A stretch of 45,981 nucleotides of DNA from Gammaproteobacteria bacterium (GTDB taxonomy: Bacteria; Pseudomonadota; Gammaproteobacteria; Beggiatoales; Beggiatoaceae). The stretch spans positions 1 through 45,981 of the forward strand of contig QNES01000014.1 in the NCBI GenBank assembly GCA_003645255.1, given 5' to 3'. Shown here one piece after another: positions 1 to 45,981 of the stretch. Every line of letters starts with the position of its first letter. Position 1 is the stretch's first letter. The notes under the pieces are model-generated. The model saw nothing but the letters and a program-made list of their open reading frames with translations, did no database searches and was not told the DNA's origin. The translations under genes and the position numbers were made by a program.

Positions 1-111
1 GAACGGTGGAAACGTGATATGAAGTGGTGGAATATCATTCTTGTTACCCTGATAACATGGCCACTTCTGTTAAAATACTTTGTCGTTGATAAGATGATGA
101 AGAAAATATAA
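1..111 (+). CDS. C-terminal tail of a membrane protein (partial)
   Basis: An open frame enters the window and ends at a TAA at 109-111. The 36 visible residues contain a basic, tryptophan-rich stretch, one hydrophobic segment (about residues 13-26) and a lysine-rich end (KMMKKI), as in the last transmembrane helix of an inner-membrane protein with a cytoplasmic tail. The following genes make surface sugars, so a polysaccharide-export or glycosyltransferase protein is possible, but the family cannot be named from this piece. Confidence 0.55.
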   Translation, partial: ERWKRDMKWWNIILVTLITWPLLLKYFVVDKMMKKI

Positions 112-277
112 TATAGATGTTCAAATAATTAATTTCACCAGGGCGAACACACAGGTTCGTTCCTACAAGAACATACGTACTGTAGGGGTCAGACATAAGT
201 GTCTGCCCTTTTTATAAACCTGTCAGGTCTTGGATACCTGACAGGTTTTTGGAAGTTATTTACCTGAACATCTATAG
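112..277. mobile_element. MITE-like element, family C copy 1
   Basis: Non-coding unit bounded by TATAGATGTTCAAATAA on the left and its imperfect complement TTACCTGAACATCTATAG on the right. Related copies lie at 33529-33620 and 36196-36293. Inside are two other repeat types: a unit with AGGGCGAACAC and a facing TGTAGGGG (140-208), and the CCTGTCAGG palindrome (217-250). Confidence 0.6.
217..250 (+). terminator. CCTGTCAGG hairpin with T-tract
   Basis: AAACCTGTCAGGT and ACCTGACAGGTTT form a 13-bp stem with a short loop, followed by T residues. It could terminate transcription of the upstream gene. The same palindrome recurs near 2716, in degenerate form at 5256-5290, and split by a MITE at 40440-40627, so it is also a dispersed repeat. 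Confidence 0.5.
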
Positions 278-340
278 AATGCTTTCGCATCTAATTTGTA
301 TTTGATGTCAATCCCACAAAATACAACACATGATTACAGC

Positions 341-1615
341 ATGATTAAACTCAATGAACTCAAAATTGGCATTGTGGGATTGGGCTATGTTGGCCTTCCA
401 CTGGCGGTAGAAATTGGTAAACGCTATTTTGCCATAGGTCTTGACCTCAAGGCGGAACGAATTGCAGAACTAAAGGTTGGACAAGACAGCACCTGTGAAG
501 TATCACAGGAAGAATTAAAACAAGCCAAACACCTTAACTATACAAGCAATCCAGACGAACTTGCCCAGTGCAATCTTTATATTGTCACAGTTCCCACCCC
601 GCTTGATAGTCATAAACATCCCGATCTGACACTGCTTGAAAAAGCAAGCAAAACAATAGGGGCGTTATTAAGCCATGGTAACATAGTTGTTTATGAATCC
701 ACTGTCTATCCAGGCGCTACCGAGGAAGTTTGTGTACCTATTTTGGAACGGGAATCAAACCTTAAATTCAACAAGGGTTTTTTTGTGGGTTATAGTCCAG
801 AACGCATTAATCCCGGGGATCAAACACACCGTTTGACCAACATCGTTAAAGTCACTTCCGGCTCCACTTCAGCAGCGGCTGAATTAATCAACCAATTCTA
901 TTCTAGCATCATCCGTGCTGGTACTCACAAGGTGAGTAGTCTCCAAGTAGCAGAAGCAGCCAAAGTGATTGAAAACACACAACGGGATGTTAATATTGCT
1001 TTGATCAATGAGCTTGCACTCATTTTCAATCGACTTGGCATTGACACCCACGAAGTATTGGAAGCCGCAGGGACAAAATGGAATTTTTTGCCTTTCCGTC
1101 CAGGATTAGTTGGAGGGCATTGCATTGATGTGGACCCATACTATCTGACCCAAAAGGCTGAAGATATTGGTTATTATCCCGAAATGATTTTGGCAGGGCG
1201 TAGAATCAATGACAACATGGGATTTTATGTTGCGACAGAAGTTATCAAACAGATGGTGCAAAAACGTATTCAAATAACAGAAGCCAATGTTTTAGTTATG
1301 GGACTCACCTTTAAAGAAAATTGTCCCGATCTTCGTAATACCCGTGTTATAGATATCATCCATGAACTGAATGACTATGGCGCGGAAGTTGATGTCTATG
1401 ATCCTTGGGTCAATTTAGATGAAGCGAGACAAGCGTATAATATTAAAGTTATATCAAAAATTAATAATCAGTATGATGCTATTGTACTAGCCGTTGCTCA
1501 TCAGCAGTTTTATGAAATGGGAACTGAAGGCATTCGAGCATTAGCCAAACCCAATTCTGTCATTTACGACATTAAATCCATTTTGCCCATTGATATTGTA
1601 GATGGGCGGCTATAA
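341..1615 (+). CDS. UDP-N-acetylhexosamine 6-dehydrogenase (TviB/WbpO-type)
   Basis: NAD-dependent oxidation of a UDP-(N-acetyl)hexosamine to the uronic acid, a precursor step for capsule or O-antigen. The N-terminal Rossmann motif GLGYVG (residues 13-18 from this start) is followed by the central UDP-sugar dehydrogenase domain with [12 protein letters not shown], which places the catalytic cysteine at residue 261, and by the C-terminal UDP-binding domain ([13 protein letters not shown]). Length of 424 aa fits the family. The frame is open from a TTG at 296 and has another ATG at 305. I chose 341 because [18 protein letters not shown] aligns with family N-termini; no start has a clear Shine-Dalgarno. 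Substrate (GlcNAc or GalNAc form) cannot be decided. The epimerase follows 22 bp later, probably co-transcribed. Confidence 0.87.
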
Positions 1616-1637
1616 TAAAACCACATCAGAAAAATAA

Positions 1638-2654
1638 ATGAAAAACATGAAAGTTCTTGTAACAGGTGCTGCCGGTTTCATCGGCTCGCAACTTTCCAAA
1701 CGCCTCCTAGAACGGGGCAATGAAATTGTGGGTCTTGATAACCTCAATGAATACTATGATATTAACCTCAAAAAAGCGCGTCTTACCCAATTGGAAGAAT
1801 TGCCAAATTTTCGTTTTATAAAATTAGAGTTGGCGGACCGTTCTAGCATCGCTGAACTGTTTGCGCGTGAAAAGTTTAATCGGGTGGTCAATTTAGCAGC
1901 CCAAGCAGGAGTACGTTACTCCATTGAAAATCCCCACGCTTATGTAGATAGCAATGTGGTTGGATTTGTGAATCTCCTTGAGGGTTGCCGACATAACAAT
2001 GTGGAACATTTAGTATTTGCTTCTTCTAGTTCGGTATATGGACTGAATACATTAATGCCTTTTTCTGTGCATCAAAATGTGGATCATCCCATTTCACTGT
2101 ATGCCGCTACGAAAAAAGCGAATGAATTGATGGCGCATACTTATGCTCATTTGTATAATTTGCCCACAACAGGTTTACGTTTCTTCACAGTATATGGTCC
2201 TTGGGGTCGTCCAGATATGGCTTTGTTCAAATTCACCAAAGCGATTTTAGAAGACAAACCAATTGATGTTTATAACTATGGGAAAATGCGGCGTGACTTT
2301 ACTTATATTGATGACATTGTCGAAGGTGTTATAAGAGTTTTAGAGCACATTCCCTCATCGAACCCAGATTGGTCCTCCGATTCTCCTGACCCAAGTACGA
2401 GCCCTGCACCCTATAAGCTCTACAATATTGGTAACAATCAGCCGGTTGAACTCATGCACTACATCGAAACACTGGAAAAGGCTTTGGGAAAACCAGCAAA
2501 AAAGAACATGTTACCCATGCAAGCAGGAGATGTGCCAATGACTTATGCCGATGTGAATGATTTAGAACGAGAAGTCGGTTTCAAACCACAAACATCCATT
2601 GTGGAAGGGATAGGCCATTTTGTTAAATGGTATAAGAGTTATTACAATGACTGA
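1638..2654 (+). CDS. UDP-glucuronate 4-epimerase-like NAD-dependent epimerase
   Basis: Extended short-chain dehydrogenase/reductase acting on a UDP-sugar, most similar in appearance to bacterial UDP-glucuronate 4-epimerases. The NAD-binding glycine motif TGAAGFIG lies at residues 9-16, the serine-rich SSSSVYG around 128-134, and the catalytic YxxxK with Tyr155 and Lys159. NEYYD after the first strand and [15 protein letters not shown] in the C-terminal half are characteristic. Length of 338 aa is normal. It sits just after the dehydrogenase, and the pair would convert a UDP-hexosamine or glucose to an epimerised UDP-uronic acid. The exact sugar is inferred from resemblance only. Confidence 0.85.
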
Positions 2655-2980
2655 AAACTTGAAAGAAGATAAAAAACGACCGTACTCTACATTAAATCGG
2701 TATAATGTCTACTATAAAAGACCTGACAGGTCTGAGAACTTTTATTTTTCTGAAAAGGGCGGCGACAGGGTCGTAGTGAAATATGATTAACAGTTTAAGT
2801 TGCCCAGGTTGCCAAAATCGCATTTCTTGACCAGACTGATAACGAATTTATTAATTAATCTACTCCCACATAAAAAATTTTCTATTAAGAAAGCGACTGT
2901 TTATAACAATCTTGTATCGTTCTGATGATAAAAACTATATCCTGATACTCACTCAATAGGCGTGTGAAAAGAAAACTTCA
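2655..2980. other. Intergenic stretch, no convincing gene
   Basis: 326 bp holding a CCTGACAGG palindrome (about 2716-2736) and a short frame (2784-2831, MINSLSCPGCQNRIS) whose CPGC pair recalls the zinc-ribbon start of some methyltransferases, but it stops at once. It may be a gene remnant; nothing else coding was seen. The motif CGGTATAATGTCT at 2698 recurs near 41240. Confidence 0.4.
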
Positions 2981-4201
2981 ATGCTTGAAAAAAACTCAAC
3001 TTCCCATCAATCACAAACGGAAAATGAATATTGCGATGGTGTCATTCACTTCGGCAACGTCGATTGGTGGTATCACAATCGCGGACATGCCTCCGTAAGG
3101 ATGGCAACACGTATAGCCCGGCGCGTACCAACCGTTTGGATCAATAGTATTGGTATGCGTATGCCAGTCCCCGGCAAAACTGAAATAGCATGGGCAAGAT
3201 ATTGGCGAAAACTTAAAAGCCTCACTCGTGGGCTAAAGCGCGATCCCAAAACAGGACTATATATCTATAGTCCGATTTTCGTACCCCGCTATTCACCGAC
3301 TATGTTGAATTTCAATGGTTGGCTATTGTCGCTCCAAGTCAAAATCGTCTGTTGGCGATTGAAAATTAAGCACCCCTCTGCGATAGTATCTATGCCCACC
3401 ATGACTCCTGCTGTTGAACGAGGAAAATGGGTAAAAGTCGTATTTGATCGCTGTGATGATTTCACCACATTGCCGGAGGCTGATAAAGATCAGGTTTGGG
3501 CATTAGAAAAGCGGTTATTGGAAATTTCCAATGCTGCGGCTTATGTGCATGAAGGTTTAATGGAACGCGAATTAGGATTAGTCAAAGAGTCTGTACTGAT
3601 TGGTCATGGGGTGGACTTTGAGCAATTTGTGACTGCCCGTCCAATTGAAGGGCAACGCGCTCCCATTCCTGAATCCATGCGTGATTTGCCAAAGCCTATT
3701 ATTGGCTTCTACGGTGGTATGGACGAATACCGTATGGACGTAGAACTGATGATCAAGATCGCTCGCCATATACACCCCGGCACTTTGGTACTGATTGGAC
3801 CTAAACAAATGGATTTGTCGCGTGTCCTTGCCGAAAAAAATGTGAAACACATTGCTCAAGTTTCTCCCAAAGATTTAGCAGCTCATGCAGCCCATTTTGA
3901 TGTAGGCATTATTCCATTTCTGCAAAACGAATTTAATGAAATGTGCAACCCCACGAAACTAAAAGAATATTTAGCGTTGGGGTATCCTATCGTCGTCATG
4001 AAGTTGCCCGCCTTTCAGGCTCATGAATCATTAATTTATACTGCTAACTCACACGACGAATTTTTAGTTAGAATTGATAAAGCACTCAAGGAAAACGAGC
4101 CATCGCTGATTGAAAAGCGACGAGTAGCGGTGTCGGGGAGTAGTTGGGATAAGGTAGCGGCACGGGTTGCTGAGTTATTGGCGGTTCCAATTGAGTTTTA
4201 A
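2981..4201 (+). CDS. Glycosyltransferase, GT-B fold (group 1-like)
   Basis: Predicted sugar transferase of 406 aa. The N-terminal part opens with HFGNVDWWYHNRG and TVWINSIGMR, typical of cytosolic GT-B enzymes without a signal peptide. The C-terminal donor-binding half has PIIGFYGGMDEYRMDVEL, LVLIGPKQ, and PFLQNEFNEMCNPTKLKEYLALGYPIV, which matches the nucleotide-sugar binding region of group 1 and TuaH-like transferases. It lies between the UDP-sugar genes and a GHMP sugar kinase, supporting a role in building a surface polysaccharide. Donor and acceptor are unknown. No clear Shine-Dalgarno; the start at 2981 gives a reasonable N-terminus. Confidence 0.75.
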   Translation: MLEKNSTSHQSQTENEYCDGVIHFGNVDWWYHNRGHASVRMATRIARRVPTVWINSIGMRMPVPGKTEIAWARYWRKLKSLTRGLKRDPKTGLYIYSPIFVPRYSPTMLNFNGWLLSLQVKIVCWRLKIKHPSAIVSMPTMTPAVERGKWVKVVFDRCDDFTTLPEADKDQVWALEKRLLEISNAAAYVHEGLMERELGLVKESVLIGHGVDFEQFVTARPIEGQRAPIPESMRDLPKPIIGFYGGMDEYRMDVELMIKIARHIHPGTLVLIGPKQMDLSRVLAEKNVKHIAQVSPKDLAAHAAHFDVGIIPFLQNEFNEMCNPTKLKEYLALGYPIVVMKLPAFQAHESLIYTANSHDEFLVRIDKALKENEPSLIEKRRVAVSGSSWDKVAARVAELLAVPIEF

Positions 4202-4231
4202 ACCTGAAGGTTGCCCTTAGAAATAATCAGT

Positions 4232-4263
4232 AGAAATCCGATTTTTTCAAAAATCGGATTTCT
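4232..4263. terminator. Palindrome F copy 1 (AAATCCGAT hairpin)
   Basis: AGAAATCCGATTTTT pairs with AAAAATCGGATTTCT, a 15-bp stem with T-rich arm, between the glycosyltransferase and GHMP kinase genes. Identical or near-identical hairpins are at 6597-6629, 12853-12882 (imperfect) and 17836-17866. It works as a plausible bidirectional terminator and is also a dispersed repeat. Confidence 0.6.
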
Positions 4264-4292
4264 TAATAATTTATAATTGAAAACTGAAAACC

Positions 4293-5240
4293 ATGATGAT
4301 CATCACAAAATGTCCCCTGCGGGTTTCCTTAGTTGGAGGATCAACGGACCTTCAAGCCTTTATTGATAAGTATGGACGAGGCAGTGTGATTAGTTTTCCA
4401 TCTACCCTTTATACCTATATCACAATTCACGATAATCACACTGATAAATACATCATTAACTATTCAAAAAAAGAAGAAGTCGATGATGCCACTGAAATCA
4501 AAAATGATGTTGCCCGTGAAGGGCTGATTTATTTTGATGTTGGTCCCGTGACAGTCACCTTTAATACTGATATTCTTTCTGAAGGTTCAGGTTTAGCCTC
4601 ATCTTCTTCCTATACCATTGCTATTGTCAAAGCCTTATCCATGTACAAGGGCATCAATTTATCTGATTTTGAAATATGCCGCCTTGCCCTAGAACTAGAA
4701 CGCAACTTTAACCCACTCACTGGCTATCAAGATGGCTATGGCTCCGGTATCGGCGGATTCAAGCGCATTGATTTTCATAAAGATCGTCGCCCCCTGTTTC
4801 GCTATTTGGATGTTGCCTTTCTGGAAAAGTATGATATGTATCTTGTCAATACTGGCATTAAACGGAGTTCTACCCCTGTTTTACAAAGTGTTAATGTAGA
4901 AAAAAGTGCCACTCTTTTGCCTCTGGTTGACGAAATGGAAACAGCGATTGAAGCGAATGACTATGATGCTTTTGAACGTATTTTCAACGAAGGTTGGAAA
5001 CAAAAAAAAGCCACCTCCAACATGATAACGGCTAATCCAAAGATTAAACAAATGGATGAATTATTTGCCAAAAATCCAAAAATCCACGCGGTTAAACTGA
5101 GCGGTGCCGGTGGAGGTGGTTATTTTCTACTCTTGTGTGACAAGCATGTCGATGCTATCATGCACCAAGCCTTTGATAATATTGGAAAAATAACCAAAAT
5201 TCACGCAAATTCCCAAGGTGTGGTAGGAATTGAAGTTTAA
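4293..5240 (+). CDS. GHMP-family sugar kinase, D-glycero-D-manno-heptose 7-phosphate kinase type
   Basis: ATP-dependent phosphorylation of a sugar 1-OH, most probably in nucleotide-activated heptose synthesis (HddA-like). Motif 1 is near the N-terminus (CPLRVSLVGGSTDL), motif 2 is EGSGLASSSS at residues 97-106 (phosphate loop), motif 3 is SGAGGGG at 270-276. Length of 315 aa fits the family. The YQDGYGSGIGGFK stretch is typical of the heptose/fucose kinase branch. Just before the ATG lies a degenerate AAACTGA heptamer instead of a strong ribosome site. Next to dehydrogenase, epimerase and glycosyltransferase genes, it fits O-antigen or capsule synthesis. The rest of the ADP/GDP-heptose pathway is not in the window, so the substrate is inferred. 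Confidence 0.8.
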   Translation: MMIITKCPLRVSLVGGSTDLQAFIDKYGRGSVISFPSTLYTYITIHDNHTDKYIINYSKKEEVDDATEIKNDVAREGLIYFDVGPVTVTFNTDILSEGSGLASSSSYTIAIVKALSMYKGINLSDFEICRLALELERNFNPLTGYQDGYGSGIGGFKRIDFHKDRRPLFRYLDVAFLEKYDMYLVNTGIKRSSTPVLQSVNVEKSATLLPLVDEMETAIEANDYDAFERIFNEGWKQKKATSNMITANPKIKQMDELFAKNPKIHAVKLSGAGGGGYFLLLCDKHVDAIMHQAFDNIGKITKIHANSQGVVGIEV

Positions 5241-5255
5241 GACAAAGTGGTATAA

Positions 5256-5290
5256 ACATGACAGGTTTTTGAAACCGGTCATGTTTTTTT
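5256..5290 (+). terminator. Rho-independent terminator after the GHMP kinase
   Basis: ACATGACAGGTTT and AAACCGGTCATGT form a stem with a short loop followed by seven T. It lies 16 bp after the kinase stop and directly in front of the convergent TIR gene, so it can serve both strands. Confidence 0.75.
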
Positions 5291-5295
5291 GGAGC

Positions 5296-6153
5296 CTAAC
5301 CTTGCAATTTCTCCAAATCACGATTAGTTTTTTCAACCGCCTCCTCCAGTTCTTCCATTTTGGCTTCAATTTGTTCCAGTTGTTCATTGATAGCCTGTCT
5401 ATTAGCTTCAGGAAGATTCAATTGCAGTGATTGAGTCTTAGTTTCATAGTCTTTCTCTAAGCTAGTTATTTTTTTCAAAAGACTCACTTTTTCACTTTCA
5501 AGGCGTGACTTTTTCAAAGTCTTTGTACGAGATAATTTTTTCTCATCAGTTACCTCAGCTTTTGCCAATTCCTCTTTCCGTAACTGCTTAAGCTTACCGG
5601 CTAATTCAAAAGCCAAATCCGCTAACCGGGTGTAATATTCCGGTTCCAAATCAGGATTAGGTTTAGGAATACCCATAATACGTGCTATGCCCGTATCCGG
5701 ATCAGGTCGCCAAAATTGATAACCCCGCAATTTCTCAAATTCTGGCAGTTTTTCATCCTGATCTAAACGTTGCGTCTCAACCATAAATAAACGTCCAGAT
5801 TCTGTATCCATCTGCTCTAAAAAGGTGTTAAATTCTAAGCGACACCAAGGTGAAGCAAGATAGCCAGGAGACACAATAAATAACACCGTAGCGGAATTTT
5901 TGACTTGCTTATCAATAAATTGCGTAACCGATTCATTCCCTGGCAACCCTGCATCATCCATCCACAATGAATAACTATCGGCTCGCCCTAACTGTTTAGC
6001 CAATTCTTTTTTTAATCCATCCAAAATTAAGGTTGATACCCAACCTCTTTTCCGCCCTGTCACTTTATCAACTTCTGCCCCTGGCAAGGGATCATTATCC
6101 ACACGAGCATAACTGATAAAAATGTCGTGTTCATAATTGGGAACGTAAGACAT
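5296..6153 (-). CDS. TIR-domain protein with C-terminal coiled coil
   Basis: 285 aa. Residues about 8-150 form a TIR domain: HDIFISYARVDN in the first strand, SLWMDDAGLPG in the BB-loop region, then SPGYLASPWCRLEF. Glu107 in the WCRLE motif is where the catalytic glutamate of NAD-hydrolysing TIR domains sits, so enzymatic activity is plausible. Residues about 185-285 are rich in K, E and L with heptad-like spacing, a probable coiled coil for oligomerisation. The start is supported by AAGGT about 9 nt upstream. Bacterial TIR proteins act in anti-phage defence or as effectors; no recognised partner (ThsA, Argonaute, cyclase) is adjacent, only an ATPase remnant. Function beyond the fold is inference. 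Confidence 0.8.
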   Translation of the reverse strand: MSYVPNYEHDIFISYARVDNDPLPGAEVDKVTGRKRGWVSTLILDGLKKELAKQLGRADSYSLWMDDAGLPGNESVTQFIDKQVKNSATVLFIVSPGYLASPWCRLEFNTFLEQMDTESGRLFMVETQRLDQDEKLPEFEKLRGYQFWRPDPDTGIARIMGIPKPNPDLEPEYYTRLADLAFELAGKLKQLRKEELAKAEVTDEKKLSRTKTLKKSRLESEKVSLLKKITSLEKDYETKTQSLQLNLPEANRQAINEQLEQIEAKMEELEEAVEKTNRDLEKLQG

Positions 6154-6180
6154 AATATCTACCTTCAGGAATTTTATATA

Positions 6181-6212
6181 GAAATACCATATTTTGAAAA
6201 TATGGTATTTCT
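6181..6212. repeat. Perfect hairpin upstream of the TIR gene
   Basis: GAAATACCATATTTT and its complement form a 14-15 bp stem with almost no loop, 28 bp before the TIR start. It resembles palindrome F in its GAAAT..ATTTC ends but has a different core. Confidence 0.55.
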
Positions 6213-6326
6213 TTCAGACTATTGTATATATAAATTATAACCAATTTTAAGACTTGATGATCAAGTTTTTTAAAAAAACGACTTAATCTATCTATATTTA
6301 TCCTTGTAAAGAAGGATAAAAAAACG

Positions 6327-6587
6327 ATGAAAACACTATTTAAACGTCTAATCACTGACTTTCACGAATCACCCGCTAAACCGGTTATACCCCAGTTAGT
6401 TAACATTAGTTACGACATCAGTTATCCAAACACTAAGAATAGGGAAATCAAAGCATTACAAGAAGGGATAACATACTTTAAACTGAACAAAGCCCTCTTG
6501 ATTACTCAGAATCAAGAGGATATCCTGAAAATTGATGTAAAAACAATTGTAATCAAGCCTTTATGGAAATGGTTGTTGGAAACCTGA
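6327..6587 (+). pseudogene. C-terminal remnant of a DUF4143-type AAA ATPase
   Basis: 86 residues read like the very end of the large family of archaeal/bacterial AAA ATPases with DUF4143 and a C-terminal nuclease-like domain: LVNISYDISYPNTKNREIKAL, then ALLITQNQEDILKID, then IKPLWKWLLE. In full-length relatives these motifs close a protein of about 400 residues, and the P-loop, Walker B and DUF4143 parts are missing here. The 170 bp upstream are AT-rich and carry no ATPase sequence, so the gene has decayed or moved by recombination. A short standalone protein starting at 6327 is possible but unlikely. Confidence 0.65.
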
Positions 6588-6596
6588 CTAAACTAT

Positions 6597-6629
6597 AGAA
6601 ATCCGATTTTTGGGAAAAATCGGATTTCT
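6597..6629. terminator. Palindrome F copy 2, between convergent genes
   Basis: AGAAATCCGATTTTT and AAAAATCGGATTTCT form a 15-bp stem with a GGG loop. It fills the gap between the + strand ATPase remnant and the stop of the - strand glycosyltransferase, an ideal position for a two-way terminator. Confidence 0.65.
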
Positions 6630-7795
6630 CATGAGTTAAAAACCTGTTTATATAAACTAGACATTTTCTCAGCAACCTTTTTAATATCAAAAACTTGTTC
6701 AAAACGCAGTCGCCCCGCTTTCCCCAAACGAATGCGCAGCTTTGGATTATCAATCATTTGTTGTAGGATTTTCGCCAAGGCACTTGAATCTTGTAAAGGT
6801 ACCAGTAGCCCTGTCTCTTTGATTACCCAAGATACCCCTGAACCAGGAATCATAGTAGCAACGATGGGTTTACCATAACGCATCGCTTCTAGGAATACGA
6901 CACCAAAAGCCTCAGTGCGTTCTAATGAGGCTAAACAAAAAACATCACAAGTTGCAAACAAAGCCGTCAACTCTGCATCCTTACAATAACCCAATAATCG
7001 AACTTTATGACTAAGGTTTAATGCGACAATGAGATTTTCTAAGTATTGGCGCACTTCACCGCTACCAACAATAAACAATTGTGCGTCGTGAACTTGAGCC
7101 ATCGCACGTATTAACACCTCATGTCCCTTATAATAAGTCAACCGTCCAACCGTCAAAATCCTGATTTTACCTTTTATCCATTGTTGCTCTGCCCAATGTT
7201 TAGCTTGGGGTGCCGAAGTGGGTAAGCGGGATTGGGCGATACCCAAGGGAATCACTTGACATTTTTCTCGCCAGGGTTGCAATGCGGTGCTAGAAGCTAA
7301 ATAGGGAGGTGAAGTAGCAATGATGGTATGTGCGTTGGCAAGTAATTGGTATTCAAAGGGACGATAAAATTTGTAAGCTATTGATAATGCTTGATTTAAT
7401 TCTGAAACCACATCAGAATGCCAATGAATAACCCAAGGAATCTGTTTAGCACGGGTGAGCCATAATGCGAAAAAAGCGGAGGTATTAGGCAAATGCAAGT
7501 GCAATAGTTGCGGTTGAAATATTTGCAGGACCCGATTAAACCAAAATGGAAAATGGGGACTGACAGGCGCATATAGCAATCTACCATAACTAGGAGTGCG
7601 GTAAACCATCTGATGATGCCACATTTCAGCTTGTACTGGTGCTAAGAAACGCGAAAATTGAGGCTGATGATCATGCACGATGGCACTCACAATATCGCCT
7701 TGCTCAACTTGTGCAAACATCAAATCAGCCAGGAAATTTTCAATACCCCCGGCGAAGGGGGGGAAATATTTACCCAGGTGTAAAATACGGAACAT
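6629..7795 (-). CDS. Glycosyltransferase family 4
   Basis: 388 aa GT-B enzyme. The N-terminus MFRILHLGKYFPPFAGGIENFL has the glycine-rich acceptor loop of GT4. The C-terminal half has ILTVGRLTYYKGHEVLIRA, a donor-site signature, and the EX7E motif in TEAFGVVFLEAMRYGKP. The frame extends upstream to 7837, but that extension overlaps the preceding prepilin gene and lacks family sequence, so the ATG at 7795 is preferred, 22 bp after the prepilin stop. It is the last gene of the - strand pilus-like operon. It may glycosylate pilin or add sugar to the surface polysaccharide; this is inference from position. Confidence 0.85.
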   Translation of the reverse strand: MFRILHLGKYFPPFAGGIENFLADLMFAQVEQGDIVSAIVHDHQPQFSRFLAPVQAEMWHHQMVYRTPSYGRLLYAPVSPHFPFWFNRVLQIFQPQLLHLHLPNTSAFFALWLTRAKQIPWVIHWHSDVVSELNQALSIAYKFYRPFEYQLLANAHTIIATSPPYLASSTALQPWREKCQVIPLGIAQSRLPTSAPQAKHWAEQQWIKGKIRILTVGRLTYYKGHEVLIRAMAQVHDAQLFIVGSGEVRQYLENLIVALNLSHKVRLLGYCKDAELTALFATCDVFCLASLERTEAFGVVFLEAMRYGKPIVATMIPGSGVSWVIKETGLLVPLQDSSALAKILQQMIDNPKLRIRLGKAGRLRFEQVFDIKKVAEKMSSLYKQVFNS

Positions 7796-7817
7796 TGATA
7801 ACCAGTGATTTTTAAAG

Positions 7818-8525
7818 TTATGGAGGCCATCTGCCAACTGCAGCTAAGCGATTCAATAAAATGTATTTAGGTAACCAAGTTAATAGATCATCAAATTGAT
7901 CTTCTACATATACGTCTTGGACATAGTCGTGCTTATCTCCGATTTCATCATTACTGCATATAGCATCAGAATTAGGGATTCCATCCGCATCATTATCATT
8001 ATCAGGTCGTCCATTTTTACCACAAGAAAAAATAATAGCTACTATGTTAGCTCTATAAGAGCTATCATTGAAAATATTCAATTGATAAGCCTGTCTATCT
8101 GTTACTTTTAGACTGTTTTCTGTTTTTCCCACTGGTGCAGTGATACTTGTATAAATACCATCGCTATTACTAAACCACCCATCCACTCGATAACGAAACG
8201 GATTTCCCCACGCATCATATCTACCGACACCTAAATCAGCCCAAGGCAAATATCCATCTGAATGATCATAAGTATCACATCTCCATCCTTTTAAATCTCT
8301 TCCTGTTTCTTTACCATTGTCATCTACGGCAGGACAAGGTAAATATCCATGAATCACAGCAAATCCTAACAACGCTTCTTTAATTTTTTCTAAACGTTGT
8401 TGAGTAAGTTCGATTCTTTGTTGATCCCAATATTCAGTTAATGGAATCAATAAACTACCTATCAAACTGACAATAACGAATACTAATGCTATTTCAATTA
8501 AAGTAAAACCGTATAATTCTTTCAT
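7818..8525 (-). CDS. Prepilin-like protein with type IV N-methylation signal (third of three)
   Basis: 235 aa. The class III signal MKELYG^FTLIE (cleavage after Gly6, Glu at +5) is followed by a hydrophobic helix to about residue 29 and a coil. The globular part holds a signature shared with the two upstream genes: KEALLGFAVIH, LPCP (62-65), LPWADLGVGRYDAWGNPFRYRV, AIIFSCGKNG and a C-terminal DDLLTWLPKYILLNRLAAVGRWPP. It should be processed by PilD and inserted in a type IV pilus or type II-secretion-like fibre. The subunit role (minor pilin or pseudopilin) cannot be named. Confidence 0.82.
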   Translation of the reverse strand: MKELYGFTLIEIALVFVIVSLIGSLLIPLTEYWDQQRIELTQQRLEKIKEALLGFAVIHGYLPCPAVDDNGKETGRDLKGWRCDTYDHSDGYLPWADLGVGRYDAWGNPFRYRVDGWFSNSDGIYTSITAPVGKTENSLKVTDRQAYQLNIFNDSSYRANIVAIIFSCGKNGRPDNDNDADGIPNSDAICSNDEIGDKHDYVQDVYVEDQFDDLLTWLPKYILLNRLAAVGRWPP

Positions 8526-8547
8526 AATGAATTGCCTTAATGTTTTA

Positions 8548-9192
8548 TCAAGGGAGCCATTTTTTAGCAGCGACTAAACGATTAATTAAAATACTTTTAG
8601 GTAACCAAATTAATATATCATCAAAGGTGTTTTCTACATAGGCATCCTGAGCATAGATGTGATCCACTACACCACTGTTTTCAGCATTGGCTTGTCTATC
8701 TTTACCATAAGAAAATATGATAGCTACCACACGGGAAGTTGTCGTTTCACTTTCTGGAGCAACTAATTTTATAGGTGTCATCAGATGTGTATCCTGCACC
8801 ACTAATCCGCTAGAGGTATTGGGTGGAATGGGAGCAAGTGGATCTGTAGGAACAAGTTGAACTGTATACTTGCTATCAACTCGATAACGAAACGGGTTTC
8901 CCCATGTATCATATCTGCCTACCCCTAAAACTCTCCAAGGTATATTACCTTCATTATTACAAGTTGATTCTAAACCATTTTCATCTGAAGCAGGACAAGG
9001 CAAACGATTGTGCAGGACAGCAAACCCTAACAACGCTTCTTTAATTTCATCTAAACGTTGTTGTGTGATATTGATTCTTTTTTGCTCTATCTGTTTAGGC
9101 AATGGAAATAATAAACTACCCATCAGTAAGCCCAGAATAATTAAAACCAGTGCCATTTCAATTAAAGTAAAACCGAAGACAATTTTCATCAC
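8548..9192 (-). CDS. Prepilin-like protein (second of three)
   Basis: 214 aa with MMKIVFG^FTLIEMA (cleavage after Gly7, Glu12 at +5), a transmembrane segment to about residue 30, then the same globular signature as its neighbours: KEALLGFAVLH, LPCP at 64-67, IPWRVLGVGRYDTWGNPFRYRV, AIIFSYGKD and DDILIWLPKSILINRLVAAKKWLP. Spacing to the flanking prepilin genes is about 20 bp, so the three are one transcription unit. Tandem duplication is evident from order and sequence. Confidence 0.82.
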   Translation of the reverse strand: MMKIVFGFTLIEMALVLIILGLLMGSLLFPLPKQIEQKRINITQQRLDEIKEALLGFAVLHNRLPCPASDENGLESTCNNEGNIPWRVLGVGRYDTWGNPFRYRVDSKYTVQLVPTDPLAPIPPNTSSGLVVQDTHLMTPIKLVAPESETTTSRVVAIIFSYGKDRQANAENSGVVDHIYAQDAYVENTFDDILIWLPKSILINRLVAAKKWLP

Positions 9193-9213
9193 TTTTAAGT
9201 CAGACTATTAGAG

Positions 9214-9834
9214 TTATGGCCATCTTTTGGCGGTGATTAAACGACTCATTAAAGTATTTCTGGGTAACCAGGTTAGAATATCATCAAATTCATTTTCTAC
9301 ATAGCCGTCATACACAAATGTTTTCATTAATAAGTTTGCGTTATCATCATCAGGAACACCATTTTTACCCTGAGAAAAAATGATGGCTGCTACGCGAGAG
9401 TCACTACTGACAATTGTAAAATTATTATCTTGTCTGTTTTTCACCCTTAATCCACTCATTAAAATACTTTTTGAAATATTTGGAATTTCATTAAAATCGG
9501 CTTCTGTTCGATAACGAAAAGGCTTGCCCCAGCCATCATATCTTCCTACGCCTAAATCTTTCCAAGGTAAATAGCCTTCACCATTACTTTCACAATCAGT
9601 TATATTTTTACTTTCTTTACCATTGCCATTTCTATCTGAACAAGGTAAACGCTTATGAATCACAGCAAACCCTAACAATGCCTCTTTAACTTCCTCCAAA
9701 GTTTTTAAGGTGCGTTTGATTTGTTGTCGATCCCTTTGGGCGGATAAGGGCGTTAATAAGCCACCCAAAAAAAAACCGATAATTATCAATACGATAGCCA
9801 TTTCTATGAGGCTAAAACCTTGAAAATTTTTCAT
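9214..9834 (-). CDS. Prepilin-like protein (first of three)
   Basis: 206 aa from the ATG at 9834, which gives a proper class III signal MKNFQG^FSLIEMA (Gly6, Glu11 at +5). Longer in-frame starts up to 9924 would bury the signal in a 30-residue extension and overlap the preceding gene. The globular part shows KEALLGFAVIH, LPCS (63-66), LPWKDLGVGRYDGWGKPFRYR, AAIIFSQGKNGVPDDDN and DDILTWLPRNTLMSRLITAKRW. It is therefore a close paralog of the two following genes, with the fourth residue of the LPCP motif changed to serine. Confidence 0.82.
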   Translation of the reverse strand: MKNFQGFSLIEMAIVLIIIGFFLGGLLTPLSAQRDRQQIKRTLKTLEEVKEALLGFAVIHKRLPCSDRNGNGKESKNITDCESNGEGYLPWKDLGVGRYDGWGKPFRYRTEADFNEIPNISKSILMSGLRVKNRQDNNFTIVSSDSRVAAIIFSQGKNGVPDDDNANLLMKTFVYDGYVENEFDDILTWLPRNTLMSRLITAKRWP

Positions 9835-9893
9835 CACATTATTTACTTTTTTTACTGGCATGATAGAAAAGGTACGATTAATGGAATAGATGC

Positions 9894-11759
9894 TTATGGT
9901 GAGGGCAATGGTGGCTCTGGACAAATAGTCACATTCAAGTCATTATTGATACAGTATAATATATCATTAATATTATTAATATCATGAATATCCTCAGACA
10001 TACCCCATTGTTGATAAATTTCATTTCCCCCAGTCCCACCCGCATTGATATGAATAGCATTATTTCTTTCTAAGTAATTCTCTCCTTTTCTTCTTGTATC
10101 TGAGTCAGTGGGTGGTGCATTGCGGATTTGTCCAGGCAAGCGTTGACCTGCAAACATAACGACAGCGGCATAGTAATTTCCATCATCTATATTCACTTTA
10201 ATACAGTTATTCGTATTACAATTTGGCGTAGTAGCACTTGCATCTGGTTTATGGGCTTCTGCAACAGCATAAAAAAGATGATCTTTCCAGTTTTTCCACA
10301 AATATTCAAATGTCTCAACCGCACGGTTACTATCTTTTACTTCCTGGCATTTTGTTTGATCAGGATTTGTGTTAGTGCATGTTTCTCGTATTTTATATTT
10401 TCCTTCAGATGACGAATAATAATAAGCATAATTATAAAGAGAGCGATCTGCTTGTAAAACATTTTTAGCGTCACATAATAATATTTTTGCTGATTCTGTG
10501 GATCGTAAATCACATTTTTTTAAATTATCAATACTTATAATATTATCGCATATAGGATCAGAAGAAATGCTACTAAAATCGCATAGCGTGATAAGAAAAT
10601 CCGGCAATACTTTATTCACTTCATTAATTTTGCCAATTTGACTATTAGAATCTCTCACATCGTCAGGCAATCGACCTGATAAATAGGTTTCAGTATTATC
10701 GTGATCGTCATATTCTGCATTATAACGATAATCTGTTAAATATACAGGTGCGGGCCAAGGCAAGCGTTTATCACCACTTGAAAAATTAGTATTAGTTTTG
10801 GCATAGTTTGCAACACAGTATGTTGCTATTCTAGTTAAACACCTCATACTATTGTCAAAATCATTACGCTTATAAATAGCCTCAAATAATTCTTCACGGG
10901 TGATATAAACTATCTTGTCATTAATATCGCTCGGATTGTTTTGGGCTCTAATAAATTTAACAATGGTATCAGCATTTATAGGAGAATCAGGATAAATCGG
11001 GGAATTAGAAATATCATTGACGGCAGAGAGGCTCGCATTATTAATGCCATTGACTTGTTCTAGTTCCAGATAATTAGAAGCGGTATAGTTGCCACCACAT
11101 ATTTCAACACCTTTATCATAAGGCACTCTATTACCCAATGTTATATTATCAGTCGGTGTTCTTCTATTTTGATTAGAAAGAATTTTGCCGGGTGCAATAA
11201 TCACGGCAACGGCACGATCTTGCGCTGAAGAACCTGCAAGTTGTAAAGTCTGTGTGCCATCTATGCCAAAAATTTTAAACAAACCATTGGTGTCCTCGTT
11301 AAGCATTTCTGTTCTTGCAGATGCTGTGGTAGCATTTTTGTAAGGACCAGAAACGGCATACCATAGACATTCCCCAGCCCCATCGCGTAATGGTTCCAAT
11401 CCTAAAGTACGCCAAGGAAACCTACCTAAACTGCTTTTATTTCTACCTGTACAGTTACCATGTTCTACACCTTCTGGATACGAGGGCTTTCCTGAACTAT
11501 CCAACTTAGCATCAACATCAGGACAAGGTAAAAAGCCATACATACCTGAATATCGGTCATAATAGCTGGCTGCATACCCAATCAAAGCATCCTTCGCCTG
11601 AGCCAAAGCCCGCGCTGTCTGCACCTGATTTTCCAACACAAAATCGGTGCGATTATTGAGCTTATGTAATAGAATAGCCGTTGTACTTAACAAAAAGATT
11701 GTTAAGAAAACAATTAAAGCAACACCGGATTGTCTGTCGTAAAATTGACGCATATTCAT
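9894..11759 (-). CDS. Large PilX-like minor pilin/pilus-assembly protein
   Basis: 621 aa. The N-terminus (MNMRQFYDRQSGVALIVFL) has a short basic leader and one hydrophobic helix, as in PilX/PilV-type minor pilins and GspK-like proteins. After it comes ALAQAKDALIGYAASYYDR, then GFLPCPDVDAKL, GRFPWRTLGLEPLRDGAGECLW and AVAVIIAPGK. These are the same motifs as in the three small prepilins, followed by about 400 extra residues rich in N, D and cysteine. The end of the protein (KRKGENYLERNN-like) has no recognised domain. The ATG at 11753 is equally possible; the frame's upstream extension to 11798 overlaps the preceding gene. Confidence 0.7.
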   Translation of the reverse strand: MNMRQFYDRQSGVALIVFLTIFLLSTTAILLHKLNNRTDFVLENQVQTARALAQAKDALIGYAASYYDRYSGMYGFLPCPDVDAKLDSSGKPSYPEGVEHGNCTGRNKSSLGRFPWRTLGLEPLRDGAGECLWYAVSGPYKNATTASARTEMLNEDTNGLFKIFGIDGTQTLQLAGSSAQDRAVAVIIAPGKILSNQNRRTPTDNITLGNRVPYDKGVEICGGNYTASNYLELEQVNGINNASLSAVNDISNSPIYPDSPINADTIVKFIRAQNNPSDINDKIVYITREELFEAIYKRNDFDNSMRCLTRIATYCVANYAKTNTNFSSGDKRLPWPAPVYLTDYRYNAEYDDHDNTETYLSGRLPDDVRDSNSQIGKINEVNKVLPDFLITLCDFSSISSDPICDNIISIDNLKKCDLRSTESAKILLCDAKNVLQADRSLYNYAYYYSSSEGKYKIRETCTNTNPDQTKCQEVKDSNRAVETFEYLWKNWKDHLFYAVAEAHKPDASATTPNCNTNNCIKVNIDDGNYYAAVVMFAGQRLPGQIRNAPPTDSDTRRKGENYLERNNAIHINAGGTGGNEIYQQWGMSEDIHDINNINDILYCINNDLNVTICPEPPLPSP

Positions 11760-11766
11760 GATTAAA

Positions 11767-12186
11767 TTACTCAAAGTTTTCTTGAATCGTACCATCAAGT
11801 GTATTGATAGTTTGCCCTGGTTTTAACCAAATTCGTTGTTTAGCTTTAGATAAAAAAATAGGTACGCTTATCCCCACCATTTTATCTAACTCAACCTTAA
11901 AACCTGGCTGAAATAATTTATGACTACCATTGATCCATACCATTGGCAAACCTTGACTACGTGTAATGACTCCATTAAAGGTAATATAAGTGGGCGGATC
12001 GGGTAAACTCTGTTTTTTGATAGCTTGAGTTGATGGAAAATGGGGTTTAGAACGTTCTGCATTTAAGGCAGCGCGTTCTTGAGGTGTAGTAAACAAACGC
12101 CCCATATCCTTCGCATGAGTCAACTGATAACAACTGAGTAGCCCTATTAACACAAGTATAGTTGCTCGAATAAATATTTTCATCAT
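11767..12186 (-). CDS. Periplasmic PilP/MshK-like protein
   Basis: 139 aa with a signal peptide (hydrophobic residues about 6-20, cleavage probably after LTHA). The mature part begins with GRLFTTPQERAALNAER, seen in small periplasmic proteins of MSHA and type IV pilus clusters. It continues with PPTYITFNGVITRSQGLPMVWING and a C-terminal WLKPGQTINTLDGT, the kind of beta-domain found in PilP/GspC. It overlaps the upstream gene by 4 bp (ATGA), so the two are translationally coupled. The likely role is to link the inner-membrane pilus platform to the secretin; assigned by pattern only. Confidence 0.65.
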   Translation of the reverse strand: MMKIFIRATILVLIGLLSCYQLTHAKDMGRLFTTPQERAALNAERSKPHFPSTQAIKKQSLPDPPTYITFNGVITRSQGLPMVWINGSHKLFQPGFKVELDKMVGISVPIFLSKAKQRIWLKPGQTINTLDGTIQENFE

Positions 12187-12827
12187 TCATCTATTCTAGC
12201 CGTGGACCAAACCAATATACAATCAGCGTTAAAGTAGGGCTTAGAAATATTCTTAATATCAATATTATCGCTGTTCCGTTTCAGATCACAATTTTGCCAA
12301 TTGAATAAACCCATAAATTCATGTTGATGAGATTCTATCGTATTGATTAATTTTAGCAAATCACCTTCGTGTAATAGCCCTAATTTAAAATGGATAGGCG
12401 TTTCATATATTTTCACTTGCTCTTCTATATCTATCATCAATTCAGAAGAAACAGGGTAGTGTTTTCTTTTTAATATAAAAAACTTTCTTGAAAGCAAAAA
12501 ATCTTGGAAGAGCAGTGTATCAATTTGTTCTTGCATTTTCATGCGTTGTTCATCTATATCGACGCTTGGCGCATCTAAAAATCCCTTTTTTTTAAATTGG
12601 TTAAATTTTTTTAAGTATAAATTATTGTTGATAGATTCTTGAAGGAGTGTATATTCGCGTTCCAACGCACCAAATTCACGGTCTTTTTGACGTTCCCAGT
12701 CATAAATCATGTTATAGTATTGGTAACTATATAAAATGATAATAACGCTGATGATAAGACTTAAAGTTAATACAATCAAAGCACTAAGTAATGCTGACCA
12801 TTCAATCGTAAAGGTTTTGTCGCTCAT
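12183..12827 (-). CDS. PilO/MshJ-like inner-membrane pilus-assembly protein
   Basis: 214 aa, one transmembrane helix at about residues 12-33, then a coiled-coil stretch (YDWERQKDREFGALEREYTLLQ) and a C-terminal alpha/beta part of PilO type (PIHFKLGLLHEGDLLKLINTIESHQ). First gene of the - strand pilus-like set, with PilP-like, PilX-like and prepilin genes downstream. No PilM, PilN, PilQ, ATPase or PilD gene is in the window, so the machine is completed elsewhere. The assignment rests on topology, size and neighbours. Confidence 0.6.
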   Translation of the reverse strand: MSDKTFTIEWSALLSALIVLTLSLIISVIIILYSYQYYNMIYDWERQKDREFGALEREYTLLQESINNNLYLKKFNQFKKKGFLDAPSVDIDEQRMKMQEQIDTLLFQDFLLSRKFFILKRKHYPVSSELMIDIEEQVKIYETPIHFKLGLLHEGDLLKLINTIESHQHEFMGLFNWQNCDLKRNSDNIDIKNISKPYFNADCILVWSTARIDE

Positions 12828-12852
12828 TAATTTTGTTCATTGATATCATTGA

Positions 12853-12882
12853 TAAATCCTCTTTTTGAAAAAATCGGATTTC
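12853..12882. repeat. Palindrome F copy 3 (imperfect)
   Basis: ATCCTCTTTTTG and AAAAAATCGGATTTCT form a degraded version of the AAATCCGAT hairpin, between the AMMECR1 gene and the pilus-like operon. Confidence 0.4.
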
Positions 12883-12907
12883 TTTGACTTTTGAGGGACA
12901 CTTCCGT

Positions 12908-13468
12908 TCACTCGGAAATAGATTCCGCTATATAACGTTCTACCTTAATATTGTCTGACCAATAATTGGATGATAAGCCTGCTTTCCGTTTTAAATGGCT
13001 CAGAAAATCTGCTGGTTCTTTTAGAGATTCCCAAACGGAAGGTAAAAATGTACCTTTTTGCATACCCTCGCTTAATATTAAACCATCTACCCCAGGACGC
13101 ATTTGTTGGATGAGGTCTTCTTCAGATTCAAACGACATAGGCTCAGGTGGGGTAAGAATAGAAATATGGATATATAACTTGGTAAATTCGTCACGCTGTA
13201 ATCCAGGAAAACGGGGATCAGAAAAAGCGGCAGCATGAGCATGGTAAGCGACATCGCTAACCAATGGCTGGTAAGCAGTGAGGGTACCTATACAACCGCG
13301 TAACTGGTTATGAATTTCTAAGGTGACGAAACTAGCTCGGATAGCTTGTAATTCTTCAGCATAATGAGAGGGTTCTACTTTCAATGCTTGTCCAGTTTCT
13401 AAACCATATTGGATAGATTCTTTAGCCACCCGTAATAATATGTTAGCCTGTTCTTTAGTTAAAGACAT
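12908..13468 (-). CDS. amrA: AMMECR1-domain protein (AmmeMemoRadiSam system protein A)
   Basis: 186 aa single-domain AMMECR1 protein. The hallmark LRGCIGTL is present, with SFVTLEIHNQ just before it, DPRFPGLQRDE in the middle, and GVDGLILSEGMQKGTFLPSVWE towards the end. GGAG lies 5 nt before the ATG at 13468, which decides the start over 13486 and 13477. It overlaps the end of the MEMO gene by 14 bp, so the pair is coupled. In many prokaryotes these two occur with a radical-SAM protein; none is adjacent here. The biochemical role of the family is not firmly known. Confidence 0.88.
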   Translation of the reverse strand: MSLTKEQANILLRVAKESIQYGLETGQALKVEPSHYAEELQAIRASFVTLEIHNQLRGCIGTLTAYQPLVSDVAYHAHAAAFSDPRFPGLQRDEFTKLYIHISILTPPEPMSFESEEDLIQQMRPGVDGLILSEGMQKGTFLPSVWESLKEPADFLSHLKRKAGLSSNYWSDNIKVERYIAESISE

Positions 13469-14237
13469 AAGCTCCATACCCCACAACTTGATTTTTTTGA
13501 CCGGCGGTATCGCCAGAATTACGTAAATCTATTGTTTTGGCGTGCATCTTTTTGCGCCGTGCTATTTGTAATAAGCCATTGACTGGATTGCCACCACAAG
13601 CTTGTTCATGATGAATAGCTTCTGGTCTCAAATTTTCAATAGCTTGAGAAGTCAACTGATCCATTTTTTTTGCCGTTTCATAATCATGATAATGACTTAA
13701 ATCAGAACTAATGACTATCACCGTTTCTGATCCGCCCCAAAGTTTTTCCAATACAGGTTCTATTTGCTCAGGACTGGCTTCACCAACCACTAAAGGGATG
13801 AAACTGAAATCATCTAAAACCGCTTGGAGAAAAGGCAACTGGACTTCAAGACTATGTTCATTCGTATGAGCTTGCTCTAGCACCGAAACTTGAGGAAAAG
13901 AAGTGATTTCATCAATCCTATCCACCCGAATAGTACCCAAAGGGGTCACAAAATGAGTCATACCCGTGGCAGCCAGTCCTGGAAAGGATACTCGGTGAGA
14001 AGGACCAAGTAAAATAACTCGATTAATCGTATCATGTGCAGGTACGAGTCGTGCATAAACACTAGCAGCAATTGGCCCCGAATAGATATAACCTGCATGG
14101 GGTGCAATAATAGCTTTGGGAACAGGTTCGTTTGAAACTTTGGGTTCATTTAAAAAGTTTCGGACCATCATCCGCAATTCATTTGCATTGTCTGGATAGA
14201 ACATACCGGCAACTGCAGGTGTTCTTACAGTATTCAT
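13455..14237 (-). CDS. amrB: MEMO1-family protein (AmmeMemoRadiSam system protein B)
   Basis: 260 aa MEMO protein, related in fold to extradiol dioxygenases. Conserved blocks: VRTPAVAGMFYPD at the N-terminus, IIAPHAGYIYSGP (metal-ligand histidine), LGPSHRV, NEHSLEVQLPFLQ, VIVISSDLSHYHDY and EQACGGNPV (the active-site cysteine region). The AAAGGA site 8-9 nt before the ATG at 14237 decides the start over the upstream ATG at 14270. Co-transcribed with the AMMECR1 gene. The function in bacteria is uncertain; a redox or metal role is inferred from the family. Confidence 0.9.
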   Translation of the reverse strand: MNTVRTPAVAGMFYPDNANELRMMVRNFLNEPKVSNEPVPKAIIAPHAGYIYSGPIAASVYARLVPAHDTINRVILLGPSHRVSFPGLAATGMTHFVTPLGTIRVDRIDEITSFPQVSVLEQAHTNEHSLEVQLPFLQAVLDDFSFIPLVVGEASPEQIEPVLEKLWGGSETVIVISSDLSHYHDYETAKKMDQLTSQAIENLRPEAIHHEQACGGNPVNGLLQIARRKKMHAKTIDLRNSGDTAGQKNQVVGYGAYVFN

Positions 14238-14285
14238 TTTTTTTCCTTTTATTGAACCTAAAATGGGCAACGATGTTTCATAATT

Positions 14286-14359
14286 AGGGCGAACACGCAG
14301 ATTCGCCCCTACAAAAGAAAGAAAATGTCATGTAGGGGCGAACCGAAAGTGTCTGCCCT
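14286..14359. repeat. Family I repeat (AGGGCGAACAC / TGTAGGGGCGAAC)
   Basis: AGGGCGAACACGCAGATTCG with a following CCCCTAC, then TGTAGGGGCGAAC and GTGTCTGCCCTT. The two halves face each other and can pair. The same two-part unit is inside 112-277, at 16703-16798 and at 42422-42497. It fills most of the gap between leuC and the MEMO gene. Confidence 0.6.
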
Positions 14360-14406
14360 TTGTGAAATTTCATTGCCCGTTTTATGGGTAAAGATATTTA
14401 CCTAAT

Positions 14407-15822
14407 CTATAAATAACTTTTCACATCAACAAAATGACCGGCAATGGCAGCCGCCGCTGCCATCAAAGGACTAACTAAATGAGTACGCCCCCCTTGCCCT
14501 TGACGACCCTCAAAATTACGGTTAGAAGTTGAAGCGCATCGTTCACCTGGCGACAAACGGTCTGCGTTCATAGCTAAACACATAGAACAACCTGGCAATC
14601 GCCATTCAAATCCCGCCTTGATAAAAATTTTATCTAAACCTTCTTGCTCTGCCTGCGCCTTAATTGGACCAGAACCAGGGACAACTAATGCCTGTTTAAC
14701 AGTGGATGCAATTTCACGACCTTTAACCACTTGCGCAGCTGCCCGTAAATCTTCAATACGCGAATTTGTACAAGACCCGATAAAAACTTTATCCAGGTGA
14801 ATATCAGTGATAGGCATACCCACTTCCAAATCCATATAAGCTATGGCACGGCGCATACTATCAACCAGAGTTGCGTCTTCCACCGCCGCCGGGTCTGGCA
14901 CAACAGCATCAATGGATACAACCATCTCTGGTGATGTACCCCAGGTGACTTGTGGCTTAATGGCACTCGCATTGATAGGAGTGACACTATCAAACTTGGC
15001 ATTAGCATCGCTATGTAAATAGCGCCAAGCTGCTTCAGCTTGCCCCCACATTTTTTCACCAGGCGCATAAGACCGTCCATGCACATACTCAATAGTCTTA
15101 TCATCTACTGCAATCAAGCCAGCTCGTGCCCCGGCTTCAATCGCCATATTACAAATCGTCAGGCGCCCCTCCATGGATAAAGCTTCAATCGCACTACCAC
15201 CAAATTCAATCGCGCAGCCGGTACCACCAGCGGTACCTATATTACCAATAATATAAAGAATAATATCCTTAGCGGTAACACCTGTAGCGATTTCACCATC
15301 AACTTTGATGAGCATATTTTTAGATTTATTTTGGACCAAACATTGTGTTGCTAAAACATGCTCAACCTCAGAAGTACCAATACCAAATGCTAAAGCCCCA
15401 AACGCTCCGTGAGTTGAAGTATGTGAATCGCCACACACAATCGTCATACCCGGCAAAGTAATTCCCTGCTCAGGTCCAATCACATGGACAATGCCCTGGC
15501 GGGGATCATTCATAGAAAATTCTGTGATTTGATAATCACGACAATTTTGGTCCAAGGTTTCAATCTGCAATCGTGAAACAGGATCAGCAATATCGGCTAC
15601 ACCACCATCACGGGCAGTCGTAGGGACATTATGATCAGGCACCGCAAAATTGTTTTGGATGGACCAGGGTTGACGCTTGATTAAACGTAGCCCCTCAAAG
15701 GCTTGGGGAGAGGTGACTTCATGAATAAGATGACGATCAATATAGAGTAAGTCAGCCCCATTTTCATCAGTCCGTACAATATGGGCATCCCATAATTTAT
15801 CATAAAGTGTTTTTGCAGACAT
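14407..15822 (-). CDS. leuC: 3-isopropylmalate dehydratase large subunit
   Basis: 471 aa aconitase-superfamily subunit that with LeuD isomerises 2- to 3-isopropylmalate in leucine synthesis. The N-terminus [16 protein letters not shown], the [30 protein letters not shown] block and the three [4Fe-4S] ligands (Cys351 in GSCTNSR, Cys412 and Cys415 in GCSMC) are all present. Length equals that of well-known LeuC proteins. leuD and leuB do not follow; downstream are a repeat and the MEMO gene, so the leu operon is split in this genome or continues elsewhere. No Shine-Dalgarno is evident. Confidence 0.96.
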
Positions 15823-15921
15823 AAATATGGCTCAGTTAATTAAATTATTAATTCTACCTTAGTGACATTGATATTTAAATACTATTTTTTGAAAGCTGGA
15901 CTCCTTCTTTAGGGTGTGATT

Positions 15922-16047
15922 AGGTAAGTCGCAAAAAATAAAACACCCATCAGGGGCAACCACAAGGGATTGCCCATATAAATCCTCAATGACTGTAGGG
16001 GCAATACTTTCGGATAGCCCTGGTATATTATTTTTTGCTAGTTACCT
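15922..16047. mobile_element. MITE-like element, family G copy 1
   Basis: Ends AGGTAAGTCGCAAAAAATA and TATTATTTTTTGCTAGTTACCT are an imperfect inverted repeat. The centre carries two copies of the GGGGCAACC/GGATTGCCC palindrome. Better preserved copies are at 21656-21774 and 41026-41157. Confidence 0.5.
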
Positions 16048-16702
16048 TAAAAGTACATGGTTTTTTCATTTGGAGGTGTTTCAGGCAATCTAAAATAGAT
16101 GAGGCATATAGAATTTATTATCAGTTCAAAACGAAACCATTGATAAAACCTAACTTCTTGGTTTGAGAGTTTTTAACGGCATGAAGACTTTTCACTATTT
16201 ATCGTCGCCACTTTCAGAAAAATCATTTCAAATCAATTTCACGATTCGAGCTAAAAAATTTAGCCCCCAAAGCGAGAAGCGTGAGCAACATCTTTTAGAA
16301 AGAATTATCTGAATATCTATAATTTATACCAGCTATGCACTTTTAATCACACCCCCTTCTTTATATATCGGTACGAATTTTAAAATCGGCACCTTTCAAA
16401 AGTAGTTTACAGAAAAAAACATCAGAATAAATTCTGATGCTAAAAGCTAAAGTTCCCTAAAGGACACTTAGTGTAGGCTTTAGCCTACTTAAGCTTTTAG
16501 CGTATCCTTTTAAAATTGGGTGGTTGACTCGAAGTGTAGGGCGGGTCACATTATCGTGAAACCCACCCTCAAAAGTAGTGAAAAGTTTGGTAACGAAAGA
16601 ATAAATTTTAAGGCTAAAAGGTATCCTATCAAAATTGGCTGGTATACTCCGCACCGGCACAATATGAACTTTACTTTTATGTGGGGTGGGTTCTTTTTGT
16701 TC

Positions 16703-16798
16703 AATGCCATTTAAGTTAAGGGCGAACACTTCAGTCCGCCTACAAAATTCCACGTATTAAGGAACTGTAGGGGCTCCCTGGCTTAACTTAATGGCATT
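16703..16798. mobile_element. Small inverted-repeat element with family I core
   Basis: AATGCCATTTAAGTTAAG at the left is mirrored by CTTAACTTAATGGCATT at the right. Between them lies a family I unit (GGGCGAACACTTC and TGTAGGGGC). Confidence 0.55.
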
Positions 16799-16892
16799 GT
16801 TCTTTTTGTTGCCCACCATCATCGGTAAGGTGGGCAAAAAAACACTTGCCAACCCTACAAAACAAAAAACTCACTTAACAAAAAACTCACTT

Positions 16893-17014
16893 AGGAATGT
16901 GCATGAAATAAATAGGGCAACCATTCAGTCTTGCCTCTACATCAATTGAGATATCGTAGGGGTAATCCCTTGTGGTTACCCTAAAGTTGTCGAAGTTATT
17001 TCATGCACGTTCCT
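16893..17014. mobile_element. MITE-like element, family H
   Basis: Terminal inverted repeats AGGAATGTGCATGAAATAA and TTATTTCATGCACGTTCCT, 122 bp overall, enclosing a GGGCAACC..GTAGGGGTAATCC core. Only one copy seen in this window. It abuts an A element at 17018. Confidence 0.6.
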
Positions 17015-17017
17015 TAA

Positions 17018-17173
17018 CTCGACTATCAAGTTTTTGATATTATTTGGCTTTGGGAAGCTCTATTTTTGAATGTTAAAATAGCTAACTCATTGATTTTTAA
17101 ACTTATTTAATTTTTAGACCTAAAATGATATATCTTTTTAAATCAAGGATTTATAAAAAACTTGATAGTCGAG
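17018..17173. mobile_element. MITE family A copy 1
   Basis: 156 bp bounded by CTCGACTATCAAGTTTTTGA and its complement TTGATAGTCGAG. Interior contains TTATTTGGCTTTG and AGCTCTATTTTTGA, common to all A copies. Flanks CTTAA/TTTAA are a near-perfect 5-bp duplication. Confidence 0.75.
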
Positions 17174-17235
17174 TTTAAAAAGTTATACTCAGCACGGGCA
17201 TAAACTGAACTTTTTAAATGAGTTATTAGGGTGGG

Positions 17236-17364
17236 CAAGTGTTTGTTTTTAAAATATAATTTTAAATCTAAAAAATAAATAAGCTTAAAAATAAATGATT
17301 TGGCTAATTTAACACTCAAAAATAGATCGCGAAGCCAAATAACATCAAAAATTTGATAGTCGAG
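17236..17364. mobile_element. MITE family A copy 2 (left end missing)
   Basis: Inverted relative to copy 1: TTTGGCTAATTTAACACTC, then GCGAAGCCAAATAACATC and the end TTTGATAGTCGAG. The opposite terminus is not found, so the copy is truncated. Confidence 0.6.
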
Positions 17365-17385
17365 TTTCAATCTATTAGCTAGGAG

Positions 17386-17498
17386 CTTTGTACAGGACAA
17401 AAATGGCTGCCTATTTATAACTATATGATTTTACATAAGTTTTTTATTTAGCACTTTACCAAGAATCAATGCGTTACAACTTTTGGTCCTGTACAAAG
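17386..17498. mobile_element. MITE family E copy 1, with 9-bp target duplication
   Basis: 113 bp with ends CTTTGTACAGGACAAAAA and GGTCCTGTACAAAG. It is flanked on both sides by AGCTAGGAG (17377-17385 and 17499-17507), a perfect 9-bp direct repeat, and is inserted at the end of a D element. Confidence 0.75.
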
Positions 17499-17500
17499 AG

Positions 17501-17615
17501 CTAGGAGTTTGTTGGACTTATTCACATAAGTTATTGATTTTAAATTATTTTTATAAAAACGGCATAAACAGAAAGTCATTGGTTTACAATGATTTGTGTA
17601 TTAAATCCAACAAAT
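17501..17615. mobile_element. MITE family D copy 2
   Basis: Starts CTAGGAGTTTGTTGGACTTA, ends in the degraded complement TTAAATCCAACAAA. The interior TTTTTATAAAAACGGCATAAACAGAAAGTCATTG is the reverse of the copy after secY (34993-35113). Confidence 0.6.
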
Positions 17616-17764
17616 GAAGTGCAATTTTTATGACTTCCAACTCTCCAACATTTATATGTCAAAATTCTTTGTACAGGACAAAAAAATTATCCATTTTGTA
17701 ACTCATTGTTTTTACAAAGATAATTTTAAATGGACTTAACAAAAAATCAATAGGTTACAAGAAT

Positions 17765-17892
17765 CTATCCCACTATTCAAAAATGCGGAACCCTTCATTC
17801 CAATCGTTTGGTTTTTAACCAAAAAACGAGGGTAAAGAAATCCGATTTTTCAAAAATCGGATTTCTAAGCTCAAAAATGAATAGTGGGATAG
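17765..17892. mobile_element. Inverted-repeat element K nested in an E element
   Basis: Ends CTATCCCACTATTCA and TGAATAGTGGGATAG are a perfect 15-bp inverted repeat. It lies wholly inside 17667-17917 and itself contains palindrome F. Confidence 0.65.
17836..17866. repeat. Palindrome F copy 4, nested in K
   Basis: AGAAATCCGATTTTT and AAAAATCGGATTTCT with a one-base loop, the same hairpin as at 4232 and 6597, here far from any gene end. This shows it spreads as a repeat and is not only a terminator. Confidence 0.65.
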
Positions 17893-18199
17893 GTTCAACT
17901 TTTTGTCCTGTACTGATGTCAAAATTAATAAAAAATCAAATAAAGTTTAAGTTTTTTAAAACGGATAAAATTTTATTTAAGTTTTTTAATATTATACCAA
18001 ATAGTATTCATGTTTGTCAAGTGCTTTAAGGTAATATTTTAAAAAAAATTAATAAGTCATTGAATTAATTAAAATTTATATTTAAAATGGGCTTGATGAC
18101 AAAAGGTCAAAAAGTGTGTTTTTTTTTTAAATTTGTTTTTTTTTTTCAGAGGGTATATAATGCACACTTATAAAATGGAAAAATATCAAAAATTATTTC

Positions 18200-18287
18200 G
18201 GAGAGATGGCCGAGCGGTTGAAGGCGCTCCCCTGCTAAGGGAGTATGGGTCAAAAGCCCATCGAGGGTTCGAATCCCTCTCTCTCCG
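18200..18287 (+). tRNA. tRNA-Ser (GCT anticodon)
   Basis: 88 nt. Acceptor stem GGAGAGA/TCTCTCC, D-arm region TGGCCGAGCGGTTGAAGGC, anticodon stem CTCCC/GGGAG with loop CTGCTAA (anticodon GCT for AGC/AGT), a long variable arm (TATGGGTCAAAAGCCCAT) typical of serine tRNAs, and the T arm GAGGG-TTCGAAT-CCCTC. The discriminator is G. The next bases are GCA, so the CCA end is not encoded and must be added enzymatically. Confidence 0.96.
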
Positions 18288-18329
18288 GCAATTTCCTGAA
18301 ATTAAATTAAGTCACAAAGTAATTAACAT

Positions 18330-18406
18330 GCGCCCGTGGCTCAGTTGGATAGAGTACCTGGCTACGAACTAGGGGGTCGGGAGTTCGAATCTCTCCGGGC
18401 GCGCCA
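18330..18406 (+). tRNA. tRNA-Arg (ACG anticodon)
   Basis: 77 nt including an encoded CCA. Acceptor GCGCCCG/CGGGCGC, D-arm GTGGCTCAGTTGGATAGAG, anticodon loop CTACGAA (ACG, reading CGN after A34-to-inosine editing), T arm with GGGAGTTCGAATCTCT. It follows tRNA-Ser by 42 bp, with no gene between, so the two are probably one transcript. Confidence 0.95.
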
Positions 18407-18450
18407 TTTTCCCCAAAGAAGCAAATTTCTGATTGATATTTGCAATTTTA

Positions 18451-18490
18451 AAAGCTGGCACCCCTCTTTTGGGATGCCAGCTTTATTTTA
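18451..18490 (+). terminator. Rho-independent terminator after the tRNA pair
   Basis: AAAGCTGGCACCCC and GGGATGCCAGCTTT form a strong stem with a TCTTTT loop, followed by ATTTTATT. It closes the tRNA transcript 45 bp after tRNA-Arg and separates it from the ribosomal cluster. Confidence 0.85.
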
Positions 18491-18505
18491 TTATTAATAC
18501 AGGGA

Positions 18506-18514
18506 TGTTATAAT
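18506..18514 (+). promoter_or_regulatory. Candidate extended -10 promoter for rpsL
   Basis: TGTTATAAT is an extended -10 (TGn plus a consensus TATAAT) 67 bp before the rpsL start and just after the terminator. No good -35 is seen at the usual distance, as is common for extended -10 promoters. Confidence 0.45.
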
Positions 18515-18581
18515 GACAATTAAAAATTTGAAAAATCGAAACAGTCCCCGATTGATGATTGATGGATGAAAAAATAAAGTT

Positions 18582-18956
18582 ATGGCAACGATTAACCAGT
18601 TGGTGCGAAAACCACGTAAACGACAAAAGACTAAGAGTACAACACCGGCATTAGATAGCTGCCCACAAAAACGTGGTGTTTGTACCCGTGTCTATACGAC
18701 AACTCCTAAAAAGCCTAATTCTGCTATGCGTAAAGTAGCGCGTGTGCGTCTGACCAATGGTATGGAAGTGACCACTTATATTGGTGGTGAAGGACATAAT
18801 TTGCAGGAACACTCGGTCATATTAATCCGAGGGGGGCGTGTCAAAGATTTACCTGGGGTTCGTTATCATACAGTACGTGGTTCGCTAGACACCTCTGGAG
18901 TTAATACAAGACATCAAGGCCGTTCTAAATACGGTGCGAAAAGACCTAAGACTTAA
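18582..18956 (+). CDS. rpsL: 30S ribosomal protein S12
   Basis: 124 aa, the normal length. Contains [16 protein letters not shown] at the N-terminus, the decoding-centre loop [21 protein letters not shown] and the basic end [11 protein letters not shown]. It contacts the A site and is the first gene of the str cluster. rpoB/rpoC, which often precede it, are not upstream; tRNA genes and repeats are. The Shine-Dalgarno is weak. Confidence 0.97.
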
Positions 18957-18984
18957 ATTAATTAAATTTAATTGGAAATTAAAA

Positions 18985-19455
18985 ATGCCAAGAAGAAGAG
19001 TAATTGCTAAACGTGCCATTTTACCAGATCCAAAGTACAGAGATGAAACGGTAGCTAAATTCATCACTATGGTCATGAAAAATGGCAAAAAGTCTGTGGC
19101 AGAAGGCATTGTCTATGGTGCCCTGGATCGCGTTGCTAAAAAAACTAAGGGTGAAGCATTGGACGTTTTTGGGCTGGCATTAGATAATGTTCGTCCCGTG
19201 GTGGAAGTTAAATCCCGACGCGTAGGAGGTTCAACTTATCAAGTGCCCATAGAAGTTCGTCCTGCTCGTCGAACAACATTAGCCATGCGCTGGTTAGTCG
19301 ATTCAGCTCGTAAACGAGGTGAAAAATCGATGGGACTGCGTTTAGCCGGTGAAATGCTTGATGCTTTTGAAAAAAAAGGGGCTGCTATAAAAAAACGTGA
19401 AGATGTCCATCGCATGGCAGAAGCCAATAAAGCATTTTCACATTTCCGTTGGTAA
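18985..19455 (+). CDS. rpsG: 30S ribosomal protein S7
   Basis: 156 aa from the ATG at 18985 ([10 protein letters not shown]), the family start; the longer frame from 18934 would overlap rpsL. Motifs [24 protein letters not shown] and [14 protein letters not shown] are intact. It nucleates the 30S head around the 3' major domain of 16S rRNA, and in E. coli represses str operon translation. 28 bp after rpsL. Confidence 0.97.
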
Positions 19456-19467
19456 TATTCAAATCTT

Positions 19468-19502
19468 TAACTGATAACTGATAACTGATAACTGATAACT
19501 GA
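19468..19502 (+). repeat. Five TAACTGA heptamers in front of fusA
   Basis: Five perfect tandem copies of the 7-mer, ending 2 nt before the fusA ATG at 19505, where a ribosome-binding site should be. Since 7 is not a multiple of 3, the TAA and TGA triplets fall in every frame. Confidence 0.9.
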
Positions 19503-19504
19503 AT

Positions 19505-21607
19505 ATGGCACGTAAGACACCCATTGAGCGCTATCGTAATATTGGTATTATGGCGCATATTGATGCGGGTAAAACCACAACCACTGAACGCATACTCTAT
19601 TATACAGGTGTTTCGCATAAAATTGGCGAAGTCCATGACGGCGCGGCAGCAATGGATTGGATGCCACAAGAACAAGAGCGGGGAATAACCATTACCTCCG
19701 CGGCAACCACTTGTTTTTGGAAAGGCATGGGACAACAATATCCAGAGCATCGTATTAATATTATAGATACCCCCGGCCATGTCGATTTCACCATTGAAGT
19801 TGAGCGCTCATTACGTGTACTGGATGGGGCGTGTGCCGTGTTCTGCGCGGTTGGTGGTGTCGAACCTCAATCGGAAACAGTCTGGCGGCAAGCAAATAAA
19901 TATAAAGTGCCTCGTCTAGCCTTTATAAATAAAATGGATAGGGCAGGAGCTGATTTTTTGCGAGTGGTATCCCAGATTAAACAACGTTTAGCTGCTCAAA
20001 CCGCTGTATTACAACTTCCTATTGGTGCCGAAGATCAATTTGAAGGCATAGTTGATCTGATCAAAATGAAAGCCATTCATTGGGATGAAGCGAGCTTTGG
20101 TGTACAGTTTTCGATAGAAGATATTCCAGAAGTCATGCTATCTGAATGTAAAAAATGGCGGGAAAATCTAGTAGAATTGGCAGCGGAAGCCAATGATACC
20201 CTAATGGAAAAATATGTTGACACTGGGGAATTATCGGAAGAAGAGATACGCCTGGGTGTTCGTTTGCGTACTTTAGCCAATGAAATTGTGCCGACTTTGT
20301 GTGGTTCAGCCTTTAAAAATAAAGGTGTACAAGCCATGTTAGATGCCGTTATAGATTATTTACCGGCACCAACAGATGTGCTACCTGTTCGTGGAGTGCT
20401 TGATGATCCACAAAAAACAGAAGCGACTCGTGCATCAAGTGATGAGGAACCCTTTGCTGCATTAGCATTTAAGGTGGCAACCGATCCTTTTGTGGGTTCA
20501 TTAACCTTTTTCCGTGTTTATTCAGGCGTATTAAATTCGGGAGATTCGGTTTACAATCCTATCAAACATAAACGAGAACGCTTGGGTCGCATTTTATTAA
20601 TGCATGCCAACTCTCGCGAAGAAATTAAAGAAGTCAGAGCAGGTGATATTGCCGCTGTGGTAGGCTTAAAAACGGTGACCACTGGAGAAACGCTATGTGA
20701 TAAAAACCATTTGATAACTTTGGAAAAAATGGAATTTCCCGAGCCGGTTATTTCAGTAGCGGTTGAACCCAAAACGCAGGTTGACCAAGAAAAAATGGGG
20801 GTCTCATTGTCTAAATTGGCTGCTGAAGATCCGTCATTTCAAGTACGCACTGATGAAGAATCAGGGCAGACAATTATTTCGGGTATGGGTGAGTTGCATT
20901 TAGATATTATTGTGGATCGCATGCGCCGTGAGTTTAATGTGGAAGCTAACGTGGGTGCGCCACAGGTGGCTTATCGAGAAGCTATCCGTGAAACGGTAAA
21001 GGTCGAAGGCAAATTTATACGTCAATCGGGTGGACGTGGTCAATATGGACATGTATGGTTAAAGCTTGAACCCTCAGAGCCTGGAGCTGGATATCAGTTT
21101 ATAAATGAAATTACGGGTGGTGTAGTACCTAAGGAATATATTTCAGCCGTTGACAAAGGCGTAAAAGATGCCATGCTAAATGGGGTGATAGCCGGTTATC
21201 CCGTTGTTGATCTGTCAGTGACGCTATATGATGGGTCATATCATGAAGTTGATTCAAGTGAAGTGGCTTTTAAGGTTGCGGGTTCTCAGGCTTTTAAGAA
21301 GGGGGCCTTGATAGCAAAACCTGTCTTACTTGAGCCAATTATGGATGTGGAAATCGTGACCCCAGAAGATTACATGGGCGATGTTATGGGCGATCTGAAT
21401 CGCCGCCGGGGTATTTTACAAGGTATGGATGAGTTACCAACAGGAAAAGTCATTCGGGCGGAAGTTCCACTGGCTGAAATGTTTGGCTATGCGACTGATT
21501 TACGTTCACAGACTCAAGGGCGGGCTATTTATACCATGCAGTTTGCTAAATACCATGAAGCTCCCAGCAGTATTGCTGAAGCAGTGATAAAAAAGAATCA
21601 AATTTAA
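19505..21607 (+). CDS. fusA: Elongation factor G
   Basis: 700 aa translocase GTPase. G1 motif AHIDAGKT at residues 17-24, switch [10 protein letters not shown]3 DTPGHVDF, G4 NKMD, then domain II and the C-terminal domains with [12 protein letters not shown] and the [22 protein letters not shown] block. Length matches the gammaproteobacterial protein. No Shine-Dalgarno is present; the TAACTGA array takes its place. The next gene, tuf, is 612 bp away, an unusual gap filled with repeats. Confidence 0.97.
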
Positions 21608-21655
21608 TGGTTAATAGTTAGTAACTACCCAGAGCAATCACAAGGGATTGCCCTT

Positions 21656-21774
21656 AGGCAACTCACAAAAAATAATATACCCACGTATTATATGATTTTC
21701 GGTGCTAACCTGCGTGTTCGCCCTTAAGTTAATCGCATTGCCAAAATGGGTATATTATTATTTGGGAGTTGCCT
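21656..21774. mobile_element. MITE-like element, family G copy 2
   Basis: Ends AGGCAACTCACAAAAAATA and TATTATTTGGGAGTTGCCT are inverted repeats. The interior has CTGCGTGTTCGCCC and TTAAGTTAATCGCATTGCC, pieces also found in the element at 16703-16798. Confidence 0.65.
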
Positions 21775-21814
21775 TAAGAGTATTTTCGGAACTTGCCAAA
21801 GGAATATTGTTAGA

Positions 21815-21972
21815 CTTGATTATCAAGTTTTTGATGTTATTTGGCTTTGCGAAGCTCTATTTTTGAATGTTAAAATAGCTAACTCATTGATTTTTAAGCT
21901 TATTTAATTTTTAGGTCTAAAATTATATTTCTTTTTAAATCAAGGACATTTATAAAAAATGTGATAGTCAAG
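21815..21972. mobile_element. MITE family A copy 3
   Basis: 158 bp, CTTGATTATCAAGTTTTTGA to GTGATAGTCAAG, with the TTATTTGGCTTTG and AGCTCTATTTTTGA interior. Flanks TTAGA/TTATA differ at one base. Confidence 0.7.
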
Positions 21973-22219
21973 TTATAGGGACAATCCTTTATGGTTGCTC
22001 TGAGTAGTTACAATAGTATTATAAAATTTTGAGACAAAGTCTATCACTAAGAAATACTTTAGCAAAAATAGTATTTTTTAAAACCTTTAGACTATAAAAA
22101 CTAGAACATTTATGACTGATAAAATAAATAAAAAATGTTTTGTAAATCATAAAGTTGATTTAAATCAATTTTTAAAAATATTTACAATTATTGGTAACTT
22201 AAGTTTATAACTGAAAGAT

Positions 22220-23413
22220 ATGTCAAAAGCAAAATTTGAACGCAGCAAACCGCATATAAATGTCGGAACAATAGGTCATGTTGATCATGGGAAGACTACT
22301 TTAACTGCTGCTATGACTAAAAGTCTTGCGGAAAAATACGGTGGTGAATATACGGCTTATGATCAGATTGATAACGCGCCGGAGGAAAGAGAGCGTGGTA
22401 TCACCATTGCGACTGCCCATGTGGAGTATCAGTCTGATAATCGTCATTACGCTCATGTAGATTGTCCAGGACACGCTGACTATATTAAGAATATGATCAC
22501 GGGTGCAGCCCAAATGGATGGTGCTATTTTAGTCGTATCCGCTGCTGACGGTCCTATGCCCCAAACTCGTGAACATATATTATTAGCCCGTCAGGTAGGG
22601 GTACCTTATATCGTCGTGTATATGAATAAAGCAGATCAGGTAGATGATGAAGAACTACTTGAATTGGTAGAACTGGAAATCCGTGAATTGTTGGATAGCT
22701 ATGACTTTCCTGGTGATGACACCCCAATTATAATTGGTTCAGCCCTTAAAGCCCTTGAAGGTGATACCAGTGAAACTGGACTACCATCTATCATTAAATT
22801 GATAGAAGCGATGGATGACTATATACCAGAGCCACAGCGTGATATTGACCAACCTTTTTTAATGCCTATAGAAGATGTATTCTCCATATCTGGACGGGGT
22901 ACGGTAGTCACAGGGCGTGTTGATCGGGGAAAAGTAAAAGTCGGAGAAGAGATCGAAATTGTTGGTATCAACGACGAAACGAGTAAAAGCACATGCACAG
23001 GCGTAGAAATGTTTCGTAAGTTACTTGACGAAGGCGTGGCTGGGGATAATGTGGGTGTACTATTGCGGGGTATTAAACGCACTGATGTTGAACGTGGACA
23101 AGTCTTAGCCAAACCTGGAAGCATTACTCCTCATAAGCATTTTGAATGTGAAGTCTATGTCTTAAGCAAAGACGAAGGGGGGCGACATACACCCTTTTTC
23201 AAAGGCTACCGTCCTCAATTTTATTTCCGTACTACTGATGTGACGGGGGCTTGTGAATTGCCAGAAGATGTAGAAATGGTGATGCCTGGGGATAATGTTA
23301 AAATGACGGTTAACCTGATTTCGCCTATTGCTATGGAAGAAGGCTTGCGCTTTGCTATTCGTGAAGGTGGTCGAACGGTCGGTGCAGGTGTTGTTTCAAA
23401 GATAATCGAATAG
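22220..23413 (+). CDS. tuf: Elongation factor Tu
   Basis: 397 aa. GHVDHGKT at residues 19-26, [20 protein letters not shown], and the guanine motif as NKAD where NKCD is common. Domain 2 and 3 motifs ([37 protein letters not shown]) are intact. Delivers aminoacyl-tRNA to the A site. It follows fusA in str order but is separated by transposon-like repeats, suggesting its own promoter. rpsJ comes about 100 bp later. Confidence 0.97.
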
Positions 23414-23510
23414 TCTTCATAGACGGTAAATAAAAACACATCCAAAAAATTTTGTCTTGATAAAGCCGTCTATAAGATTTAAAATCATTGACCTTAGAGA
23501 AATAAAAAGA

Positions 23511-23822
23511 GTGGCAAATCAAAGAATTCGCATTCGCTTAAAAGCCTTTGATCATAGATTGTTGGATCAATCGGCGCGTGAAATTGTAGAAACAGCAAGA
23601 CGGACAGGGGCACAATTACGTGGTCCTATTCCATTGCCTACAAAAAAAGAAAAATTTACGGTATTGATATCACCCCATGTAAATAAAGATGCACGAGATC
23701 AATATGAAATCCGTACTCATAAACGTTTATTAGATATTATTGATCCGACCGATAAAACCGTTGATTCATTAATGAAATTAGATTTAGCGGCGGGCGTTGA
23801 CGTACAAATAAAATTGAACTAA
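23511..23822 (+). CDS. rpsJ: 30S ribosomal protein S10
   Basis: 103 aa starting at GTG 23511 (then [21 protein letters not shown]), the family N-terminus. The longer frame from 23457 adds 18 residues without family support. [15 protein letters not shown] and [20 protein letters not shown] are conserved. Also known as the NusE antitermination factor. First gene of the S10 cluster; the E. coli-type S10 leader is not apparent in the 97-bp gap after tuf. Confidence 0.95.
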
Positions 23823-23838
23823 GTTAATTGAAAACTAT

Positions 23839-23866
23839 TAACTGATAACTGAAAACTGAAAACTGA
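23839..23866 (+). repeat. TAACTGA/AAACTGA heptamers in front of rplC
   Basis: Two TAACTGA followed by two AAACTGA units in perfect 7-bp register, ending 1 nt before the rplC ATG at 23868. No Shine-Dalgarno is visible. Confidence 0.85.
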
Positions 23867-23867
23867 A

Positions 23868-24518
23868 ATGGCTGTTGGAATTGTCGGTCAAAAAAGAGGA
23901 ATGACTCGTATCTTTACAGAAAATGGGGACTCAATCCCTGTAAGCGTCATAGAAGCCCCCCCTAATCGGGTAACACAGTTAAAGACGGTCAAAACAGAAG
24001 GCTATCATGCCATTCAAGTGACTTGTGGCAAGCGTCATGCTAATCGTATTAACAAACCAGAAAGTGGACATTTAGCAAAAGCAACAGTAGAAGCCGGGCG
24101 GGGATATTGGGAGTTTCGTTTAGAAAATGAACCACCCACCATATCTGTAGGCCATGAACTAAAAGTTGACATTTTTAAAAATGGTCAAAAAGTTGATGTG
24201 ACAGGTGTGACAAAAGGAAAAGGTTTCACCGGTACCATTAAACGTTATCATTTTAAAATGCAAGATGCCACTCATGGAAATTCTCTGTCACATCGTGCGG
24301 CCGGTTCTATCGGTCAAAATCAAACACCGGGACGTGTTTTTAAAGGTAAGAAAATGGCAGGACAAAAGGGTCATGTTCGTTGCACAGTACAAAATCTTGA
24401 AATTGTTCGAGTGGATGCACAAAGGCATTTATTACTTATTAAAGGTGCAATACCGGGTGCGCCTGGGGGTGATATAATAATCAAACCGGCGATTAAAATG
24501 AACAAATATACATCTTAA
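23868..24518 (+). CDS. rplC: 50S ribosomal protein L3
   Basis: 216 aa. [16 protein letters not shown] at the N-terminus, the [14 protein letters not shown] loop and [31 protein letters not shown], whose glutamine is the PrmB methylation site region. Assembly-initiator protein close to the peptidyl-transferase centre. Translation start preceded by heptamer repeats. Confidence 0.97.
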
Positions 24519-24531
24519 AAAGGATAAAGTA

Positions 24532-25152
24532 ATGGAACTGAGCCTACAAACGAAGTCCACCAAGGAACCTAAAAGCGTTATTAGCGTATCAGAAAAAATT
24601 TTTGCTGTACCTTATAATGAAGCTCTGATTCATCAAGCGGTGATTGCTTATGTGGCAGGCTCACATGCAGGTACACGAGCGCAAAAAAGTCGTGCCCAGG
24701 TCAAGGGTAGTGGACGTAAACCATGGCGACAAAAAGGAACCGGTCGCGCACGGGCAGGAAGTGTTAAAAGTCCCTTATGGCGAGGTGGTGGAATTACTTT
24801 TGCAGCAAGACCATCTATGACGGGTCAAAAATTAAATAAGAAAATGTATCGGGGAGCATTGTGTTCAATACTATCTGAATTGGTAAGGCAAGCGCGTTTA
24901 CTTGTCATTGAACAAATGAGTCTTGAACAACCCAAAACCCAGGAATTAGTAGCACAATTAAAAACACTACAACTCAAAAATGTGTTGATTATCACAGAAA
25001 CTAAGGAAGATAACCTGAAATTGGCAGCACGTAATTTGCATCAAGTCGAAGTAAAAGAAATTGACACCTTAAATCCAGTAAAACTGATTGGGTATGAAAA
25101 AGTCTTGATGACAGTTAAGGCAATAAAGAGATTACAGGAGAGATTAGCATGA
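24532..25152 (+). CDS. rplD: 50S ribosomal protein L4
   Basis: 206 aa. The exit-tunnel loop is seen in [31 protein letters not shown] and [14 protein letters not shown]. 13 bp after rplC with a good AAGGA site. In E. coli L4 represses its own S10 operon; whether that holds here is unclear since no matching leader is seen. Its end overlaps rplW by 4 bp. Confidence 0.96.
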
Positions 25153-25442
25153 ATTCCGCTCGTTTAATGCAAGTATTGATAGCGCCACTTGTATCTGAGA
25201 AGGCATTAAGGGTCGCGGATATACATGGACAAATCGTATTTAAAGTACGAAAAGAAGCCACTAAGCTAGAAATTAAGCAAGCGGTAGAATATTTATTTAA
25301 TGTAAAAGTAGAAAAAGTACGAACAACACAAATTAAAGGTAAAAGCAAAAACTTTGGACGTATTCATGGTAAACGGGCCAATTGGAAAAAAGCCTATGTA
25401 GGGCTGCAGCCAGGCTTTGATATTAACTTTAGATCAGATTAA
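25149..25442 (+). CDS. rplW: 50S ribosomal protein L23
   Basis: 97 aa. [13 protein letters not shown] at the N-terminus, [21 protein letters not shown] in the fold core, [13 protein letters not shown] near the end. Forms the docking site for SRP and trigger factor at the tunnel exit. ATGA overlap with rplD indicates coupling. Followed by a 209-bp spacer instead of the usual short gap to rplB. Confidence 0.96.
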
Positions 25443-25529
25443 AAATTGGGAATTGGGAAACATCGTTGTCCAAGTAATTGGGATAAAAAATGATGATGAA
25501 GTGATTTCTGACAAGAAATCTACCAACAG

Positions 25530-25600
25530 CCAATGTGTGAAATATACTATTTTTTCAATAAATAGTAATTCTTAATTAAAGAATTCACACAAAGCATTGG
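25530..25600. repeat. Inverted-repeat unit N between rplW and rplB
   Basis: CCAATGTGTGAAATA is mirrored by ATTCACACAAAGCATTGG, with an AT-rich hairpin between (ACTATTTTTTCAATAAATAGT). A short GATTTCTGACAAGAAATC hairpin precedes it. Only one copy seen. Confidence 0.5.
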
Positions 25601-25651
25601 AATCTATTTTCAAATCCAGTCTGAAACGATTCCAACAAGGAATTATAAAAT

Positions 25652-26470
25652 ATGGCACTTATCAAAGCAAAACCAACATCGGCGGGTAGACGTTTTGTAG
25701 TGAAGGTTAGTACACCTCAACTACACAAAGGTACCCCTTACAAACCCTTGTTGGAGAAAAAAACACAAAAGGGGGGCCGTAATAATCGAGGACGAATTAC
25801 CGTTCGCCATCGGGGAGGTGGCCACAAGCAACATTATCGTATTATAGATTTTAAACGTAATAAGGACGGAATAGCGGGAAAAGTCGAACGAATTGAATAT
25901 GATCCAAACCGCAGTGCTCAGATTGCATTAATTTTATATACCGATGGAGAGCGTCGTTATATTCTGATGCCTAAAGGGCTAAAAGTGGGAGAAACAATTA
26001 TCTCTGGCAGCCAAGCCCCTATAAAGTCAGGTAATAGTATGTTGCTACGACAGATACCGATGGGTAGCCTCGTGCATTGTGTAGAATTAAAACCAGGAAA
26101 AGGAGGACAAATAGCACGCAGTGCGGGATCATCAGCCCAACTCATAGCCCGTGAAGGTACTTATGCCACCTTACGACTACGTTCAGGAGAAATCCGTAAA
26201 ATATTAACAGAATGTCGGGCTACTCTGGGCGAAGTGGGTCATGCAGAACATAATATAAGCTCACTGGGCAAAGCCGGAGCCGCACGTTGGCGTGGGCGAC
26301 GACCTACTGTTCGTGGGGTAGCCATGAATCCTGTGGATCATCCGCATGGAGGTGGAGAAGGACGTAGTTCTGGCGGTAGGCATCCGGTAACACCATGGGG
26401 ATTTCCTACTAAGGGAGCTAAAACTCGTCATAACAAACGCACAAATAAAATGATAGTGCGTAGGCGTTAG
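25652..26470 (+). CDS. rplB: 50S ribosomal protein L2
   Basis: 272 aa. [15 protein letters not shown] at the start, [17 protein letters not shown], and the C-terminal [25 protein letters not shown] with the conserved peptidyl-transferase histidine. Start supported by AAGGA about 10 nt upstream. Near the normal length of 273-275. Confidence 0.97.
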
Positions 26471-26548
26471 AAAGAAATACTATTTATTCAGAAAATAATA
26501 TTTTGAGCATCACAAAGCATGGAAAATAGAACAACGAGATAACAAACT

Positions 26549-26827
26549 ATGCCACGTTCCATAAAAAAAGGGCCTTTTATTGACCATCATTTATTGAGAA
26601 AAATTGAAAAAACGGTAGCCACAAAAAGCAAACGCCCTATCAAGACCTGGTCACGCCGTTCAATGATAATACCGGAAATGGTAGGGTTAACCATAGCCAT
26701 TCATAACGGGCGACAATTTATGCCCGTATTTATGACAGAAAATATGGTAGGACATAAACTCGGAGAGTTTGCCATAACGCGGACATTTCGAGGCCATCAG
26801 GCTGGAGATAGAAAGTCTAAAAAATGA
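26549..26827 (+). CDS. rpsS: 30S ribosomal protein S19
   Basis: 92 aa. [20 protein letters not shown], then [30 protein letters not shown] and [16 protein letters not shown]. Binds 16S rRNA in the 30S head together with S13. The gap to rplV is 136 bp and holds the palindrome plus heptamer unit described at 26914. Confidence 0.97.
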
Positions 26828-26913
26828 ATCAAGAAACGAAGTAACAAAAGTAATTGAACGAACAAAGCAAATAACAGCGTTGCAAGATTTTAGAAATAAT
26901 CAGGAAAACTGAT

Positions 26914-26961
26914 AAGGGCAACCATAAAGGATTGCCCCTACAACTGAAAACTGAAAACTGA
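26914..26961 (+). repeat. GGGCAACC palindrome set in an ACTGA heptamer array before rplV
   Basis: 26914-26941 is a palindrome (AAGGGCAACC .. GGATTGCCCC). Heptamer sequence AACTGATAA lies to its left and CAACTGA-AAACTGA-AAACTGA to its right, ending 2 nt before the rplV ATG. It looks as if the palindrome landed inside the heptamers. Confidence 0.75.
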
Positions 26962-26963
26962 AT

Positions 26964-27296
26964 ATGGAAGTCTCTAGCATACATAAATATGCGCGTATTT
27001 CTCCACAAAAATGCCGGTTAGTGGCGGATCAGATTCGGGGAATGCCGGTTGAACAAGCCCTTAACATTTTGAAATTTAGCAAGCGACGGGCAGCGTTTAT
27101 GATTAAAAAGACATTAGACTCAGCAATTGCTAATGCTGAAAATAATCAAGGAGCTGATGTAGATGAATTACACATTTCAACCATCTCAATTGACGAAGGA
27201 CCGAGATTGAAACGTATGCGTGCCCGTGCCAAAGGACGGGGTAATCGAATTTTAAAACGCACCAGCCACATCGCTGTAAAAGTTTCAGACGCTTAA
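26964..27296 (+). CDS. rplV: 50S ribosomal protein L22
   Basis: 110 aa. [25 protein letters not shown] in the core and the extended tunnel loop [25 protein letters not shown]. Lines the exit tunnel with L4. No Shine-Dalgarno; heptamers sit at the start. Confidence 0.97.
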
Positions 27297-27308
27297 GGGA
27301 AAAGTATT

Positions 27309-27947
27309 ATGGGTCAAAAAGTACATCCTACCGGTATTCGCCTGGGGATTATCAAAGACTGGTCTTCTAAATGGTATGCCAGTAACAAAGATTATGACAA
27401 ATATCTAAATACCGATTTAAAAGTACGAAACTTCATCAAAAAGAAACTAGCAAAAGCATCGGTTAGTGAAGTGCGTATTGAAAGACCAGCACGCAATGCA
27501 CGGATTATAATTCATACCGCTCGTCCCGGCATTGTCATTGGAAAAAAAGGTGAAGATATAGACAAATTGCGAACCCAAGTCGCAAAAATGATGGGTATTC
27601 CAGTTCATATTAGTGTAGAAGAAATTCGTAAACCAGAAGTCGATGCCCAACTGGTAGCAGCTAGTGTAGCTCAACAGCTAGAACGTCGTATAATGTTTCG
27701 ACGTGCAATGAAGCGGGCAGTTGCCAACGCCATGCGTTTAGGCGCACAAGGGATTCGTATCAACGTCAGTGGACGACTAAGTGGAGCAGAAATTGCACGA
27801 ACGGAATGGTATCGAGAGGGCCGTGTACCTTTACATACACTACGTGCAGATATAGATTATGGATTAGCACAAGCCTACACCACCTATGGAGTAATAGGTA
27901 TAAAAGTGTGGATATTTAAAGGAGAGATTATAGGTAAACAGAATTAA
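27309..27947 (+). CDS. rpsC: 30S ribosomal protein S3
   Basis: 212 aa. [24 protein letters not shown], the KH-domain motif [14 protein letters not shown], and [22 protein letters not shown] with the mRNA-entry arginines. The C-terminus is short compared with the E. coli protein (233 aa), lacking part of the acidic tail, as in many Gram-negatives. 12 bp after rplV. Confidence 0.97.
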
Positions 27948-28036
27948 ATAAAGGAAAGATTACAAACTGACTACATAAATCAACCTTTAAATCACGATTT
28001 ATCGTTTAATCTCACAAAAGAAAAGAATTAGGAAAT

Positions 28037-28450
28037 ATGTTACAACCTAAACGTACCAAATTCAGAAAGCAACAAAAAGGCCGTAATCGTGGCACAGCCA
28101 TGCGCGGAAACAAAATAAGTTTTGGAGAATTTGGGCTAAAAGCAAGTGGGAGAGGAAGAATCACAGCGCGTCAAATAGAAGCGGCACGACGAACCATATC
28201 TCGTTATGTAAAACGAGGTGGAAAATTATGGATACGAATATTCCCCGACAAACCGATTAGTAAAAAGCCGCTTGAAGTCCGTATGGGAAAAGGAAAGGGA
28301 AATGTAGAATATTGGGTCGCATTAATACAACCGGGAAGGATGCTTTATGAAATTGAAGGAGTATCTGAAGAAATTGCACGTGAAGCATTTCGTTTAGCCT
28401 CGGCAAAATTATCGGTACCAACCACCTTTGTCAATCGGACGGTGATATGA
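28037..28450 (+). CDS. rplP: 50S ribosomal protein L16
   Basis: 137 aa. [43 protein letters not shown] with the arginine region near the hydroxylation site of E. coli L16, and [27 protein letters not shown] lies 5 nt before the ATG. Overlaps rpmC by 4 bp. Confidence 0.97.
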
Positions 28451-28653
28451 TGAAAGCGAATGAATTTCGAAAGAAGAGTACTAAAGACTTAAAGAAAGAA
28501 CGAATTGAATTATTACGTGAGCATTTTAATTTGCGTATGCAAAAAGTCAACGAACAATTAAGCAGACATACACAATTAAAAATGGTTAAACGTGATATTG
28601 CACGGATAAATACGATACTTAAAGAAAAAAAAGCATCGGATAATCTAAAATAG
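28447..28653 (+). CDS. rpmC: 50S ribosomal protein L29
   Basis: 68 aa helical hairpin protein at the tunnel exit: [31 protein letters not shown], then [18 protein letters not shown]. Start codons ATGATG overlap the rplP stop. The usual L29 length is 61-66 residues. Confidence 0.94.
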
Positions 28654-28663
28654 GAAGTATCGT

Positions 28664-28939
28664 ATGGTAGAGCAGTCTTTAGACCAAGCAAAAAAAGAAC
28701 GAACCCTCACTGGGCATGTGATTAGTGATAAAATGCAAAAGTCGATGACGGTATTAATAGAACGAAAAGTGAAACATGCCAAATATGGAAAATACATTAA
28801 ACGTTCAACGAAACTACATGTCCACGACGAAGAAAACGTGGGGCGCATTGGAGATATAGTAGAAATATCCCCTTGTCGTCCCCGTTCAAAAACTAAATCT
28901 TGGTGTCTAAATAAAATAGTGAGCAGGCAAATCACATAA
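28664..28939 (+). CDS. rpsQ: 30S ribosomal protein S17
   Basis: 91 aa. [46 protein letters not shown] matches the OB-fold S17, and [17 protein letters not shown] its end. AGGA 8 nt upstream. It is followed by a 181-bp gap holding a B-family element, where rplN would normally follow closely. Confidence 0.96.
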
Positions 28940-28952
28940 AAAACAACACTAA

Positions 28953-29084
28953 ATGCGAATTAATTAAGGGTTGAGAAATCTTTTTAAAATCATATAATTA
29001 AAATGGGTGATTTTGAAGCCTTGGGTTGGTTTTTTAATCCATTGTTTTTAGTAGATACACCAATATTCAACTCTTAATTCGCAT
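28953..29084. mobile_element. MITE family B copy 1, between rpsQ and rplN
   Basis: 132 bp with ends ATGCGAATTAATTAAGGGTT and AACTCTTAATTCGCAT. Interior has AAATCATATAATTAAAAT, CCTTGGGTTGGTTTT and CCATTGTTTTTAGTAGATA, shared with copies at 38590 and 40138. It holds no terminator-like T-tract stem apart from its ends. Confidence 0.75.
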
Positions 29085-29120
29085 ACCAAGCTTTAGAACA
29101 GCAAAAGGAGTAAAAAAACG

Positions 29121-29489
29121 ATGATACAAATGCAATCAATGTTAGAAGCAGCCGACAACAGTGGTGCCAAACAACTAAAATGTATCAAAGTTTTAGGAGG
29201 ATCACATCGCCGTTATGCTGGAATTGGTGACATCGTTAAAGTTAGTATAAAAGAAGCCATACCACATAGCAAAGTAAAGAAAGGTGAAATCCATCAAGCG
29301 GTAGTCGTCAGGACACGCAAAGGGGTAAGACGGTCTGACGGTTCCCTGATTCGTTTTGATGGGAATGCAGCCGTATTACTCAACAATCAATTTCAGCCCA
29401 TAGGGACTCGGATTTTTGGGCCAGTAACCCGTGAATTAAGAACCGAGCGTTTTATGAGAATAATATCATTAGCTCCAGAAGTGCTTTAA
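29121..29489 (+). CDS. rplN: 50S ribosomal protein L14
   Basis: 122 aa, the standard length. [27 protein letters not shown] and [27 protein letters not shown], then [13 protein letters not shown]. Forms an intersubunit bridge. A strong AAGGAG lies 8-10 nt before the ATG, unlike the heptamer-led genes. Confidence 0.97.
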
Positions 29490-29549
29490 AGAAATCCTAT
29501 TGACACAGGAAATAGAATTTCTAAAATAAAAAATTTAAGTTTAGAAATT

Positions 29550-29867
29550 ATGCGTAGAATTAAAACGGGCGAAGAAGTGATTGTGATAGCGGGAAAGGAC
29601 AAGGATAAGCGTGGACGGGTGGTTCGTTATCGCACTCCAACGCGCCTAGTGGTAGAAAATGTGAATTTAGTAAAGCGTCATACCAAAGGCAATCCCATGC
29701 AAAATACGCCAGGCGGTATTGTTGATAAAGAAATGCCGATTCATATATCAAATATTGCTCTTATCAATCCCAGCACCGAAAAGGCAGATCGGGTAGGCTT
29801 TAAATTTCTTGAAGATGGTACAAAGGTGCGCTATTTTAAATCAAATGGCGAAGTCATTACGGATTAA
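29550..29867 (+). CDS. rplX: 50S ribosomal protein L24
   Basis: 105 aa. [22 protein letters not shown] is the KOW motif, followed by [31 protein letters not shown]. Assembly initiator at the 5' end of 23S rRNA. No clear ribosome site. rplE follows after 8 bp. Confidence 0.96.
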
Positions 29868-29875
29868 TAGATATT

Positions 29876-30415
29876 ATGGCGAGATTACAAACATATTATC
29901 AAAATAAAGTTATACCACAGCTTATGCAGCAATTTAGCTATAAAAGCATTATGCAAGTGCCTAAAGTAGAGCAAATTGCATTGAATATGGGTATAGGTGA
30001 AGCAGTGGGCGATAAAAAAGTGATTGAGCGTGCCGTCGCTGATATGACGGCGATAGCCGGTCAAAAACCCGTGGTAACAAAAGCACGTCAGTCGGTATCT
30101 AATTTTAAGATTCGTCAAGGGTGGCCAATTGGTTGTAAAGTTAACTTGCGGCGCAAGCGTATGTATGAATTTTTTGATCGCTTGATCAACATAGCCATCC
30201 CACGTATTCGGGACTTTCGTGGTATTAGTGTTAAGGCTTTTGATGGGCGGGGAAATTTGAGTTTGGGTATTCGTGAACAAATCATATTCCCTGAAATTGA
30301 TTATGATAAGATAGATGCATTGCGTGGTATGGATATTACGATTAGTACATCAGCACAGACTGATGAAGAAGGTCGCGCCTTATTATCAGCATTTAATTTT
30401 CCATTAAAAGGGTGA
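29876..30415 (+). CDS. rplE: 50S ribosomal protein L5
   Basis: 179 aa. [57 protein letters not shown] and [39 protein letters not shown] are typical. Binds 5S rRNA. Start ATG 29876 is the family start. Confidence 0.97.
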
Positions 30416-30420
30416 AGTGG

Positions 30421-30726
30421 ATGGCTAAATTGTCGGTCATAAATCGGGAAGCGAAGAGAAGACGAACGGTCAAAAAATATGCGGCTAAACGGGCTGCATT
30501 AAGGGAAACCTTAGCTGATATGAGTATTAGTGAGGTGGATCGCATGGTAGCAAGGCATAAATTACAATCTTTACCACGTAATGCCAGTCCGTGTCGATTG
30601 CGTAATCGTTGTGAAATAACCGGTCGTCCACATGGGTATTATAGGCGTTTCGGTCTAGGTCGTAATAAATTGCGTGAATCAGCTATGCAGGGATTTATTC
30701 CAGGCCTAGTAAAATCTAGTTGGTAA
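30421..30726 (+). CDS. rpsN: 30S ribosomal protein S14
   Basis: 101 aa from ATG 30421 ([13 protein letters not shown]); the in-frame start at 30412 overlaps rplE. This is the long form of S14 with [36 protein letters not shown]. It lacks the four-cysteine zinc site of the short type. Confidence 0.95.
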
Positions 30727-30741
30727 GAGAGGTTTAAATTC

Positions 30742-31134
30742 ATGAGTATGTCAGATCCCATTGCCGATATGTTGACGCGCATTCGTAATGGTCAAGCGGT
30801 TCGTAAGCAGCAGATTTCGATGCCCACTTCAAAATTAAAGGTGGCCATTGCAAGCATTTTAAAGGATGAAGGCTATATAACAGATTATAGCGTTTCACAA
30901 GAGATTAAAGCGTCGCTCACTATCACATTGAAATATTATCAGGATAAACCGGTGATGTCTGAAATTAAACGGATTAGTCGACCTGGTTTACGAGTTTATA
31001 AGACAAAGAATAAATTACCAAAAGTGTTATATGGTTTAGGTATAGCCATTATATCTACTTCTAAAGGGTTGATGAGTGATCGCAGGGCACGTCTCTCGGG
31101 TCATGGTGGCGAGGTCTTATGTTTTGTATCATAA
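30742..31134 (+). CDS. rpsH: 30S ribosomal protein S8
   Basis: 130 aa. [22 protein letters not shown] at the start and [53 protein letters not shown] at the end. In E. coli S8 represses the spc operon by binding near rplE. A GAGAGG site is present 9 nt upstream. Confidence 0.97.
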
Positions 31135-31244
31135 GGTAAGTAGCAGCAAATAATTTACGCAAAGAACTCATTTTTACAAATATTTATTTTTCAAAAATAG
31201 TATTTGTTTGAGATTCGTTTGTTGAAACGTTTAGCTTATTGAAT

Positions 31245-31778
31245 ATGTCAAGAGTTGCTAAAAGTCCCATCTCTATTCCTCAAGGACTTGAAGTTCAGGT
31301 GATGGGTCATAATGTTGAAGTTAAAGGAAAACAAGGGACAGCTGCCTATGCTTGTCCTGCCCTGGTTGATGTTAAATTGACGGATAATTTATTAAACTTT
31401 GCACCGCGTAATAATTCTAAAACAGCATCGGCTTTGGCCGGTACCACACGCGCCCTGGTGAACAATATGGTGCAAGGGGTCATGCAGGGATTTGAAAAAA
31501 AGTTAAGTTTAGTCGGGGTTGGGTATCGGGCCCAAGTAGAGGATAAATTACTGAATCTTACCCTGGGTTATTCCCATCCGGTGAAATTTAAAATACCAGA
31601 TGACATAACCATTGAAACACCTAATCAAACGAATATTATTGTTAAAGGTATAAATAAACAACGTGTCGGGCAAATCGCGGCCAATATTCGTGCCTATCGA
31701 AAACCCGAACCTTATAAAGGCAAAGGGGTCAGATATGCAGATGAGGTGGTTCTCATAAAAGAAGCTAAGAAGAAGTAG
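31245..31778 (+). CDS. rplF: 50S ribosomal protein L6
   Basis: 177 aa from ATG 31245 (MSRVAKSPISIPQGLEV), the family start; a TTG at 31239 is possible but unneeded. The C-terminal RKPEPYKGKGVRYADEVVLIKEAKKK is diagnostic. The gap from rpsH is 110 bp and to rplR 234 bp, both longer than usual. Confidence 0.96.
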   Translation: MSRVAKSPISIPQGLEVQVMGHNVEVKGKQGTAAYACPALVDVKLTDNLLNFAPRNNSKTASALAGTTRALVNNMVQGVMQGFEKKLSLVGVGYRAQVEDKLLNLTLGYSHPVKFKIPDDITIETPNQTNIIVKGINKQRVGQIAANIRAYRKPEPYKGKGVRYADEVVLIKEAKKK

Positions 31779-31780
31779 AG

Positions 31781-31815
31781 AATTATGAATTGTGAATTGT
31801 GAATTGTGAATTATT
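31781..31815 (+). repeat. AATTGTG heptamer array after rplF
   Basis: Five 7-bp units (AATTATG, three AATTGTG, AATTATT) starting 2 bp after the rplF stop. A second type of heptamer distinct from TAACTGA but of equal period. Confidence 0.75.
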
Positions 31816-31967
31816 AACAAATAAGAACTGTGCTACCTTCATTAACAACTCACAAATGGTGCCATCTATGGCAAAACGTATATAAGCAACTTTTAAAGTA
31901 CTGTAAAATATAACAAACTAAAAATATTTATGTACTTTTTTGCTTAAACGGCACCAAATCTTCATTA

Positions 31968-31998
31968 ACAAATCACAAATCACAAATTACAATTACAA
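31968..31998 (+). repeat. ACAAATC heptamer array before rplR
   Basis: ACAAATC, ACAAATC, ACAAATT and then ACAATTACAAA, ending just before the ATG at 32004/32013. The period is again 7 bp and no Shine-Dalgarno is visible. Confidence 0.65.
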
Positions 31999-32012
31999 AA
32001 TGAATGGGTACT

Positions 32013-32366
32013 ATGAATAAAAAATTAGCTCGTTTGCGCCGTGCTCGCCGTACTCGTGCAAATATAAAAAGATTAAATATGACTCGGTTAAGTGTACATA
32101 AAACGCCTCAGCATATTTACGCACAAATGATAGCCCCTAATGGTTCACAGATACTTGCAAGTGCATCTAGTATAGAAAAGGCATTTCGTTCAGAGAAAGG
32201 TTATGGAGGCAATGTAAGTGCTGCAACCCTGGTGGGAAAAACGATAGCGGAGCGTGCGAAATTAATAGGGGTGACAAAAGTAGCATTTGACCGTTCAGGT
32301 TTTAAATATCATGGACGCGTTAAAGCATTAGCAGAGGCAGCCCGTGAAAATGGATTACAGTTATAA
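32013..32366 (+). CDS. rplR: 50S ribosomal protein L18
   Basis: 117 aa from ATG 32013 ([19 protein letters not shown]), the usual family start; ATG 32004 adds three residues. [18 protein letters not shown] and [27 protein letters not shown] are conserved. Binds 5S rRNA with L5. Confidence 0.95.
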
Positions 32367-32381
32367 AAGCCGGAATAATTT

Positions 32382-32891
32382 ATGGCAAATCACGATATCC
32401 AACGTACAAAGAATGATGAATTATTAGAAAAGCTCGTCACAGTCAACCGAGTCGCTAAAGTAGTTAAAGGTGGGCGTATATTTAGTTTTACAGCCCTGAC
32501 AGTGGTTGGCGATGGAAAAGGTAAAGCGGGTTTTGGTTATGGTAAAGCCCGTGAAGTGCCTTTAGCGATTGCTAAAGCGATGGAAGTAGCCCGTAAAAAT
32601 CTGTTTAAATTTCCGCTCAAGGGAGCGACTTTGCAGTATCCTATCGTCGCTGAATATGGAGCCGCTAAGGTTTATATGCAGCCGGCCTCTCCAGGAACGG
32701 GCATTATAGCTGGTGGGGCGATGCGTGCTGTCTTTGAAGTCTTAGGGGTGCATGACGTACTAGCTAAAACGATTGGCAGTAACAATCGTCAAAATGTTAT
32801 GCGTGCTATGTTTAAAGGTTTAGGCAACATGGCCGACCCAGCTATGATAGCTGCCAAACGTGGCAAATCAGTAGAAGATATATTGGGTTAA
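32382..32891 (+). CDS. rpsE: 30S ribosomal protein S5
   Basis: 169 aa. [46 protein letters not shown] and [31 protein letters not shown] are classic S5. Contributes to decoding fidelity. 15 bp after rplR, 9 bp before rpmD. Confidence 0.97.
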
Positions 32892-32900
32892 TAAATAATC

Positions 32901-33080
32901 ATGAAAAGGATTAAGGTTACGCAGATAGGTAGCAGTTTTGGTCGTAAGCCTGGACATAAGGCATGTGTGAGCGGATTGGGTTTACGACGGCGACATCATA
33001 CCGTTGAGCTTGAAGATACACCTGCGGTTCGCGGTATGATTAGAAAGGTTGCCTATCTATTAAAGGTTCAAGAACTTTAA
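32901..33080 (+). CDS. rpmD: 50S ribosomal protein L30
   Basis: 59 aa, found by reading between rpsE and rpl[17 protein letters not shown], then [37 protein letters not shown] match L30 of Gammaproteobacteria in length and motif. Stop TAA at 33078-33080, 5 bp before rplO. Confidence 0.94.
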
Positions 33081-33085
33081 AAATC

Positions 33086-33520
33086 ATGTATTTAAATACA
33101 TTAAAACCTGCTCAAGGAGCAAAAAAGTCGAAAATGCGTGTGGGACGTGGTATTGGCTCAGGTTTAGGTAAAACCTGTGGTCGAGGGCATAAAGGTCAAC
33201 GTTCTCGTTCTGGGGGGTATCATAAGGTAGGTTTTGAGGGCGGACAGATGCCCTTGCAAAGACGTTTGCCAAAAGTGGGTTTTGCTTCACGCAAGGCATC
33301 AAAAACGGCGCAGGTGCGTTTACATGAGCTTGAGCTTGTTGGACAAGAAATCGTAGATTTAGTCGTTCTAAAAGCGGCTAATATTGTGCCACAACCTGTG
33401 AAACGAGTTAAGGTTATAGCAAAGGGTCAACTGACAAAGGCTATTAAAGTTCAAGGTTTAGCAGTCACTAAAGGTGCGCGTGTGGCGATAGAGGCTGTTG
33501 GTGGCACTATTTTCCCATAA
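33086..33520 (+). CDS. rplO: 50S ribosomal protein L15
   Basis: 144 aa. [42 protein letters not shown] is the typical glycine-rich N-terminus; [18 protein letters not shown] follows. Binds 23S rRNA domain II. Followed by 138 bp with a C-family element before secY. Confidence 0.97.
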
Positions 33521-33528
33521 TAAAGGGA

Positions 33529-33620
33529 TATAGTTTTTCAGATAAATAAGTTCACAAATGTAGGGGCAATCCTTTGCGAAGCCCTCGTGCGTATGAAGTT
33601 ATTTATCTGAACATCTATAG
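33529..33620. mobile_element. MITE-like element, family C copy 2, between rplO and secY
   Basis: Left end TATAGTTTTTCAGATAAATAA, right end TTATTTATCTGAACATCTATAG, an imperfect inverted repeat. Core TGTAGGGGCAATCCTTTGCG is the dispersed palindrome sequence. It lies 38 bp before the secY start. Confidence 0.65.
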
Positions 33621-33658
33621 TATAGAAATTCACAATGAGTAATGAGGCGTTAAGTTAA

Positions 33659-34996
33659 GTGGCAATTAATACAGCGGCGGGTATAGAACAACTTGGCAAA
33701 CTAGGACGATTGACCGAGTTAAAACAACGGTTGTTGTTTGTGTTAGGGGCGATTATTGTTTTTCGTATTGGGACTTTTATTCCAGTGCCAGGCATTGACC
33801 CGGTCGCATTGGCATCTCTGTTTGAACAGCAGCGTGGCACCATTTTGGATATGTTTAATATGTTTTCCGGGGGGGCTTTGGAACGCTTTTCTGTGTTTGC
33901 CATAGGGATTATGCCTTATATTTCCGCAGCCATTATCATGCAGTTGATGACAGCCGTTTCTCCAACACTTGAGCAGTTGAAAAAGGAAGGGGAGAGCGGA
34001 CGACGCAAGATTACCCAATATACTCGTTATGGTACTTTAGGTTTGGCCACTTTCCAAGCGACGGGAGTGGCTATTGCTTTAGAAAGTCAGCAGGTGGTCA
34101 TTGAGCCGGGAATTGCTTTTCGGGTGACTGCTATTTTGACCTTGGTAACCGGTGCCATGTTTTTGATGTGGCTAGGTGAACAGGTGACTGAACGGGGAAT
34201 TGGTAATGGTATTTCGATTATCATTTTCGCTGGGATTGTTGCTGGTCTCCCATCAGCAATGGGCGGAACTTTGGAGTTAGCGCGTACCGGTCAATTACAT
34301 ATTTTGACGGTGTTGTTATTGTTTTCAATTGTGTTGTTAGTAACAGCTTTTGTGGTCTTTGTTGAGCGTGGACAGCGTCGTCTCACAGTTAATTATGCTA
34401 AACGTCAGATTGGAAATAAGTTATATGCGGGTCAAAGTAGTCATTTGCCGCTGAAGTTGAATATGGCTGGTGTCATTCCGCCTATTTTTGCATCAAGTAT
34501 AATATTGTTTCCAGCCACCTTGGGCGGCTGGTTTGGTAGTGCTGAAGGAATGACATGGTTAAAGGATTTGTCTCAGACTTTATCGCCAGGACAGCCTTTA
34601 TATGTTATGTTCTATGCAATAGCGATTATTTTCTTCTGTTTTTTTTATACAGCATTGATTTTTAATCCGAAAGAAATAGCAGATAATTTAAAAAAGTCTG
34701 GGGCTTTCATCCCTGGCGTGAGACCAGGAAGACAGACAGCACAATATATTGATACTGTGATGTCGCGTTTAACTTTAGCGAGTGCTATTTATATGACAGC
34801 CGTTTGTTTACTACCAGAATTTTTGATACTGAGGTGGAATGTCCCTTTTTATTTTGGAGGCACCTCTTTATTAATCATTGTAGTAGTTACAATGGATTTT
34901 ATGTCCCAAGTGCAAGCCCATTTGATGTCCCATCAGTATGAAGGGCTTATGAAAAAAGCTAATTTGAGAGCTCAAAAAGGTACTTTATTGCACTAG
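33659..34996 (+). CDS. secY: Protein translocase subunit SecY
   Basis: 445 aa with ten hydrophobic segments. GTG start at 33659 with GAGG 11 nt upstream. Markers: [14 protein letters not shown], the plug region [43 protein letters not shown], and the C-terminal cytosolic loop [31 protein letters not shown]. Forms the SecYEG channel. Its TAG stop lies inside the end repeat of a D element; the sequence right of the element repeats the secY end with a TAA stop instead. Confidence 0.97.
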
Positions 34997-35113
34997 GAGT
35001 TTGTCGGACTTAATACATAAGTCATTGATTTACAATGACTTTCTGTTTATGCCGTTTTTATAAAAATAACTTAAAATCAATGACTTATGTGAATAAGTCC
35101 AACAAACTCCTAG
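34993..35113. mobile_element. MITE family D copy 1, at the secY stop codon
   Basis: CTAGGAGTTTGTCGGACTTA to TAAGTCCAACAAACTCCTAG, a long inverted repeat with a shared centre TTCTGTTTATGCCG. TTTATTGCACT occurs on the left (34984-34994) and again at 35119-35129, an 11-bp direct repeat consistent with a target duplication or a copied end of secY. Confidence 0.75.
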
Positions 35114-35434
35114 GATGTTTTATTGCACTAAAGATTTTGGGAATTTTATTATACTACTAACGGGTAAATTTTGGACTTTTTTTAACGGTTGGTGGGCAAA
35201 AAAACATTTTTAATTGTGAAGGTGGGCAATAAAAACACTTTGCCCACCTTACCTAAAATGTTAATAAACTATTCACTACTGTACACTTTTAATAAAGAAG
35301 TCTTGACACGATTATACCTCGTGCTGACCGTTTTGACATTAGCTTATTAAAAATGGGGCTTTGGGTGCTTAAGTACTTTTTAGTTAATCAAATATTATTC
35401 CCGACTTCTCTCTAATTATAAATTATAAGTAGGT

Positions 35435-35475
35435 GACGAGGTTTTAGTTTTTATTCAAAAAACTAAAACCTCGTC
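35435..35475. repeat. GACGAGGTTTTAGTTTTT hairpin
   Basis: GACGAGGTTTTAGTTTTT and AAAAACTAAAACCTCGTC form an 18-bp perfect stem with a five-base loop. A sister hairpin is at 35510-35550. Confidence 0.65.
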
Positions 35476-35509
35476 AGCATAAATATTTTAACATTTTCAG
35501 TAGGATGGT

Positions 35510-35550
35510 TTCGAGGTTTTAGTTTTTTAAAGACAAACTAAAACCTCGAA
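35510..35550. repeat. TTCGAGGTTTTAGTTT hairpin, sister copy
   Basis: TTCGAGGTTTTAGTTT and AAACTAAAACCTCGAA pair across a short loop. It shares CGAGGTTTTAGTTT with the hairpin 75 bp before it, but the outermost bases differ in a compensating way on both arms. Confidence 0.65.
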
Positions 35551-35909
35551 AGCGTGTTTTGGCTGCCCACCAGCCGCAGCAAAGGCGTTGCACGAAAACC
35601 ACCTTGCCCACCTACAAAATGTTAATAAACTTTTGTGTACCTATTTAAGTATTTGATTTTGCTCATTTTATTTTTTAATCGAAAAAGTGAATTCCTTAAT
35701 AAGGCTTTGTAAGTATTTGTAATATAAACAAATTTTATTCGTTAGCTAATAGATTGAAATAGAAGCTTTTTTTTAAAAGTCAAAATAACTTATTTATTAA
35801 CTAGAATATACTGCTCACTAGAGCTCACATCTACCCATTTAAACTTAATATCAATAATTTTAGAACCTATTGATTTTTAAGTATTTTTAATATTTGAAAT
35901 ATAAAGTAT

Positions 35910-36032
35910 GAGTCCACTCCTAAAAGTCAAAAAATATCGGTATATTAGAGAATGCTAATATTTAGATTGTTGAAAACTAAGGAGTTAAAATATATATTTC
36001 CTCAAACAAAAATGACTTTTCGGAGTGGACTC
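35910..36032. mobile_element. Inverted-repeat element M with 6-bp target duplication
   Basis: GAGTCCACTCCTAAAAGTCA to TGACTTTTCGGAGTGGACTC, 123 bp, flanked by AAGTAT at 35904-35909 and 36033-36038. Only one copy seen in the window. Confidence 0.7.
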
Positions 36033-36187
36033 AAGTATAAATAATCAGGAACAAGTCTAATGGTTTCGTTTTGATACTTATAATATACTGGTTGTCCTTG
36101 AATTTCGTGAAAACATTGCCAAAAGACACCTGCTTTTTTTTCAAGCCCGTAGGTGAATGAATTTTCACAAATTTCAAGTACGCTCAA
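36002..36187 (-). pseudogene. Gene scrap cut by element M
   Basis: 61-residue frame whose first 52 residues look protein-like (SFTYGLEKKAGVFWQCFHEI, then QPVYYKYQNETIRLVPDYLYL); the last nine come from element M. A second, inverted piece of the same coding sequence (CCTACGGCTTGAAAAAAACGCAGG) lies at 36220-36245 inside the C element. Family not recognised. Probably the remains of a gene that once lay here. Confidence 0.4.
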
Positions 36188-36195
36188 TATAAAAA

Positions 36196-36293
36196 CTATA
36201 GATGTTCAGAAAAATAAATTTGAATGAACCTACGGCTTGAAAAAAACGCAGGTGATTCAGGCTCAATGAAATTATTTATTTGAAAAACTATAG
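36196..36293. mobile_element. MITE-like element, family C copy 3
   Basis: CTATAGATGTTCAGAAAAATA to TATTTATTTGAAAAACTATAG. Instead of the palindromic core of the other C copies it holds a short piece related to the neighbouring gene scrap. Confidence 0.6.
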
Positions 36294-36408
36294 GATATAC
36301 TTTAAACGGCTGAAATTTGGATTTTTATGTAGGGTGGGCAAGTTTTGCCAAAAAAAAGTTCAAAATTTACCTGTTAGTAGGATAATTCGTGAGCCGTAAG
36401 GTGAAATA

Positions 36409-36522
36409 ATGAAAGTAAGAGCTTCAGTTAAAAAAATTTGTCGGAATTGTAAAATTCTCCGCCGTCATGGAAGTGTTCGAGTAATTTGTAGCGATAAACG
36501 GCATAAACAACGACAAGGATGA
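36409..36522 (+). CDS. rpmJ: 50S ribosomal protein L36
   Basis: 37 aa, read directly from sequence. [19 protein letters not shown] and [15 protein letters not shown] give the zinc-binding C11, C14, C27 and a histidine. The AAGGTG site lies before the ATG. First gene after the repeat-filled gap behind secY and first of the alpha set (rpmJ-rpsM-rpsK-rpsD-rpoA-rplQ). Confidence 0.95.
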
Positions 36523-36581
36523 ACTTTTCAATTATCAATGAACAGTGTTAGTTAATTGATGATTGAAAACTGATAATTGAC

Positions 36582-36609
36582 AGGGGCAACCATAAGGAAT
36601 TGCTCCTAC
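36582..36609 (+). repeat. GGGGCAACC palindrome within heptamers before rpsM
   Basis: AGGGGCAACCATAAGGAATT followed by GCTCCTACT is a palindrome. It is preceded by AAACTGATAATTGAC and followed by TAACTGAG, again a palindrome inside an ACTGA heptamer context, as before rplV. Confidence 0.65.
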
Positions 36610-36629
36610 TAACTGAGAAAGGAATAGTT

Positions 36630-36989
36630 ATGGCCCGTATTGCTGGAATTAATATTCCTGCCCAAAAACATATAGTCATTGCGTTGACGGCTATTTATGG
36701 GATTGGTATAACCGGAGCACGACGTATTTGTGAGACAACCGGTATCGCTCCAGAGCTTAAAGTTAAGGATCTGAAGGAAAAGGAACTAGAAAGTTTGCGT
36801 ACTGAAGTGGCTAAGTACAATATAGAAGGTGATTTACGTCGTGAAGTGGCTATGAATATCAAACGCTTGAGGGATTTAGGGTGTTATCGTGGTATGCGAC
36901 ATCGACGTGGGCTACCAGTACATGGTCAGCGCACTCAGACAAATGCTCGTACCCGTAAAGGTCCTCGACGGCCCATAAAAAGGAAATAA
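36630..36989 (+). CDS. rpsM: 30S ribosomal protein S13
   Basis: 119 aa from ATG 36630 ([15 protein letters not shown]) with GAAAGGA 6 nt upstream, which decides against the longer frame from 36600. [17 protein letters not shown] and [27 protein letters not shown] are conserved. Contacts P-site tRNA in the 30S head. Confidence 0.97.
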
Positions 36990-37133
36990 AATTTAGGGTT
37001 AATTAACGGTTAACAACAGTAGCTGGAGAGTTTAGTTAGAAATAGCAAGTGAGAATGATAAATAACTTATTGTTTTTTACTTACAGTTCAATCAAAATAA
37101 CCATTGGAATCAATACAAAAAACTTCCAAAAAT

Positions 37134-37541
37134 ATGGCAAAAACAGCAAAATCAGCAAAATCAGCCCCTCATTCTCGTAAGAAGATCAAAAAAGTGGTTG
37201 TGGATGGCATTGCCCATGTACATGCATCTTTTAATAATACAATTATTACAATTACAGATCAAAAAGGCAATGCTTTGGCTTGGGCGACTGCTGGGGGTAG
37301 TGGTTTTCGTGGTTCACGTAAAAGTACCCCCTTTGCCGCTCAAATTGCGGCAGAACGAGTAGGTAATATGGTCAAGGAATTTGGTGTTAAAAATCTAGAT
37401 GTGCGGGTTAAAGGGCCGGGACCTGGACGAGAATCGGCCGTACGATCACTTAATGCTAAGGGTTTTAAAATCGTATCCATTACGGATGTTACACCTATTC
37501 CACATAATGGCTGTCGTCCGCCGAAAAGGCGTAGAGTCTAA
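37134..37541 (+). CDS. rpsK: 30S ribosomal protein S11
   Basis: 135 aa from ATG 37134; the frame extends to a TTG at 37104 without family support. [43 protein letters not shown] and [18 protein letters not shown] are diagnostic. The N-terminus has an extra alanine/serine/lysine stretch common in proteobacteria. Confidence 0.96.
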
Positions 37542-37551
37542 TCAGTGAGCC

Positions 37552-37567
37552 GTTATCAGTTATCAGT
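37552..37567 (-). repeat. Reverse-complement heptamers downstream of rpsK
   Basis: GTTATCAGTTATCAGT is the complement of two-plus TAACTGA units, 76 bp before the long direct array at 37644. The two can base-pair over at least 16 nt in RNA. Confidence 0.75.
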
Positions 37568-37643
37568 GGTTTAGAAACAAAAGTTTTTTGGAAAATCTTG
37601 CTTTCTTTATTCCTGTATTATTTTTTTAATTTCTTACTTGAGA

Positions 37644-37713
37644 TAACTGATAACTGATAACTGATAACTGATAACTGATAACTGATAACTGATAACTGAT
37701 AACTGATAACTGA
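37644..37713 (+). repeat. Ten TAACTGA heptamers in front of rpsD
   Basis: Ten perfect tandem copies (70 bp), the longest array in the window, ending 2 nt before the rpsD ATG at 37716. No spacers, so not a CRISPR. No Shine-Dalgarno. Confidence 0.93.
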
Positions 37714-37715
37714 CA

Positions 37716-38336
37716 ATGGCGAAATATATTGGCCCTAAATGTAAGTTGAGCCGTCGTGAGGGTGTTGATCTCTTTTTAAAGAGTCGTGTGCGGGGCTTAG
37801 AATCAAAATGTAACTTAGAAAAAAAACCAGGGCAACATGGTGATAAACGTCCACGTTTGTCTGACTATGCCCTACAGTTGCGTGAAAAACAGAAATTACG
37901 CAGATTTTATGGTGTTTTGGAAAAACAATTTCATAGCTATTACCTAAAAGCGAATCGCTTGAAAGGTTCAACCGGTGAGAATCTACTTAAATTACTTGAA
38001 TGTCGCTTGGATAATGTGGTTTACCGTATGGGCTTTGGGGTAACACGCGCCGAGGCGAGACAATTGGTGGGCCATAAGGCGATTTTAGTGAATGAACAAT
38101 TGGTCAATATTCCTTCGTTCATCGTTACGGCGAATGATGTGGTTAGTGTGCGTGAAAAATGTCGTGAGCAATTGCGTATTAAATCGGCTTTAAACACAGC
38201 AACTGAATATGGTTTTCCATCTTGGGTTGATGTGGATGTCAATAAAATGCAGGGCTTATTTAAAACAGCTCCAGAGCGTCAAGACTTGCCGAGTGATATT
38301 CATGAACAATTGGTAGTTGAGTTATATTCCAAATAA
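37716..38336 (+). CDS. rpsD: 30S ribosomal protein S4
   Basis: 206 aa. [53 protein letters not shown], and the S4 RNA-binding domain with [33 protein letters not shown]. Primary 16S binder; in E. coli the translational repressor of the alpha operon. Here its start lies directly after a repeat array that could fold, which may affect control. Confidence 0.97.
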
Positions 38337-38521
38337 GATCGTGTATCATAGTGAGCATATAGGTTTTCAAAAAAATAGGGTAATTACTCAGCCTTGAGAT
38401 AAATTTTAAGGTTAACAGCTAAAGTAGGCTAAAGCCAGCTAATTTGGACAGCTTTAGTAGACTTTAGCTTTCAGCCTTGAAATTTCTTTCAAGGCTGAGT
38501 AGTTATAAAATAGGAACATTA

Positions 38522-38554
38522 AAAAACCAAGTTTCTAACAGAAACTGGGTTTTT
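38522..38554 (+). terminator. Terminator-like hairpin between rpsD and rpoA
   Basis: AAAAACCAAGTTTCT and AGAAACTGGGTTTTT form a stem with an AAC loop and a T-tract on the 3' arm. If active, rpoA and rplQ need their own promoter. Confidence 0.6.
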
Positions 38555-38589
38555 GATCATGAAAATATGTAACTATTCAGCTAAAAAAA

Positions 38590-38823
38590 ATGCGAATTAA
38601 GATTTGAAAAATCCTTTTAAAATCATATAGTTAAAATTGATCATTTTGGGCGATGCCCTGGGTTGGTTTTCTAAGCCATTGTTTTTTGTAGATATACTTC
38701 ACTGCAATCATATCTTTGAAAATATTTTATGAGTATTGCAACCTATATCTACCAAAGCACTTCAACATTTTTACAAATTTGATTGCAGTGAAGTATACAC
38801 AAATTTCAACTCTTAATTCGCAT
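38590..38823. mobile_element. MITE family B copy 2, with nested insertion
   Basis: ATGCGAATTAAGATTTGAAA to CAACTCTTAATTCGCAT. Without the inner element at 38698-38793 (and one 5-bp duplicate) it is about 133 bp and collinear with copies 1 and 3. A-rich flanks on both sides (AAAAA/AAAAG). Confidence 0.75.
38698..38793. mobile_element. Inverted-repeat element nested in a B element
   Basis: TTCACTGCAATCA to TTTGATTGCAGTGAAG, about 96 bp, bounded by TATAC at 38693-38697 and 38794-38798. Removing it with one TATAC rejoins GTAGATATAC to ACAAATTTCAACTC, as expected from the other B copies. Confidence 0.7.
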
Positions 38824-38947
38824 AAAAGGTTACATTATATCAAAAAATGATATTCGGGTGGCAACAACCACGGTCGGATTTATTTGAATTATTTTAGAGT
38901 GCATTTTTTGCACAACCACTCCTAACTTAACACTTCTCAAGTTGGAT

Positions 38948-39961
38948 ATGGATCTATTAAAGCCGCGTATAGTTGATGTTGAACGTATCAATGGTACAAC
39001 AGCTCAAATAACATTAGAGCCATTAAATCGTGGCTTCGGTTATACCTTGGGTAATGCACTGAGACGTATTCTGTTATCTTCCCTGCCTGGTGCGGCAGTA
39101 GTTGAAGTCATGATTGATGGTGTATTACATGAATATACCGCTATTGAGGGAGTGCAGGAAGATGTCATTGACATTTTACTGAATTTGAAAGGTTTAGCCA
39201 TTCGTATGAGCGGGCGCACGGAAGCAAATTTACAATTGACTAAAAAAGGTCCTGGTTTTGTGTATGCAGGGGACATTACTTTGGATCACAATATTGAAAT
39301 TGTTAATCCAAGTCATGTCATTGCCCATTTAACTAAGACGCGTGAGCTTAACATGACTTTAAAGGTTATGATGGGACGGGGTTATCAACCTGTCAGTCAA
39401 CGTACTCAAGATGAGGAGAAGGGAGTTTCTATTGGTACACTAAAGTTAGATGCGTCTTTCAGTCCCATTTCAAGAGTCGCTTATAGGGTGGAAAGTGCGC
39501 GTGTTGAACAACGTACTGATTTAGATAAGCTTATCATTGAATTGGAAACTAATGGTACTGTTGATCCAGAAAGTGCTGTCAAAATGGCTGCATCTATCTT
39601 GATTGATCAGCTTTCTGTGATTGTGGATTTGGAAGGTTGTGTCAAAATTGAAAAAATCAGAAGAACTGAAAAACATGGAATTGATCCCGTTTTATTGCGA
39701 CCGGTTGAGGAATTGGATTTAACTGTACGTTCTGTTAATTGTTTGAAAACGGAAAGAATTTTTTATATTGGTGATTTAATTCAAAAAACGGAGAGTGAAT
39801 TATTAAAAACGCCTAATTTAGGTAAGAAGTCCCTAACTGAAATTAAGAATATGTTAGCCTCGCAAGGATTGTCTTTAGGGATGCGTTTGGAAAATTGGCC
39901 ACCTTCTAACCTTCCTATTCCTATTCTTCCTGAGAAGGTTGAGAAGGCAGTGAAAAAATAA
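38948..39961 (+). CDS. rpoA: RNA polymerase alpha subunit
   Basis: 337 aa from ATG 38948. N-terminal assembly domain with [24 protein letters not shown] and the C-terminal domain with [64 protein letters not shown], which binds UP elements and activators. A TTG at 38942 is possible. No Shine-Dalgarno. Separated from rpsD by 611 bp and from rplQ by 1.5 kb, unlike the tight alpha operon of relatives. Confidence 0.96.
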
Positions 39962-40137
39962 TTAATGATTTATGGTTAACAATACCTTCGCCAAATTGTA
40001 AAAACCGTCAATTTTGAGCATCCGTCAATTTGTAACTTATTGATTTTTTAAAAAATTAAAATCAGTATTTTTTTGAAATGGCTAAAATTTTAAATTGGGA
40101 AGGTATTGTATTAACTCGAAACGAAATTTTATTAATG

Positions 40138-40267
40138 ATGCGAATTAGGGTTGAAAAATCCCTTTAAAATCATATAGTGAAAATTTCTCATTTAGGGCGA
40201 CATCCTGGGTTAATTTTCTATTCCATTGTTTTTAGTAGATACACACAGTTAAACTCTTAATTCGCAT
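40138..40267. mobile_element. MITE family B copy 3, with perfect 5-bp target duplication
   Basis: 130 bp, ATGCGAATTAGGGTTGAAAA to TAAACTCTTAATTCGCAT, flanked by TAATG on both sides (40133-40137 and 40268-40272). Confidence 0.8.
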
Positions 40268-40447
40268 TAATGCTTTCATATTTAATGTAAGGGACAAGAA
40301 ATAATATACGCCAATTTTTTCAAATTGTAGAAATGAGTTGTTTACGTAAGTTATTTGCGGATACTTCCCTAAGCCCAAACATCAATTGGGTCTTATAGCT
40401 ATCCATGCATCTTTAATCACACCCGGAATATATTTTCAGACCTGACA

Positions 40448-40603
40448 CTCGACTATCAAGTTTTTTATAAGTCATTGATTTAAAAATAAATATAATTTTT
40501 GACCTAAAAACTAAATAACCTTAAAAATCAAGGAGTTGGCTATTTTAACACTCAAAAATAGAGCTTTGCAAGGCCAAATAACATCAAAAACTTGATAGTC
40601 GAG
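40448..40603. mobile_element. MITE family A copy 4, with perfect 5-bp target duplication
   Basis: 156 bp, CTCGACTATCAAGTTTTTTA to AACTTGATAGTCGAG, flanked by TGACA at 40443-40447 and 40604-40608. The target is the CCTGACAGG palindrome; its halves GACCTGACA and GGTTTTAGAAACCTGTC now sit either side. Confidence 0.82.
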
Positions 40604-40830
40604 TGACAGGTTTTAGAAACCTGTCAGGTCTATGGCTATATTAAGTAGTAGTAGTACAAAAGTATATTCACATTTTATTTTCGTTCCTGCCACAGTCAAT
40701 TCATAGTCAAATTGATTATCAAAATTTTTTTTAAATCAAGATTTAAGTAAGTGTACAACAGTTTATTAACATTTTAGGTTGGGTGGGCAAAGTGTTTTTG
40801 TTGTCCACCTTCATGAGTCAAAATGTTAAA

Positions 40831-40986
40831 CTTGATGATCAAGTTTTTGATGTTATTTGGCTTTAAGATGATCGATTTTTAGGGTCTAAAATAGGTAACT
40901 TACTGATTTTCAAGCTAATTTATTTTTAGCCCCTAAAATAATATTTATTTTAAAATCAATCACTTACAAAAAATTTGATCATCAAG
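40831..40986. mobile_element. MITE family A copy 5 (diverged)
   Basis: 156 bp, CTTGATGATCAAGTTTTTGA to AATTTGATCATCAAG, with TTATTTGGCTTTA and CTTACTGATTTTCAAG in the interior. No clear target duplication; more diverged than the other copies. Confidence 0.65.
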
Positions 40987-41025
40987 ATACAACACTTATG
41001 TCCACCTACTGATTTCTTAGACATT

Positions 41026-41157
41026 AGGCAACTCCCAAAAAATAATATACCCAAACCAAAGGGGCAGCCATAAAGGATTGCCCCTACCGTAATTGAGGGT
41101 TTGTAGGCTGCACACCCACGCGCAAGCCCTGGGTATTTTATTTTTTGGGAGTTGCCT
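41026..41157. mobile_element. MITE-like element, family G copy 3
   Basis: AGGCAACTCCCAAAAAATAA to TTATTTTTTGGGAGTTGCCT, inverted repeats of about 20 bp. The core has GGGGCAGCCATAAAGGATTG then CCCCTACC, the dispersed palindrome. Confidence 0.72.
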
Positions 41158-41306
41158 TATACCAATTTAATTTAAGTGCTTGATTTCATTAGTTTTACCA
41201 AAAAGGGAATTTTAAGTAAATCAATGGGTTACAATTAATTCGGTATAATGTCTAATGGCTTACATTAAATTGCTATTATGTTTAATTGGATAGCCTCTCT
41301 GTTTAA

Positions 41307-41338
41307 CACCTTCGGTGTTGGTTCCAACACCGAAGAGG
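41307..41338 (+). promoter_or_regulatory. Strong hairpin upstream of rplQ
   Basis: CTTCGGTGTTGG and CCAACACCGAAG form a 12-bp GC-rich stem with a TT loop, 110 bp before rplQ. No T-tract follows, so it is more likely an RNA stability or leader structure than a terminator. Confidence 0.4.
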
Positions 41339-41447
41339 TTACATAAGAATAACCACTGATGAAATCGGTGACATAAGAAATATGACGATATAAAACGGGA
41401 AGCTATTTTGTGACCGTTCCTAACCATTATTAAAAGGATGAATATTT

Positions 41448-41828
41448 ATGCGTCACCGTAATAAAGGTAGACACCTCAATCGTACATCAAGTCATAGAAA
41501 AGCAATGTTTAAAAATTTGGCGGTATCGATCTTACGCCATGAAATTATTAAAACAACTTTACCTAAAGCAAAAGAACTTCGTCATCACGTTGAACCCTTA
41601 ATTACCTTGGCTAAAAAAGATAGTGTTGCAAATCGACGCCTGGCGTTTGCTCGGTTACGTGATCGGGATATAGTTACTAAACTGTTTAATGAATTAGGTC
41701 CTCGTTATAAAGAACGTCCTGGGGGGTATTTACGTGTTCTTAAATGCGGCTTTAGGGTGGGAGATAAAGCACCTATGGCTATTGTGGAATTGGTTGAACG
41801 ACCAGAAGAAGGAATGGTTGAAGATTAA
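41448..41828 (+). CDS. rplQ: 50S ribosomal protein L17
   Basis: 126 aa. [45 protein letters not shown] at the start and [35 protein letters not shown] at the end. AAGGAT lies about 10 nt upstream. Last gene of the ribosomal supercluster. Confidence 0.97.
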
Positions 41829-42126
41829 TTAAACTTGTATGAAATTTATAAGCGTGGTATTCTGAAATTTCTGGAACGAGATTAGGAAGTTTCGATTGAC
41901 AAGATTTAAAACATATTGATTATACTCCGCACGGTTAAAATTTCGGATTTGTGTAGAGCGGACTTTCGTTATCGCCCTGAGAATTCTGAAGCCATGAAAG
42001 CCAGGGCAGACATTCTGCCCCTACAATGAGCTAAAAACTTGACAGCTCGGTAACTACTCTAAACTATAGCATTCGCTGGTTGCCTGACAAAACTCACGAC
42101 GATACTAAAAAAGGCTTTTTTTTTAA

Positions 42127-42276
42127 AGTGTTATCTGGCATCAATTGGAAGATTGGATAGCTACGTCCAAAATTTATTTTGGAAACCAAAAACATGTTTT
42201 AGCAATTATTCCCAAATCAAAAACAGAAGACTGGCTAAAAAATGTAGAAGAACCCAATAATGGAAGTATACTTTAA
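42127..42276 (+). pseudogene. Short coding remnant, family unknown
   Basis: An open stretch without a start codon, with protein-like composition (WHQLEDWIATSKIYFGNQKH, then IIPKSKTEDWLKNVEEP). It begins after a stop at 42124 and ends with TAA at 42274-42276. Nothing recognisable; listed because its residue make-up differs from the repeats around it. Confidence 0.3.
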
Positions 42277-42421
42277 ACGGCTGAAATTTGGATTTTTATG
42301 TAGGGTGGTTTCGAGTCTTTTTGTGCAACGGCAACCGTTAAAAAAAAGTCCAAAATTTACCCGTTAGTAGTATAACCCTTAATGATATTGAAGCAAGCGT
42401 TGGGTCACTGCTATTAGGTTA

Positions 42422-42497
42422 AGGGCATACACACAGGTCTGCCCCTACAAAACGCCACGTATTCATTGACTGTAAGGGCGAACATAAGTGTTTGCCC
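42422..42497. repeat. Family I repeat copy 4
   Basis: AGGGCATACACACAGGTCTG with CCCCTACAAAACGCCACGTATT, then TGTAAGGGCGAACATAAGTG and TTTGCCCT. CCACGTATT also occurs in the copy at 16703-16798, so these two are the closest relatives. Confidence 0.55.
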
Positions 42498-42573
42498 TCC
42501 TTTCAAAAACGCACGGATCGAAAAATAAGGAAAATCTATCCACCAAAAACGGTGCGTGGGACGCACCCTACGT

Positions 42574-42807
42574 TTACTTGACTTTTACCATCAATTCCAC
42601 AGTGCCCCAAAATTTTACCCCTGGCTTCCCATTTGCAGCTTCTTTGATAAATATCTCCCAATCTATAGGCTCACTCGTTACTATTGCTTTAAAATATTCT
42701 TGCCCCACTTCTAAATTTATTTGCTTCACTGTTGCAACAGACGATTGTCCAGTCAATTGACCATATATTTTTCCTACTTCAACTGGCTCACTGAAAATCA
42801 TCGCTAA
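42574..42807 (-). pseudogene. 3' gene fragment cut by the ISAzo13 element
   Basis: About 77 codons (AMIFSEPVEVGKIYGQLTGQ, SSVATVKQINLEVGQEYFKA, IVTSEPIDWEIFIKEA .. VELMVKVK) between the inserted IS and a stop at 42574. The EYFKAIVTSEPIDW stretch resembles the end of DUF4384-type domains. The apparent 104-residue frame begins inside the IS (42888), so that start is an artefact. Joining the flank across the IS keeps the frame with the fragment at 44121-44182. Confidence 0.5.
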
Positions 42808-44120
42808 GGAATTAGGATTTAATAATATCCCAAACTTTGGATTCAGTAGGAACAGCAACATAATTCCATTTAGGCAAAAATTCATCAAATTTAATTTTCA
42901 GATTTTTTTTAAAGTCATCAGCATATTTACGTCCCGTTTCAAAAGTTTTATCAAGGATAGAACTAAACACTTTCAATCCTTTAGAAGTTGAAGTTTTACC
43001 GATTAAATTATTTGCTATCTCAACCGTTTTGAAAATGGCTCCTTTGCAAGCTCTTGTAATATGAGAAAATAACCTATGTTCTATCGGATTGTATTTTGAT
43101 GTATATGGTGGATAATGAGCAATACGAATTTCAATATCTAAATCATTGGATAATTTTTGTAAATCCTCTTTGAAAATATAATAACGAGCATTATTACTAC
43201 CACCACAATCACTTCGTTCTAACAACTTTTTTGAATTTTGGTATTCAATTTGACCATGATTTAACCACCATTGACGAATACATTCACAGGCAAATTCAGA
43301 TGTATCATTACTAAGACCTAAAGTTATATAACCAACATGACGATGTACATCATATAGTCCATGAGGAACCATTTTTCCATCAGCTTGTGAGGCAAAATCA
43401 TGATCATAAACATTTATAATATCTTGCGTATAAACTTTGCCATCACGAAAAAAATTTCCGATTAATTCTTTCTTTTTTACATCCATACTCATAACGGGAT
43501 TTCCGGCATCATGATATTCTTGATTGAGACGTTCAATATTTTTAAATTGCTCATCACGATCAGGAATGTTTTTTTTACCAGCTTCTGATTTAAATGCTTG
43601 ACGGCGACAAAATTTATGTTTTTTTAACAGTTTATCAAAAACTGTCACACTGACTGGAAACCCTTTATCTTTGAGCTTGTTAGCAATAGTTCGACGAGAT
43701 AAGTTTGTCCATTTTATCGTTTCATCCATTGGAGAGCCTGCTGTATGGTCTTCTATTACTTCTAAAAAAGCTTCATCTATACCTTCCATTGTTTCTATGA
43801 TTGATAAACGTCCAGCACCAGGTTGTCTAATCCTATCATTTTCTTTAGATATATCTAATTCTAAATCTTGTTTACCATGTAAAATGGTACGATTATCACA
43901 ATTAAACAGGTGTCGTATATAACTGGCTCCACCATAACCGAGCTTTGGAGCGATGATAGCAGCTTCACTACGGCGGTCTTTTTCTGATAAACTATTATAG
44001 AAGTCGCGCATTTTGATTTCAATTTCTGGAGAGTATGTTTGTATTTTCATGGATGCGTATGATACACAATTTGGCATTTTTTGCCAACTTAGTTTGGGAT
44101 TTTATAAAATCCTCATTCCT
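42808..44120 (-). mobile_element. ISAzo13-family insertion sequence
   Basis: 1.3 kb element. Its ends form an inverted repeat of 30 bp with 27 matches: AGGAATTAGGATTTAATAAT at 42808 and, on the other strand, AGGAATGAGGATTTTATAAA at 44120, both continuing ATCCCAAACT. It has a single transposase gene. No convincing target duplication; at most 1 bp. The family call rests on the transposase. Confidence 0.8.
42812..44050 (-). CDS. ISAzo13-family transposase
   Basis: 412 aa from ATG 44050 (MKIQTYSPEIEIKMRDFYNS); the ATG at 44077 adds nine residues. Recognised by LSEKDRRSEAAIIAPKLGYGG, DHTAGSPMDETIKWTNLSRR, GFPVSVTVFDKLLKKH, and the catalytic part: MDVKKKELIGNFF (first Asp), SDCGGSNNARYYIFKEDL (second Asp), HYPPYTSKYNPIEHRLF (Glu), then WNYVAVPTE at the end. 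The frame is complete and may be active. The stop lies 4 bp inside the IS end. Confidence 0.93.
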   Translation of the reverse strand: MKIQTYSPEIEIKMRDFYNSLSEKDRRSEAAIIAPKLGYGGASYIRHLFNCDNRTILHGKQDLELDISKENDRIRQPGAGRLSIIETMEGIDEAFLEVIEDHTAGSPMDETIKWTNLSRRTIANKLKDKGFPVSVTVFDKLLKKHKFCRRQAFKSEAGKKNIPDRDEQFKNIERLNQEYHDAGNPVMSMDVKKKELIGNFFRDGKVYTQDIINVYDHDFASQADGKMVPHGLYDVHRHVGYITLGLSNDTSEFACECIRQWWLNHGQIEYQNSKKLLERSDCGGSNNARYYIFKEDLQKLSNDLDIEIRIAHYPPYTSKYNPIEHRLFSHITRACKGAIFKTVEIANNLIGKTSTSKGLKVFSSILDKTFETGRKYADDFKKNLKIKFDEFLPKWNYVAVPTESKVWDIIKS

Positions 44121-44182
44121 AAACAAAATGCTTGTGCGCCATCAACCACACAAAATGTTTTCTCGGCATCAACTTCTGCCAT

Positions 44183-44587
44183 TTATAATCTAACCGTATC
44201 ATATAACGCGGCTTCGATTCTTTCAATTTGTGAATAATGCGCTTTGAGTTGATTAATGACATTGTCAGCCTCATCCATCGTCATCTCTGTTTTATGAATT
44301 TCAACAAAAAGAGACTTTGGCTCAAACATTGGCTCACTGTCATCGTCTTTATCCCCATCTAATTTATCCCCATCTAATAAGCCACTGGTGCTTTTGACGG
44401 AGATTTGCGGAAAGAGCGAAAAAATAATGGTTTCCATTTTTTTCACGTAACCGTCATAAATGACCAACGTCAGGATAAGTACCATGACACCGACGATGAT
44501 GCCTAAAGTACTTAGCCCCACATTGGAGTTGAAGGGCCATTTTTTGGACTTCATTAGGGAGAAGGCTATGTCTAGTTCGTGCTTCAT
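44183..44587 (-). pseudogene. N-terminal fragment of a LolC/FtsX-like ABC permease
   Basis: 134 aa. The first 65 residues (FSLMKSKKWPFNSNVGLSTL, GIIVGVMVLILTLVIYDGYV, KKMETIIFSLFPQISV) have the order of the first helix and start of the periplasmic domain of LolC/LolE/MacB-type permeases. A TAA follows DTVRL, immediately before an ATG in the same frame (26 codons, MAEVDAEKTFCVVDGAQAFC) that runs into the IS. Relatives are about 400 residues with three more helices, so this is a truncated or interrupted gene. A small separate membrane protein cannot be excluded. Confidence 0.55.
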
Positions 44588-44605
44588 GATGTATTTTCTG
44601 TTGTG

Positions 44606-45466
44606 TTATAACTGTTCTAATATTTCTTTGAACGCCTGTGCGATTTCTTCATAAGTGTTTGAACAGAGTGCTTTCTTTTTCGGATTGTTCGGATCAGGAC
44701 AGATATAACCCGCTTTAGAAAAAGTCAGTGATTTCGCGAAGATTTTTTGGTGTATTTTGCTTATACTCGATCTTCTAGTTTTTGATGTTATTTGGCTTTG
44801 TAAAGCTTTATTTTTGAGCCTTGAAATATACAACTCATTGATTTTTAAGGTTATTTAGTTTTTAGACCTAAAATTATATTTCTTTTAAAATCAATGGTTT
44901 ACAAAAAACTAGAAGATCGAGTTATAACAATAGGTTTCACCTGAATCTTTTCTGGCTCGTCAATAAATTGACCGGTCACAATGAAATCCACTCCGGTAGG
45001 TTCCATCATTTCTTTGATGATTTTCAGGTTTCTTTCAGCCGGTGTCAGATTAGGATCGAAAATTAAATCAACCAGTTTATTGACATTTCCTGCTGTGTCC
45101 TTAATTGTGTGACCAGGCGCATTAAATTTAATGACAGGATGTAATTTCGTGGCTTGCACAATGAGAGCTACCATAGCATCATTGAGCAATTCAGATTCTG
45201 TGGTTGGTATGTGACAACGAGTTTTAGCATCTATAAAACTCAGGTTTGGTAACATAAAAAGGACCTTGCTCAGGTGGAAATTTAGCCTCTAAGTTCTCCA
45301 CTACCACATCAATAAGGGATTGACTCACAGGACACTCTTGCTGCCCCATCAGAAGTGGAAGAAACATAACAATAACAAATAGCTGAATAATGGGGATTTT
45401 TTCATCCCTTTGAGATTGAGTTTCATTGGGTTTGTTCTCAGTTTTTATTGATTCTGATTCAGACAA
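44606..45466 (-). pseudogene. Exported protein gene, broken by a MITE and a probable frameshift
   Basis: Pieces in order: residues 1-80 from 45466 (charged N-terminus, hydrophobic IIQLFVIVMFLPLLMG), then from 45255 another frame (FIDAKTRCHIPTTESELLND .. GVDFIVTGQFIDEPEKIQVK .. PIVI), then after element A the tail SKIHQKIFAKSLTFSKAGYI .. NTYEEIAQAFKEILEQL. The frame change is near a T-run at 45250 (GPF followed by MLPNLSF). The IVTGQFID..KIQVKPIVI pattern recalls LpoB/FlgO/CsgG-like periplasmic proteins. The gene at 45496 is a paralog. Function unknown. Confidence 0.6.
44766..44921. mobile_element. MITE family A copy 6, inside a gene
   Basis: 156 bp, CTCGATCTTCTAGTTTTTGA to CAAAAAACTAGAAGATCGAG, flanked by TTATA on both sides (44761-44765 and 44922-44926). 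Interior TTATTTGGCTTTG and TTATTTTTGAGCC as in the other A copies. The inner part of its terminal repeat (ATCTTCTAG) differs from other copies but equally on both ends. Confidence 0.85.
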
Positions 45467-45495
45467 ATTGGAATGATTATTTCTTTTGAATTTCC

Positions 45496-45750
45496 TTATA
45501 ATTGCTCTAACAACAACTCTTTAACCGTCTGCGTGATTTCTTCATAAGTATTTGAACATAAAGCCCTTTTCTTAGGATTAACTGGATCAGCACAAATATA
45601 TTCATTTTTTAAGAATATCAATGACTTAGCGACAATTTTTTGACTTTTCTTAATAATGATAAAAGGCTTCACCTTGATCTTTTCTTGATCGTCAACAAAT
45701 TGACCGGTGACAATAACATCCACCTGAGCAGGTACCATCATTTCATTAGA
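45496..45750 (-). pseudogene. Paralog of the 44606 gene, 5' part removed by an IS
   Basis: 81 residues from EMMVPAQVDVIVTGQFVDDQ through KIKVKPFIIIKKSQKIVAKS to NEYICADPVNPKKRALCSNTYEEI. It aligns with the tail of the neighbouring gene at about two residues in three. The visible ATG is the MM of an internal motif (EMM in both), so the true 5' part has been cut off at the IS-like end at 45745. Confidence 0.6.
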
Positions 45751-45791
45751 CTTGTCCCGAAATAATAGCTTATAAAGTATTAGACTTGTCC
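45745..45791. repeat. Two ATTAGACTTGTCC copies at an IS boundary
   Basis: ATTAGACTTGTCC at 45745-45757 and again at 45779-45791, 34 bp apart, just beyond the end of the partial transposase. One is probably the terminal repeat of that IS; the other may be a remnant of an earlier insertion. Confidence 0.5.
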
Positions 45792-45864
45792 GTCAATAAA
45801 ATTTTAGCTAATAAAAACAAATAGTTAGATTCACAAAACCCTTATTTTCGGACAACTCTATTGA

Positions 45865-45981
45865 TTAACAACGTATTTTTAAATTCCATAATCCCGCCAC
45901 TTGAAAAATAACTTCATCAACCCAATTTTTAGTTATACGGTTACGAAATTTTGTGGATAAAATTTGGAAAGCTTTCATACC
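45865..45981 (-). CDS. C-terminal end of an IS5-like DDE transposase (partial)
   Basis: 38 codons to a TAA at 45865-45867; the 5' part lies beyond the window. MKAFQILSTKFRNRITKNWV and QVAGLWNLKIR match the closing helices of IS5/IS1182-like and DDE superfamily endonuclease transposases (pattern K-F-ILS-KFRNR ... AG-WN). Its element seems to have cut the gene at 45496-45750. Confidence 0.65.
   Translation of the reverse strand, partial: GMKAFQILSTKFRNRITKNWVDEVIFQVAGLWNLKIRC

Follow-up and report, generated by a model that had tools for sequence, protein, structure and literature searches.

A gene for an uncharacterised Beggiatoaceae protein is interrupted by a 156-bp non-coding sequence, which is very probably a non-autonomous DNA transposon (MITE) that was inserted by a transposase supplied in trans, through 5-bp staggered cuts. 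As a MITE the element belongs to a known class; the interesting part is the concerted change of its two ends in related copies, together with the missing transposase. The window, by which we mean the whole stretch of 45,981 nucleotides analysed here, is contig C14 of a 4.4-Mb assembly of 313 contigs. Among the named members of the collection, Candidatus Parabeggiatoa sp. nov. 3 stands closest when judged by one protein, with 85% amino-acid identity, which points to a sulfur bacterium of the Beggiatoaceae.

The interrupted gene and its empty site

The element has no open frame running through it, the 18 bases at either terminus form perfect inverted repeats (CTCGATCTTCTAGTTTTT), and TTATA stands on either flank. 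The features at this locus are as follows.

44606-44765, minus strand: portion of the interrupted gene for the C-terminus, out of frame owing to the 161-bp insertion
44761-44765, plus strand: left copy of the 5-bp target duplication TTATA
44766-44921, plus strand: 156-bp MITE, a copy of element A, with perfect 18-nt terminal inverted repeats
44766-44783, plus strand: left terminal inverted repeat CTCGATCTTCTAGTTTTT
44904-44921, minus strand: right terminal inverted repeat CTCGATCTTCTAGTTTTT
44922-44926, plus strand: right copy of the 5-bp target duplication TTATA
44927-45255, minus strand: portion of the interrupted gene for the N-terminus (uncharacterised protein without a Pfam match)
45496-45741, minus strand: paralog without the insertion, though truncated, which served as reference for the empty site

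The 161 added base pairs (element plus duplication) throw the gene out of frame. Read on the minus strand, the upstream frame passes from ...VKPIVI into seven element-coded residues (TRSSSFL) and then meets a stop. When the flanks are joined with a single TTATA, they form one open frame, ...DEPEKIQVKPIVISKIHQKIFAKSLTFSKAGYICPDPNNPKKKALCSNTYEEIAQAFKEILEQL*, with the junction part ...IQVKPIVISKIHQKIFAKSLTFSKAGYICPDPNNPKKKALCSNTYEEIAQAFKEILEQL, and this frame aligns to the paralog without a gap across the junction. The coordinates, the MITE identity with its exact borders, and the frame restored upon removal of the element and one TTATA, all of which had been put forward in a preliminary description of this DNA, are thus upheld. 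By that description, an uninterrupted relative that lacks continuity at this point would speak against the insertion; the joined frame is gap-free at the junction against all uninterrupted homologues aligned, which come from the same genome and two other genera (G000:C106, L248, the overlapping L250/L253, and L252; G018:C63, L247, L249 and L251; G017:C102, L246). As an example, the homologue reads RPFVVSKSKKSIVSKN against KPIVISKIHQKIFAKS of the window. A Pfam search of the protein of the interrupted gene gave no confident domain match, and in one of its homologues an LprI domain is located upstream.

The target gene has a second lesion, an apparent one-base frameshift near 45240-45250, where the homologues read YVTHLTFMDA and the window splits the same segment over two frames (FYVTKPEFYRC* and FMLPNLSFIDA). 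This frameshift may be real or an assembly error, and in view of it the element may have landed in an already decaying gene. The same lesion bears on the possibility that the insertion itself was produced by the assembly, through collapse or faulty joining of a repeat within the gene. The assembly is fragmented, contigs of the relatives often end at such element ends, and the other frameshift of the gene could likewise have arisen in assembly; however, a precise 5-bp duplication, gap-free continuity of the frame and the same pattern in other assembled genomes leave this explanation with practically no chance of being right. The mobility of the element was previously presented as directly proven. 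It is strongly supported by the data given here, but "direct proof" slightly overstates the case, since neither an empty orthologous site from this species nor an actual transposition was observed, and the second lesion is present in the gene.

The paralog is cut off as well: its similarity is lost at about 45747, beside a TTAGACTTGTCC repeat read from the sequence. This repeat (window 45740-45981), which truncates the paralog, is probably another mobile element.

Copies of element A and neighbouring repeats

Element A has 25 matches in the source genome (G000), and further copies were found in G001, G002, G019 and G023. The best other copy of the element (C43:1712-1867, 99%) differs from it at two of 156 bases and sits at another target with its own perfect duplication, TGTAA. 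The near identity of this copy, together with the perfect TTATA duplication and the clean paralog, supports an insertion that took place after the two gene copies had diverged, in agreement with the order of events proposed earlier. The other copies in the window are as follows.

17018-17173, plus strand: element A copy, flanks CTTAA/TTTAA
17252-17364, minus strand: truncated element A copy
21815-21972, plus strand: copy of element A in the fusA-tuf spacer, flanks TTAGA/TTATA
40448-40603, minus strand: copy of element A in the rpoA-rplQ spacer, with TGACA perfectly duplicated
40831-40986, plus strand: copy of element A in the rpoA-rplQ spacer, flanks TTAAA/ATACA (decayed)

The last three are located in spacers of ribosomal-protein operons, and transcription would run through them. 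A gene that resembles hypF by eye is shortened directly ahead of a truncated element A copy (L088:2576-3093).

The copies in ribosomal-protein operons, and the predicted fold of one copy taken alone, which is far more stable than that of shuffled sequence (z about -7 to -8), could speak for a structured regulatory or RNA repeat that is kept for its fold and is not a transposon. Such a fold did not withstand comparison of the copies. RNAalifold on 25 copies retains the terminal inverted-repeat stem as the sole common structure, with compensatory changes, and rejects any conserved fold beyond it; the internal hairpin is often broken, and its covariation is confined to one pair in one sequence, so that the interior takes no part in the concerted change described below. 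No Rfam match was obtained, and neither a 5-bp duplication nor insertion into a gene is expected of an RNA repeat, which makes this origin very unlikely.

Several other repeats were observed in the window. An ISAzo13-family transposase gene (42812-44077, minus strand) lies between 30-nt inverted arms at 42807-42836 and 44091-44120, and the segment 42807-44120, which lies near the interrupted gene, is probably a complete insertion sequence. Dispersed repeats besides element A are found at 17482-17614/35000-35132, 38604-38697/40151-40244 and 35203-35273/40757-40827, and three adjacent, related prepilin-like genes at 7818-9924 (direct repeats D2-D4) are apparently tandem duplicates.

Target duplication across the family

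Flanking sequences were compared for 30 element copies with both ends, taken from the source genome, two further genomes of its genus and two from elsewhere in the family. An exact 5-bp duplication is present in 17 of the 30, whereas re-pairing of flanks among the copies would give 1.4 (binomial P about 1e-15), and chance is thus excluded. Other repeat lengths are nearly absent at the same copies (one case each of 4 and 6 bp, none of 3, 7 or 8 bp). The 5-bp duplication claimed for the family is therefore confirmed, and a consistently different length, which had been named as evidence against it, did not emerge. Of the 17 duplicated words, 16 have T as their first base and all 17 have A as their last, giving the consensus TNNNA. 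The lack of a perfect duplication in the other 13 copies is attributed to decay or deletion at the ends.

The duplication bears directly on the type of transposition. The element could be read as a single-stranded HUH element (IS200/IS605-like or REP/RAYT-like) related to palindrome-associated elements (PATEs), the hairpins at its ends being the recognised structures. Each end is indeed imperfectly palindromic around a 3-nt spacer, with T5 after it, and in one relative (G048:C294, L353) a gene that looks RAYT-like by eye is located near such ends. HUH transposition, however, is not known to make a target duplication, and an exact one was found in 17 of 30 copies; moreover, the ends are inverted and do not form distinct left and right hairpins. 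We consider this reading highly improbable, and the 5-bp duplications do not fit an IS200/IS605-type element (PATE) as such. Nor do 5-bp duplications such as TGACA and TTATA fit an IS630-derived MITE, which would have a TA duplication. Tn3-derived miniature elements (TIME) have ends of about 38 bp that begin with GGGG, and a 5-bp duplication; the ends described here are 18 bp long and begin with CTCGA, so that the agreement is in duplication length only.

Shared ends and their concerted change

At each end of the element, the 13 outermost bases make up an imperfect palindrome (CTYGA-NNN-TCRAG), and T5 comes next. Exact matches to CTYGA-NNN-TCRAG-TTTTT were found in 25 of 43 genomes from the family, with up to 169 sites per genome, and a control search with the reversed pattern gave zero sites in the 43 genomes. 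Many elements whose interiors (85-415 bp) are unrelated to one another have these ends in common, likewise with perfect 5-bp duplications.

The 3-nt core varies among copies (CTA, TGA, TCA, TCT, TGT), and it varies in step at both ends. Both cores of one copy are identical in 23 of 30 copies, against 6.5 by re-pairing (permutation P about 5e-5), and in 39 of 44 when counted by eye among the end pairs listed. In full-length 156-bp copies, 93% of the differences at the left end are mirrored at the right end, and in each of the 118 mirrored cases the match is perfect in both compared copies, these comparisons being not independent because the copies fall into subfamilies. Insertion with a target duplication is ordinary for such elements; the matched change of the two ends of relatives is unusual. 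It could result either from selection by the transposase for matched ends or from hairpin-mediated copying of one end onto the other. A broader proposal, to which we would give about one chance in a few, is that a Beggiatoaceae-wide clan of MITEs with the single palindromic end CTYGA-NNN-TCRAG-TTTTT, and a lineage-varying core that changes in step at both ends, represents an undescribed IS family making 5-bp TNNNA duplications, by way of core-reading transposase variants or end-to-end copying.

Other repeats were seen as well. The region L219:1-5300 contains several MITEs and fragments, most of them bounded by TAATA, inside TTACC/GGTAATA repeats. Short palindromes of about 41 bp (TTCGAGGTTCAAGTTTTT...AAAAACTTGAACCTCGAA) are abundant in L228, L242, L329 and L335; they are from the same genus and belong to a different repeat class.

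Search for an autonomous partner

An autonomous transposase with the same ends had been suggested as a way to follow up the element. The source genome and its relatives were searched by listed end positions, pairing of ends and transposase neighbourhoods, and no transposase between such ends was found. For the richest genomes, the end positions screened were those among the matches listed, and duplication-aware pairing was applied to about 120 stretches, the pairing in the source genome being likewise on stretches. Many contigs of the relatives end at such ends, and an autonomous copy could thus be lost in assembly gaps.

Individual candidates were examined and rejected. The IS1634 element of G002 is bounded by a different inverted repeat, containing ATAACCTACATTTCGCAGTTA. 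For IS1380, none of five PF13701 loci is flanked by such ends, and the source genome has no PF13701 match; DDE_Tnp_1 transposases are not flanked by them either. G000:C11:1-145 (L103) encodes a transposase-like C-terminus followed by 26 bp of element A, and is a separate element because its other copies end at base 122-126; by eye, it appears to be an IS630-like insertion sequence nested at TA inside a MITE end. The 1260-bp stretch G002:C30:917-2176 (L260), between perfect ends of the same class with flanks TAACA/TTACA, has no transposase. It contains a 254-aa glutamine-amidotransferase-like gene, a possible passenger between MITE ends. Judged by eye, the genes in the end-bounded intervals G024:C352 (3.6 kb) and G024:C360 (about 5 kb) are ordinary cellular ones, and cellular genes also lie inward of the unpaired ends at 40 loci with such ends in G001, G002 and G018.

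Comparison with known elements and proposed mechanism

The element is short, lacks a transposase gene, and has terminal inverted repeats, a duplication of fixed length and multiple dispersed copies, as is characteristic of MITEs. Bacterial MITEs in general are non-coding, have inverted ends and a target duplication, and are presumably mobilised in trans (review PMC10969869; e.g., MITEAba12, PMC6382973); element A agrees with them in these properties, and differs in its palindromic ends, whose variable core changes together on the left and the right. Two MITEs have been described in Candidatus Thiomargarita nelsonii (Flood et al. 2016, PMC4853749). The hupL family is a short non-coding element with inverted repeats of about 19 bp and very many copies, which interrupts a gene and for which no parental IS was found. 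Element A resembles it in all these respects, and likewise belongs to a large sulfur bacterium, but it is set apart, by the published description, by 5-bp direct repeats in place of 10-bp ones that have one base in common with the inverted repeat. Like element A, the MITE of the dsrA intron has inverted repeats between 5-base direct repeats and is dispersed, at mostly intergenic sites; its direct repeat TATAG is a fixed terminal motif, compared by the authors with IS630 and Correia elements, whereas the duplication described here is variable (TNNNA) and lies outside the inverted repeat.

From these data we infer cut-and-paste transposition by a DDE-type enzyme supplied in trans. A transposase, most likely of the DDE type, would bind both 18-bp ends, including the palindrome formed by their outer 13 bases. 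It would pair the ends, excise the element and join it to a TNNNA target with a 5-bp stagger, and gap filling by host repair would leave the 5-bp duplication; the landing site would in this case have been the gene for the uncharacterised Beggiatoaceae protein.

The genomes of giant sulfur bacteria are noted for mobile elements, and their repeats are mostly uncharacterised. Here the exact borders, duplication length and target preference are given for one abundant repeat of these organisms, and its ends, written as CTYGAYNNTCRAGTTTTT, provide a search key for the missing transposase. With the concerted change of its ends, this family makes a testable case, either for ends and transposase evolving together or for the copying of one end onto the other.
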